Made by a program: the position numbers and the translations under genes. Below are positions 1-41,736 of a stretch of 41,736 nucleotides of DNA, in pieces; positions within the stretch are counted from its first letter, which is position 1; the number at the start of each line of letters is the position of its first letter. The DNA comes from a virus. Under the pieces are notes generated by a model. The model was given only the letters and a program-made list of their open reading frames with translations. It was not told where the DNA came from and did no database searches. Where the stretch lies: IMG/VR virus record IMGVR_UViG_3300028025_004180, positions 1-41,736 of that record. One strand, written 5' to 3'.

Positions 1-2
1 CC

Positions 3-1118
3 GATATAATCCAATCTTACAACCGTAATTTACAATTTCAGTACGCAACGGACAGCAACGATAAGTGGCAGCAAAATTACAACCAAGAGCAAGGCAGTGT
101 TTTTGGTAGTGCCTTGTACGATTTAGGCAGCAACTTTAAAGACGGTGTTACTAACTTAGGTACTAAATTCTTTGCAGCCACGGTAAGTTATAACGTGCAC
201 CCGTGGAGTCCAAGCGGTTGCCCTATCCCTGTTATGTGGAACGTGAACGCACCAAGCCCCCCTAAGTCTTTTGATTTCTTACCTAGAATACTTTACTACA
301 AAGGCTATGTAGAGGTATTTCAATCGGGGGGCGTTAAAGCTAGTTGGAAATGGATTAATAGCATCTTAACCACTATGCCTAGTTGTTTTATGATTGACCC
401 CGACACGGTAGCCCCTGTTAGTGTTAATCTATTGTACAATGACAGCACGAACCGCAACGGATTAGTTAGGACTTACTATAATGGAGATGTAGCCGTAATA
501 AGCGACAGGCGAGTACATAAAGCATACTTTCAGATAACAGGCTTAGACTTTAGAAACCTTGATTTATTCAAGCCTATTTATTTAGAGCACGTTAACTTAC
601 AAGGGTGGTATTATGTGAACCAAGTTATTGACTTCACCCCGAACAAAAACAAAACCACTATTTACGAGTTAGTAAAAGCGTTTGATACTTTGCCGTTTGA
701 TAGACCGATAGTAACAGAGATACCCACCATACAAGGCGGTACAAGACAATTAAGCGCAATAGGTGGCGGCACGTTAACCGCAGGGGGCAAACAGTCCTTT
801 GAATCGTTAGTAGGCTTTAATGGAAGTGGTAACGTGGGTATTATTCGTGGTGGCGGTACGGTGTTAGGTAACGGCAACATTCAAACCGCAAGCAATCAGC
901 ATATTTTCGGAAACTATAATTTTGGCAACGATAGCGTATGGATTATCGGCATAGGTGAAAGTGATGACAGTAGATACAACGGTTTACAGCTAACGCCAGC
1001 AGGGGTATTCAAAGTACACGGGGGCACGGTAAGGACAATAGTAAACAGCACGATACAAGACGTTTACGCAACGATTGGGGGTAATTACGAAACAATACAC
1101 TTATTGGGAAATGGCTGA
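3..1118 (+). CDS. Tail/baseplate structural protein, 5' partial
   Basis: The frame is open from the first complete codon of the window to a TGA at 1116-1118, so the N-terminus lies outside; the TTG near 114 is not a convincing start. About 372 residues are visible. The first two thirds are rich in aromatic residues and beta-type segments; the last third is Gly/Asn/Thr-rich (motifs GGTLTAGG, GIIRGGGTVLG), as in virion surface proteins. It directly precedes and overlaps the tape measure gene by 8 nt, so a tail or baseplate role is inferred from position. No enzymatic motif is visible. Confidence 0.6.
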   Translation, partial: DIIQSYNRNLQFQYATDSNDKWQQNYNQEQGSVFGSALYDLGSNFKDGVTNLGTKFFAATVSYNVHPWSPSGCPIPVMWNVNAPSPPKSFDFLPRILYYKGYVEVFQSGGVKASWKWINSILTTMPSCFMIDPDTVAPVSVNLLYNDSTNRNGLVRTYYNGDVAVISDRRVHKAYFQITGLDFRNLDLFKPIYLEHVNLQGWYYVNQVIDFTPNKNKTTIYELVKAFDTLPFDRPIVTEIPTIQGGTRQLSAIGGGTLTAGGKQSFESLVGFNGSGNVGIIRGGGTVLGNGNIQTASNQHIFGNYNFGNDSVWIIGIGESDDSRYNGLQLTPAGVFKVHGGTVRTIVNSTIQDVYATIGGNYETIHLLGNG

Positions 1119-3909
1119 AAAAACACTAGTATATCGGATTAACTTTGACGGACTTGAAGCCCAAGCCGCTGCAATTGGTAAGGTTGATAACGAGTTAACG
1201 ACTCTCAACCAAACTATCAAAAAGAATAGGGCGGATTTAGTCAACCTAACAGAGTTGAATGACCAAGGTACGGCTAAATACAGAGATTTAACCGATGAGC
1301 TTGGTAGGAACATAGTTCAACAACGCAACCTAACTAAAGCCAAAGGCGACCTAATTCGAGAAACGCAAAACGAAGCCAAAGTACTAAACGAAAATGAGGG
1401 CAGTATTGTTTCCTTACGGGCGCAATTGTCGAACCTAACCAAAGAATACAACAATTTAACAAGGGCGGAACGTGAAAGCGCAAAAGGCAAAGACGTACAA
1501 AACCAAGCCAAAGCGATTAGCGATGAACTAAAGAAACTCGAAAGCGCAGTAGGCAACACAAGCCGTAACGTAGGTAACTATAAGGAGGCTTTAGGCGAAT
1601 TAGAAACAAGCCTAAAACAACTATTACAAGCGCAAGCGGCAGCCCGTAAAAGCGGTCAAGAAAATAACGCAGTGTTTGTAGCCAACGAAGCTGCTATACA
1701 AGCCCTTGCAGAAGAGTATCAGATATTAGCGAAATCCGAAAAGGAAGTTGACAATCAATTAAAAGCATTAACCCAAACCGAAAACGAAGCAGGTGCATCA
1801 GCAGATAGCCTTAAAAGCAAACTAAGGGCATTAAAGGAAGCGGCAGCCGTAGCTGGTGAGGGTACTGAAGACTTTAAACGATTAACCGCTGAAGCTGGTA
1901 AATTACAAGACAAAATAGACGATGCAAACGAAGCTATCAAACAAGAAAAAGGCACAGCGTTTGAAAAGTTTAGAGAACAATTAGGCGGAGTTGGGCAATC
2001 GTTAGGTAACCTTGATTTTAAGCAAGCTAATGAACGTATAGCGCAATTAGGCACAACCTTAAAGGGCTTGACTTTTAATAGCTTAAAAGACGGGTTAAAG
2101 GGTGCGGCTAGTTCGTTTACCGCATTCGGCAAGGTACTATTATCAAACCCTATATTTTTATTTGCCGCAGTAGTGGCAGCCGTTGGCATAGCGTTGTTTG
2201 CGCTTAAAGACAAAGTAAAGATAATCGGGCAAGCGTTTGAAGCGATTGGAGCGGTTATTAATGGAGTAGTACAAGGCGTTAAGAACCTTAGCGATGCTAT
2301 TGGTATAACCACCTTCAAAGCCGATGCCGAGGCTAAGAAACTAAGCGAAGATGCGTTAAAAAGGTACAATGCGGATAAGCTGGCATTTGAGCAAGCCGTT
2401 GAAGATAAGATACGGGCTATTGACAAAGAAATAGCAATACAACAGTCTTTAGGCAAAGATGTAACCGATTTGGAAATTGAAAAGCGCAAGCAAATCCAAT
2501 TGTCATTACAAGAGGAGTTGAAGCGTACCGAAGCCTTGATAAAAATCAAAGGGTTAATCAATGCCAATACAGAAGAAGAAACAAAAAGACTAAGGGAAAT
2601 AGGTATTGAACTTGATAAACTAAATACCGAAATAACGGTTATCGAGAATAATAGGATAGCAAGCCAAAAAGAATTCAATAAAAACAGGCTAAAGGTACAA
2701 CAAGATATAGATAACGAGTTGCTAAAATTGCAACAAGAGCAATCGTTAGCGGAAATTACCAATGAGTTTGATAAGGTTCGCAAAATAGCTGAAATAGATT
2801 TTACAGCCGAGAAAAAAAGGATTGAAGCCCTTGATGCAAGCAACGAAGATAAATTAAGATTGCTTGAGGTTTACTCGCAAAGGTACTTAGAGATAATCAA
2901 CAAGACCAATAAAGACGAACAGGAACTAACTAGCGGACCCACTACAATAGGTGTTAGAAACCCGACTGTAAATAAGCCCGATGCGTTAAACAATATTATA
3001 AATGAAGAAATAGGAAACCTAACGCCATCAACAGCGGATGTACCGCAGATAAGGAAAACCCCCGAAGAACTAGAAGCGGAACGGCAGGCAGAATTAGAGA
3101 GTAACGTAGCGCAAACGCAAGCAGTATTTGAGATAGCGCAGGCTGGTGTTGATGCGTTAGCAGCACTTAAAGACCAAGAAACAGAGCAGAATATCGCCCG
3201 TATCAACAAAGAACGTGAAGCGCAAATAGCAGCTATTCAAAACAGCACACTAAGCGAGGAGCAAAAGGCTTTAAAGATAGCCGAGATAAATAAAAAAGCA
3301 GAAGAAAGGGCAAACGCAGAACGTAAGAAAAATGCAGAAAGCCAAAAGCGTTTTGCTTTAGTTCAGATTGCATTGGACACAGCTAAAGGTATTGCAGCAG
3401 CAGTAGCCGCTGGTGCAGGGTTAGTATTTCCTGCCAACTTACCAGCTATTGCAAGCGGTATCGCAGCGGTACTAGCTGGTATAGTAAGCGCAACCGCAGC
3501 GGTTAATTCAGCTAAGTTCGCTTTAGGTGGTGAGATACCAATGGACGGTGGGTTTATCACAGGCAACTCACACTCACAAGGCGGCGTAAAGTTTTCCGCA
3601 GGGGGTAGGCTAATGGAAGCCGAAGGGGGCGAGATAATCGTTAACAAAGGCATTCAGAAACGCCCCGACTTTGTACGGGCTATAAGCCAAATGAACTACA
3701 TGACAGGCGGCAAAAAGTTTGAAACAGGCGGTATTGTAGCACCCGTGTTTAGCGCAGCAGGGGCGAGCCTTGCAGCTAGTGAGCAAAGTTTTGGTTCGGG
3801 CTTTACGTTTGAAATGCCACCTATCCAAGTATTGAACAACGTAGTGGACACCACAAGCCAACAAACATCTATTATTCAAATCCAAAACCAAACGAGCATT
3901 GGAGGTTAA
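1111..3909 (+). CDS. Tail tape measure protein
   Basis: A 932-residue protein; I take the ATG at 1111 (MAEKTLVYRINFDG), not an upstream TTG. It sets tail length and is ejected with the DNA in siphophages. Residues about 10-330 and 430-720 are long Lys/Glu/Gln-rich coiled coil; a hydrophobic segment (PIFLFAAVVAAVGIALFAL, about residues 347-365) is a probable membrane helix; a second Ala/Gly-rich hydrophobic stretch is near residues 760-810. A glycine-rich C-terminal part (GGEIPMDGGFITGNSHSQGG) is typical of Bacteroidota phage tape measures. At about 930 residues the tail would be roughly 140 nm by the usual 1.5 angstrom per residue rule, an inference. The start overlaps the upstream stop by 8 nt. 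Confidence 0.92.
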   Translation: MAEKTLVYRINFDGLEAQAAAIGKVDNELTTLNQTIKKNRADLVNLTELNDQGTAKYRDLTDELGRNIVQQRNLTKAKGDLIRETQNEAKVLNENEGSIVSLRAQLSNLTKEYNNLTRAERESAKGKDVQNQAKAISDELKKLESAVGNTSRNVGNYKEALGELETSLKQLLQAQAAARKSGQENNAVFVANEAAIQALAEEYQILAKSEKEVDNQLKALTQTENEAGASADSLKSKLRALKEAAAVAGEGTEDFKRLTAEAGKLQDKIDDANEAIKQEKGTAFEKFREQLGGVGQSLGNLDFKQANERIAQLGTTLKGLTFNSLKDGLKGAASSFTAFGKVLLSNPIFLFAAVVAAVGIALFALKDKVKIIGQAFEAIGAVINGVVQGVKNLSDAIGITTFKADAEAKKLSEDALKRYNADKLAFEQAVEDKIRAIDKEIAIQQSLGKDVTDLEIEKRKQIQLSLQEELKRTEALIKIKGLINANTEEETKRLREIGIELDKLNTEITVIENNRIASQKEFNKNRLKVQQDIDNELLKLQQEQSLAEITNEFDKVRKIAEIDFTAEKKRIEALDASNEDKLRLLEVYSQRYLEIINKTNKDEQELTSGPTTIGVRNPTVNKPDALNNIINEEIGNLTPSTADVPQIRKTPEELEAERQAELESNVAQTQAVFEIAQAGVDALAALKDQETEQNIARINKEREAQIAAIQNSTLSEEQKALKIAEINKKAEERANAERKKNAESQKRFALVQIALDTAKGIAAAVAAGAGLVFPANLPAIASGIAAVLAGIVSATAAVNSAKFALGGEIPMDGGFITGNSHSQGGVKFSAGGRLMEAEGGEIIVNKGIQKRPDFVRAISQMNYMTGGKKFETGGIVAPVFSAAGASLAASEQSFGSGFTFEMPPIQVLNNVVDTTSQQTSIIQIQNQTSIGG

Positions 3910-4078
3910 AACAGATAACAGGACAAAGGCTATTCGAGAAAAGATATGCGATAAGTGCGAGCACAAAGAGTACGTAGTACCAATCGTAAATTTGTTTCCA
4001 CAATGTAATGAGTGCAGGTGTTTTTTAAAAACCAAGATAGCATGGAAATTCAGCAGTTGCCCAGTAGGGAAGTGGTAG
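3899..4078 (+). CDS. Small zinc-ribbon protein after the tape measure
   Basis: A 59-residue frame starting with TTG at 3899, overlapping the tape measure stop, and ending TAG at 4076-4078. It contains CDKC near residue 18, CNEC plus a further Cys about 20 residues later, and ends in CPVGKW. The arrangement C-x2-C...C-x2-C-x-C...CPxGKW matches a small protein family I know from tail regions of many phages and from bacteria, whose function is not established. Four or more cysteines suggest one bound zinc. TTG is an uncommon start but no ATG exists in this frame upstream of the first Cys pair. The family signature makes the gene credible despite its size. Confidence 0.75.
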   Translation: MEVKTDNRTKAIREKICDKCEHKEYVVPIVNLFPQCNECRCFLKTKIAWKFSSCPVGKW

Positions 4079-4254
4079 AGCAATTACGGGGGTTTGTGTT
4101 TAAAGACAGTTGGAATGCAGCCGAACTGAACACGGCTTACGTAGCTTACAAGGCAATGGGGTTTAAGTACCCTAAAAACACAAGCTGCCCAAGTTGCATG
4201 GTTGATATTATCAAATTTTGGAGGGCGTACATAACAGAGCATGGCAACAGATAA
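4042..4254 (+). CDS. Small hypothetical protein with CxxC
   Basis: 70 residues from ATG 4042 (MEIQQLPSREVVEQL); an upstream GTG-type start would run deeper into the zinc-protein gene. A CPSC pair sits near residue 50, followed by an amphipathic segment. It overlaps the preceding gene by 37 nt and the next one by 14 nt, so it belongs to the same transcription unit as the tail genes. The function is not recognised. Confidence 0.6.
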   Translation: MEIQQLPSREVVEQLRGFVFKDSWNAAELNTAYVAYKAMGFKYPKNTSCPSCMVDIIKFWRAYITEHGNR

Positions 4255-4429
4255 GGAACTAATTGAGTTAGCCGAAAAAGGGCTATTATCGAAGGAAACA
4301 AGGGTAAAGGCTATCAAGGCTTATTATCGGGCTTTGTTGCCGATTACCCACACCATCAAAGATGCGGTACTAACCACCGCTAACAAATTTGGTATTGACG
4401 AAAGCACCGTAAGGCGCACCGTTAGATAA
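4241..4429 (+). CDS. Small helix-turn-helix-like protein
   Basis: 62 residues (MATDKELIELAEKGLL...). The C-terminus reads ANKFGIDESTVRRTVR, which looks like the turn and recognition helix of a small helix-turn-helix domain, so DNA binding is possible. It lies between tail and head genes and overlaps the upstream gene by 14 nt. A regulatory role is inference only. Confidence 0.55.
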   Translation: MATDKELIELAEKGLLSKETRVKAIKAYYRALLPITHTIKDAVLTTANKFGIDESTVRRTVR

Positions 4430-4477
4430 TATTCATTTTGCCCACACTATAAGCCGTTCTATTCTCAATTTCGTAGT

Positions 4478-5908
4478 ATGGAACGTGTAATAAACGTTAT
4501 GGGCGATATTGGCAGTGACATCACTAGTAAGATGTTCATTGAGCAATTGCAAGCCTATGGCTATTCACTTCCAATAACTATAAACATTAATAGCAACGGT
4601 GGCAGCTTAGTTGATGCCTTTTCTATTTACGACTATTTGCAGACCCCTAGCGGTAAGAATTACAAGTTTGAAGCGAATATAGTAGGCATGGCTGCAAGTG
4701 CCGCCACCGTTATCGCATTGGCTTGCAACGCAAAGATTGGCGAGAATAGCGGTTTCCTAATACACGATGCTTACTATCCAGAATACGACCCCAACACGGG
4801 CGAACTTGTGATATTGGAAACAATGAACGCACGTTTAGCATCTATCTACAACGTACATACAGGTTTAGAGATAAATAGGGTTCGTGCTCTAATGAAAGCC
4901 GAAACATTTATGGATGCGGAGGGTGCGATGGAGTTGGGTTTTGTAAAAGGCATTAACACGCAAGTAAGAATAGCAGCGAAAGCGGTTGACCAAATAGCCG
5001 AATGGCGTTTGCTTATCGAAGATAGGACTTTCACTGATTACCCCGAAAGCGCAAGCAACAACGCACGCAAGGCATTGGATTGGATTGAGGAATACGGCAG
5101 GGACATAGTCGAAGCAGGCACAGAGGTAGGACTAGCACGTGCTAGGCAGTTAGCCAACAAAGAGCCAATAAGCGATGACACGGTAAAGCGTATGGCATCA
5201 TTTAACCGCCACAAGCAAAACAGCGAGGTATCCCCCGAATTCAAAGACGAGCCGTGGAAGGATAAAGGCTATGTAGCTTGGCTAATGTGGGGCGGTACAA
5301 GCGGAGTAAATTGGGCAATCGAAAAATCAAACACAATAACAAATTTTATTAATCTATTCAAAAACGCAGACATGAGTCTATTCACAAAGTTGAAAAACAC
5401 AATCCAAGGCATTCAATCGAAATTGATTGACGGTGAACTTGAAGACGGCACTAAAATCCGTATTGAGTCATTTGGTGAAACTATCGCTATTGGCGATTTG
5501 GTAGCCGTATTAACAGAAGATGGCGAAGTGCCAGCACCAAACGGTGAACACATTTTGAGCGACGGTTATACCGTTGTTGTTACAGAGGGCGGTAAAATTA
5601 CCGAACTAAAAGAGTTGGAAGTTGAAGCCATGAAGCCTAAGACCGACGAAATGGAAGCGGCATTTATCATGCTTGCTGAACAAATCAAAGCCCTTGTTGA
5701 CGAAGTTGCCGCAATCAAAGCACAAGGCGCACCAGCACCAGTAGCAGCAGCCGCACCAGTAGCCCGTAGGGTAGCCCAAACGATTGCAGCTAAAGCACCA
5801 GCAGCCGACCCATCATTGGACAAAACGGTTAAAGTGCAAAACGGTATTGATGTGGTTTCTAATCACTTCCGTTCTGTAATGGCTAAGAAAAATATCAAAA
5901 TTAACTAA
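4478..5908 (+). CDS. ClpP-like prohead protease fused to scaffold-like C-terminus
   Basis: 476 residues. The first about 170 form a ClpP/crotonase-type serine protease: NSNGGS oxyanion-type loop near residues 38-43, nucleophile Ser74 in GMAASAAT, and His96 in GFLIHDA; the expected acid position before FMDAEGAMELG appears to be Glu. Residues about 200-285 carry a segment (TVKRMASFNRH...VAWLMWGG) that I have seen in other phage head proteins. From about residue 299 (in-frame ATG at 5372, MSLFTKLKNTIQ) the sequence becomes acidic, then Ala/Pro-rich with a short coiled coil, as in scaffolds. The protein would cleave scaffold and mature the prohead. It lies directly upstream of the capsid gene. 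The internal ATG could give a free scaffold, as with lambda C/Nu3. Confidence 0.87.
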   Translation: MERVINVMGDIGSDITSKMFIEQLQAYGYSLPITININSNGGSLVDAFSIYDYLQTPSGKNYKFEANIVGMAASAATVIALACNAKIGENSGFLIHDAYYPEYDPNTGELVILETMNARLASIYNVHTGLEINRVRALMKAETFMDAEGAMELGFVKGINTQVRIAAKAVDQIAEWRLLIEDRTFTDYPESASNNARKALDWIEEYGRDIVEAGTEVGLARARQLANKEPISDDTVKRMASFNRHKQNSEVSPEFKDEPWKDKGYVAWLMWGGTSGVNWAIEKSNTITNFINLFKNADMSLFTKLKNTIQGIQSKLIDGELEDGTKIRIESFGETIAIGDLVAVLTEDGEVPAPNGEHILSDGYTVVVTEGGKITELKELEVEAMKPKTDEMEAAFIMLAEQIKALVDEVAAIKAQGAPAPVAAAAPVARRVAQTIAAKAPAADPSLDKTVKVQNGIDVVSNHFRSVMAKKNIKIN

Positions 5909-5932
5909 CAAGAAAAAGAAAAAGCTAAAATT

Positions 5933-6886
5933 ATGGCAAGCGCAATTACAATCGTATCAACATGGACTAGTGAATACTTTGCAGAAGTATTCCTTACTCC
6001 AGCACTCGTATCAAACGGGTTATTTAATGGCGGTTATGATGTTGACCCGTTGGTTAACAAGTCAAAGACCGTTTATGTAGGTTCAGAAATGAAAGGCATA
6101 GTACAAAAGAAATCAACTTGCGGATTTAATCCAGTTGGTACTTTTGCATTGTCAGAAGTAGTATTGAGCACCGAGCCGTTGGCAATCAACGTAGAGCAAT
6201 GTGCAGCTACTTTTTATGACACCGTGTTCAAGAAAGAACTTAAAAAAGGTACAGCCGTTACCGATTTGAGTGGTACTATTATCGTGCCTTACATCGTTGA
6301 AAACTACCAACGTGCTTTGGTTAACGATACCTTTGCTTTGGCTTGGTTCGGTAACACATCACTAGCTACCACCGCATTTTTGAGCAAGATACAAGGTTGG
6401 TTTCCACGTTTTGAAGCTGATGCCAATGTATCTAAAATCTCTATCGGTTCAACTGGTAACTACGGTGTTGAAGCCTTGAAAACCGCTTACGAAAGCGAAA
6501 CAGGACAGCTTATCCGTCAAACAGGCACTCCAGCTATCCACGTTACGCCTCAAATGTACTACAACATTTTGAGCACGTTTGAAAACAGCAACACCGATTA
6601 CGGTTTGACTCGTTTGTCTAACGGTGGCGCACTTACTTACCGTGGCATACCTGTTATCGAAGAAACAACATGGGCGGTAACTATCAACGACTATTCTTTG
6701 GCTAACGAAAAACGTATGTTCTTTGGTAACCTTGAGAACTTGCACGTTGGTACTGACATTGCCAATCCTGGCAGCGATGCTAAATTGTTCTTTGACGAAC
6801 TTGAGGAAAAATACTACTTCAAAGCAAACTTTGATTTGGGTGTAAATTACACTCACAGCGAGTTGATTGTTTACGGTCGTGGTTAA
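5933..6886 (+). CDS. Major capsid protein
   Basis: 317 residues from ATG 5933, with an A-rich leader (AAGAAAAAGAAAAAGC). The length, the position after a prohead protease with scaffold-like tail, and the strong terminator behind it point to the HK97-fold major capsid protein. The C-terminal segment LFFDELEEKYYFKANFDLGVNYTHSELIVYG resembles the end of Bacteroidota phage capsid proteins, where the P and A domains close with a beta strand. There are no cysteine clusters or enzymatic motifs. Codon choice is visibly more uniform than in neighbours (many GGT, ACC, AAC), which fits high expression. Confidence 0.85.
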   Translation: MASAITIVSTWTSEYFAEVFLTPALVSNGLFNGGYDVDPLVNKSKTVYVGSEMKGIVQKKSTCGFNPVGTFALSEVVLSTEPLAINVEQCAATFYDTVFKKELKKGTAVTDLSGTIIVPYIVENYQRALVNDTFALAWFGNTSLATTAFLSKIQGWFPRFEADANVSKISIGSTGNYGVEALKTAYESETGQLIRQTGTPAIHVTPQMYYNILSTFENSNTDYGLTRLSNGGALTYRGIPVIEETTWAVTINDYSLANEKRMFFGNLENLHVGTDIANPGSDAKLFFDELEEKYYFKANFDLGVNYTHSELIVYGRG

Positions 6887-6895
6887 TTAAATAAT

Positions 6896-6920
6896 AAGGG
6901 GGGTGTAATAGCCCCCTTTT
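6896..6920 (+). terminator. Rho-independent terminator after capsid gene
   Basis: AAGGGGG pairs with CCCCCTT (6896-6902 with 6912-6918) around a 9-nt loop, followed by T residues. It lies 9 nt after the capsid stop and 15 nt before the next start, so it may only partly terminate and raise capsid mRNA relative to downstream genes. Confidence 0.85.
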
Positions 6921-6934
6921 AAAAAACATTAGAT

Positions 6935-7486
6935 ATGTGCTTAACAGCGAGTATTACAATACTATGTGCGGATGAGTCCGCAGTAGGTGGGTTCAAAAAC
7001 CTATACGTTGCCAGCCGTGATAGCGTGGTGTCATTCACTAAAGGTGCGCTGCACTTGTACGATGCCGTAACAATGGCTAGTACCGCAGTAGCAGACCAAT
7101 GGCATGAGATTGGCAGCAAAGACTATACAATAGCTTTGGAAGCTACTAACGAACTTAGCGATAATGGCCCGAATTTCGTAAACACTTCATTGACTTTGAC
7201 CGTACCTAAGATTGACAAAACCAAATCAGCCCAACTTAACGCACTTAAAGAGTGTTGCAAGGTGGTTGTAATTGCGGTAACTAACGAAGGTAACGCATTT
7301 GTGTATGGATGGGACGACCGAGTTGAAGAAAAGGGCGCACTGCGTACACAAGTAAACACCACAGTAGGTGCAGGATTGGGCGACCCGAACCAATACACTT
7401 TGACCTTCACAGGACAACAAGTTGAACTACCTTATAATTTCGAGGGAACGATACTTGTAAGCGGTTCGCCAGTGGTTATTAGCTAA
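6935..7486 (+). CDS. Major tail (tube) protein, putative
   Basis: 183 residues. The pattern of beta segments, with LTLTVPKIDKTKSAQLNALKE in the middle, then VIAVTNEGNAFVYGWDDRVEE and GAGLGDPNQYTLTFTGQ, matches small tail-tube-like proteins of Bacteroidota phages. It would polymerise into the tail tube around the tape measure. It sits between capsid and portal genes with a terminator on each side, in keeping with separate high expression. The assignment rests on this pattern and on position; a head decoration protein is the alternative. Confidence 0.6.
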   Translation: MCLTASITILCADESAVGGFKNLYVASRDSVVSFTKGALHLYDAVTMASTAVADQWHEIGSKDYTIALEATNELSDNGPNFVNTSLTLTVPKIDKTKSAQLNALKECCKVVVIAVTNEGNAFVYGWDDRVEEKGALRTQVNTTVGAGLGDPNQYTLTFTGQQVELPYNFEGTILVSGSPVVIS

Positions 7487-7513
7487 GGCTAAAAATATTT
7501 TTAGACCAATCTA

Positions 7514-7542
7514 AAATAGCCCTGCAATTTGTGGGGCTATTT
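7514..7542 (+). terminator. Terminator after tail-tube gene
   Basis: AAATAGCCC (7514-7522) pairs perfectly over 9 bp with GGGCTATTT (7534-7542) around an 11-nt loop. A-rich before and T-rich after, so it could work on both strands. The promoter for the portal gene starts 3 nt behind it. Confidence 0.8.
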
Positions 7543-7545
7543 AGT

Positions 7546-7553
7546 TATATTTG
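7546..7553 (+). promoter_or_regulatory. Promoter core TATATTTG for portal operon
   Basis: TATATTTG matches the Bacteroidota -7 element TAnnTTTG. A TTG lies only 14 nt upstream (7529-7531), shorter than the usual 19-21, so the -33 element is doubtful. The element ends 7 nt before ATG 7561, which would give a nearly leaderless message. Confidence 0.55.
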
Positions 7554-7560
7554 TAACAGT

Positions 7561-9024
7561 ATGGCACGAAATAGACGCACTCCATCAGTACAAGCCAAAA
7601 TGCCGCAGATATTAGCGTTATCTCGGTACAATAATACAAGCGTAATGCCAACGGTGGCGGCTTTTGACGACAAATTACCGATAGTACCGTATTACAAGGA
7701 AGATGGCAACGGGTTCATGACCACGTTGATACAGATAAAAGACCGTAGCGCAATGCATAAGGCTTGTATCTTGATTAAGCACGTTATCGCTTGTGGTGAT
7801 GGGGTAATAATCAAGCGTAAAGACGGTGAGCAATACGTAAAAAACGAAGCATTAGAGGCGTTTTTAGCTAAGGTAAACGACAAAAACGAAAGTGCGGAAG
7901 ATGTTATCCAAAAAATGTTGTTCGATGAGATAATGACCCGTATGCACACGGTAGCAATTACCTTGCAAACGGTTGGCGAAGGTGAAGAACAACAAGTTAT
8001 TAGAGAAGAATTATCGGTAACGCACGAAGATATAAGTACGTTTAGGTTAGGCAAGCCAATCGAGAACAAACTAAAGGAGTGTTACCTAAGTTATAGATGG
8101 ACTACCGACCTAGTTAAGTACGAGCAGAAAAAGCTAATGGACTTTGCGGAACGGTTGCCGTTGTTTGACGGGCAGGACTACGCAAAATCAGTTATTTACA
8201 GCACCACCTACGAAACGGGAACGTATTACTACGCTATACCCGACTACTTTACTTTAGAGTTTAAACGGTGGGCAGATATAAGCTATGCGATACCTACTTA
8301 CAACCATTCGAGGATAGAAAACCAATTCAGACCAAGTGGCTCAATGACCTTGATAGGCAGACCGCCCGAAGGTAAAGACCCCGAAGATTACGTAAACGAG
8401 GTGCAGAATAGGTTTACAGGCGAGGGGAATAACAGTTCAATGGTTATCAGCATAGTTGACCAAAAGGAAGCAGCCCCGATAATCGAATTGTTTAACGATG
8501 CGCCCGAAGGTATCTTTGAAAGCCTAAGTACGTTAGCAACCGAAAGCGTTTTAAGAGCACATAGATTACACCCTAGCATACTAATGGCAACCGCTGGCAG
8601 CTTAGGACAGGCGAGCGAGTTAAAGACCATTTTTGAACTGTTTTACAAAAATGTAATAGAGGGTTATCAATCGTCAGTTTTAAAGACGTGGGACACTATA
8701 TTAGAGTACGCAGGGTTTGGAGAATACACTTTAGAGATAGCGAATAACAGCCCTATATCGTTGCTCAATAACATTGACCTATCCAATATCCTTAGCATAA
8801 ACGAGATTAGAGAGGAGTTAGGCTACGAACCTTTAGAAACAGAGCAAGGGCAAACCAAAACACTAGCCGAAATAATCGGGGTAGGTGGTTTAACAGCGAT
8901 GAAAGACATTGTAAGCGATGTTAACCTAAGCGATGCTAGTAAGCGTGGTATGTTGACGGTGGCGTTTAATCTCAATGCGGAACAAATAAACAGTATTTTG
9001 CCACCTTTAACCCCTACGGTATGA
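7561..9024 (+). CDS. Portal protein
   Basis: 487 residues from ATG 7561; a reading frame opening at 7531 is rejected because the terminator and promoter lie there. The portal dodecamer forms the DNA entry vertex and docks the terminase. Features: an N-terminal beta/alpha region, a central stem-like stretch (ESVLRAHRLHPSILM, about residues 330-345) and a hydrophobic C-terminus with LSINEIREELGYEPLE, a motif common in portals of PBSX/Bacteroidota type phages (NEIR..LG..P). Its stop overlaps the connector gene start (ATGA). The portal follows rather than precedes the capsid gene, which is unusual. Confidence 0.8.
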   Translation: MARNRRTPSVQAKMPQILALSRYNNTSVMPTVAAFDDKLPIVPYYKEDGNGFMTTLIQIKDRSAMHKACILIKHVIACGDGVIIKRKDGEQYVKNEALEAFLAKVNDKNESAEDVIQKMLFDEIMTRMHTVAITLQTVGEGEEQQVIREELSVTHEDISTFRLGKPIENKLKECYLSYRWTTDLVKYEQKKLMDFAERLPLFDGQDYAKSVIYSTTYETGTYYYAIPDYFTLEFKRWADISYAIPTYNHSRIENQFRPSGSMTLIGRPPEGKDPEDYVNEVQNRFTGEGNNSSMVISIVDQKEAAPIIELFNDAPEGIFESLSTLATESVLRAHRLHPSILMATAGSLGQASELKTIFELFYKNVIEGYQSSVLKTWDTILEYAGFGEYTLEIANNSPISLLNNIDLSNILSINEIREELGYEPLETEQGQTKTLAEIIGVGGLTAMKDIVSDVNLSDASKRGMLTVAFNLNAEQINSILPPLTPTV

Positions 9025-9521
9025 TAACGGTTAAACAGATACTTGCATACTTCCCAAACAAGTCAGACGACCCAGCATTTTTTACAAGTAGGTTGCCGAT
9101 TGTTTACGTTCAGTATATCAGACCGTTTTTAGGTGCAAGCTTTTACAACGAGTTGCTAAGTCAGTACAATACAGACACGCTAACAGTAGCAAACAAAGAG
9201 TTCATGCAAGACTACCTACAACCGATTATAGCGCATTACGCTATGTATAGTGGGCTTGCAATACGAAGGGCAGAACCAGCGGCAAACGGTATCCTACAAA
9301 CCTTACCCGAATTTGGGCAAAACCCAACCGAAGCGCAAGTATCTTTGAGCACGAATGCGGTATTATCGGCAGCCGAAAGTTTAGTAAAGTATGCAAAAGA
9401 CTTTTTAAGAGAAAACGCTAATTCATACCCTTTGTATAGTTGTACTGATAAAATAAGTGGCGGTTTCGGTTTGTACTTGGGTGATAGCAATTCACAAGTT
9501 TTCCTAGACAAAAACAGATAA
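9021..9521 (+). CDS. Head-tail connector, DUF6712-like
   Basis: 166 residues overlapping the portal stop by 4 nt. The N-terminal ITVKQILAYFPNKSDDPAFFTSRLP and the helical middle (EFMQDYLQPIIAHYAMYSGL) match small DUF6712-type proteins encoded behind portals of Bacteroidota phages, and the fold is expected to be like gp6/gp15 adaptors. It would form the ring under the portal that closes the filled head. The C-terminus (GGFGLYLGDSNSQVFLDK) is flexible. Confidence 0.65.
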   Translation: MITVKQILAYFPNKSDDPAFFTSRLPIVYVQYIRPFLGASFYNELLSQYNTDTLTVANKEFMQDYLQPIIAHYAMYSGLAIRRAEPAANGILQTLPEFGQNPTEAQVSLSTNAVLSAAESLVKYAKDFLRENANSYPLYSCTDKISGGFGLYLGDSNSQVFLDKNR

Positions 9522-9522
9522 G

Positions 9523-10317
9523 ATGCCAGTTATACCACCAGTACGGACAATCTTATTAAACGACCACAAAGACCTAGTTGAAGGGGAACTACACTACCCT
9601 AAAGGCTATACGTTGGCAGGGCGTGAAAGCTACCCCGTTAGGAACGTACACGCAGAACTAGAATGGCAGTTTAAATACTACCAAGAACCCGTTATTGGGT
9701 TTACAAGTGTAGCGAGTAGCGCACCAAGTGACGGGGATAGGTACATTTACACGGGCGTTGGAAGTTCAGCAGAGTTTGGCGGTGCGACAACTAATTCGAT
9801 AGTAAGCTATTTAACGGTTGACAGTTACGGGCGTAATTACAACTCATGGGACTTCATCGCACCACAGGCAGGCACTTTGATTTACGCCACAAGTGTTGAT
9901 ACGTTTTACTATTACGACGGCTCAATATGGAAGGACTTAGCAGCAGGCATAAACCCGACAGACAAAGACAATGCCACGGTAACATTAAACGGAGGTGCAA
10001 ATAACGGGTTAATAAATAACTACGTTAATTTGTTTGCGCCAGCGGTGGGCAAAATGTTTGAGTCGGTACTGTTAAAAAGCACGGGTTTGTTACCAAGCAA
10101 CGGCAGCACGTTAATTAAAGTAGTATTACACGACGGTACGCCAGCTAATGACATAGAGATAATGCCAAGCATAAGCACGGCAGAGTTAAACGGCATACTG
10201 TTTAAGAACGGGTGCAATGGCGAGGTAGTAAGTGGTGGATATTCATTGAAATTATTAATCACAGGCAACACGGTAACCGCTGGAACGGTATTAGTTGTCG
10301 CAAACTATTTGATATGA
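9523..10317 (+). CDS. Virion protein with DUF2793-like domain
   Basis: 264 residues. Residues about 65-145 read SAPSDGDRYIYTG...NSWDFIAPQAGTLIYAT..DTFYYYDGSIWKDL, the GD-Y / W-F-PQ-G / YYDG-W pattern of DUF2793-type domains found in phage tail and gene-transfer-agent surface proteins. The C-terminal part (residues about 150-264) is a Gly/Asn/Val beta-rich domain. It lies between the connector and fibre-like genes, so a tail-tip or head-fibre role is likely. No catalytic motif is seen. Confidence 0.55.
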   Translation: MPVIPPVRTILLNDHKDLVEGELHYPKGYTLAGRESYPVRNVHAELEWQFKYYQEPVIGFTSVASSAPSDGDRYIYTGVGSSAEFGGATTNSIVSYLTVDSYGRNYNSWDFIAPQAGTLIYATSVDTFYYYDGSIWKDLAAGINPTDKDNATVTLNGGANNGLINNYVNLFAPAVGKMFESVLLKSTGLLPSNGSTLIKVVLHDGTPANDIEIMPSISTAELNGILFKNGCNGEVVSGGYSLKLLITGNTVTAGTVLVVANYLI

Positions 10318-11210
10318 GGTATTTATTTATTATTGGTTTATTGGTTAGCTTAAATGTTCAAGCGCAAAAAACAATAAGAACGGATAGGCTTTATTTAAAC
10401 GAGAGTTTAGAATTAAATAAGATTTTTAGCGGCGATACTTTAGCTTTTTTAGTGCAAAACAAGGTAAGCGGTGCTGGCTTAATTGTGAATTTAAAAAGAC
10501 CTACCACTACTTTTGATTTCTTTGCTGGCGATTTGGGTTTTGCCCTTAACTATGCAAACGGGGACTCTAATACGTTTGATGTTCGAGATGGTGGGGTATT
10601 ACTACAATGGGGCGCTAATGATGGCAACGTAGGCATAGGAACGGAAACGCCTACCGAAAAGCTGCACGTTATCGGCACGAGCCTATTTACTGACACACTA
10701 ACATACGACATACCAAGTGCCGCCACGGGTTACGTATTGACCTCACAAGATGCGGCAGGGAATTCTAAATGGCAAGACCACACCGCATATGGTGAAATGG
10801 GCTTTGGAGATAGCACCCGTACAATAGCACTAACTCAAAACGTGTTTAGGGTTGTAACAAATTCTAACAACACTTTATGGAGTACCGCAGCTATTGACCT
10901 ACACAACGTAACATACAGCGGTGACAGCCTTATAATTGACAGCGCAGGTACATACCAAGTAAACATACAGCTAAGCATGGATGGCACAAGTGGCAGCGTT
11001 ATTCGTTTGGGCGTGTTTCTTAACGGTGTGCTCGCTTGCACTTGCACAGGCTATCAAGAATTATTGAACAACCGTATTTTACAATTAACCTACATAAACA
11101 TAGATGCGTTGAACGCTGGTGATGTATTGCAAGTAGTGATAACCAACACGGCTAACGGTGATGATGTTGATGCGGTGGGTGGCAAAATAACGGTGAATAA
11201 AATACGCTAA
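10314..11210 (+). CDS. Signal-peptide-bearing fibre-like protein
   Basis: 298 residues from ATG 10314, overlapping the upstream stop (ATGA). MRYLFIIGLLVSLNVQA-Q is a textbook Sec signal peptide with a cleavage site after Ala17, unexpected in a virion gene. Next comes a beta-rich part with NVGIGTETPTEKLHVIGT (about residues 105-122), a motif very common in Bacteroidota surface and adhesin-like proteins and phage fibres ahead of S74-type or jelly-roll domains. The C-terminal about 130 residues (GTYQVNIQLSMDG...VFLNGVLA) look like a C1q/TNF jelly roll. It may be a fibre gene that captured a host secretion signal, or a secreted phage product. Confidence 0.6.
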   Translation: MRYLFIIGLLVSLNVQAQKTIRTDRLYLNESLELNKIFSGDTLAFLVQNKVSGAGLIVNLKRPTTTFDFFAGDLGFALNYANGDSNTFDVRDGGVLLQWGANDGNVGIGTETPTEKLHVIGTSLFTDTLTYDIPSAATGYVLTSQDAAGNSKWQDHTAYGEMGFGDSTRTIALTQNVFRVVTNSNNTLWSTAAIDLHNVTYSGDSLIIDSAGTYQVNIQLSMDGTSGSVIRLGVFLNGVLACTCTGYQELLNNRILQLTYINIDALNAGDVLQVVITNTANGDDVDAVGGKITVNKIR

Positions 11211-11212
11211 CG

Positions 11213-11542
11213 ATGGGCAGACAGATAACAAGCCAAAAGGGAACGCAATATACTTTGACGTTTGCGGCTAGTGAACAAAACAGCAGCGGTAACACCGTAC
11301 CGACTAACATAACGGGCGCAACTATTGTGTTTAGCGTTTACGACAGCAATGTTAATCTGAACCTAATATTTAGCGAAACTTGCACCATAACCGATGCAGC
11401 CAACGGCACATTTGAGTTTTTGTTGACTTTAGCCAACACGAAACGTGCAGGTAGTTTTATTTGGAAAATAGTAGCTACATACGCTAACGGAAACGTAGTG
11501 CCGTGGGGCAATGGCATCTTTAAAATTGAGGACTTAGGATGA
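11213..11542 (+). CDS. BppU-like baseplate/fibre adaptor
   Basis: 109 residues. The pattern ITGATIVFSVYDS...TITDAANGTFEFLLT...GSFIWKIVATYANG matches the N-terminal immunoglobulin-like domain of BppU-type baseplate upper proteins, which link receptor-binding proteins to the tail. It lies between two fibre-like genes and its stop overlaps the next start. Confidence 0.55.
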   Translation: MGRQITSQKGTQYTLTFAASEQNSSGNTVPTNITGATIVFSVYDSNVNLNLIFSETCTITDAANGTFEFLLTLANTKRAGSFIWKIVATYANGNVVPWGNGIFKIEDLG

Positions 11543-13284
11543 TAACGGTAGAGGTAATTGAGAAAGGTTTCCAAATAGAGATTGGCGCAAAGAACATCGT
11601 AAGCGGTGGCACTGGCACGGCAACGGCAACCAACTCGTTAAGCACCGTTATTGGAACGGTAAGCGTACCTAGTGGCGGCACTGCAAACATACCCATAACC
11701 GATAGCAGCGTAAAGCGTTCAGACCTTACAACCATAGCAGCCGTGCCAGCGGAAACGGATTACACTGTAGCCGATAGCGTTGTTACTTTAAAAAACACCG
11801 TACCAAGCACGCTAAGCACCACAAACGTAAAAGCCGATAGTAGTGTTGACATAACTGCACCAAACGGCACAGCGACCGTTAAAAACAGTTTAAACACCAC
11901 AATAGACACGGCTAACGTTCCGAGTGGCGCAAATGTTGATGTGTCAATAACAGACAGCACTATTAAGCGTTCAGACACCACGAATATAGCAAGTGTGCCA
12001 GCGGAAACTAACTATACCGTAGCGGATAGTGTGGTAACATTAGTTAACACCGTACCCACAACACTAAGCACTACAAACGTATTAGCTGACAAAGCCACTA
12101 CAATAACCGCCCCTAATGGAACGGCTAACGCTAAAAATAGCGCAAATACGACAGTAGGCACGGCAGCGATACCAAGCGGTGCAACGGCTAACGTAAGCGT
12201 TGGAGATAGCACTATACTACGTTCAGATGCCACCACAATAGCAACCACGCCAGCGACGGTAGCCTACACGGTAGCGGATACCCCTGTAAGGGTTGAATAC
12301 GTTAACGGCACTTTGATAAGCAACACTAACGTAAAGGCGGCAAGCACCGCAACGATACAAGTGCCAAACCAATTGACATTACAGGATAATGTTAATTCAA
12401 GTACAAGCACCCAAATAGTAACCGCCATTACTAATGCTGGTAAGGAATGTGATGTGCAAGGTCAATTATTAGACCGCTATAAAGTAGGGGGGTTTGCTTC
12501 AATTGGTTCTTTTGGCACGTTAGCAGGCTCAAACGGTGCGGCAATGGTGTATAATGGACTAATTTATATCACAAGCCTAAACAACGTGCTAATTTATAGT
12601 GCCACCACCTACGCACTACAAACAACCGTAACGGGCTTTAATGGTGCTGTAGAGATGGCAATGAGTCCCGATGGGTCACAGTATGCAGTAGTTAATGTTA
12701 CGGGCAACACAGTACGCATAATGGACACAGCCACCAATACTCAAATAACTAGCTTTGCGGTTGTAACAAGCCCGTGGACAGTATCTTATAATGCCGCTGG
12801 CACGGAGTTATACATTTCAACTATAACAACATCAACTATCACCCGTTATAACTTAACAGGCTCAACACTAGGCACGGTAACGGGCTTTGACGGGCGTATA
12901 TTGGAAGTAAGGCGAGTAGGGTTAAATTACCACGTATTAACCGCCACAGGCACGGCAGGTGCAAGTACACAACGTGTTAGGGTTATGGACTTCGCCACCA
13001 ATACGGAGCAATCTAGTAACCCGTTAGGCACAGTAACAACCATAGGCACGGTGCAATCCATCGTAATTGAGGGCAGTAGTGCTTATTTGTGCGCTTTAAA
13101 GGGTTCGGGTAACAGTACTACGCTATTTGTGTACGAGTATAACCTAAGCTACGTATTGCAGAGGAGTGAAAATACTTGTATAAACGGCACTAACTTATGG
13201 GGCGTTGCGTATAATCCTGCCTATTGCGGTACGTTAGTTTTACCTTGTGCTCAATTAACCACCACCATAAATTTAATCGTATGA
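11539..13284 (+). CDS. Repeat plus beta-propeller receptor-binding candidate
   Basis: 581 residues. Residues 25-276 are three tandem 84-residue repeats, each with SGG/SGA-type turns, a (V/I)KRSD or LRSD motif, YTVADS and NTVP. Residues about 310-560 form a series of blades typical of YVTN/NHL-like beta propellers (AMSPDGSQYAVVNV, NTVRIMDTATNTQI, WTVSYNAAGTELYI). Propellers and such repeats in phages mostly serve receptor or glycan binding at the tail tip. It follows the BppU-like adaptor with a 4-nt overlap, which supports a receptor-binding role. No depolymerase motif is seen. Confidence 0.6.
   Translation: MITVEVIEKGFQIEIGAKNIVSGGTGTATATNSLSTVIGTVSVPSGGTANIPITDSSVKRSDLTTIAAVPAETDYTVADSVVTLKNTVPSTLSTTNVKADSSVDITAPNGTATVKNSLNTTIDTANVPSGANVDVSITDSTIKRSDTTNIASVPAETNYTVADSVVTLVNTVPTTLSTTNVLADKATTITAPNGTANAKNSANTTVGTAAIPSGATANVSVGDSTILRSDATTIATTPATVAYTVADTPVRVEYVNGTLISNTNVKAASTATIQVPNQLTLQDNVNSSTSTQIVTAITNAGKECDVQGQLLDRYKVGGFASIGSFGTLAGSNGAAMVYNGLIYITSLNNVLIYSATTYALQTTVTGFNGAVEMAMSPDGSQYAVVNVTGNTVRIMDTATNTQITSFAVVTSPWTVSYNAAGTELYISTITTSTITRYNLTGSTLGTVTGFDGRILEVRRVGLNYHVLTATGTAGASTQRVRVMDFATNTEQSSNPLGTVTTIGTVQSIVIEGSSAYLCALKGSGNSTTLFVYEYNLSYVLQRSENTCINGTNLWGVAYNPAYCGTLVLPCAQLTTTINLIV
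11611..12366 (+). repeat. Three tandem 252-bp coding repeats
   Basis: Three in-register copies of an 84-codon unit (residues 25-108, 109-192, 193-276 of the fibre candidate). The second and third start with NGTA; the units share about half of their residues. Such duplications give length variation in fibre shafts. Confidence 0.8.
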
Positions 13285-13442
13285 TTTTTTGGGTAGTAAC
13301 CGATGGAGAAGATATTTTATTAGTTCACACCTCGCCACAAGACGGGGCAGTTGAAGTTGACGCACCCGATGACTTTATAGATTGTGGAGATACCGCTAAT
13401 ATATACAAGTACGTAAACGGATTAATTGAAACAAAAGAATAA
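13281..13442 (+). CDS. Small acidic hypothetical protein
   Basis: 53 residues from ATG 13281 (MIFWVVTDGEDILL), overlapping the fibre stop by 4 nt. Acidic, with no signal or membrane segment. Small proteins in this place in Bacteroidota phages are often of unknown role. I do not recognise it. Confidence 0.55.
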   Translation: MIFWVVTDGEDILLVHTSPQDGAVEVDAPDDFIDCGDTANIYKYVNGLIETKE

Positions 13443-13445
13443 GCA

Positions 13446-13673
13446 ATGCATAAAATGGAAATTAGAAATTTACTCGGTATATTTTGGAGTGCTTTTGGTG
13501 CATTGTACATTATTGGTATTACCTTTATAAATATACCTATAAACAATCACAGGGCGGTTGATACTGTTTTGGGGTTCATATTAGGCACGATAGTTTCAAC
13601 CATTATCAACTTTTACTTTGGGAGCAGTAAAGGTAGTGCGGATAAAAACGAAATGATTAAGAATAAAGATTAA
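13446..13673 (+). CDS. Holin-like small membrane protein
   Basis: 75 residues, two hydrophobic segments (about 8-29 and 38-56) separated by INNHRAVD, and a charged C-terminus with FYFGSSKGSADKNEM. The pattern of two membrane helices, LGxIxGTIVSTIINFYFGSSxGS and a charged tail is the one I associate with Bacteroidota phage holins, which form the lesion that times lysis. It lies before the other lysis-type genes. Confidence 0.6.
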   Translation: MHKMEIRNLLGIFWSAFGALYIIGITFINIPINNHRAVDTVLGFILGTIVSTIINFYFGSSKGSADKNEMIKNKD

Positions 13674-13699
13674 CTAACAAGCCTTTGGGGGGCGCAAAC

Positions 13700-13918
13700 A
13701 TGAATAGAGTGGAAGATTTTTTACGCAAGCATCCGACGTTGGGTTTTGTAACTAGCTTTTGGGCGTTCCTTCAGCCGTTTCTAGACACGCTTACCCCCAT
13801 ACTTCAGTTTGTGGCGTTGGTTATTGGCGTAATGATTGGCGGTATTACGCTACGCTTAAAGCTAATGGAGTACAACGAGAAACGGGCAAAAAAAGACTTG
13901 CATAATATAGAAGAATAG
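13700..13918 (+). CDS. Small membrane protein, lysis region
   Basis: 72 residues from ATG 13700. One or two hydrophobic segments (residues about 18-34 and 36-52) are followed by a basic tail (MEYNEKRAKKDLHNIEE). It may be a second holin, antiholin or inner-membrane partner. The upstream GGGGGGCG stretch is unusual here and is the only G-rich leader in this region. Confidence 0.5.
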   Translation: MNRVEDFLRKHPTLGFVTSFWAFLQPFLDTLTPILQFVALVIGVMIGGITLRLKLMEYNEKRAKKDLHNIEE

Positions 13919-13923
13919 GTATG

Positions 13924-13954
13924 GGTAGTCGGAAAAACCGACAGACCTTTTTTT
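13924..13954 (+). terminator. Terminator before DUF5675 gene
   Basis: GTCGG (13928-13932) pairs with CCGAC (13938-13942) around five A, extended by GGT/ACC across a small internal loop, and is followed by seven T. The -33 element of the next promoter overlaps the T run. Confidence 0.75.
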
Positions 13955-13979
13955 GTTTAAGCATTAATACTTATCTTAG
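13952..13979 (+). promoter_or_regulatory. Promoter for DUF5675 gene
   Basis: TTTG at 13952-13955, then 16 nt, then TATCTTAG at 13972-13979, one mismatch from TAnnTTTG. The element ends only 4 nt before ATG 13984, so the message would be leaderless. This decides the start at 13984 rather than at 13921. Confidence 0.5.
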
Positions 13980-13983
13980 CAGC

Positions 13984-14418
13984 ATGGAACTAAGAGTAGA
14001 CCGATATGCCCACCTAGAAAACGAAACTATTGGTAGGTTCTACATTGACGATGTTTACCAATGCTACACCCTAGAAGATGAGCACAGGGAAGTAAAGATA
14101 AAAGGTGATACAAGAATACCAGCAGGGCGTTACGAAGTCGTATTAAGGCGTGAGGGCGGTTTTCATATGAACTACGCTAAACGGTTTGCAGATATTCACA
14201 AAGGAATGCTACACGTTACGGGTGTTCCGAACTTCCAATTTATCCTTATCCACGTTGGCAACCATGAGGGAGATACGATGGGTTGCTTATTGGTAGGCTT
14301 GACTAAGGTAGGCAAGACAATCGGGCAAAGCGTAGCAGCTTACAAAAAGATTTACCCAACAATTGCAGCAGCACTAACCGCAGGGCAAAAGGTTTTCATT
14401 ACATACAATGACTTATGA
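13984..14418 (+). CDS. DUF5675 family protein, possible lysis enzyme
   Basis: 144 residues from ATG 13984. The sequence ELRVDRYAHLENETIGRFYIDD, CYTLEDE, DTRIPAGRYEV and ILIHVGNHEGDTMGCLLVG is the signature of DUF5675, a family common in Bacteroidota and their phages; the IHxGN...DTxGCxL motif resembles L,D-transpeptidase-like active sites, so a peptidoglycan role is plausible but unproven. No other lysozyme, amidase or peptidase is visible in the window, and its place behind holin-like genes supports a lysis role. Confidence 0.75.
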   Translation: MELRVDRYAHLENETIGRFYIDDVYQCYTLEDEHREVKIKGDTRIPAGRYEVVLRREGGFHMNYAKRFADIHKGMLHVTGVPNFQFILIHVGNHEGDTMGCLLVGLTKVGKTIGQSVAAYKKIYPTIAAALTAGQKVFITYNDL

Positions 14419-14636
14419 GTGATAACGCTACTGATAATAATGGGGCTAATCAAACTATGTACGGCAGCGATGCGGAGTTTATGGAACTACTTAAACACCT
14501 CAAAACAAACGAAGGGCACAAAGGGCGATTAGAAACGTATTATAAGTACGCATTAACAGAACAGCAAGCCAAACAATTAGGGGCGTGGTTATGTGGCGGA
14601 ACAGGTGAATTTTGGTATCATGAACGAGCACTATAA
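14415..14636 (+). CDS. Small hypothetical protein
   Basis: 73 residues overlapping the DUF5675 stop (ATGA). Polar and mostly helical, with an Asn-rich start and an aromatic C-terminus (GGTGEFWYHERAL). Not recognised. It overlaps the DUF3310 gene by 17 nt. Confidence 0.55.
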   Translation: MSDNATDNNGANQTMYGSDAEFMELLKHLKTNEGHKGRLETYYKYALTEQQAKQLGAWLCGGTGEFWYHERAL

Positions 14637-14826
14637 AGGCAATATAATATTGCAAACGATTGAGCACTTTGGATTAAATTTTAACCGTGGCAACGTGGTT
14701 AAATATGTTTGCCGTGCAGGCTCAAAACCTAATAACCCCGAACTACAAGAACTGATAAAAGCACGGGACTATTTGCAACGTGAAATTGACCGATTACAAG
14801 GTACATTGGATAGCTTACATTTGTAG
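14620..14826 (+). CDS. DUF3310 protein
   Basis: 68 residues from ATG 14620. NEHYKGNIILQTIEHFGLNFNRGNVVKYVCRAG, then KARDYLQREIDRL, is the classic DUF3310 pattern (HY..G......I...GLNF..GN.+KY+.RA). The family is found in many phages, sometimes annotated as nucleotide kinase, but its function is unknown. The track-style start at 14593 would add residues unlike the family. Confidence 0.8.
   Translation: MNEHYKGNIILQTIEHFGLNFNRGNVVKYVCRAGSKPNNPELQELIKARDYLQREIDRLQGTLDSLHL
14816..14823 (+). promoter_or_regulatory. Possible promoter core TACATTTG
   Basis: TACATTTG fits TAnnTTTG and lies at the end of the DUF3310 gene, 30 nt before ATG 14854. There is no TTG at the usual distance, and it lies in coding sequence, so it may be chance. 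Confidence 0.35.
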
Positions 14827-14853
14827 GCTATTTTCATTTTAAACCACTAACCA

Positions 14854-16269
14854 ATGGAGTTTGCATTTGAAAAGCAAAACGTAACCGATAAGATAAGGGC
14901 GGAACTAAGTAAATACGAAGCCCCTAAAGCCGCTGAATTTAGGATTATAGCCGACCTAGTAGGGTCAACCGATAAGTACGTAAAGATGGTGTATTATCGG
15001 GAACGTGATAAACAGACCGTACAAGTAGAAGTTGAGGGCGGTGAAACGTGGGAAGTAAAAAACGGTAAGTACATTTGGCAAACCAAACACGGGGTAATTA
15101 ACCTAGCGGTTGAATTTATAGACCAGCTATTTTTTGAGTACTCACAACACGGTAGAAATTACGACAGCACCCGAATAAGAAACAAACACAACCTAAAGCC
15201 GTGGGAATGGAATAGTATAAAATCCCGTTTGCAGCTTTACAAGAACGCTAACATCTTTTCGCCTTACACATGGGACAACACCCCATTAAGTGAACGTGAG
15301 GGCATGGTATCGGCTAAAATTACCCACAAGCTACAGGATAGCGGACACGTAGTAACCGACCAATATAACAAGGCACTCCAAAAGGCTTATAAAGCGGAAC
15401 TCGAAAAGGGCAACAAATCAAAGTTTTTCGGTGACGAGCTAAAAGCAGCACTACTTGACCATTTACCGACAATCGAAAAATACAGGATCAGCCGAATACC
15501 CGAACCTTACAAGATAGATTGCATTTCAGCTACGATAACCGATTTACACATCGGGGCGCAAGTTGAAGGGCTAAGAGCAACACAAGACTACAATAACGAG
15601 GTTTGTAAAGCCAAACTTAAAGAGATAGCCGAAATAATCAACCAGCAAGGCGCAAAGGAAGTACACATAAACATTTTAGGCGACTTGATAGAAAGTTTTA
15701 CGGGCTTAAACCACCCGAATAGCTGGAAGTCTATGCAGTCTAAGATGTACGGGGTTACGGTTGTTATTGAAGCGTATAAAATGCTACTTGAATTTCTTTG
15801 CTCAATACATAATTTAAGCCAAGTAAACAGCGTAGGCGGCAACCACGATAGACCAACGGCAAGCAACAAAGAGGAAACCAATGGAGAGATAGCCGAGTTA
15901 ATCAACTTCATGCTGTCAGAGTCGCTAAAATCTATCAAATTTACCTACAATCACAGTCTTAATGCACAAGTAATTGACGGTATTAACTACATTTTGGTAC
16001 ATGGCGACAAAGGGCATTCTAAAGATAGCAAAATAGGCACGTTAGTATTTAACCACGGCAAACAGGATATGTTTAACTTAGTGTTGGCAGGGCATTTGCA
16101 TAGCCGTATAACAGGGTGCGACAGTTCCAAGTACCGAAAAATAACAGTTCCCAGCGTGTTTACGGGTAATGCCTATTCAGACGACTTAGGTTTTAGCGGT
16201 ACGGCAGGCTTTATTATCATTTCCAACCGTAACGGGTTGCCTTTAATAACCGATTATACACTAACTTAG
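14854..16269 (+). CDS. Metallophosphoesterase with N-terminal HTH-like region
   Basis: 471 residues. Residues about 225-450 carry the calcineurin-type metal-binding motifs in order: TDLHIG (about 229), GDLIES (about 276), GGNHDR (about 328), VHGDKGH (about 383) and GHLHS (about 413). The residues bind two divalent metals that activate water for phosphoester hydrolysis. The N-terminal half is helical and contains KMVYYRERDKQ and RNKHNLKPWEWNSIKSRL, suggestive of DNA binding. A role in DNA processing like SbcD/Mre11 nucleases is inferred, with no ATPase partner nearby. Its leader AACCACTAACCA is a shortened form of the early-region leader. Confidence 0.85.
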   Translation: MEFAFEKQNVTDKIRAELSKYEAPKAAEFRIIADLVGSTDKYVKMVYYRERDKQTVQVEVEGGETWEVKNGKYIWQTKHGVINLAVEFIDQLFFEYSQHGRNYDSTRIRNKHNLKPWEWNSIKSRLQLYKNANIFSPYTWDNTPLSEREGMVSAKITHKLQDSGHVVTDQYNKALQKAYKAELEKGNKSKFFGDELKAALLDHLPTIEKYRISRIPEPYKIDCISATITDLHIGAQVEGLRATQDYNNEVCKAKLKEIAEIINQQGAKEVHINILGDLIESFTGLNHPNSWKSMQSKMYGVTVVIEAYKMLLEFLCSIHNLSQVNSVGGNHDRPTASNKEETNGEIAELINFMLSESLKSIKFTYNHSLNAQVIDGINYILVHGDKGHSKDSKIGTLVFNHGKQDMFNLVLAGHLHSRITGCDSSKYRKITVPSVFTGNAYSDDLGFSGTAGFIIISNRNGLPLITDYTLT

Positions 16270-16273
16270 CGTT

Positions 16274-16777
16274 ATGAAATACCTAATACTACTAATCTTA
16301 CTAAGCGGTTGCGCTGTAATGGATATGCCAAAAGCACGAGCAATCAAGAAAATCCAAAAGCTGCAAGCCCGACAAGAACGGTTAGCCGAAAAATACGACA
16401 TAGGCACACGGGACACCGTTGTATTTCGAGATACAATAATAACGGGCGGTTACAAGACTGACACATTAGTGCAATGGCGTTTTGATGTAGACACTATTTA
16501 CAGCGCACCTAACGAGGTTATTAAATGGCGCATAACACGAGGTAAGGTTGATAGCATTTACGTACCGTACAGCGTTAGTATTGAGTGCCCGACAGATACC
16601 ACGTTCATATCGGTTAAAATACCTTGCCCCGAAATAATTATTTCCAAATGGGAACGGTTTTATTCAAAAGTTTTGCTAACTTTAAAGCGGTGGTGGTGGA
16701 TTGCCATAATCCTAACTTGCATTTACTTACTTGCGAGGTTTTGGCGAAACATCAAGCCCTATTTACCGTTCATTTAG
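16274..16777 (+). CDS. Unimolecular spanin-like lipoprotein
   Basis: 167 residues with a lipoprotein signal peptide (MKYLILLILLSGC, lipid-anchored Cys13), a charged periplasmic part (helix at about 20-40, then beta-rich residues 45-125) and one C-terminal membrane helix (RWWWIAIILTCIYLLARF, about 139-156) followed by a short basic tail. An outer-membrane lipid anchor plus an inner-membrane helix in a single chain is the plan of u-spanins such as T1 gp11, which fuse inner and outer membranes in the last step of lysis of Gram-negative hosts. It lies 4 nt behind the phosphoesterase gene and ends the operon. Confidence 0.65.
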   Translation: MKYLILLILLSGCAVMDMPKARAIKKIQKLQARQERLAEKYDIGTRDTVVFRDTIITGGYKTDTLVQWRFDVDTIYSAPNEVIKWRITRGKVDSIYVPYSVSIECPTDTTFISVKIPCPEIIISKWERFYSKVLLTLKRWWWIAIILTCIYLLARFWRNIKPYLPFI

Positions 16778-16799
16778 TTGGTTGTTTATTGGTTAGTGT

Positions 16800-16830
16800 G
16801 GGGGTGTGGTGGTTCGCACCCCCTTTTTTT
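16800..16830 (+). terminator. Strong terminator closing the late operon
   Basis: GGGGGTG (16800-16806) pairs with CACCCCC (16817-16823), 10-nt loop, followed by seven T. It ends the virion/lysis block; a new promoter follows about 110 nt downstream. Confidence 0.9.
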
Positions 16831-16913
16831 ATGCCTAACCGTAAATTAAAAGCATTGATAATCAACTATTTAGCTAAACACCCTTAAATACTCTAAAAAT
16901 AGTTTAGTAAAAT

Positions 16914-16945
16914 TATACTAGGTATTATATTAACCCTTATCTTTG
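16914..16945 (+). promoter_or_regulatory. Early promoter, copy 1 of a duplicated region
   Basis: TATCTTTG (16938-16945) matches TAnnTTTG. No TTG is at -33, but TATAC starts 24 nt upstream and AGGTA follows it; the same words at the same spacing occur before the promoter at 20292. It drives the first early gene at 16976. Confidence 0.6.
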
Positions 16946-16952
16946 ATACATC

Positions 16953-16975
16953 ATTAACCAATAAATAAACCAAAA
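16953..16975 (+). promoter_or_regulatory. Early leader motif
   Basis: ATTAACCAATAAATAAACC plus a short A run leads directly into ATG 16976. First copy of the recurring early leader. Confidence 0.7.
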
Positions 16976-17173
16976 ATGAACATTAGCAACGCAGATTTAG
17001 CCACCAACAAGTTACAAGCACTTAAAAGCCAAGTAAAATATATTGACACTATCCCATTTTCAGAGTTAAAGTCTTGGGAAGTAAAAGAATACCAACAAAT
17101 TAGGGCAAATATAAGTAATGAGATTTCAGAACTAGAAGCCCACATTTCACAATACCCACAATTATTTAACTAA
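16976..17173 (+). CDS. Small helical early protein
   Basis: 65 residues, almost all helical, with Lys/Glu/Gln (LQALKSQVKYIDT...ISNEISELEAHI), so a short coiled coil. The start is fixed by the promoter and leader just upstream. Not recognised; as the first gene behind an early promoter it could be a host-takeover factor, which is inference. Confidence 0.65.
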   Translation: MNISNADLATNKLQALKSQVKYIDTIPFSELKSWEVKEYQQIRANISNEISELEAHISQYPQLFN

Positions 17174-17204
17174 AAAAAAAGGGGTGCAGCATCCTAACAA
17201 CTGC

Positions 17205-17226
17205 ATTAACCACTAAACAAACCAAA
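17205..17226 (+). promoter_or_regulatory. Early leader motif
   Basis: ATTAACCACTAAACAAACC plus AAA leads into ATG 17227. It is the consensus copy and shows that the broken small gene that follows was a real gene. Confidence 0.7.
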
Positions 17227-17403
17227 ATGAACATTTACAAGAACATGACCGAAGCAATGGAAGGCGCAGAATTATTTTTTTCTGCAAACTTTAACTACAA
17301 TGATGGTGTAGGTATCGAAAGCCAAAACTGAAACTTTGTTGAGTTTTACAGCAAGAACGACCCTGCAATGGATGATACGTTTGTTTGCGAAATACTAGCC
17401 TAA
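17227..17403 (+). pseudogene. Small early gene with in-frame TGA
   Basis: From ATG 17227 the frame gives 34 residues (MNIYKNMTEAMEGAELFF...), then TGA at 17329-17331, then 23 more codons (NFVEFYSKNDPAMDD...) to TAA at 17401-17403. The parts read as one small acidic protein, so the TGA looks like a point mutation, most simply TGG to TGA (Trp). TGA is an ordinary stop in many genes here, so recoding is unlikely. A sequencing error is possible. Confidence 0.55.
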
Positions 17404-17415
17404 ACAAAAGCAATT

Positions 17416-17437
17416 ATTAACCACTAAACAAACCATA
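17416..17437 (+). promoter_or_regulatory. Early leader motif
   Basis: ATTAACCACTAAACAAACC plus ATA leads into ATG 17438; 19 nt are identical to the copy at 17205. Confidence 0.7.
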
Positions 17438-17656
17438 ATGAACAAGCACGATGAGTTACCAAGCAAAATTGATTACGAAGCTAAGTATAAGGCTTTAGAG
17501 CAAGCGGTTAAAGATGCGATGGTAATTATTGACCGAAAAGCAACAATAGCCGATACGATAGGTTCAAGAGATAATGACAAAGATTGTATTTATACAAGCG
17601 TAGGGCTAAAGATATGCGTTGACATACTAACCGAAAAAACAGGCATAACCGCCTAA
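17438..17656 (+). CDS. Small hypothetical early protein
   Basis: 72 residues, N-terminal helix rich in Lys/Glu (YEAKYKALEQAVKDAMVIID), followed by DKDCIYTSVGLKICVDILTEKTG. Not recognised. The start is set by the leader motif. It is the last gene before the 312-nt structured non-coding stretch. Confidence 0.65.
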   Translation: MNKHDELPSKIDYEAKYKALEQAVKDAMVIIDRKATIADTIGSRDNDKDCIYTSVGLKICVDILTEKTGITA

Positions 17657-17674
17657 AGTTTTTTCAAGATACAG

Positions 17675-17945
17675 GGGGTAATGGTTACAAAATTGTTTGT
17701 CATTTGGCATATAAATTTCAGCCATTACCCCTTATAATAAAGCCCTTTAGCTATCGAAGGTCTAAGTCCCACTTAGATTATTGATATAGGTAGAAAGGGG
17801 TTGCCAGTATAGCCGTGGCGAAAAAAATATGTGTGGATTGAATGGAGCAACTAGATGTGACCGTGAAAATCAGCGTACATACACAATAGATAGTCTAGTT
17901 AAAGCTATTTGTGCTACCATTCGGCTATACTGGTTAATTTTTATT
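17675..17945 (+). ncRNA. Structured non-coding region with three hairpins
   Basis: The only gene-free stretch above 300 nt (17657-17968). Hairpin 1: GGGGTAATGG (17675-17684) with CCATTACCCC (17722-17731), 10 bp. Hairpin 2: CCCTTT (17743-17748) with AAAGGG (17794-17799), inside it CTATC/GATA and TCTAAG (17761-17766) with CTTAGA (17772-17777) around TCCCA. Hairpin 3: CCAGTATAGCCG (17804-17815) with CGGCTATACTGG (17922-17933), a perfect 12 bp, enclosing AACTAGA (17849-17855) with TCTAGTT (17894-17900) and TGTG/CACA. It ends in a U-rich run (TTAATTTTTATT), terminator-like, 24 nt before the next gene. No ORF is supported. Strand is inferred from the U tract. Confidence 0.65.
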
Positions 17946-17968
17946 ACTCACTTTAAATTATAAATGCG

Positions 17969-18322
17969 ATGGAAATTTTAGATTTAGGCTTTAACGACTG
18001 TCAAGAATTGCCTAAAATGCAACAATACAAGTTGCAACTAAAGCGCTCACTTGAAATAGCAAAAGGCATTACAATTAGAGAAACGCCTAATAATGTTGAT
18101 ATGGCAGTTTGCTTTACGCCACAGCAAGCGTTAGCGGCAAAAGAAAAAGAAATTTTGCCATTGTGTTGCACAACTTTTAAGCTACCAAGCACTTTAGAAG
18201 TTGGTACAAATTGCGATAGTTTTATGTCCGCACCCGAACTAGTGGAAATGGCAAAATATTACAAAAGAAACAGGCTTGCCATGCAAAGGATAGCAAAATC
18301 TGAATTGATTGTAAAAAGATAG
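17969..18322 (+). CDS. Hypothetical protein between structured RNAs
   Basis: 117 residues (MEILDLGFNDCQELPKM...). Basic at the C-terminus (YYKRNRLAMQRIAKSELIVKR), with several Cys (CCTT, NCDS) that do not form a clear zinc motif. It is flanked by strong hairpins on both sides and lacks the early leader, so it may be a separate insertion. Function not recognised. Confidence 0.6.
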   Translation: MEILDLGFNDCQELPKMQQYKLQLKRSLEIAKGITIRETPNNVDMAVCFTPQQALAAKEKEILPLCCTTFKLPSTLEVGTNCDSFMSAPELVEMAKYYKRNRLAMQRIAKSELIVKR

Positions 18323-18328
18323 ATAAAC

Positions 18329-18414
18329 CCATACTGTTATAGGTATGGTAAAAAGCCGCTGCCAGTGAGGTATCAATTTGTGCAATATTTTGATAACCAT
18401 TTTGCTGGCAGCGG
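18329..18414 (+). other. Two hairpins between genes
   Basis: CCATAC (18329-18334) with GTATGG (18343-18348), 8-nt loop; then CCGCTGCCAG (18356-18365) with CTGGCAGCGG (18405-18414), a perfect 10 bp, with GGTATCA/TGATAACC nested inside. A TATAATTTT stretch follows. It could be a terminator or a processing site in the early transcript. Confidence 0.6.
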
Positions 18415-18421
18415 TATAATT

Positions 18422-18441
18422 TTAACAACTAAACACAACCA
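18422..18441 (+). promoter_or_regulatory. Early leader motif, shortened
   Basis: TTAACAACTAAACACAACCA leads into ATG 18442, one internal difference and a shorter end compared with the consensus. Confidence 0.6.
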
Positions 18442-18840
18442 ATGAGCATAGAACAACAAATACACAAGGCACTAATAAGAGCCAATTTTTTAAAAGACAA
18501 AGACCCCGAAACGGGTTTTGCTTGGATAGCCAACGCAATGGCTTGTAACTATACCGACCTTCAAATTGAGTTGATAGGCTTGCATGGTGATTACCACGCC
18601 ACAGGCGAAAAAATAACCGTTAGTGAAGCGGTTGAATTGTGGGCAAGGCTAACAGGTAAAAAAAACACGGTAGATAATTTTATTGAAACAAAGTGTTGGG
18701 CGCAGCGCAACGGCTTTGAGATTACCACCACATCGGAAAAAGTACCAACGGAAACAAAACGTGGCGCAGGCAGACCGAAACTAACTATTTATTACGAACC
18801 AGCAAGTGTTTACAGGCTTGCACAATTTTGTTTACAATGA
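18442..18840 (+). CDS. Hypothetical early protein with AT-hook-like motif
   Basis: 132 residues. N-terminal helices, a middle WARLTGKKNTVDNFIETKCWAQRNGFEI, and near residues 112-119 KRGAGRPK, an AT-hook-like GRP core that often binds the minor groove of A/T-rich DNA. Function not recognised. Its stop overlaps the YopX-like start (ATGA). Confidence 0.6.
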   Translation: MSIEQQIHKALIRANFLKDKDPETGFAWIANAMACNYTDLQIELIGLHGDYHATGEKITVSEAVELWARLTGKKNTVDNFIETKCWAQRNGFEITTTSEKVPTETKRGAGRPKLTIYYEPASVYRLAQFCLQ

Positions 18841-19232
18841 GAGAGATAATTTTTAGAGCGAAACGCATTGATAATCGCGAATGGATTGAGGGTGATTTAA
18901 TCCATTACGGTAAGCAATTACTGATTGCTCCAAATAATGTTACATGGCTTGATTTTATCGGCAGGAAACTACCAAAAGCCAAATTTGAAGTAGACCCCGA
19001 AACCGTTTGCCAATTCACAGGCTTAACCGATAATAACGGGGTTAAGATTTTTGAAAATGATTTAATGGGTGGTGGGCACTTAGGTTTTACGGCTGCTGTC
19101 ACTTTTAATGATGGTATGTTTCAATTAGTGACAAGCGCACATCAAGGCAATAGCCCTTTAGTGCAAGATAGGGCATCTAGGCTTAAAGTATTAGGCAACA
19201 TATTCGATAACCCCGAACTACTAACCCAATGA
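18837..19232 (+). CDS. YopX-family protein
   Basis: 131 residues from ATG 18837. REIIFRAKRIDNREWIEGDLIHYG, then VDPETVCQFTGLTDNNGVKIFENDLM and VLGNIFDNPELL form the standard order of YopX proteins, which are widespread in phages and have no known function. The start overlaps the upstream stop by 4 nt. Confidence 0.85.
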   Translation: MREIIFRAKRIDNREWIEGDLIHYGKQLLIAPNNVTWLDFIGRKLPKAKFEVDPETVCQFTGLTDNNGVKIFENDLMGGGHLGFTAAVTFNDGMFQLVTSAHQGNSPLVQDRASRLKVLGNIFDNPELLTQ

Positions 19233-19342
19233 GAAACCCGTTTAACCGCCCCATAAACATAATGGATATTACAATGGTAATTTTTTACATTATGGTACTT
19301 AGTGCAATCTATTTTTTCGTAACTTATAACCCCACATTATGA
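19229..19342 (+). CDS. 37-residue single-span membrane peptide
   Basis: Starts ATGA on the YopX stop and its own TGA overlaps the next ATG (19339), so translational coupling on both sides supports it. MRNPFNRPINIMDI is followed by one membrane helix (TMVIFYIMVLSAIYFFVTY). It may be a small host-membrane effector; no family recognised. Confidence 0.65.
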   Translation: MRNPFNRPINIMDITMVIFYIMVLSAIYFFVTYNPTL

Positions 19343-19698
19343 ACTTTGAACTAACTGGTAAAATCTTTGAGATTTACCCAACGCAACAAAAGACAGAGAA
19401 ATTTAAGAGCCGTGAGTTTGTGCTCGAAACCGTTAAGCAAGTTGGCGACCGCAGCGTTACCGACTACGTAAAATTTCAAACAACTAACGATAAATGCGAT
19501 GTGCTGAACCGTTACAAGGTAGGCGACACGGCTACGGTACATTTTAACATTCGTGGCAACAAATGGGAAAAGGAAGGCAAAGTAAGCTACTTTACAAACC
19601 TTGATGCGTGGCGTATTGAGGGCAGCCAACAAACCAATGACACGGCAGCGAGTTACGATGCGCCAGCAGATGAGTTTAATGATTCGCTACCGTTTTAG
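19339..19698 (+). CDS. DUF3127, ssDNA-binding-like protein
   Basis: 119 residues. ELTGKIFEIYPTQQKTEKFKSREFVLET, KFQTTNDKCDVL, VHFNIRGNKW and YFTNLDAWRIE are the DUF3127 hallmarks, an OB-fold family of Bacteroidota. The C-terminus (DEFNDSLPF) copies the acidic D-x-LPF tip of SSB proteins that recruits replication partners. I infer an SSB role for the phage; it lies in the recombination/replication cluster and no other SSB is visible. Confidence 0.85.
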   Translation: MNFELTGKIFEIYPTQQKTEKFKSREFVLETVKQVGDRSVTDYVKFQTTNDKCDVLNRYKVGDTATVHFNIRGNKWEKEGKVSYFTNLDAWRIEGSQQTNDTAASYDAPADEFNDSLPF

Positions 19699-19723
19699 AT
19701 TTTTATTTACCATTTTAAATCCC

Positions 19724-19731
19724 TATCTTTA
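19724..19731 (+). promoter_or_regulatory. Promoter core TATCTTTA
   Basis: One change from TAnnTTTG, ending 4 nt before ATG 19736. No clear -33 element. Same word and similar short distance as at 22717. Confidence 0.45.
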
Positions 19732-19735
19732 GGGA

Positions 19736-20254
19736 ATGAAAGAATGTATAATTTGCGAAAGAACGCAACCGTTAAGCGAGTATTATAAACACGCCCAAAT
19801 GGGTGATGGTCATTTGAATAAATGTAAGTCGTGCTGTAAACAGCAATCTAAAGAACGGCACGACTTACTAATTCAAGACCCAAACTTTGTAGAATCTGAA
19901 AAGGCAAGAGCTAGGGATAAGTACTATAGGCTTTATACTGGCATTAAAGCCGACCCCGAAATAAAGAAAAAGGCAATGGCAAACTACAAAGCCAAATACC
20001 CTGAAAAAGTAAAAGCTAAAAATTACACTTCAAACATGAAGCCAACAGCAAAGGGAAACCAATTCCACCATTGGAGTTATAACCAAGAGCATTATAAAGA
20101 TGTGATTGAAATGGATGTAACGGAGCACCGTAAATTACATAGGTATATGGTGTATGACCAAGAGCGTATGATGTATCGAAATTTAAACGGTGTATTGCTA
20201 GATACTAAAGAAGCGCACATGGCATACTACGAAACGCTCCATGATAAGGATTAA
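19736..20254 (+). CDS. HNH-like protein with zinc ribbon
   Basis: 172 residues. CIICERTQPLSEYYKH...NKCKSCCKQQ gives a CxxC/CxxC zinc ribbon at residues 4-35, then a basic helix. The C-terminal part has FHHWSYNQEHYKDVIEMDVTEHRKLHRYM, where HH and the later H..LH resemble a degenerate HNH / beta-beta-alpha-Me site seen in phage recombination and homing nucleases. DNA or RNA cleavage is plausible but not certain because the classic NxxxH part is weak. Confidence 0.6.
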   Translation: MKECIICERTQPLSEYYKHAQMGDGHLNKCKSCCKQQSKERHDLLIQDPNFVESEKARARDKYYRLYTGIKADPEIKKKAMANYKAKYPEKVKAKNYTSNMKPTAKGNQFHHWSYNQEHYKDVIEMDVTEHRKLHRYMVYDQERMMYRNLNGVLLDTKEAHMAYYETLHDKD

Positions 20255-20267
20255 TTTTCTATAAAAA

Positions 20268-20299
20268 TATACAAGGTAATGCAATAAACCTTATCTTTG
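20268..20299 (+). promoter_or_regulatory. Early promoter, copy 2 of a duplicated region
   Basis: TATCTTTG (20292-20299), with TATAC 24 nt upstream and AGGTA between, the same as at 16914-16945. CATTAACC follows in both. It drives the gene at 20331 and probably the ERF operon. Confidence 0.65.
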
Positions 20300-20308
20300 T
20301 TATTATTC

Positions 20309-20330
20309 ATTAACCAGTAAACCAACCACA
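20309..20330 (+). promoter_or_regulatory. Early leader motif
   Basis: ATTAACCAGTAAACCAACC plus ACA leads into ATG 20331. Confidence 0.65.
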
Positions 20331-20708
20331 ATGAGCACCGATAAACCTTTAGTAGCATTTGCACACATAGTGCTCAGTCTTGAAACCAAGCTAGTTAGCG
20401 TTTACTCAAATGCCCCGTGGGGCGACTTGAATATGTTTAACGTAGAGTTATTTATTCAAAAGTTAGGCGAACCCGTGCAGCTAAGTGAATCCGCTTTTTA
20501 CAACTTAAAAGAGTTAACCCGAATACAAACCAGTAAACCAATCACAATGGAAAACGAAACCCCCTATTTTAAATTATCAACCGACAAATTTAGCGAAATA
20601 TCTAAGCTGATATATTCAGACAACCTAGACAAAGTAGCCTTAGCCGATTTGATTATTGAGTATGGCAGCCTAAGGTACAAAGACGGTCATAAAGATGCAA
20701 CAAGATAA
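20331..20708 (+). CDS. Early protein with an internal leader/start
   Basis: 125 residues. The N-terminal 72 residues (MSTDKPLVAFAHIVLSLE...) are followed by IQTSKPITM, whose DNA (20529-20549) is a copy of the early leader followed by an in-frame ATG at 20547. The last 54 residues (MENETPYFKLSTDKF...) could thus be made separately. It looks like two small genes joined in frame by loss of a stop. Neither part is recognised. Confidence 0.6.
   Translation: MSTDKPLVAFAHIVLSLETKLVSVYSNAPWGDLNMFNVELFIQKLGEPVQLSESAFYNLKELTRIQTSKPITMENETPYFKLSTDKFSEISKLIYSDNLDKVALADLIIEYGSLRYKDGHKDATR
20529..20546 (+). promoter_or_regulatory. Early leader motif inside a gene
   Basis: ACCAGTAAACCAATCACA directly before the in-frame ATG 20547; 16 of 18 positions match the copy before 20331. 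Confidence 0.55.
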
Positions 20709-20709
20709 T

Positions 20710-20730
20710 TTAACCACTAAACAACCAAAC
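20710..20730 (+). promoter_or_regulatory. Early leader motif before ERF gene
   Basis: TTAACCACTAAACAACCAAA plus C leads into ATG 20731 and shows that the frame opening at 20695 is not the start. Confidence 0.7.
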
Positions 20731-21291
20731 ATGAGTTTGATATTCGAAAAGCTGGCAGCAATCCAGCAAGACATTAACCCGATTGGCAAAAACCAAAAGA
20801 ACACGGGGCAAGGCTTTATGTTTCGGGGCGTAGATGCGGTTTACAACGCATTACACCCGTTATTAGCAAAGCATGAAGTATTTACCACAAGCAAGATTAT
20901 CAACGCTATCCGTGAAGAAAAACAAACCAAGAACGGCGGCACGGTTATCTATTCAATCATTGACGTGGAATTTACATTTTACGCCAAAGATGGTAGTAAC
21001 GTAAGCACCCAAGCAAGGGGCGAGGGTATGGACAGCGGAGACAAAGCAAGCAACAAAGCGATGGCAGTAGCGCATAAGTACGCACTAACGCAAACCTTTA
21101 CTATCCCTTACGAAGGTATGGTTGACCCCGATGCAGAAAGCCACGAATTAGCTAACGCTATTGATACGGCTATTGCAGGGCTAATTGACTATGAAGGGCG
21201 TGAACAAGTTACGGCATACTTCAACAAGCAAGAGGCAAAGGTAAAAGCCGACAAGCGTTTTATTGAAGCTTGTAAAAAACAGTCAGCATGA
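20731..21291 (+). CDS. erf: ERF-family single-strand annealing protein
   Basis: 186 residues from ATG 20731 (MSLIFEKLAAIQQDI). Motifs NTGQGFMFRGVDAVYNALHPLL, then RGEGMDSGDKASNKAMAVAHKYAL, are diagnostic of ERF recombinases, which pair complementary single strands for recombination and circularisation of phage DNA. The C-terminus (IDTAIAGLIDYEGREQV...) is a helical tail. It acts with the DUF3127 and NinB-like proteins nearby. Its stop overlaps the next start. Confidence 0.9.
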   Translation: MSLIFEKLAAIQQDINPIGKNQKNTGQGFMFRGVDAVYNALHPLLAKHEVFTTSKIINAIREEKQTKNGGTVIYSIIDVEFTFYAKDGSNVSTQARGEGMDSGDKASNKAMAVAHKYALTQTFTIPYEGMVDPDAESHELANAIDTAIAGLIDYEGREQVTAYFNKQEAKVKADKRFIEACKKQSA

Positions 21292-21431
21292 GCAAAGAAC
21301 TATTTACAAGCGAGCGTGAACGGGTGCTAATTGAAAGTATCCGTTCACAAGAAACCACATTTTATAACCGTCAAGCTGAATTAAATGAGATACAATTTCG
21401 ACCCATCGAACAATCTACCGCCCGACTTTAA
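21288..21431 (+). CDS. Small helical protein, overlapping
   Basis: 47 residues from ATG 21288, which overlaps the ERF stop (ATGA). Charged and helical (TSERERVLIESIRSQETTFYNRQAELNEI). It shares 47 nt with the next gene in another frame, which is long for this genome, but the coupled start supports it. Not recognised. Confidence 0.5.
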   Translation: MSKELFTSERERVLIESIRSQETTFYNRQAELNEIQFRPIEQSTARL

Positions 21432-21594
21432 CGAAAAGCGTTACTACCCCGATTTAATCGAACATAGGGGCGGTGGTGGAATACCTATTAAGCGCAACAA
21501 AGAAATGACAGATGCGGAACGTGAAGCCGAAGCCGAAGCGTTTAAGTACATTGACGAATACGATAAGCGCAGCAGGGGGCAACAGTTCCAATGA
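21385..21594 (+). CDS. Small acidic hypothetical protein
   Basis: 69 residues from ATG 21385 (MRYNFDPSNNLPPDFN), with a glycine run (HRGGGGIP) and an acidic helix EAEAEAFKYIDEY. Its stop overlaps the next start by 4 nt. Not recognised. Confidence 0.55.
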   Translation: MRYNFDPSNNLPPDFNEKRYYPDLIEHRGGGGIPIKRNKEMTDAEREAEAEAFKYIDEYDKRSRGQQFQ

Positions 21595-22031
21595 AAAACA
21601 TAAAGATGCCGTGCGAGGTGGTTAACGGGGCTATCCAATTAAACAGGGTAGCCCTAGACCGCCAAGTGAAGTCACTCAAAGATGGTTTATACACGGTAGC
21701 CATTGAACCCGTTACGGATAACATTTCGCACCAGCAACGAAAATACTTTTTTGGGGTTGTAATTTCGGATTTACAATCCGGATTTGCAAACAAAGGCATA
21801 GCGGTAAGCGTACAAGAATTACGCACATTACTAGAAACGCTATTCATGTTTCGTGAGGAATATAACCCCGTACTAGATACCACCTTAAAAGCCCGTATAA
21901 GCCTATCTAACAGCCCCAAAGGAATAAGCAAAGAGGAATTTAACACCATTAAAAACGCCATTCAGCAGCACGCAGCAACGGAATGGGACATTTACGTACA
22001 CGACCCTAACGAACCGATATTTAAGGAGTAA
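21591..22031 (+). CDS. NinB/Orf-like recombination protein
   Basis: 146 residues. YTVAIEPVTDNISHQQRKYFFGVVISDLQSGF and VSVQELRTLLETLF follow the pattern of NinB/Orf-like proteins (E..+..+S..Q..Y+...+..L....), which help recombination mediators load on single strands. Position behind ERF supports it. The N-terminal MPCEVVNGAIQL is also typical. It is the last gene before the first kissing-loop RNA. Confidence 0.6.
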   Translation: MKNIKMPCEVVNGAIQLNRVALDRQVKSLKDGLYTVAIEPVTDNISHQQRKYFFGVVISDLQSGFANKGIAVSVQELRTLLETLFMFREEYNPVLDTTLKARISLSNSPKGISKEEFNTIKNAIQQHAATEWDIYVHDPNEPIFKE

Positions 22032-22094
22032 TAATTTGGCGGTATCAAAGTAAAGTATTATTTTTACCCCCGACAGCTTATTACGTTACATACT

Positions 22095-22199
22095 GGCTTG
22101 TTGACTGACAAAAACAAAAGCCAATATTTTAATCATATTGAATTAGCCCTTAGTTTCAATTGCCTATTGTCAGTAGGTAGTTGTTTCTAAGGGTTTTTT
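22095..22199 (+). ncRNA. Kissing-loop RNA element, copy A
   Basis: Hairpin P1: GGCTT (22095-22099) with AAGCC (22118-22122), a 2-nt AA bulge on the 3' side, GTT/AAC on top, and the 10-nt loop GACTGACAAA (22103-22112). A 22-nt linker follows. Stem P2: AGCCCTTAG (22145-22153) with CTAAGGGTT (22187-22195), then U residues, terminator-like. Inside P2 sits P3: CCTA (22163-22166), 7-nt loop TTGTCAG (22167-22173), TAGG (22174-22177). CTGACAA of P1 is the exact complement of the whole P3 loop. ATG of a DUF559-type nuclease begins 3 nt after the T run. The word AAGTAAAGT lies upstream (22048) as in copy B. Confidence 0.75.
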
Positions 22200-22202
22200 A
22201 TT

Positions 22203-22673
22203 ATGAGTATTGAAAGAAATAAAATAGTTGCTATTGAGTGCGCCATCAAATTAGCAGAACGCGCAACTTTAGCTGAAAATATTTTACGTGAAGCCCTAAT
22301 CGAGTACAATGTAAATTTTGAATTTCAAAAGCCATTATACTCTAATAAATTTAGGTATGTTGCAGACTTTTTTATAATTGACCAGAGGTTAATAATTGAA
22401 CTTGATGGCAGTAGTCATAATGGCAACAAAAGCCAAGACACGCAACGAAGTGCAGATATTGTAAACCATTACGGGTATAATGTGTTGAGATTTAAAAATA
22501 AGGCGGTTTTTAAGGACGTTAATAATATTATAGCTGAAATCCTTAATTATGTACCAAGGCGTAAAAAGATGCGTTCTAATTTCAGTAAAAAGTCTACCAG
22601 TTGGAAAAGTAATTTGCATAAGCCCGAAAATAAAAAATCAATACCTATGTTCCATACCCTAACCAAAAAGTAG
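22203..22673 (+). CDS. DUF559/Vsr-like putative homing endonuclease
   Basis: 156 residues. TLAENILREALIEYNVNFEFQKPL, then FRYVADFFIIDQRLIIELDGSSH, and VNHYGYNVLRFKN is the DUF559 (Vsr-like PD-(D/E)XK) core: Glu near residue 24, Asp near 60, Glu/Asp in IELDG. The basic C-terminus (RRKKMRSNFSKKSTSWKSN) could bind DNA. Free-standing DUF559 nucleases in phages are often mobile. The gene starts directly behind kissing-loop RNA A and is more A/T-rich than its neighbours, so I infer a mobile cassette RNA plus nuclease. Confidence 0.75.
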   Translation: MSIERNKIVAIECAIKLAERATLAENILREALIEYNVNFEFQKPLYSNKFRYVADFFIIDQRLIIELDGSSHNGNKSQDTQRSADIVNHYGYNVLRFKNKAVFKDVNNIIAEILNYVPRRKKMRSNFSKKSTSWKSNLHKPENKKSIPMFHTLTKK

Positions 22674-22716
22674 GTATGCAGGGGAAAAGTTGGTATGCCC
22701 TTACATGAATACTTAG

Positions 22717-22724
22717 TATCTTTA
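22717..22724 (+). promoter_or_regulatory. Promoter core TATCTTTA
   Basis: Ends 4 nt before ATG 22729; a TTG lies at 22690-22692, 24 nt upstream, longer than usual. Confidence 0.4.
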
Positions 22725-22728
22725 GTTA

Positions 22729-23031
22729 ATGAAACAAAGCCCACAGATAGCACTCTATTGTTTATGGCTAAAATCTAAGTCAGTTGACTACGTTTTAGAG
22801 TCAACTTTCCACCCTACCCGTAAATGGCGTGCAGACATAGCAATACCTAGCTTAAACGTGCTTATTGAATGGGAAGGAATAATGGCAACCAAATCAAGAC
22901 ATACAAGCGTAACAGGCTTTACAAACGATTGCGAGAAGTACAATGCAGCGCAATTACTAGGTTGGAAGGTACTACGCTACACGGTACTGAACAAAAGCCA
23001 ATTTTTTACCGATATTGAGAGCCTGTTATGA
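22729..23031 (+). CDS. PD-(D/E)XK nuclease-like protein
   Basis: 100 residues. FHPTRKWRADIAIPSLNVLIEWEG has the D...(I/L)xxExxG arrangement of small VRR/Vsr-like nucleases, followed by a conserved TSVTGFTNDCEKYNAAQLLGWKVLRYT. Such proteins in phage recombination clusters may resolve junctions or cut flaps; the substrate is not evident. Its stop overlaps the next start (ATGA). Confidence 0.7.
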   Translation: MKQSPQIALYCLWLKSKSVDYVLESTFHPTRKWRADIAIPSLNVLIEWEGIMATKSRHTSVTGFTNDCEKYNAAQLLGWKVLRYTVLNKSQFFTDIESLL

Positions 23032-23360
23032 GAGAGTTCCGACCAGTACCCAAACCCGAACCGAAAGCCAAAGTGCAAAAAATGCACATTGCAAAGCGTT
23101 CACCTAAACGGGCAAAACAGGAACGTGAGTACACTAAGCTACGCAATGACTACCTAGCAGCCAATCCAACGTGTGAAGGGCAACTAACAGGGTGCACGGG
23201 CGTGGCAACAGAATTGCACCACTCTATCGGTAGGCTTGGCGAACTATTAACTAATACTAAATACTTCAAATCAAGTTGCCATAATTGCAATATGCGAGCC
23301 GAAACGCACCCCAGCGAAGCTATGGCAAAGGGTTTTATATTTTCTCGAATAGCCCGATAA
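23028..23360 (+). CDS. HNH-type endonuclease-like protein
   Basis: 110 residues. A basic N-terminus (KRSPKRAKQEREYTKLR), then CEGQLTGCTGVATELHHSIGR, FKSSCHNCNMRAETHPSEAMAKG. The Cys pair around LHH and the later CHNCN are typical of HNH proteins with a structural zinc (NinG-like / HNH family), where HH is the catalytic pair. A role in recombination or end processing is likely. It ends the operon. Confidence 0.7.
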   Translation: MREFRPVPKPEPKAKVQKMHIAKRSPKRAKQEREYTKLRNDYLAANPTCEGQLTGCTGVATELHHSIGRLGELLTNTKYFKSSCHNCNMRAETHPSEAMAKGFIFSRIAR

Positions 23361-23413
23361 AAAATAATTTTAAAAAAGTTTTACAAAAACATACTTTGTA
23401 TTGTTTTTTGGTT

Positions 23414-23421
23414 TAGCTTTG
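23414..23421 (+). promoter_or_regulatory. Promoter core TAGCTTTG
   Basis: Matches TAnnTTTG, 29 nt before ATG 23451. A TTTG at 23395-23398 is 15 nt upstream, slightly short. Confidence 0.55.
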
Positions 23422-23430
23422 TTGTATACA

Positions 23431-23450
23431 TAACCATTAAACGAAACACA
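23431..23450 (+). promoter_or_regulatory. Early leader motif
   Basis: TAACCATTAAACGAAACACA leads into ATG 23451. Confidence 0.55.
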
Positions 23451-23759
23451 ATGGCAACTTTACCTACAAGTGCAAAAGAAATAACCAAGGCTTTAAATGG
23501 CAAAGGTTTTGTAACCAGCACAACAACTGGCGGCAATGCGCACTCGGTTGTTAGTGGTCGCAAGACTGGCATAACTACTGCTAGGTCTGACAAATTCGGT
23601 GTTAACGGTAACGATAGGGTCTTTGTTTACGTAGTAACTTGCCACGGTGTTAATGTTGATGCGGTTGCAACGGCTTGTAAAGAACTTGGCTACAAATTTA
23701 TAATACGTGGTTTTGAAGTACGCATTATGGGTGGTGTAGCTTTTACCGTTTCAAAATAA
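23451..23759 (+). CDS. Hypothetical early protein
   Basis: 102 residues, Gly/Thr/Val-rich (STTTGGNAHSVVSGRKTGITTARSDKFGVNGNDRVFVYVVT). The alternation of beta strands and one helix (VDAVATACKELGYKF) suggests a compact alpha/beta fold. No family recognised. The start is fixed by promoter and leader. Confidence 0.6.
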   Translation: MATLPTSAKEITKALNGKGFVTSTTTGGNAHSVVSGRKTGITTARSDKFGVNGNDRVFVYVVTCHGVNVDAVATACKELGYKFIIRGFEVRIMGGVAFTVSK

Positions 23760-23793
23760 TACAATCCGGCACACAAGATTAAATAGTTATTCA

Positions 23794-23814
23794 GTTACCA
23801 CTAAACAAACCAAA
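23794..23814 (+). promoter_or_regulatory. Early leader motif
   Basis: GTTACCACTAAACAAACC plus AAA leads into ATG 23815; identical to the 17205 copy except the first bases. Confidence 0.65.
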
Positions 23815-24003
23815 ATGAAAACAGCAACACCATCAGAATTATGGAACATGGTATGGGACAATGATTACTTTGGCTCAATTAACCACGTTCAGAAAACCAA
23901 TCACGAACTTTTAAACGAGTTACACACTATGCCAGCTTGTACGCTACACTACGTAATAACTGGCGATTGTTTAATGATATTCTCAAAACCTAGCCAGCAA
24001 TGA
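23815..24003 (+). CDS. Small hypothetical protein
   Basis: 62 residues (MKTATPSELWNMVWDNDYFG...). Acidic start, aromatic-rich. Its stop overlaps the pentapeptide gene start (ATGA). Not recognised. Confidence 0.6.
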   Translation: MKTATPSELWNMVWDNDYFGSINHVQKTNHELLNELHTMPACTLHYVITGDCLMIFSKPSQQ

Positions 24004-24719
24004 AAACTAAAATCCAAATCAAATCAATATTCGGCTCAATAAGATTTGAGTACGAAACAGAAAACAATACTATTACTAAGACTTTAGAGCAAGCCGTTAA
24101 AGAAGGTGCAAACTTAGGAGGTGCATACTTGAGAGGTGCAAACTTAGGAGGTGCATACTTGAGAGGTGCAAACTTAGAAGGTGCATACTTAGAAGGTGCA
24201 AACTTGAGAAATGCAAACTTGGTAGGTGCAAACTTAGAAGGTGCAAACTTAGAAGGTGCATACTTAGAAGGTGCAAACTTGAGAAATGCAAACTTGAGAG
24301 GTGCAAACTTAGAAGGTGCATACTTAGAAGGTGCAAACTTGAGAAATGCAAACTTGGTAGGTGCAAACTTAGAAGGTGCAAACTTAGAAGGTGCAAACTT
24401 AGGAGGTGCATACTTGAGAGGTGCAAACTTAGAAGGTGCATACTTAGAAGGTGCAAACTTGAGAAATGCAAACTTGAGAGGTGCAAACTTAGAAGGTGCA
24501 TACTTAGAAGGTGCAATTAAACTACCTATCTATTGCAAATGGTCAATAGGCATAACAGACAATCAAATCCATATTGGTTGCGAAAAGCGCACTATTGAAG
24601 AATGGGACTTGTTTTTTGCATCAACCGAAGTATTAAGTACTGAACGCAACACTCCCGAATTTAAACAAATCAAAGCCGCTTACGAAGGTTATAAGGCTTA
24701 TTATCTCGCACTACAATGA
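24000..24719 (+). CDS. Pentapeptide-repeat protein
   Basis: 239 residues. Residues 36-170 are 27 consecutive pentapeptides A(N/Y)L(E/R/G/V)(G/N), which fold into a right-handed quadrilateral beta helix. The C-terminal about 65 residues (KLPIYCKWSIGITDNQIHIGCEKRTIEEWDLFFASTEV...ERNTPEFKQIKAAYE) match the cap domain of a common phage pentapeptide family. Some pentapeptide proteins mimic DNA and protect gyrase; a role here is unknown. The nucleotide repeats are nearly identical, so the array is recent or still changing. Confidence 0.9.
   Translation: MKTKIQIKSIFGSIRFEYETENNTITKTLEQAVKEGANLGGAYLRGANLGGAYLRGANLEGAYLEGANLRNANLVGANLEGANLEGAYLEGANLRNANLRGANLEGAYLEGANLRNANLVGANLEGANLEGANLGGAYLRGANLEGAYLEGANLRNANLRGANLEGAYLEGAIKLPIYCKWSIGITDNQIHIGCEKRTIEEWDLFFASTEVLSTERNTPEFKQIKAAYEGYKAYYLALQ
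24105..24509 (+). repeat. 27 tandem 15-bp repeats
   Basis: Units of the type GGTGCAAACTTAGAA, GGTGCATACTTAGAA, AATGCAAACTTGAGA and GGTGCAAACTTGGTA follow without interruption. Third codon positions are nearly constant (GCA, CTT-like TTA/TTG excepted), so duplication is recent. Higher-order blocks of 4-5 units recur. Confidence 0.9.
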
Positions 24720-24802
24720 AAAGACTTTTAAAAATAATACTAGCCATAGTAATACTGTGGTTAGTTATTGATGCCGCTAACTCTATAAACGCTGTTCTAT
24801 GA
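24716..24802 (+). CDS. 28-residue membrane peptide
   Basis: ATG 24716 overlaps the pentapeptide stop, and its TGA (24800-24802) overlaps the methyltransferase ATG (24799). MKRLLKIILAIVILWLVID is one membrane helix with a basic start. It is the second coupled mini membrane gene of this design in the window. Function unknown. Confidence 0.55.
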   Translation: MKRLLKIILAIVILWLVIDAANSINAVL

Positions 24803-25512
24803 TTTTAAGCGAAAACCCTCGAATCGAATTTACCAACGAGGATAACATGGAGTTGATGGCTCGTTGCCCCGATAAGCACTTTGAGTTGGCTATCGTTGAT
24901 GTTCCATACGGCATAGGTGAGGGAAGTAAAAAAATACAATCAAGACACCACTCACAAAAAAAATACTTGGTTAAAGATTGGGACAATCAAGCTCCAGACC
25001 CATCTTATTTTGACCTTTTAAAACAAAAGTCTATTAATCAAATTATTTGGGGGGCTAATCATTTTTTAGACAATATCCCTTATAACATATCAAGTCCTTG
25101 TTGGATTGTTTGGGACAAAGATACGGGAACTGCAGACTTTGCGGATTGTGAGCTTGCATTGACATCGTTTAAAACTGCGGTTAGGAAATTCACTTTTACT
25201 TGGAATGGCTTTAGGCAAGGATATACGCACAAAGAAAAAGAGGTAAGATTTCACCCTACTCAAAAACCAGTAGCCCTATACAAATGGCTTTTACAAAACT
25301 ACGCCAAAGAGGGCGACATAATACTAGATACTCACGTAGGAAGTGGCAGCATAATGATAGCCTGTTGGGAGTTGGGTTTTGATTTCGTAGGCTGCGAACT
25401 CGATAAGGACTATTACGAAGCCGCAATCAAGCGTTTTAAAGAGCACGTACAGGCGCACCCCAAACTGTTCACCCCCAAACAATTAAATAACATTCAACTA
25501 ACCCTTGACTAA
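24799..25512 (+). CDS. DNA methyltransferase (N4/N6 type, beta order)
   Basis: 237 residues. The catalytic motif IV appears as DVPYGIG (residues about 33-39) in place of DPPY; motif I-like DTHVGSGSIMIA is near residue 177, after HPTQKPVALYKWLL, and GCELDKDYYEAA follows. The order IV then I is that of beta-class amino-methyltransferases, which modify adenine N6 or cytosine N4. It would protect phage DNA from host restriction; no cognate nuclease is adjacent. DVPY for DPPY is a conservative but less common variant. Confidence 0.85.
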   Translation: MILSENPRIEFTNEDNMELMARCPDKHFELAIVDVPYGIGEGSKKIQSRHHSQKKYLVKDWDNQAPDPSYFDLLKQKSINQIIWGANHFLDNIPYNISSPCWIVWDKDTGTADFADCELALTSFKTAVRKFTFTWNGFRQGYTHKEKEVRFHPTQKPVALYKWLLQNYAKEGDIILDTHVGSGSIMIACWELGFDFVGCELDKDYYEAAIKRFKEHVQAHPKLFTPKQLNNIQLTLD

Positions 25513-25751
25513 TGACACCCGAAAAAAAACAAGAATACAACGCTAAACGATGCAAAGACATCAGCGAGCACCTAGCACGGCAGCGAGCCAATTTACAAGC
25601 CCTTAGAGATAAGAACGCTAGCACGGGCAGGGTAATACCCAAAGAACATCCGTTAAGTCCGCAAATTAGCGATAAAACGGTTTTACCAAAGGTTAAGCCG
25701 ATATACGGTACACCCGATTACAAACCACAAAGAAAAATCAATCATGGCTAG
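25512..25751 (+). CDS. Small basic hypothetical protein
   Basis: 79 residues, start overlapping the methyltransferase stop (TAATG). Basic and largely disordered: helix EYNAKRCKDISEHLARQRANLQAL, then Pro/Lys-rich with KEHPLSP and YGTPDYKP. Overlaps the zinc-ribbon gene by 8 nt. Not recognised; RVIPKEHPLSP recalls FPKGHPMNP of the next protein. Confidence 0.55.
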   Translation: MTPEKKQEYNAKRCKDISEHLARQRANLQALRDKNASTGRVIPKEHPLSPQISDKTVLPKVKPIYGTPDYKPQRKINHG

Positions 25752-26097
25752 GCAATTAGGACAACGAGAGATACCCGATGGCGAAACTTGCAAATGCAAT
25801 AAATGTAAATTGACTTTTAACAAAACGCCTGTTAACTTTCATTTCCGAAAAGACGGCAGGATAACCCAATACATTTGCAAAGGGTGTTATTACCTAGCTA
25901 CTAAGTCAAGGCTTTATGAATGCAGGGCTAAGGCTAAAGAACCGAAACCCGAAAGAAAAGATGTATTGTTAGCGGTTGTTAAAACTCGCACGTTTCCAAA
26001 GGGACACCCAATGAACCCTACTAAAGAACAAAGACAGGAATTAATTGACAAAATAGACAGTAGGAGGGTGTATAAGAATGAAAGCCGAAACGCTTAG
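25744..26097 (+). CDS. Zinc-ribbon protein, paralogue 1
   Basis: 117 residues. CKCNKC near residue 17 and CKGC near 46 form a zinc ribbon around FRKDGRITQY. The C-terminal part is basic with TFPKGHPMNPTKEQRQELIDKI. It resembles the ribbon of the next gene and the N-terminal one of the HNH-like protein at 19736, so the group may descend from HNH-type nucleases that lost the catalytic part. Function unknown. Confidence 0.6.
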   Translation: MARQLGQREIPDGETCKCNKCKLTFNKTPVNFHFRKDGRITQYICKGCYYLATKSRLYECRAKAKEPKPERKDVLLAVVKTRTFPKGHPMNPTKEQRQELIDKIDSRRVYKNESRNA

Positions 26098-26380
26098 AAC
26101 GTATCGCATAAAACGATACCCCGAAATTATCAAGTGCTCGCAATGTGGCGAAGATAAAAAACGTGCGCAATACTATTTCAAAGCCAACGGGGTAATAAGG
26201 TCGCACAAGTGTATCGTATGCCATAGTAAGCCCGTAATTGAGTTGAGGATAAAACCGCAGATAGTGTTACCACGTTTTGACAATAAGCATAGCGCAATAA
26301 ATGAGATTGAAAACATAAACCACAACCCGAAATTTTTTAGCTGGCTTTGCGCTGGCACTAACCAAAATTTTGTACCATGA
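26078..26380 (+). CDS. Zinc-ribbon protein, paralogue 2
   Basis: 100 residues. CSQCGEDKKRAQYYFKANG, then CIVCHSKP, is a CxxC/CxxC ribbon with the same spacing and the same Y/F-F..(N/D)G turn as the upstream paralogue. It overlaps its neighbours by 20 and 4 nt. The rest (LPRFDNKHSAINEIENIN) is unrecognised. Confidence 0.6.
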   Translation: MKAETLRTYRIKRYPEIIKCSQCGEDKKRAQYYFKANGVIRSHKCIVCHSKPVIELRIKPQIVLPRFDNKHSAINEIENINHNPKFFSWLCAGTNQNFVP

Positions 26381-26655
26381 ACTTCCAAGAATACCACGAG
26401 CAAAACCCCAACGTCTATCCTCGCTTTTTAAAAATAGCGATAGAAATGCATTCTAAAGGCTTTAAACGATATTCGGCTAAAGCAATACTAGAAGTAGTAA
26501 GATATTTCACCAGCGTGGCGGAAAATGGCGGCAAATTCAAAATTAATAACAATGTTACCCCGATGTTTGCAAGGCAAGCCGTGAAAGACCTACCCGAGTT
26601 AAACGGGTTCTTTGAGTTGCGTAGAAGTAAATTTGATAACCGTAAAAACAAATAG
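26377..26655 (+). CDS. Conserved phage protein of unknown function
   Basis: 92 residues. FQEYHEQNPNVYPRFLKIAIEMHSKGFKRYSAKAILEVVRYFTSV, then FKINNNVTPMFARQAVKDLPELNGFFELRRS, is a pattern I know from many unrelated phages (F..F...NP.VY, S.+.I...+R......FKINNN..P..AR). The function is unknown; it often sits near recombination and replication genes as here. Confidence 0.75.
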   Translation: MNFQEYHEQNPNVYPRFLKIAIEMHSKGFKRYSAKAILEVVRYFTSVAENGGKFKINNNVTPMFARQAVKDLPELNGFFELRRSKFDNRKNK

Positions 26656-26656
26656 C

Positions 26657-26773
26657 ATGAAGTACTTAATTGCACTAACAATAATTGGCTTATGTGTTAT
26701 TGGCTGGCGTGTTGGTAGCTACATAGCAAAACAACAAATTAACCGTATAAAAACTTGCACAAGTGAAAAGTAA
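26657..26773 (+). CDS. 38-residue membrane peptide
   Basis: ATG 26657, 1 nt behind the previous stop. MKYLIALTIIGLCVIGWRVGSYIA is one membrane helix, followed by a basic tail (KQQINRIKTCTSEK). It is the last gene before the second kissing-loop RNA. Function unknown. Confidence 0.5.
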   Translation: MKYLIALTIIGLCVIGWRVGSYIAKQQINRIKTCTSEK

Positions 26774-26804
26774 AGTGTAATTTAGCGGTACGATATTAAA
26801 CTAA

Positions 26805-26908
26805 GGTTGCTGAATGCGAAAAGCAGAACCGTAGTATCACAAACTAACTTATAGCCCTTTTGTTGCCGTAGCCTGTTCGCATCAGGTGAAAGCGCAAAGG
26901 GGCTTTTT
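26805..26908 (+). ncRNA. Kissing-loop RNA element, copy B
   Basis: P1: GGTT (26805-26808) with AACC (26827-26830), a 2-nt AG bulge on the 3' side, GCT/AGC on top, loop GAATGCGAAA (26812-26821). The linker is 22 nt, as in copy A. P2: AGCCCTTTTG (26853-26862) with CAAAGGGGCT (26895-26904), 10 bp with one G-U, then TTTT and TATTTTT. P3 inside P2: CCTG (26872-26875), loop TTCGCAT (26876-26882), CAGG (26883-26886). ATGCGAA of P1 is the exact complement of the P3 loop. The 5' spacer inside P2 is 9 nt in both copies. The GIY-YIG-like gene starts directly behind the T run. AAGTAAAGT is at 26768, as upstream of copy A. Confidence 0.75.
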
Positions 26909-26914
26909 ATTTTT

Positions 26915-27439
26915 ATGGGATTTATACAGCACCCTAGCCAAATTAGGCAACCAGAGTTACTAACTTGGGATAACGAAAATGAATTGATTAAAAGTGATTT
27001 AGGATGTACCCACTACTATACATTAGATGAGTTATTGCTACTAAAATCTTACATTGATAGGGCAATATCATCTATACATCATAAACGTTTTGATTTACAA
27101 AAAGTAAATGAAATTGCTTATATCAAGTCAGTTGAGGCGCAACAAAGATGTAATCCTAAATCACTTAAACCCCAAAAGCCTAGTATAGTATATTTAGCTT
27201 ATGATAGCAATTCAAATGCCTATAAAATTGGTTGCTCTTCCAATGTTAAATCAAGGGCTAAAAGCTTAAAAACTGCTAACCCTTATTTAACTATTACCCA
27301 TATAATAAGTGGTGGTTATGATGCAGAGGCTTATTATCATAATATATTAAGCCCTTATAAGGTAAGAGGGGAATGGTTCAAATTGAGTAGCGATGCAATG
27401 AAACAATTTATTAGGGACTGGGGCTTTAAACCAATATAA
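26915..27439 (+). CDS. T5orf172/GIY-YIG-like putative homing endonuclease
   Basis: 174 residues. The N-terminal 85 residues are helical. The C-terminal part reads SIVYLAYDSNSNAYKIGCSSNVKSRAKSL...DAEAYYHNILSPYKVRGEWFKL, the T5orf172/MUG113 form of the GIY-YIG fold: Y..Y.IG, the Arg of KSRAKSL, and the conserved E and GEWF. This domain occurs in mobile phage nucleases. The gene is A/T-rich compared with neighbours, starts at the end of RNA B, and stops 2 nt before the next gene, as if the RNA-nuclease pair were inserted between genes. Confidence 0.75.
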   Translation: MGFIQHPSQIRQPELLTWDNENELIKSDLGCTHYYTLDELLLLKSYIDRAISSIHHKRFDLQKVNEIAYIKSVEAQQRCNPKSLKPQKPSIVYLAYDSNSNAYKIGCSSNVKSRAKSLKTANPYLTITHIISGGYDAEAYYHNILSPYKVRGEWFKLSSDAMKQFIRDWGFKPI

Positions 27440-27441
27440 AA

Positions 27442-28242
27442 ATGGCAAACGATAATCATTCATTCTCTATTGAGGATGCACAAAAATACGGAGTTGAAAA
27501 GGCACTTATAATTAACCATTTTAGGTTCTTTCTTAAATGCCATCAATCTAATTCAACACATCAATACGATGGCTATACGTGGGTGTACAATACGGCAAAA
27601 TCATTAAATGAATTGATGCCATACCTTAACACTAAAAGTATTAGCCGTTGGTTAATGGAATTGGAGAAAGATGGCGTGTTAATTAGCGGTAATTATAATA
27701 AGCTTGGTATTGATAAAACCAAGTGGTACACAATGAATGAGTTTGCCATTTCTCAAAATGAGGTATCCATTGCTCAAAATAGTACGTCCATTTCTCAAAA
27801 TGAGGTATCGAAGGCTCAAAATGAGGTAACAATACCTATTCATTCTACTATTCAATCTACTATTCAAGAAAAGAAAGAGAGCACCCTGCAATTTCAACCG
27901 ATTGGTTATAAACGAGAATGGGGAATACCTTTTATGCCTGAGTTTAAAGCCAAACTAGAAAAAACACCAGCAGGACAACACGCACTAAATGAGATAGCTG
28001 AACTTTGGGAAACGTGGATTAAGGTACGATACAAAGCACATAACCGTAAATTTAATTCAGACATTAGCGAAGCCCAAGCTTTAAAGACATTTTTAGATAA
28101 ATGCAAAGGGGCTACCCACGCTATTGAAAGCCTAAATAAAATGATTGCAGGCGAATATCTAAACGCATTCACGGTGGATATAGTAAAGCCCGAACCACAA
28201 CAAAAATCAAGTTACGACCGCAAATTTAAAGGCTATGAATAA
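27442..28242 (+). CDS. Replication initiator-like / helicase-loader protein
   Basis: 266 residues. FSIEDAQKYGVEKALIINHFRFFLK and YTWVYNTAKSLNELMPYLNTKSISRWLMELEKDGVLI form a winged-helix domain (residues 1-85) as in phage replisome organisers and DnaD-type proteins. Residues about 100-130 hold four heptapeptide-like repeats of the kind SQNEVS/AQNSTS. The C-terminal part (FLDKCKGATHAIESLNKMIAGEYLNAF) is helical, and SSYDRKFKGYE ends it. The gene overlaps dnaB by 8 nt, which supports a loader or initiator role at the phage origin. Confidence 0.65.
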   Translation: MANDNHSFSIEDAQKYGVEKALIINHFRFFLKCHQSNSTHQYDGYTWVYNTAKSLNELMPYLNTKSISRWLMELEKDGVLISGNYNKLGIDKTKWYTMNEFAISQNEVSIAQNSTSISQNEVSKAQNEVTIPIHSTIQSTIQEKKESTLQFQPIGYKREWGIPFMPEFKAKLEKTPAGQHALNEIAELWETWIKVRYKAHNRKFNSDISEAQALKTFLDKCKGATHAIESLNKMIAGEYLNAFTVDIVKPEPQQKSSYDRKFKGYE

Positions 28243-29584
28243 TCTTTACGAAAAACAAGTTTTGGGCGCAATTGTTCAAAGCGATGAAAGCCTACCCGAC
28301 CTAATGGCAATGGTGCATGAGGATATGTTTAGCACAAGCGAGTACAAAGACATCTTCAGAAGTGCAAAGTACCTTTACGACAGCGGTAGACAGGTAAACA
28401 TTATCAGCATACTTACCCACAACAAAAAGCATGACATAATGAAGCTAACCGATGTTAGCGGTTCAATAGCTTCAACGGCACACGTTATGGATTGTGCTAA
28501 AATACTTGTACAAGAGTTTATAAGGCATGAGATAGTTTCGTTAGCTGCAAAGATTAGCAACATGGCACTAGCACAAGACGATGTGTTTGACATCTTAAAC
28601 TACACAGGCACGACCGCTGGCAACTTAGAGCAAACTATAAGCCCATCAACTATTGATCACGTTAGCACGATTGTAAAGGAGCAAGCTATTAAACGTGAAA
28701 AGGTAGTTGATATGGCAGGCATACCTACTGGCTTTAAAGAACTTGATAAACTTTTAGGGGGGTTTGTTGATGAATGGCTTATAATCGTAGCAGCACGACC
28801 AGGCATGGGTAAAACTTCGATAATGTTATCCTTTGCCTATTACATAGCAAAACAAGGCTATGCGGTTGATATTTATTCAATGGAAATGAGTAAAGGACAA
28901 TTAACCGATAATTTGATAAGTATGCATTGTGGCGTTCCGTTATGGAAGATACAGCGCAACAAATTAGAGCACTACGAACTAGAACAAGTAAAGCAAGCCG
29001 AAGCCTTTATATCAAGCCTACCAATACACATTGATGACCAGCCCCGTATTAAAGGCAGACAGATACGAAGCAGGATAGTGATGGGTAAAAAGAAACGAGA
29101 TACGAAAATAGTAATGGTTGACTATATTCAGATAATGGGCGAGGAAGGAAAAGGCAACCGAGAACAGGAAATAAGCAACATAAGCGGAAACCTAAAAGCC
29201 GCTGCAAAGGAAGCTAAGATACCTATTATCGCATTGGCACAACTAAGTAGGGAAGTAGAGAAACGAGCCGACAGGCGACCGCAATTAAGCGATTTAAGGG
29301 AAAGTGGAGCAATAGAGCAAGATGCAGATATTATTATGTTTCCTTTTCGGGCTTGGTACTACCACACAACGGGCGTAGCAGGGTTTGAATATAACGATAA
29401 GAACGAAAGCACCGAAAATTTAGGTGAGTTGCTAATTGCCAAAAACAGGCATGGTATGGTAGGTGATATTGAGATAGGTTGGGAAGGTAGCAAAAAGCTA
29501 TTTTACGACAAAGAGCAGGATTTTGAACCAAAACCATTATCTAAAATGCAGCGACCGAGTGAAGATGATTTTGACGTATTTTAA
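28235..29584 (+). CDS. dnaB: Replicative DNA helicase, DnaB type
   Basis: 449 residues, full length. The N-terminal domain (MNNLYEKQVLGAIVQSDE...) is the DnaB primase-interacting part. Then AARPGMGKTS (Walker A, about residues 185-194), YSMEMSKGQL, VMVDYIQIMG (Walker B, about 291-300), ALAQLSREVEKR and SGAIEQDADIIMF are in canonical order for the RecA-like ATPase. It unwinds parental DNA at the fork as a hexamer. The very C-terminus DEDDFDVF-like (PSEDDFDVF) is acidic, a possible partner-binding tip. No phage polymerase or primase is visible, so the host replisome is probably recruited. Confidence 0.95.
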   Translation: MNNLYEKQVLGAIVQSDESLPDLMAMVHEDMFSTSEYKDIFRSAKYLYDSGRQVNIISILTHNKKHDIMKLTDVSGSIASTAHVMDCAKILVQEFIRHEIVSLAAKISNMALAQDDVFDILNYTGTTAGNLEQTISPSTIDHVSTIVKEQAIKREKVVDMAGIPTGFKELDKLLGGFVDEWLIIVAARPGMGKTSIMLSFAYYIAKQGYAVDIYSMEMSKGQLTDNLISMHCGVPLWKIQRNKLEHYELEQVKQAEAFISSLPIHIDDQPRIKGRQIRSRIVMGKKKRDTKIVMVDYIQIMGEEGKGNREQEISNISGNLKAAAKEAKIPIIALAQLSREVEKRADRRPQLSDLRESGAIEQDADIIMFPFRAWYYHTTGVAGFEYNDKNESTENLGELLIAKNRHGMVGDIEIGWEGSKKLFYDKEQDFEPKPLSKMQRPSEDDFDVF

Positions 29585-29594
29585 AACTATAAAG

Positions 29595-29978
29595 ATGAAA
29601 ACGCAATTAGAATTAATGCTTGACGAATTGATTAATAAGACATCAGAAGAAACGATGGAAGATTTGATGGCAGCTATTTATGAATTAGTTACCACCCGAC
29701 AAACAAAACCACTTGATGTGCTGGTTAAAAAATTAAAAAACTACCGACTAACGGAGGTTATTATAGCCGATAAAAAGGATTATAAAACCTTAAAACAAAT
29801 GTTAGAATTACAGGGCAAAACATGGAACGATGGGTTACCAATGGATAGTATAGACCCGTATGAGGGTATTGAGTTAGGCGAGTATCTAGTACTTTGTATT
29901 CACAAAAATGGCGTTGGATATTACGGAGCAAAAGAAAAAACCGACCAACTGACAATAGGGGAATATGCAAAACTTTAA
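29595..29978 (+). CDS. Hypothetical protein behind dnaB
   Basis: 127 residues from ATG 29595; a longer frame back to 29523 would overlap dnaB by 62 nt. N-terminal helices (LELMLDELINKTSEETMEDLMAAIYELV), then VIIADKKDYKTLKQMLE and a beta-rich end with YLVLCIHKNGVGYYG. Not recognised; the KDYKTLKQML part resembles short replication-region proteins. Confidence 0.6.
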   Translation: MKTQLELMLDELINKTSEETMEDLMAAIYELVTTRQTKPLDVLVKKLKNYRLTEVIIADKKDYKTLKQMLELQGKTWNDGLPMDSIDPYEGIELGEYLVLCIHKNGVGYYGAKEKTDQLTIGEYAKL

Positions 29979-30037
29979 AAGCAAGGAAAAGAATATTGGA
30001 AAAGTGTAATAAAACCCAAAAATAGTTTAAAATAAGT

Positions 30038-30068
30038 TTTGTAAATTCAAAAGAATAGATTAATTTTG
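30038..30068 (+). promoter_or_regulatory. Best-matching Bacteroidota promoter
   Basis: TTTG (30038-30041), exactly 19 nt, TAATTTTG (30061-30068). Both boxes and the spacing fit the primary-sigma consensus of Bacteroidota. It drives the small-gene operon starting at 30091, 22 nt behind the box. Upstream (29979-30037) nothing else is seen. Confidence 0.75.
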
Positions 30069-30090
30069 TCAGACACTAAAACTAAAAGCA

Positions 30091-30465
30091 ATGTATCAAG
30101 TAGGACAAGCGGTAATAATCCGATGGGATAAAAAAACCGAATATATTGGCACTTTTGAAAGCCAAAAAGGAGACACTATACACACTGGCGGATTGTTTAA
30201 CGCCAACGATAGTGGATTTTGTAATATTGAATCGGTACGACCAGCAACCGAAGCCGAGATACTAGAGCAAGCCGTTAAGCACCGGTGGAAGGAAACTAAT
30301 AGTAAATGGCTTTATACTTCTCCATCTGGTCAACTGGAATTGATAGATAACGATGGATGGACACCTTTAATAAAAAGGCAACCGTTATCCGACCAATTTG
30401 GTTTTTTCGGGCAAGAATGTATCACAGCCCACCGCCTTATAACAGCACTAAACCTAGCAAAATGA
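30091..30465 (+). CDS. Hypothetical protein, first gene of an early operon
   Basis: 124 residues (MYQVGQAVIIRWDKKTEYIGTFESQKGDTIHTGG), a beta-rich N-terminus that could be an SH3-like barrel, then AEILEQAVKHRWKETNSKWLYTSPSGQLELIDNDG. Ends in ALNLAK; the DNA there (TAAACCTAGCAAAATGA) contains the next start. Not recognised. Confidence 0.6.
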   Translation: MYQVGQAVIIRWDKKTEYIGTFESQKGDTIHTGGLFNANDSGFCNIESVRPATEAEILEQAVKHRWKETNSKWLYTSPSGQLELIDNDGWTPLIKRQPLSDQFGFFGQECITAHRLITALNLAK

Positions 30466-30605
30466 ACAGTATGTACGTGCCTTTAATATGCGTTTATGCC
30501 ATGCTAATTATGGTATTGGTAGAGATAAACGAACCAGCGCAAGTATATTGTGTTGAGCCAATTGAGCAAATTGAACAATGTGATACCTTAAACCTAGCCA
30601 AATGA
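30462..30605 (+). CDS. 47-residue membrane-anchored peptide
   Basis: ATG 30462 overlaps the previous stop. MNSMYVPLICVYAMLIMVLVEI is one membrane helix; the acidic tail VEPIEQIEQCDTLNLAK faces the periplasm or cytoplasm. It ends in LNLAK like its upstream neighbour, with nearly the same DNA around the next start. A frame opening at 30357 is rejected. Confidence 0.6.
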   Translation: MNSMYVPLICVYAMLIMVLVEINEPAQVYCVEPIEQIEQCDTLNLAK

Positions 30606-31045
30606 TAAAACACTTCACTACACCCGAATTTGCCGACTTACTAAAGCAGCATGGTATTGAGATTGATACGCCTTTTTACCGTTACTTTGATATTGTTTCT
30701 CCAACCGTTGACCGTATTGGTATTGATTGCCAATATGGCATGTTAGATATTAATAGCAGATATATGGCAGAAGGGCAAGAGGTTTGCCAGCCTAAACCAG
30801 CCTACCTACTTAGTGAAGTGCTAACGTGGTTGCCTCAATGCTTAGAAAATAGTGAACAGCATCCCGAATGGTGGTTAGAAGTATCTAGTAAAAATTATGG
30901 AAAGTTAGCTGCAAACTATAATTCAGAAACAACTGGATATAGCAAGCTAAATAAAGCAGATATACAGCAACTAATAACCCAAGGTCTTACCGAAGGGTGG
31001 TTAACCAAAGAAATAATTGAACAACAGATAAAAGACAAACAATGA
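30602..31045 (+). CDS. Hypothetical protein
   Basis: 147 residues from ATG 30602, overlapping the previous stop. FTTPEFADLLKQHGIEIDTPFYRYFDI, then a region with PAYLLSEVLTWLPQCL and WWLEVSSKNYGKLAANY, and a helical end (ADIQQLITQGLTEGWLTKEIIEQQ). The pattern is that of phage accessory proteins of unknown function (LSEVL.WLP). Stop overlaps the next start. Confidence 0.6.
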   Translation: MIKHFTTPEFADLLKQHGIEIDTPFYRYFDIVSPTVDRIGIDCQYGMLDINSRYMAEGQEVCQPKPAYLLSEVLTWLPQCLENSEQHPEWWLEVSSKNYGKLAANYNSETTGYSKLNKADIQQLITQGLTEGWLTKEIIEQQIKDKQ

Positions 31046-31353
31046 GTCATACACCTACACCGTGGAGTGAACAAGGAAATAATATAACCGATAATACTAA
31101 CGGGCTTATTTGCACTTTTGAAAAAGGGCATTGGACATTTACCAATACCAAGGCTAATAAAAAACGAATAGTAGCTTGCATAAACGCCTGTGCTGAATTT
31201 TCCGACCCTAGAATAGACATAGGGCTTTTAAAACTCGACAACGAGCAAAAAGCTAGGTTGTTGGTTTCCTGCGAAGCGGCACTTGCTGAACGTGACACCG
31301 AGATAGCCCAGCTAAAGGCTAGGGTAACCGAACTTTTAAACGCTACTAAATAA
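31042..31353 (+). CDS. HTPxPW-type conserved phage protein
   Basis: 103 residues. It starts SHTPTPWSEQGNNI, has KRIVACINACAEFSDPRI and a C-terminal coiled coil (AALAERDTEIAQLKARVTELL). The HTPxPW start and VACINAC segment are found in many small phage proteins; the function is unknown. It ends the operon about 60 nt before a new promoter. Confidence 0.75.
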   Translation: MSHTPTPWSEQGNNITDNTNGLICTFEKGHWTFTNTKANKKRIVACINACAEFSDPRIDIGLLKLDNEQKARLLVSCEAALAERDTEIAQLKARVTELLNATK

Positions 31354-31365
31354 GTAGCTAAATAG

Positions 31366-31396
31366 TTGATAATTAGAGTATTAATTACTAAATTTA
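31366..31396 (+). promoter_or_regulatory. Probable promoter
   Basis: TTG (31366-31368), 20 nt, TAAATTTA (31389-31396), one mismatch in the core. ATG 31412 lies 15 nt behind. Confidence 0.5.
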
Positions 31397-31411
31397 CGTA
31401 AAGCAAAACCA

Positions 31412-31804
31412 ATGAGCACATTAACATTAACAATAGGCATACTAGCCCCTGTAATTACTTTTTTAATTGGTAGGTACTTTCGAGCCGTAAAAGCAAAGGA
31501 ACTTGATAACGTATCTAAAGCCCGTGATTATTGGGAAGAACAGTATTATAAAGTATGGGATAAAAAAGAAGTACTACAAACCGATTTAAACGAGTGTGAA
31601 AGTTTGCTTTATGAAGTTACTAGCAAATTTCCCAAATTTGAGTTAGTACCAAACATATACAAACACCCTGCGGCTAATGACAACTACCTTTACATCGAAG
31701 GAGAAGTAAACGGCAACCGTGAAGCTGGATTATTAAAGCTAAGTGATTGGAATAAAGCCAAAGAAAGACTTTTAAAGAACCTCGAAGATAAACCAAATAA
31801 CTAA
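31412..31804 (+). CDS. Membrane-anchored coiled-coil protein
   Basis: 130 residues. An N-terminal membrane helix (STLTLTIGILAPVITFLIGRYF, residues 2-23), then a coiled coil (KELDNVSKARDYWEEQYYKVWDKKEVLQTDL), then a small domain with PNIYKHPAANDNYLYIEGEV. The membrane location and early expression suggest a host-envelope or exclusion role, as inference. Not recognised. Confidence 0.6.
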   Translation: MSTLTLTIGILAPVITFLIGRYFRAVKAKELDNVSKARDYWEEQYYKVWDKKEVLQTDLNECESLLYEVTSKFPKFELVPNIYKHPAANDNYLYIEGEVNGNREAGLLKLSDWNKAKERLLKNLEDKPNN

Positions 31805-31817
31805 ACAACCAATAGAT

Positions 31818-32066
31818 ATGAACAAGACAAAAGAATTTCAAAAGATAATTTCCGAGTTGGAAGGTATTTTTAAGCGTTGCGAAAATCACGGTATTACATT
31901 AGCTATTGTAGCAAGCGATGGCAAAAACGATTTAAGGATTGCTTGTGGAACTATACAAGCCATTTCGGATATTATTTCCAGTAAAGAAGATAGCGTAATT
32001 TTAAAAGCCGCTAAACTTGCAGCAGCAGGTGTTTTGATTAAAGAACTTTTACCCGAAAACCAATAG
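31818..32066 (+). CDS. Small hypothetical protein
   Basis: 82 residues. KCENHGITLAIVASDGKNDLRIACGTIQAISDII and an Ala-rich helix (LKAAKLAAAGVLIKELL). A leader ACTAAACAACCAATAGAT precedes ATG 31818, a remote form of the early leader. Not recognised. Confidence 0.6.
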   Translation: MNKTKEFQKIISELEGIFKRCENHGITLAIVASDGKNDLRIACGTIQAISDIISSKEDSVILKAAKLAAAGVLIKELLPENQ

Positions 32067-32069
32067 ATT

Positions 32070-32294
32070 ATGGAATGGATAAGTTTAGAAGAAAAAACCC
32101 CAATACCCGAAACTACTGTTTTGTTTTGGTTTGAAAACTCTGTTAATCCACATTGGAGACAAGAGAAGATAGGGCATATTGAGCGTAACGCAATGGGTGG
32201 GTATAAAATATATGTACGGGGTGGCTGGAATCCAATAGACGGATGGAGGGCTACTCATTTTATTCAATTATTAAGCCCACCTAAAAATAATTAA
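32070..32294 (+). CDS. DUF551-like protein, paralogue 1
   Basis: 74 residues. MEWISLEEKTPIPETTVLFWFENS, then GWNPIDGWRATHFIQLLSPP, follows the DUF551 plan (W I ... P ... VL ... W ... THW..LP.PP) in diverged form. DUF551 proteins are small, frequent in phages and of unknown function. The DNA ATTATGGAATGGATAAG at its start is repeated at 32473. Confidence 0.65.
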   Translation: MEWISLEEKTPIPETTVLFWFENSVNPHWRQEKIGHIERNAMGGYKIYVRGGWNPIDGWRATHFIQLLSPPKNN

Positions 32295-32297
32295 ATT

Positions 32298-32468
32298 ATG
32301 GAATACTGGATAAGAATTGGAAGGATTTGCACGGACACCGAAAGGGCTATTTTACCTGCGCTTGTTTATGCGGAATATATCGAACTACCCGTTGGTATTT
32401 TCAAAGGTAGTTTTATCTGTTTAATATGGTGGAAGTGGGGTATTGTTTTAGGTAAAAGCAAAAAGTAA
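32298..32468 (+). CDS. Small hypothetical protein
   Basis: 56 residues from ATG 32298 (MEYWIRIGRICTDTERAILPAL...). A hydrophobic end (FICLIWWKWGIVLGKSKK) could touch the membrane. Its start region (ATTATGGAATACTGGATAAG) resembles that of the two DUF551 paralogues around it, so it probably arose from the same duplication. It is 3-4 nt from both neighbours. Confidence 0.55.
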   Translation: MEYWIRIGRICTDTERAILPALVYAEYIELPVGIFKGSFICLIWWKWGIVLGKSKK

Positions 32469-32472
32469 GATT

Positions 32473-32706
32473 ATGGAATGGATAAGCGTAAAGGATAGAT
32501 TGCCCGAAATAGAGCAAGAGGTATTCATTTACTATGAATGGGTTGATAGTAACAAAAAAATATACCCTAGTATGTCGGTATGTTACATTCGGTCAATAAC
32601 AAAGTATGCTAATTCTCAAAGTGTTGAATGGAATGAAATTGGCAGTAATATGATTACCCATTGGATGCCATTACCCCCTAAACCCATTGAAACAACGAAT
32701 AAATAA
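32473..32706 (+). CDS. DUF551 protein, paralogue 2
   Basis: 77 residues. MEWISVKDRLPEIEQEVFIYYEW and ITHWMPLPPKP are the exact DUF551 ends (WISVKDRLPE ... THWMPLP). Function unknown. It is closer to the family than its paralogue at 32070. Confidence 0.8.
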   Translation: MEWISVKDRLPEIEQEVFIYYEWVDSNKKIYPSMSVCYIRSITKYANSQSVEWNEIGSNMITHWMPLPPKPIETTNK

Positions 32707-32716
32707 TGTATCTTTG
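32687..32716 (+). promoter_or_regulatory. Promoter
   Basis: TTG (32687-32689), 19 nt, TATCTTTG (32709-32716): both boxes and spacing fit. Behind it lies AACCTAAACCAATAACC, a relative of the early leader, before ATG 32751. Confidence 0.7.
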
Positions 32717-32750
32717 TATAAACCTAAACCAATAACCAAACTAAAATGCA

Positions 32751-33128
32751 ATGGTAGAACTAGGAAAGTATTACAAGCCCAAGCACGGCAAAAAAAATAA
32801 CTATGTTGTAAAAGTAATTTCATTCCATGAAAGATACAGCCAAAGGTATTTTAATGCTAAAGTGGTAGCAGGAATAGACAAAAAGCAAGGCGAGTATTTA
32901 AGTTCGCTGCATACTGGTTATTACGAACCCTACACACCAACACGACAAGAATTGATTGAATGGGGCGAAACAGACACGCTAACGAACGATAACCCAAACA
33001 AGGTAGAAGTTGACGACAAAGATGTTAACCTTCGCTTAGAGTGCCTTAAATTGGCTTTACAATATCAAATATCAAACCCATTAATGGGGGCGGAGGGATT
33101 TTATAACTGGATAAAAACTAAGCAATGA
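32751..33128 (+). CDS. Hypothetical protein
   Basis: 125 residues (MVELGKYYKPKHGKKNNYVVKVISFHERYSQ). A beta-rich first part with HTGYYEPYTPTRQELIEWG, then a helical acidic end (DKDVNLRLECLKLALQYQ). An ATG at 32746 in another frame reaches a stop after three codons and is not used. Its stop overlaps the next start. Not recognised. Confidence 0.6.
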   Translation: MVELGKYYKPKHGKKNNYVVKVISFHERYSQRYFNAKVVAGIDKKQGEYLSSLHTGYYEPYTPTRQELIEWGETDTLTNDNPNKVEVDDKDVNLRLECLKLALQYQISNPLMGAEGFYNWIKTKQ

Positions 33129-33301
33129 GAACAACATTTAGATGCTACCTTGATGAAGTATTGATATTACTGATGCTATTTACTGGCAAGTTCCCGAAAT
33201 GGGCAGATATTGCTATTTTAGTGATAATTTTAATCTCTATAGCAGAAGTTACCGTTAGGCTAGTAAAGAAATACAAAGCAGCCAAACAAGCTAAACCATA
33301 A
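33125..33301 (+). CDS. 58-residue membrane protein
   Basis: ATG 33125 overlaps the previous stop (ATGA). Two hydrophobic segments (EVLILLMLFTG and ADIAILVIILISIAEV) and a basic tail (RLVKKYKAAKQAKP). Function unknown; another of the small coupled membrane genes. Confidence 0.6.
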   Translation: MRTTFRCYLDEVLILLMLFTGKFPKWADIAILVIILISIAEVTVRLVKKYKAAKQAKP

Positions 33302-33305
33302 GACA

Positions 33306-33668
33306 ATGAGCAACCAAAAACTAAACAGTAACGTAACTATGTTTGTTAAAGATGGGCAAGGCAATCCATTAGACTTTACCAAGCCGTTGTTATCACAAGT
33401 AATTAGGGTAATGCAAGACTTCCCAAACAACGTATGGTTAGTTGCTGATTGCATAGAGCATGGCAATATCTTTGTTACGCATAACTTCGATACCGCAATT
33501 CAGTATATTAAGCTATGCGACAAATCTAATAAAAACGAACTAATACACATACACGGCTACCCAAGCTACGAAAGTGCTTATTCGGTGGCTTTAGATATGC
33601 GAGAATGCAGCCCGTTTTGTTACGATGAAGATGAGGATATTAGCGAGTTTATTAGTGAATTAAATTAA
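33306..33668 (+). CDS. Hypothetical protein with acidic tail
   Basis: 120 residues. FVKDGQGNPLDFTKPLLSQVIRVMQDFPNNVWLVADC, then FVTHNFDTAIQYIKLCD, ending in YDEDEDISEFISELN. The middle looks like a small alpha/beta domain; the acidic end could bind a basic partner. Not recognised. It is the last gene before the terminase genes. Confidence 0.55.
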   Translation: MSNQKLNSNVTMFVKDGQGNPLDFTKPLLSQVIRVMQDFPNNVWLVADCIEHGNIFVTHNFDTAIQYIKLCDKSNKNELIHIHGYPSYESAYSVALDMRECSPFCYDEDEDISEFISELN

Positions 33669-33673
33669 CATTT

Positions 33674-33715
33674 ATGCCAGCAGGTAGACCAAGCGAATAC
33701 AACTACGAGTTATGA
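33674..33715 (+). CDS. 13-residue minigene MPAGRPSEYNYEL
   Basis: ATG 33674, stop TGA 33713-33715 overlapping ATG 33712 of the small terminase. The peptide MPAGRPSEYNYEL is the usual first segment of another family of small terminases (MPAGRPxxYxxE), so it may be a relic of a replaced gene or a leader peptide that couples translation. Confidence 0.35.
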   Translation: MPAGRPSEYNYEL

Positions 33716-34218
33716 GCAAAGGAGCACCAAAAGGAAATAAGTTTTGGCAGCAGCGTTCTAAACATGGACGTGATAAGCTATTTGCAACACCTGAATTAAT
33801 GTGGGAAGCAGCAACTGAATACTTTGATTGGTGCGATGAAAACCCGTGGTTAAAGTATGAAGCTATTAAGTCGGGGGATATGTGCGGTAAGTTAGTGGCT
33901 ATACCTACTGCAATACCTTACACAATTGAGGGGTTATGCGGTTATCTTGATTGCAATAAAGGTTATTTTAATGACTTTGAGAATGCTTTAATAGGGAAGA
34001 CGGATGATATAAGTAAAGATTTTTCCGTTATCGTAACACGCATACGGGAAAAAATATACCAACAGAAGTTTACGGGCGCAACGGTAGGGGCGTTTAATTC
34101 TAGTATTATAGCTAGGGACTTAGGATTGACCGATAAGCAAGACGTAACCAGCGGAGGGGATAAGATAGACAACACGATAGTAATTAAGCACGTTGATATG
34201 AGTAAGCCCGAAAAGTAG
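33712..34218 (+). CDS. terS: Terminase small subunit
   Basis: 168 residues. SKGAPKGNKFWQQRSKHGRDKLFATPELMWEAATEYFDWCDENPW is typical of small terminase subunits of Bacteroidota phages; LCGYLDCNKGYFNDFENAL is a helix-turn-helix and TRIREKIYQQKFTGATVGAFNSSIIARDLGL the oligomerisation part. It recognises the packaging site and hands DNA to the large subunit, whose gene follows after 57 nt. Confidence 0.85.
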   Translation: MSKGAPKGNKFWQQRSKHGRDKLFATPELMWEAATEYFDWCDENPWLKYEAIKSGDMCGKLVAIPTAIPYTIEGLCGYLDCNKGYFNDFENALIGKTDDISKDFSVIVTRIREKIYQQKFTGATVGAFNSSIIARDLGLTDKQDVTSGGDKIDNTIVIKHVDMSKPEK

Positions 34219-34275
34219 GCATTGATTATCAGTACCCAAACAACTTTGCTTACAGCGTGGAGACAACTTGCATAG

Positions 34276-35475
34276 ATGGAATTAGCATTTAACAGCGCAT
34301 ACTATAATCTAAGGGCAACTCTCAAGCGTTACGTATGTTTAGTGGGGGGCAGGGGTTCTGGCAAAAGTTTTGTAGCGGCACAGGATATTATAATCAACAT
34401 GGTTGAGCAACACTATTTCCGTTGCGTTATTGCCCGTGCCAATTTTAGCGACATTCGAGGTTCACAGTTCCAACAGCTAAAGGATATTATCAACGGCAGC
34501 GGCATGGAGCACCTATTTCACATTCGAGAAAACACAATGGAAATAGAATGCAAGCTAAACGGGAACAAGATAATCGCTAAAGGGTTTCGTGCCAGCAGCG
34601 GCAGCGCAACGGCTAAAATGAAATCAATTACAGAGGTCAACTACGCATGGGTTGAGGAAGCCGATGAAGTAGGTTATAGCGATTTTAATAAGTTCGACCT
34701 ATCACTAAGAACCACCAAAGGCAAAAAGCTAAAGATTGTTTTAAGCTATAATACCGAGAATGAAGATTGCTGGATAAAAACCAAGTTCCACGACACGAAC
34801 TATTCAGAGTGCGAGTTTATCCATACCACCTACCATTGCAACATTCGGAACTTACACCCCGACTATATCCGCAAAATGGAAAGCCTACTAGAAATTGACC
34901 CCGAATATTACAGGGTAGTTGTGTTAGGTGAGTGGGGCAGCGGTAAGCAAGGTAAGATATTCGACAAATACGAAACAGGCGAATTTCCGCAACACTTCAC
35001 AAGCGAAGCCTACGGGCTTGACTTTGGTTTTACTAACGACCCTACCGCTTTAGTACACATACGCTATTCAGAGGGCGCAATTTACGTAAGGCAGCTAATA
35101 TACGGTTACGGGTTGACTAACTCTGATATTTGCGATAAAATGCGAGGTTTGGGCGTTACACGAAATGACGTTATATTTGCTGATAGTGCAGAGCCGAAAA
35201 GTATTGAGGAAATATACCGTCAAGGGTTCAACATCAAGCCAACGGTAAAAGGTGCGGATAGCATTAATTTAGGAATACAGTTAATCAAACAATACCCATT
35301 AGTCATTTGCCAAAGCCCCGATTTAATGAAGGAGTTAAAGAATTACACTTGGGCAACTGATAAAAACGGCAACTTGCTAAACAAGCCAATAGATGCCTTT
35401 AATCACGCTATAGATGCGACACGCTACGCAGTTACGGGCTTATTTGGACAGCCTAAAAACCAAATTTACTACTAA
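34276..35475 (+). CDS. terL: Terminase large subunit (PBSX type)
   Basis: 399 residues. GGRGSGKS (residues 24-31) is Walker A and YAWVEEAD (123-130) Walker B of the packaging ATPase; the RNase H-like nuclease has GLDFGFTNDPTA (D249), FADSAEP (about 303) and DAFNHAIDATRYA near the end, the three acidic sites. A TAG sits directly before ATG, so the start is certain. It pumps DNA into the prohead and cuts the concatemer. The stop overlaps the next start (TAATG). Confidence 0.95.
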   Translation: MELAFNSAYYNLRATLKRYVCLVGGRGSGKSFVAAQDIIINMVEQHYFRCVIARANFSDIRGSQFQQLKDIINGSGMEHLFHIRENTMEIECKLNGNKIIAKGFRASSGSATAKMKSITEVNYAWVEEADEVGYSDFNKFDLSLRTTKGKKLKIVLSYNTENEDCWIKTKFHDTNYSECEFIHTTYHCNIRNLHPDYIRKMESLLEIDPEYYRVVVLGEWGSGKQGKIFDKYETGEFPQHFTSEAYGLDFGFTNDPTALVHIRYSEGAIYVRQLIYGYGLTNSDICDKMRGLGVTRNDVIFADSAEPKSIEEIYRQGFNIKPTVKGADSINLGIQLIKQYPLVICQSPDLMKELKNYTWATDKNGNLLNKPIDAFNHAIDATRYAVTGLFGQPKNQIYY

Positions 35476-36077
35476 TGACACTAAGACAGTACATACAAGT
35501 AATGGATGCCTTAATAGGTGTGGACATAACAGAAGATATGACGGGAACGGACATGCTCGTAAGCTATCCCAAACAAGCCTATAAAGTGTTACTAGCTTGC
35601 ACGGATATGACTGAAGCTGAACTACTAGCCAAACCCGTTACGGAGGTCGTAGGAATGTTAGAAATAGCCGTACAAGGGTTATACCTTCCAAAGCCTTACG
35701 AAGTACCTTTTATTGAGGTGAACGGTAAAACCTACACCGCTTGTGAGCCATTGCTAATGGACATGGGCGCAAAAAGAATACCGTACGGAAATATCGAATT
35801 TGGCAACTGCATCGAAGCCCTAACGATAATGGATAACACTACGCATATTCACAGGGCTATGCCAATGGTATTGGCTTACTTGTACGAAGGTGAAGGACAC
35901 GTGACCGAAAAAGCTAACGAGTTTTTAGATATGGATGCGAGAGATGCGGCAAGTGCGTTCTTTTTTTTTGCGAGGTTAGGGCGTGGATATACAATACATT
36001 TATCAAACCGACTAGCGGAGATTACAGAACGGCAAAACACAAAGCCGCAGGGCAACGGGCTGGTGAAGATAAGCTAG
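35475..36077 (+). CDS. Tail assembly chaperone-like protein (0 frame)
   Basis: 200 residues in the zero frame. MTLRQYIQVMDALIGVDI and the helical parts (YKVLLACTDMTEAELLAKPVTEVVGMLEIA; HRAMPMVLAYLYEGEG) fit the helical, Trp-poor chaperones that bind tape measure proteins. At 35958-35969 TTC is followed by nine T, coding for FFFF. A -1 slip there enters an open frame to 36247, giving a 257-residue fusion. This is the genetic plan of gpG/gpGT. Its place next to terL instead of the tape measure gene is unusual. Confidence 0.55.
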   Translation: MTLRQYIQVMDALIGVDITEDMTGTDMLVSYPKQAYKVLLACTDMTEAELLAKPVTEVVGMLEIAVQGLYLPKPYEVPFIEVNGKTYTACEPLLMDMGAKRIPYGNIEFGNCIEALTIMDNTTHIHRAMPMVLAYLYEGEGHVTEKANEFLDMDARDAASAFFFFARLGRGYTIHLSNRLAEITERQNTKPQGNGLVKIS

Positions 36078-36247
36078 CCCCGTTTGGCTGGTATGCCACA
36101 CTAAAAGAAGCAAGCCCCGACCTAAGTAAAGATAATATAATAAGAGCCTTGCCAGTGCATGAAGTATTTGCAGACATAATGTACAGGCGTATGAATAATA
36201 AGGTACAATATAAGATGCAGATTTACATGAGTGAAGTTGTTAAGTAG
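35969..36247 (+). CDS. -1 frameshift extension (T-like part)
   Basis: Read in the -1 frame from TGC at 35969 to TAG at 36245-36247: 92 codons (CEVRAWIYNTFIKPTSGDYRTAKH...PFGWYATLKEAS...VQYKMQIYMSEVVK). No plausible start codon lies near its beginning, and 170 nt of it follow the zero-frame stop with no other gene. FGWYATLKEASxD and the Lys/Met-rich end read as real protein. It is best explained as the C-terminal part of a frameshift product. Confidence 0.6.
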   Translation, partial: CEVRAWIYNTFIKPTSGDYRTAKHKAAGQRAGEDKLAPFGWYATLKEASPDLSKDNIIRALPVHEVFADIMYRRMNNKVQYKMQIYMSEVVK

Positions 36248-36267
36248 CAGATAATTAATTATATTTG
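36237..36267 (+). promoter_or_regulatory. Promoter, nearly leaderless
   Basis: TTG (36237-36239), 20 nt, TATATTTG (36260-36267), ending 3 nt before ATG 36271. It starts the transcript of the small genes and the glycosyltransferase cluster. Confidence 0.65.
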
Positions 36268-36270
36268 AGC

Positions 36271-36492
36271 ATGAAAATAGTTGACCGATACTACCCCGAA
36301 AGCAAAACATATCAGTACGGTATTACCGAACTTGATGTAATAAACGGCAGGCAAACTTACCCGTATGAGGACAGAGCCGAAGCCGCTGCGCAATTACGAC
36401 TGGCACGGTTAAAAGAACGTGGCGCACGTAACGGGGGTAAATTTAGAGATAGGGCATTCGAGAACGCTTTAAAGGCAACCGATAGGATATGA
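36271..36492 (+). CDS. Small hypothetical protein
   Basis: 73 residues from ATG 36271 (MKIVDRYYPESKTYQYGI); a TTG at 36265 is inside the promoter and rejected. A helical Arg/Ala-rich part follows (EDRAEAAAQLRLARLKERGARNGGKFRDRAF). Basic, so nucleic acid binding is possible. Not recognised. Its stop overlaps the next ATG. Confidence 0.6.
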   Translation: MKIVDRYYPESKTYQYGITELDVINGRQTYPYEDRAEAAAQLRLARLKERGARNGGKFRDRAFENALKATDRI

Positions 36493-36626
36493 CGATAGAG
36501 CAAGCCAACGAAGCGGATATACAGCAGGCATTATTGAACTGTTACCCCACGTTGTATGCTCAATTTAATGCGATAGTACATTACAGACGTTACGGGGTGT
36601 TCCCGTTTGACCCACAACTAAACTAA
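36489..36626 (+). CDS. 45-residue hypothetical protein
   Basis: ATG 36489 overlaps the previous stop (ATGA). MTIEQANEADIQQALLNCYPTLYAQFNAIVHYRRYGVFPFDPQL: one helix followed by an aromatic end. Only 2 nt separate it from the next gene. Not recognised. Confidence 0.5.
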   Translation: MTIEQANEADIQQALLNCYPTLYAQFNAIVHYRRYGVFPFDPQLN

Positions 36627-36628
36627 CC

Positions 36629-36796
36629 ATGAAACTACCTAACTTTAAAGAGCCATTAATTAACGGACTTGTTGCGTTCTTTTGGGCGGTCTTGTTTTTT
36701 ATCATGACAGGCAATAAAGATATTACACTAGCGGTGTTTATTGTTGTACATCAAGTACATAGTGCTGCAACCTATTTACGCAATAGAATAAACTAA
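36629..36796 (+). CDS. 55-residue membrane protein
   Basis: ATG 36629. MKLPNFKEPLINGLVAFFWAVLFFIMTG is one membrane helix and ITLAVFIVVHQVHSAATYL a second. Two-helix layout would also suit a small holin, but the position far from the lysis genes argues for another role. Confidence 0.55.
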   Translation: MKLPNFKEPLINGLVAFFWAVLFFIMTGNKDITLAVFIVVHQVHSAATYLRNRIN

Positions 36797-36803
36797 ACTA
36801 ACT

Positions 36804-37187
36804 ATGAAAGCAAGAGTAAACAAAGTAACCGAACCAATAACCATAGCCGTGCAGGATAGTAGGTTAAATTATGTAGTGTCTTTATTAGTAGGGGATATAC
36901 TGACAAGGTTTGAAGGTGGCGAGTATTTTTACATAGATGGAGAAACGCCAAGGGAAATACCAAGTGCTATTATGGACATTGTAAAAACAGAGCCATGCCC
37001 AACATTAGACGTAAAATTGTTTGTCAATTCAAATAGTAGACTTATTGTTCAAATTGAAGATGGTGAATTTTTTACAAGCGATGAAATAGCTCAAGCCGTA
37101 AAAAAGGCTATTGATAAAACCCGTAGAATATGTTTACCAAGAAACGCAACCAATGATACCCAAAATACTATTAGGAGCACCAATTAA
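36804..37187 (+). CDS. Hypothetical protein
   Basis: 127 residues (MKARVNKVTEPITIAVQDSRLNYVVSLLVGD), beta-rich with a helix near SDEIAQAVKKAIDKTRR. The end (CLPRNATNDTQN) overlaps the next gene by 35 nt in another frame. Not recognised. Confidence 0.55.
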   Translation: MKARVNKVTEPITIAVQDSRLNYVVSLLVGDILTRFEGGEYFYIDGETPREIPSAIMDIVKTEPCPTLDVKLFVNSNSRLIVQIEDGEFFTSDEIAQAVKKAIDKTRRICLPRNATNDTQNTIRSTN

Positions 37188-37839
37188 CCAGCGAAAGGCG
37201 TATGTACTTGACGAATGGTTAAAATTCATTAGAACGCTAACCTATCCTAACTTGCACGTTATTCTAGTGGATAACAGCAATGACCCGAAATGGCATAAGA
37301 CAATAAAGGGTTTTGATGTAAGACGTGTAGAGCCTAAAGGCAGACCCGAAGCGTACATTGCAGCATCACAAGAGGTGATAAGAGAGTACGCACTAGCCAA
37401 CGGGTTTGATTATCTGTTTAGCTTGGAATGCGATAACTTTTGCCCACAGGACACTATCGAGCGGCTGCTAGTGTACCGTACCGATAATATTAACGTGCCG
37501 TACTTTTTGAAGGAAGGATTAAATACCACCGTTGGCGTTCAGTTGATGGGTATTAACCAAGCCACTTACAGAAGGTTTGATGTACCACCACCCGAAAGCT
37601 GCATAGGGTTCTTTGATGGCAAACTAAAGACAGGCGTACCGTCAATAGGGTGTAGCCTATTTAGCCGCGCCTTGCTCGAAAAGGTAAAGTTTAGGCATGA
37701 CCCAAACCAGTTAGGTAAATTTAGCGATAGTTGGTTTCACCTTGACAGCATGAGAGCAGGCATAACCCCCGTAATAGTAAGCGATATAATTTCAACACAT
37801 AAAAGAAACCCACAATGGAGTTCAATAAAGAACAATTAG
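37153..37839 (+). CDS. Glycosyltransferase, GT-A type
   Basis: 228 residues from ATG 37153. IPKILLGAPINQRKAYVLDEWLKFIRTLTYPNLHVILVDNSND is the nucleotide-sugar-binding start of a GT2-like fold; FDYLFSLECDNFCPQDTIERLL carries the acidic ECD motif in the DxD place; later SIGCSLFSRALLEKVKF and SDSWFHLDSM. It would add a sugar to an unknown acceptor in the cytoplasm. First of the glycosyltransferase genes in this block. Confidence 0.75.
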   Translation: MIPKILLGAPINQRKAYVLDEWLKFIRTLTYPNLHVILVDNSNDPKWHKTIKGFDVRRVEPKGRPEAYIAASQEVIREYALANGFDYLFSLECDNFCPQDTIERLLVYRTDNINVPYFLKEGLNTTVGVQLMGINQATYRRFDVPPPESCIGFFDGKLKTGVPSIGCSLFSRALLEKVKFRHDPNQLGKFSDSWFHLDSMRAGITPVIVSDIISTHKRNPQWSSIKNN

Positions 37840-38285
37840 AACAAGCATGGCAAGAACGCTTTGAGCATGAACAGCATTATATTTTGCTTTTGGAAAAATA
37901 TCAAGCCGCAAAATATAAATGGTTGCAAGATAGAACCGAAAATGATAGCGTTGAATTTTGGCAGTTATCTATTGAGCTTTTTGACCTTGATAACAATATT
38001 AAGGCAAAGCAACACTACATTGAAAGCATGAAAGCAGACAAGGCGCAACAACAAGCCTTTCAAGATGCCAAGATGCAATTTATCGAAACCCATGCGACAG
38101 ATATACTGAAAAAGGCAAGGGTATGTATTGAGAGGGGTACTGACAGGGCAACCGTATTGGAAGCCTTGACAAAGGAAATGCCGCAACGAGAAACGCCCGA
38201 ATGGTATGCAAGGATTTGGGAGATTAATGAGCACGTTAACGCTGCAAAAGTACCAACAACCGAACAACTAAAAGCGGTTAAATGA
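37815..38285 (+). CDS. Coiled-coil hypothetical protein
   Basis: 156 residues overlapping the previous gene by 25 nt. Almost all helical: LEQAWQERFEHEQHYILLLEKYQAAKYKWL, LDNNIKAKQHYIESMKADKAQQQAF, and a C-terminal RATVLEALTKEMPQRETPEWYARIWEINEHV. It could be a structural or assembly factor. Not recognised; stop overlaps the next start. Confidence 0.55.
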   Translation: MEFNKEQLEQAWQERFEHEQHYILLLEKYQAAKYKWLQDRTENDSVEFWQLSIELFDLDNNIKAKQHYIESMKADKAQQQAFQDAKMQFIETHATDILKKARVCIERGTDRATVLEALTKEMPQRETPEWYARIWEINEHVNAAKVPTTEQLKAVK

Positions 38286-38863
38286 TAACACTATTACAGC
38301 CGTGGTATATTTCCCCCAATCAAGCCCGTCAAAAGGAACTTGAAATATGTTTACATAAGAACCTAGCCAACGAGCATATAACTAAAATAGTGTTGTATTG
38401 TGAGCATGATTGCACTATTCAGCACCCTAAGTTAGTTAAGGTAATGATTAAGCGTAGGGCAATGTACAACGATATGCTTAACGGGCGTGGCGTAGTAGTA
38501 TTAGCCAATACCGATATTTACTTTGACGACACAATAGCACTAGCAAAGAAGATCAAAGAAAACGAATGCTATGCGTTATCAAGATGGGACGACAAAGGCG
38601 GTAAGCTAGTGCCGTTCCACGGGACAGATACGCAAGATGTTTGGATATTCAATAACCCTAAATTAAAAGTAGGTCATTATGGAATGGGAATGCCTGGGTG
38701 TGATAATCGAATAGCAAAGGAAATACTAGATGCAGGGTATAAGATAACGAACCCTTGTTTATCAATTAAAGCTATCCACTTGCACGAAACGGGTTATCGG
38801 ACATACACCGCAAAAGATACGGTACATGGGTTGTACCATTACGTTTTACCTTGTTACTTATGA
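38282..38863 (+). CDS. Glycosyltransferase-like, GT-A type
   Basis: 193 residues. TLLQPWYISPNQARQKELEICLHKNLANEHITKIVLY, then RGVVVLANTDIYFDDTIAL with the DxD-like NTDIYFDD, and ALSRWDD...QDVWIFNNPK, GMGMPGCDNRIAKEIL. This set is known from phage and bacterial GT-A type proteins that act on surface glycans. Its stop overlaps the next ATG. Confidence 0.7.
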   Translation: MITLLQPWYISPNQARQKELEICLHKNLANEHITKIVLYCEHDCTIQHPKLVKVMIKRRAMYNDMLNGRGVVVLANTDIYFDDTIALAKKIKENECYALSRWDDKGGKLVPFHGTDTQDVWIFNNPKLKVGHYGMGMPGCDNRIAKEILDAGYKITNPCLSIKAIHLHETGYRTYTAKDTVHGLYHYVLPCYL

Positions 38864-39750
38864 AGATACTCCACATATCGTTAGGTAAGCACCAAACGAG
38901 CCAAGCCAAAGCCTTACAAGATGTTTCGAGTGAGTACGTTCAAATAGATTGGACAAGCCTACCAACGACCTTAGATAAGGCTATCCTAGCTACATTGCAG
39001 AACTTTACCCCCGACCTTACATTCATGCAACTTCAAAGGGAAGGATTAGTTAGCCCTCATACCTTGCAAGCGATAAGCGGTAAAAAGTATAATTGGACGG
39101 GCGATGTACGAAGCCCGATACCACAATGGTACAAAACATTAGCCCCGTATTTTGATGCAACGTTATTCAGCAACGGAAACGATGTGGCAGAATTTAAAAG
39201 GCTAGGTTTACGGGCTGAATTTCTAAACATTGGTTTTGAGGAAAAAGATTATAACCTAGACGGGCAACGCATAGATAGTGGCGTTATCTTTATGGGTAAC
39301 AATTACGGCAGTCAGTTTCCGTTATCGCAGTTTAGGGCAAACATGGTGAACTCTATTCGAGAAATAGAAGTGTATGGCGCAGGGTGGAATAGGGGCGAAA
39401 ACTTAAACGAAAACCCGACCCGTGAAGCTGCAATTTATAGGGGGTGCAAGATAGCCATTAACCTAAGTCATTTTGACTACGACAGATATTCAAGTGATAG
39501 GATGCTGCGTATTATGGCTTGTGGGGCGTTCTGTTTGTCACATCACTATCAAGGCATTGAAAAGGATTTCGAAGTTGGTGTTGACCTTGTAACGTGGCGC
39601 ACAATACCCGAACTACAATCATTGATAACATACTACCTAAAGCCCGAAAACGAAATGGAGCGCAACGCAATAGCTGCCAACGGTTACGAAAAGGTTTGGG
39701 CTAACCATAAATGGAGTGATAGGATAAAAGAACTAATTTCATTAACTTAG
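38860..39750 (+). CDS. Glycosyltransferase, CgeB/GT-B type
   Basis: 296 residues from ATG 38860 (MKILHISLGKHQTSQ). FNIGFEEKDYN-like (LNIGFEEKDY), VIFMGNNYGSQFPLSQFRANMV, IEVYGAGWNRG, and a C-terminal YRGCKIAINLSHFDYDRYSSDRMLRIMACGAFCLSHHYQGIEKDFEVGVDL are the features of CgeB-like GT-B glycosyltransferases, with the nucleotide-sugar site in the last third. It acts in the cytoplasm. Confidence 0.85.
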   Translation: MKILHISLGKHQTSQAKALQDVSSEYVQIDWTSLPTTLDKAILATLQNFTPDLTFMQLQREGLVSPHTLQAISGKKYNWTGDVRSPIPQWYKTLAPYFDATLFSNGNDVAEFKRLGLRAEFLNIGFEEKDYNLDGQRIDSGVIFMGNNYGSQFPLSQFRANMVNSIREIEVYGAGWNRGENLNENPTREAAIYRGCKIAINLSHFDYDRYSSDRMLRIMACGAFCLSHHYQGIEKDFEVGVDLVTWRTIPELQSLITYYLKPENEMERNAIAANGYEKVWANHKWSDRIKELISLT

Positions 39751-39764
39751 CAAAAAAAAAGAAC

Positions 39765-40310
39765 ATGAGTGACGCATTTAATCGGGACGGAATACTCCAC
39801 GATACATTTAAAAAGTTAGTTGAAGATAACGGCATTGAAGTTGTTATCGAAACGGGAACGTACCACGGTAAAAGCACTAAAGCCTTTTGTGATATGGGTG
39901 TGGAAGTTTACAGCGTGGACAGCAACGAAACCTATTTAAACATGGCAGCCGAATATTTACAAGGTGCAGCCAATTTGACACTAGCGAGCAGCCCCGACTT
40001 TTTAGCTGAACTATTGCCAAAGCTAAAAGGCAAAAAAATACTAATGTTTTTGGATGCTCATTGGGAGCACCATTGCCCACTTATTGACGAACTTGAAACA
40101 ATCGCAGCGTGTGGCATTGAACCGATTATCGCTATCCATGATTTCAAAGTACCAAACAAAGATTTTGGGTTTGACTTTTACAACGGGCAGGAGTTCACAT
40201 GGGAATGGATAGCCCCAAGCGTTCAAAAGATTTACGATAAATTCACCCATTACTACAATACCGAAGCCGAAGGTGCAAGGCGTGGCGTAGTATTTATAGA
40301 ACCAAGATAA
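39765..40310 (+). CDS. SAM-dependent methyltransferase-like
   Basis: 181 residues. VEVVIETGTYHGKSTKAFCDMGVEVYSVDSNE is motif I and the acidic end of strand 2 of a class I methyltransferase; KILMFLDAHWEHHCPLIDEL and IIAIHDFKVP follow (DAHW, HDF) as in small-molecule or sugar methyltransferases and cephalosporin-hydroxylase-like proteins. It probably methylates a glycan. It starts 14 nt behind the CgeB-type gene. Confidence 0.75.
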   Translation: MSDAFNRDGILHDTFKKLVEDNGIEVVIETGTYHGKSTKAFCDMGVEVYSVDSNETYLNMAAEYLQGAANLTLASSPDFLAELLPKLKGKKILMFLDAHWEHHCPLIDELETIAACGIEPIIAIHDFKVPNKDFGFDFYNGQEFTWEWIAPSVQKIYDKFTHYYNTEAEGARRGVVFIEPR

Positions 40311-40311
40311 T

Positions 40312-41127
40312 ATGAGCGACTTTTTGAACAACTTCCCAACGAACCCTAAAAAGGTTTACTCGCAAACAGGCGAAGAGGGTATATTAGAATACATTTTTGC
40401 CAACGTAGGCACAACCAATAAGTACCTAGTGGATTTCGGGGCTGGTGATGGCTTTAGTTTAAGCAACTCACAGCTACTTTTGGAAAACGGCTGGAAAGGG
40501 CTTAGAATGGACGGCAAAGGCACTAACGATGTAAAGGCTGAATTTATCACAGTCGGGAATATCTTAGAACTGTTTTACAAGTACGATGTGCCAAAGCAGT
40601 TTGATTTATTGAGCATTGATATTGACGGCAACGATTATTGGGTATTAGCCGAAATTTTAAAGGTGTTTAAACCGTTGGTTATCGTAGCCGAAATTAACGG
40701 GTGCTTAGAGCCTTACGAAAGTATCGCAATGAAGTACAACCCTACGCACGTTCACGAGGGTAATGATTATTACGGTGCAAGTTTTGAAGCGTTTAAAAGG
40801 TTATGTAGTGATTATGTGATAGTTCACAACCGTTTGAACCTAAATATATTTTTAGTGCACAAGGATTTGATTGGTGAGGTTGAAAGTACGGTAACTTGCA
40901 TCAAAGACCAGTACCACCCACACAGCCCCAATAGGGAATGGGTAGTTAACCCCGAAATGGAGATAAGCACGGTACGCAATACCGCTGGCGGTGGAAACTA
41001 CACAACGGAAGTAACCAATATTGAAGATTTAACGGGCAACAATGCAACGGGTTTTGTAAGCAAGGTTGTGATGGTAGCCCCACAATTAACCACACCAAAA
41101 AAACGTGGCAGACCCTCAAAGAAATGA
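40312..41127 (+). CDS. FkbM-like methyltransferase with AT-hook-like tail
   Basis: 271 residues. YSQTGEEGILEYIF, YLVDFGAGDGFSLSNSQLLLENGWKGLRMDG, FDLLSIDIDGNDYWVLAEIL and VAEINGCLEPYE form a FkbM-type methyltransferase core (SAM at DFGAGDG, acidic IDIDGND). The family O-methylates sugars. The C-terminus has a beta-rich tail ending in PKKRGRPSKK, an AT-hook-like GRP motif not usual for FkbM enzymes. Stop overlaps the next start. Confidence 0.75.
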   Translation: MSDFLNNFPTNPKKVYSQTGEEGILEYIFANVGTTNKYLVDFGAGDGFSLSNSQLLLENGWKGLRMDGKGTNDVKAEFITVGNILELFYKYDVPKQFDLLSIDIDGNDYWVLAEILKVFKPLVIVAEINGCLEPYESIAMKYNPTHVHEGNDYYGASFEAFKRLCSDYVIVHNRLNLNIFLVHKDLIGEVESTVTCIKDQYHPHSPNREWVVNPEMEISTVRNTAGGGNYTTEVTNIEDLTGNNATGFVSKVVMVAPQLTTPKKRGRPSKK

Positions 41128-41736
41128 AATTAGCAGCAGTATACAACGTATGGGACGGATTAGAGCACTTAGACAAGTCCATAAGCCTAATTTATCCGTT
41201 TGTTGACCACGTTATACTAGTGTGGCAAGACCGTAGTAATTTTGGTGAACTAAACCCCGATACATCTATTTGCATTCAAGCGTTATCGGCTAAATACTCA
41301 AAGGTAACGCATAGCTACTACACGCCCGACATACAGAAAGGCGGTACGCATAACGAGATAGCGAAGCGGTTTAAAGGTAGCATTATTGCAAAGGATTTAG
41401 GTTGTACGCATTTCCTTCACATTGATACCGATGAATATTACGTACCTAGTGACTTTGAAGCTGGCAAAGCGTTTGTTTTAGAGTACAACCTAGACACTAG
41501 CTATTGTAAGTTGGTTACGTACTTCAAACAGCCTAATTACCGATTAGAACCGTTAGAAAATTACTTCGTGCCGTTCATTTGCAAAATAACCTCATGCAAT
41601 ATTGGTGGGTTTGGAATATACGTAGACCCGACACGGGGTACAAGCCCACAAGGTAGGTGTAAAGAAGTTCCGATACTAATGCATCATATGAGTTACGTTA
41701 GGAATGACATCGCAATGAAGCTACGAAACAGCAGCG
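41124..41736 (+). CDS. Glycosyltransferase family 2-like, 3' partial
   Basis: ATG 41124 overlaps the upstream stop; the frame is open for 204 codons to the end of the window. LAAVYNVWDGLEHLDKSISLIYPFVDHVILVWQDRSNFGE is a GT2-like start; THFLHIDTDEYYVPSDFEAG contains the metal-binding DTDE motif in the DxD place; PILMHHMSYVRND is a typical later part. It continues the glycan cluster beyond the window. Confidence 0.75.
   Translation, partial: MKLAAVYNVWDGLEHLDKSISLIYPFVDHVILVWQDRSNFGELNPDTSICIQALSAKYSKVTHSYYTPDIQKGGTHNEIAKRFKGSIIAKDLGCTHFLHIDTDEYYVPSDFEAGKAFVLEYNLDTSYCKLVTYFKQPNYRLEPLENYFVPFICKITSCNIGGFGIYVDPTRGTSPQGRCKEVPILMHHMSYVRNDIAMKLRNSS

Follow-up and report, generated by a model that had tools for sequence, protein, structure and literature searches.

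A phage RNA family with covarying, type-specific kissing loops, usually located upstream of replication genes

RNA loops serve as compatibility addresses in some plasmids and in satellite phage P4. Antisense-controlled leaders of replication genes include that of ColE2, and the IncI/ColIb-P9 type is another. In the REx-C module of Pseudomonas plasmids, incompatibility depends on a few nucleotides of a stem-loop (PMC5304414), and the CI RNA of P4 is processed from an untranslated leader transcript and pairs with the seqA and seqC stretches of that transcript (PMC4825925). Here we describe two elements from an uncultured phage, copies A and B, which belong to one RNA family of about 120 bases that is absent from Rfam. 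Their sequences suggest a small exchangeable control device, with loops that recognise their own type.

The window, that is, the whole stretch of DNA that was analysed, is IMG/VR record IMGVR_UViG_3300028025_004180 (41,736 nt), and all sequences used are IMG/VR contigs of related uncultured tailed phages. Copy B lies at 26768-26914 and copy A at about 22048-22200, among the following features.

22035 to 22066, + strand: probable promoter of copy A (TTTG, 20-nt spacer with AAGTAAAGT, TATTTTTA)
22083 to 22202, + strand: copy A leader RNA, a diverged paralogue (42.1 bits, E 5e-5, with a model built without copy A)
22145 to 22153 with 22187 to 22195, + strand: copy A P2 (hairpin z -8.8)
22203 to 22673, + strand: DUF559 (Vsr-like nuclease) gene (PF04480, 1e-19), its ATG 7 nt after copy A P2
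26755 to 26785, + strand: probable promoter of copy B (TTG at 26755-26757, 20-nt spacer, TAATTTAG at 26778-26785)
26768 to 26776, + strand: AAGTAAAGT, in the spacer of the copy B promoter
26790 to 26914, + strand: body of the copy B leader RNA, start approximate (match to model R1 at 26790-26915, 144.8 bits, as a member of that model); orthologues in L002, L003, L004, L013, L014 and L016
26805 to 26830, + strand: copy B P1 hairpin (GGTT 26805-26808 with AACC 26827-26830)
26809, 26810 to 26812 and 26824 to 26826, + strand: upper part of copy B P1 (bulged G, then CTG with CAG)
26814 to 26820, + strand: copy B P1 loop, kissing strand ATGCGAA (kissing helix 100% paired, compensatory changes at 6 of 7 pairs)
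26853 to 26904, + strand: copy B P2 stem (AGCCCTTTTGT 26853-26863 with GCAAAGGGGCT 26894-26904; z -3.8)
26872 to 26875 with 26883 to 26886, + strand: copy B P3 stem (CCTG with CAGG)
26876 to 26882, + strand: copy B P3 loop, kissing strand TTCGCAT
26905 to 26914, + strand: T-rich tail after copy B P2
26915 to 27439, + strand: T5orf172/MUG113 (GIY-YIG-like) cargo gene (PF13455, 6e-12; PF10544, 3e-9), its ATG 10 nt after P2
27442 to 28242, + strand: replication initiator / DnaD-like helicase loader gene (phrog_11233, 3e-28)
28235 to 29584, + strand: DnaB helicase gene (PF03796, 5e-82)

In all copies a linker connects P1 with P2, a terminator-like stem that carries P3 at its top. The P1 loop of copy B, ATGCGAA, is the exact complement of its P3 loop, TTCGCAT, and the same holds in copy A for CTGACAA (22105-22111) and TTGTCAG (22167-22173), the distance from loop start to loop start being 62 nt in each. 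Both have a 22-nt linker, a P2 that starts with AGCCCTT, a spacer of 9 nt, a P3 of 4 bp and a P3 loop of 7 nt. They differ in the P3 stem (CCTG/CAGG in copy B vs CCTA/TAGG in copy A) and in the internal loop between P2 and P3, GCCGTAG facing GAAAGC, which is conserved among B-type copies and absent from copy A. A preliminary description of this DNA had seen in copy B a second element of the same geometry with new loop letters, both loop pairs being perfect, and the coordinates of the two copies together with the homologues described below confirm this. It had further held that the chance of such a double match is small, which is true of a tight descriptor (spacing 62 +/- 3, P2 of at least 9 bp; no match across 200 shuffles) and only moderately so of a loose one, which finds no element in the window other than copies A and B, averages 0.305 matches over 200 dinucleotide shuffles of the window, and reaches two or more matches in 11 of these. 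The chance argument from the two window copies by itself is therefore suggestive, not decisive, and we hold the observation to be real because the homologues settle the question that this argument leaves.

Protein searches with both nuclease gene products as queries found no relatives; related contigs were retrieved with DnaB, with a 92-aa protein encoded upstream of copy B and with a protein encoded upstream of copy A. The copy B locus was found in the orthologue-bearing contigs listed above, the loop descriptor pointed to L016C and L021D, and a pattern blind to the variable loop letters added L030F and L078E while re-finding L016C and L021D. Aligned members were also recovered through synteny or through patterns independent of the variable loop letters. 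A match of the pattern AAGTAAAGT..AGCCCTT in L006 proved to be false, as it lies inside a coding region, and 11 matches of a P1 pattern in genome contigs were discarded, none of them agreeing convincingly with the loop descriptor. The total is 10 copies with 8 loop types, L003 repeating L002 and L014 repeating L013. These types are ATGCGAA (copy B and L002), CTGACAA (copy A), CTCGCAA (L004), (A)CTGCCA (L013, L030), ATCGCAA (L016B), GTCCGAA (L016C), CCGCCAT (L021) and CTCGGAA (L078), and in all 8 the P1 and P3 loops are perfectly complementary over 6-7 bp. The P3 loop has the form TTNNNAN in 6 of the 8; those of L013 and L021 differ and are formed around TGGCRG.

Conservation of the structure was evaluated in an alignment of 8 sequences (A5), the structure of which was drafted from copy B. 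Every cell of the kissing helix (100%) is paired, and 6 of its 7 pairs show a change on both sides; over all helices together 95.7% of cells are paired and compensatory changes occur in 22 of 30 pairs, the paired-cell percentage leaning towards the drafted structure for copy B itself, unlike the compensatory changes in the other sequences. None of 500 shuffles reached any of the five measures used, and the signal was gone once the partners were slid by 1-3 columns; the independent evolutionary changes are fewer than the cell count, because segments recombine. Further support comes from the P2/P3 fold, with z-scores of -3.4 to -8.8 in 8 of 8 tested copies, and from a covariance model of A5, R1, from which both copy A and the loop pairing had been left out, which nevertheless scored copy A at 42.1 bits (E 5e-5). 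Members included in model R1 score 89-150 bits, and L030F, the body of which is as in L013B, scores 110.5 bits. A family with a covarying, type-specific loop helix, as proposed in the preliminary description, is thus borne out, and its P1 requires slight revision. The upper P1, drawn there as GCT/AGC with a 2-nt bulge on the 3' side, is better taken as CTG/CAG with a bulged G on the 5' side, because ACG/CGT (L004), GCG/CGC (L016C) and TTG/CAA (copy A) substitute at those positions, and the loop form GA-N7-A gives way in most copies to A-N7-AAR.

A cmscan of Rfam 15 at the gathering score matched no family at copies A or B or at the homologues, and the element belongs to no named Rfam family. 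Searches with blastn against cultured phages (copies A, B and two homologues) gave chance short matches or none, copy B had no blastn match among plasmids, and model R1 had no match over 396 Bacteroidota genomes in a reduced-sensitivity search that scored 8 candidates per genome. The sole Rfam match in the window is a separate DUF3800-VIII RNA at 17739-17804; membership of the copies in DUF3800-VIII, considered for a similar AAAGCCCTTT stem, was rejected, there being no match. The DUF3800-VIII RNA itself is flanked by a long hairpin, GGGGTAATGG..CCATTACCCC (about 17673-17733), and on its other side by a 130-nt hairpin, CCAGTATAGCCG..CGGCTATACTGG, and the entire segment 17651-17960 folds with z -5.7 and may be a structured RNA larger than the Rfam model. 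Conservation of positions 17651-17744 reaches 94% in L018, and L087 and L078 match over shorter lengths; the segment 17435-18420, holding this RNA and an ORF at 17969-18322 with no Pfam or PHROG match, is missing from L004, where the flanks are joined in a clean presence/absence difference. Elsewhere in the window, 24000-24719 encodes a pentapeptide-repeat-like protein with 15-nt tandem DNA repeats, and L004 and L002 align on either side of 24006 to 24714, not across it.

The consensus of the Bacteroidota sigma-ABfr promoter is TTTG / TAnnTTTG (PMC7366714), and copy B fits it, with TTG and TAATTTAG placed 20 nt apart. Between them lies AAGTAAAGT, which had been counted as part of the RNA and is now seen to sit in the spacer of the probable promoter, outside the RNA body. 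The arrangement TTG-N19/20-TAnnTT.. precedes 8 of the 10 copies, including L078E, which has equal promoter spacing though its upstream sequence is otherwise unrelated. The leader appears to be transcribed from its own predicted promoter, and we infer a Bacteroidota host solely from the form of that promoter. In L004 (4163-4519) the copy A promoter region is identical up to window position 22087 and then gives way to a replacement of about 350 nt that has no long ORF, predicted hairpins (z -2.0) and no Rfam match, and that is possibly another RNA. At the other end of the element, 9 of 10 copies have the ATG of the next gene 7-11 nt past P2, even though these genes are unrelated. Interruptions occur in the T-rich tail of some members (TCTTATTTTT, TCTTGTTTT), so that P2 is possibly a weak terminator or none; a scan for simple terminator patterns had no match, in part since such a scan misses stems that contain an internal loop. 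A separate motif, AACCACTAAACAAACCAAAATG, recurs upstream of many start codons of the window (e.g. 17208, 17419, 20312, 23796) and is probably a shared translation-start leader.

With 6 G-U and 6 A-C cells, a count uninformative on strand, covariation alone cannot tell selection on the RNA from selection on the DNA. This equality, and the usual location near an initiator gene, would suit an element that acts as DNA, for instance a structured single-strand origin or primer site of replication. We regard such an element as scarcely credible in view of the promoter and T-rich tail on one strand, the ATG placement, and the second copy before the DUF559 gene, far from the initiator.

The genes downstream of the RNA tie it to the replication operon more than to nucleases. 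The initiator follows directly in L013, L016C, L021 and L030, the calls in L013 (no library match) and L030 (made without a scan) being based on position and visible C-terminal or N-terminal similarity to other initiators. One cargo gene intervenes in copy B, L004 and L078 (T5orf172) and in L002 (DnaJ-like), and a DnaB or primase/helicase-like gene comes after the initiator; exceptions are L016B, before an unknown gene, and copy A, before the DUF559 nuclease. If the RNA were a component of a mobile cassette with T5orf172 or DUF559, a nuclease-like gene should stand right behind it, and this is so for copies A and B and in L004 and L078. The RNA occurs without a nuclease gene, however, in L002, L013, L016 (both copies), L021 and L030, and among relatives of the copy B locus the orthologous RNA was kept while the nuclease gene was swapped exactly at the ATG. 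These loci largely refute a selfish nuclease cassette, which we now consider very improbable, and the "independent selfish units" of the preliminary description are not upheld either, the nuclease being dispensable and the usual neighbour being the replication initiator operon. The T5orf172 proteins of L004 (7265-7801) and L078 (982-1515) have initiator-like N-termini, that of L078 matching DUF1376 weakly, and look like a GIY-YIG-like domain fused onto an old initiator start. The DnaB gene of L002 (5780-8128) carries a Hint/LAGLIDADG intein insertion, that of L004 (8528-10876) has an enlarged length equal to it, and that of the window is without intein.

Two pairs of copies share the RNA body but not its surroundings. 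L013B and L030F are 97.6% identical in the body, against 38% upstream, 59% in the promoter and 43% downstream, and copy B and L016B are 90.5% identical in the body with flanks at 41%, 69% and 52% (upstream, promoter, downstream). These identities show that phages exchange the body as one unit, its borders lying just past the promoter and at the ATG. Building on the family, structure, covariation, synteny and module exchange established for the leader RNA, we suggest, with slightly more confidence than doubt, that it is a portable 5' leader or attenuator of about 120 nt for replication genes, containing an intramolecular kissing-loop pseudoknot. P1 would be transcribed and folded first, P2 and P3 would fold next, and the emerging P3 loop would kiss the P1 loop, a contact that the length of the 22-nt linker should make feasible within one molecule. 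Kissing would clamp P1 onto the terminator-like stem, whose end is 7-11 nt short of the next start codon, and the folded stem would lower downstream expression by premature termination, by blocking the translation start, or by both. Initiator expression would then be set by whatever shifts the kissing, be it timing, leader RNA concentration, or a protein on the P2-P3 internal loop, a candidate docking site. Attenuation and the direction of its effect on the downstream gene are what we infer from sequence.

Its own probable promoter, its terminator-like end and its exchange as a unit are also what one would expect of a stand-alone phage small RNA that ends at P2 and acts on host or phage targets or forms oligomers, as the phage GOLLD and ROOL RNAs do via kissing loops (PMC12286853), and the compactness of phage genomes could place the gene of such an RNA beside an unrelated ATG. 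A free RNA of this kind would not be expected to recur in a replication context, nor to be followed in 9 of 10 copies by an ATG 7-11 nt past P2, and we consider this reading unlikely.

The specificity of the loops was estimated from computed P1-P3 loop duplex energies, in which self pairs range from -8.3 to -13.7 kcal/mol and non-self pairs are weaker than -6 apart from two combinations between different phages (L004/L016B, -7.7 both ways; L013/L021D, -10.2 and -7.5 kcal/mol). In both genomes with two copies, the window (self -8.3 and -8.5 vs cross -0.1 and -1.4 kcal/mol) and L016 (self -8.3 and -10.0 vs cross -0.3 and -2.0 kcal/mol), the computed cross pairing between resident copies is negligible. 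The earlier proposal that each RNA recognises only itself goes further than these energies, which describe potential pairing and allow some types from different phages to cross-pair. The loops may also change rapidly: copy B and L016B differ at 6 of 14 kissing sites and 6 of 100 remaining compared sites (Fisher p 7e-4), and L002B and L016B show a similar kissing-site excess (p 2e-4), the two tests being non-independent, picked after looking, and drawn from one pair of lineages. Recombination among types could produce such an excess, as could selection favouring new ones.

These observations bring in control in trans, similar to that by P4 CI RNA or plasmid incompatibility RNAs. A short leader released at P2 would accumulate with phage copy number, pair by one of its loops with the matching loop of other nascent leaders and lower the replication gene expression of its own type only, and types would diversify as phages of one type exclude each other. 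The kissing pair would thereby be a rapidly diversifying type address in a same-strand, self-addressed RNA incompatibility or superinfection control that throttles own-type replication operons. This reading would account for the loop variation and for differing copies in one genome; the 8 loop types, the orthogonality of co-resident copies, the kissing-site excess, a module combined with unrelated initiators as in REx-C, and the precedent of P4 CI RNA all speak for it. With both loops on one molecule, however, cis pairing is expected to prevail in an unprocessed RNA, and the excess stems from the post hoc comparison described above. No Pfam integrase was found in 8 contigs, some of them fragments, leaving a role in lysogenic immunity unsupported; this weakens the simple prophage-immunity version, though not control among co-infecting phages. 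We therefore entertain control in trans as a minor possibility, and the cis-acting leader or attenuator described above is the explanation that we prefer.

The family adds to the phage RNAs an unlisted member whose structure is backed by a strongly covarying tertiary (loop-loop) contact, and which usually fronts the genes that start phage DNA replication. Since its loops vary in identity and much of the rest does not, the family allows a direct test of RNA loop types as phage compatibility addresses, and it supplies a small natural collection of kissing-loop pairs that are largely orthogonal.

Among described systems, P4 CI RNA likewise involves the untranslated leader of a replication operon with complementary stretches on the same strand, and premature termination, known for P4, is proposed for the phage leader. 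The latter differs in being a two-hairpin kissing loop with no homology seen (no Rfam match), its contigs have no integrase found, and its action in trans is hypothetical. REx-C and other antisense-controlled replication leaders such as that of ColE2 resemble it as exchangeable modules upstream of non-homologous initiators, with specificity in a few loop nucleotides, but their regulator is an antisense RNA from the opposite strand, whereas here both partners lie on one strand, and in phages. The DUF3800 motifs are also small structured RNAs of phage genomes with a CCCT..GGGG stem; copies A and B match no DUF3800 model, and that of DUF3800-VIII is without kissing loops. GOLLD and ROOL, finally, are phage RNAs with covarying kissing loops as well, but they match nothing here, are hundreds of nucleotides long, often lie near tRNA islands and form multimeric cages, whereas the RNA described here is a leader of about 120 bases.
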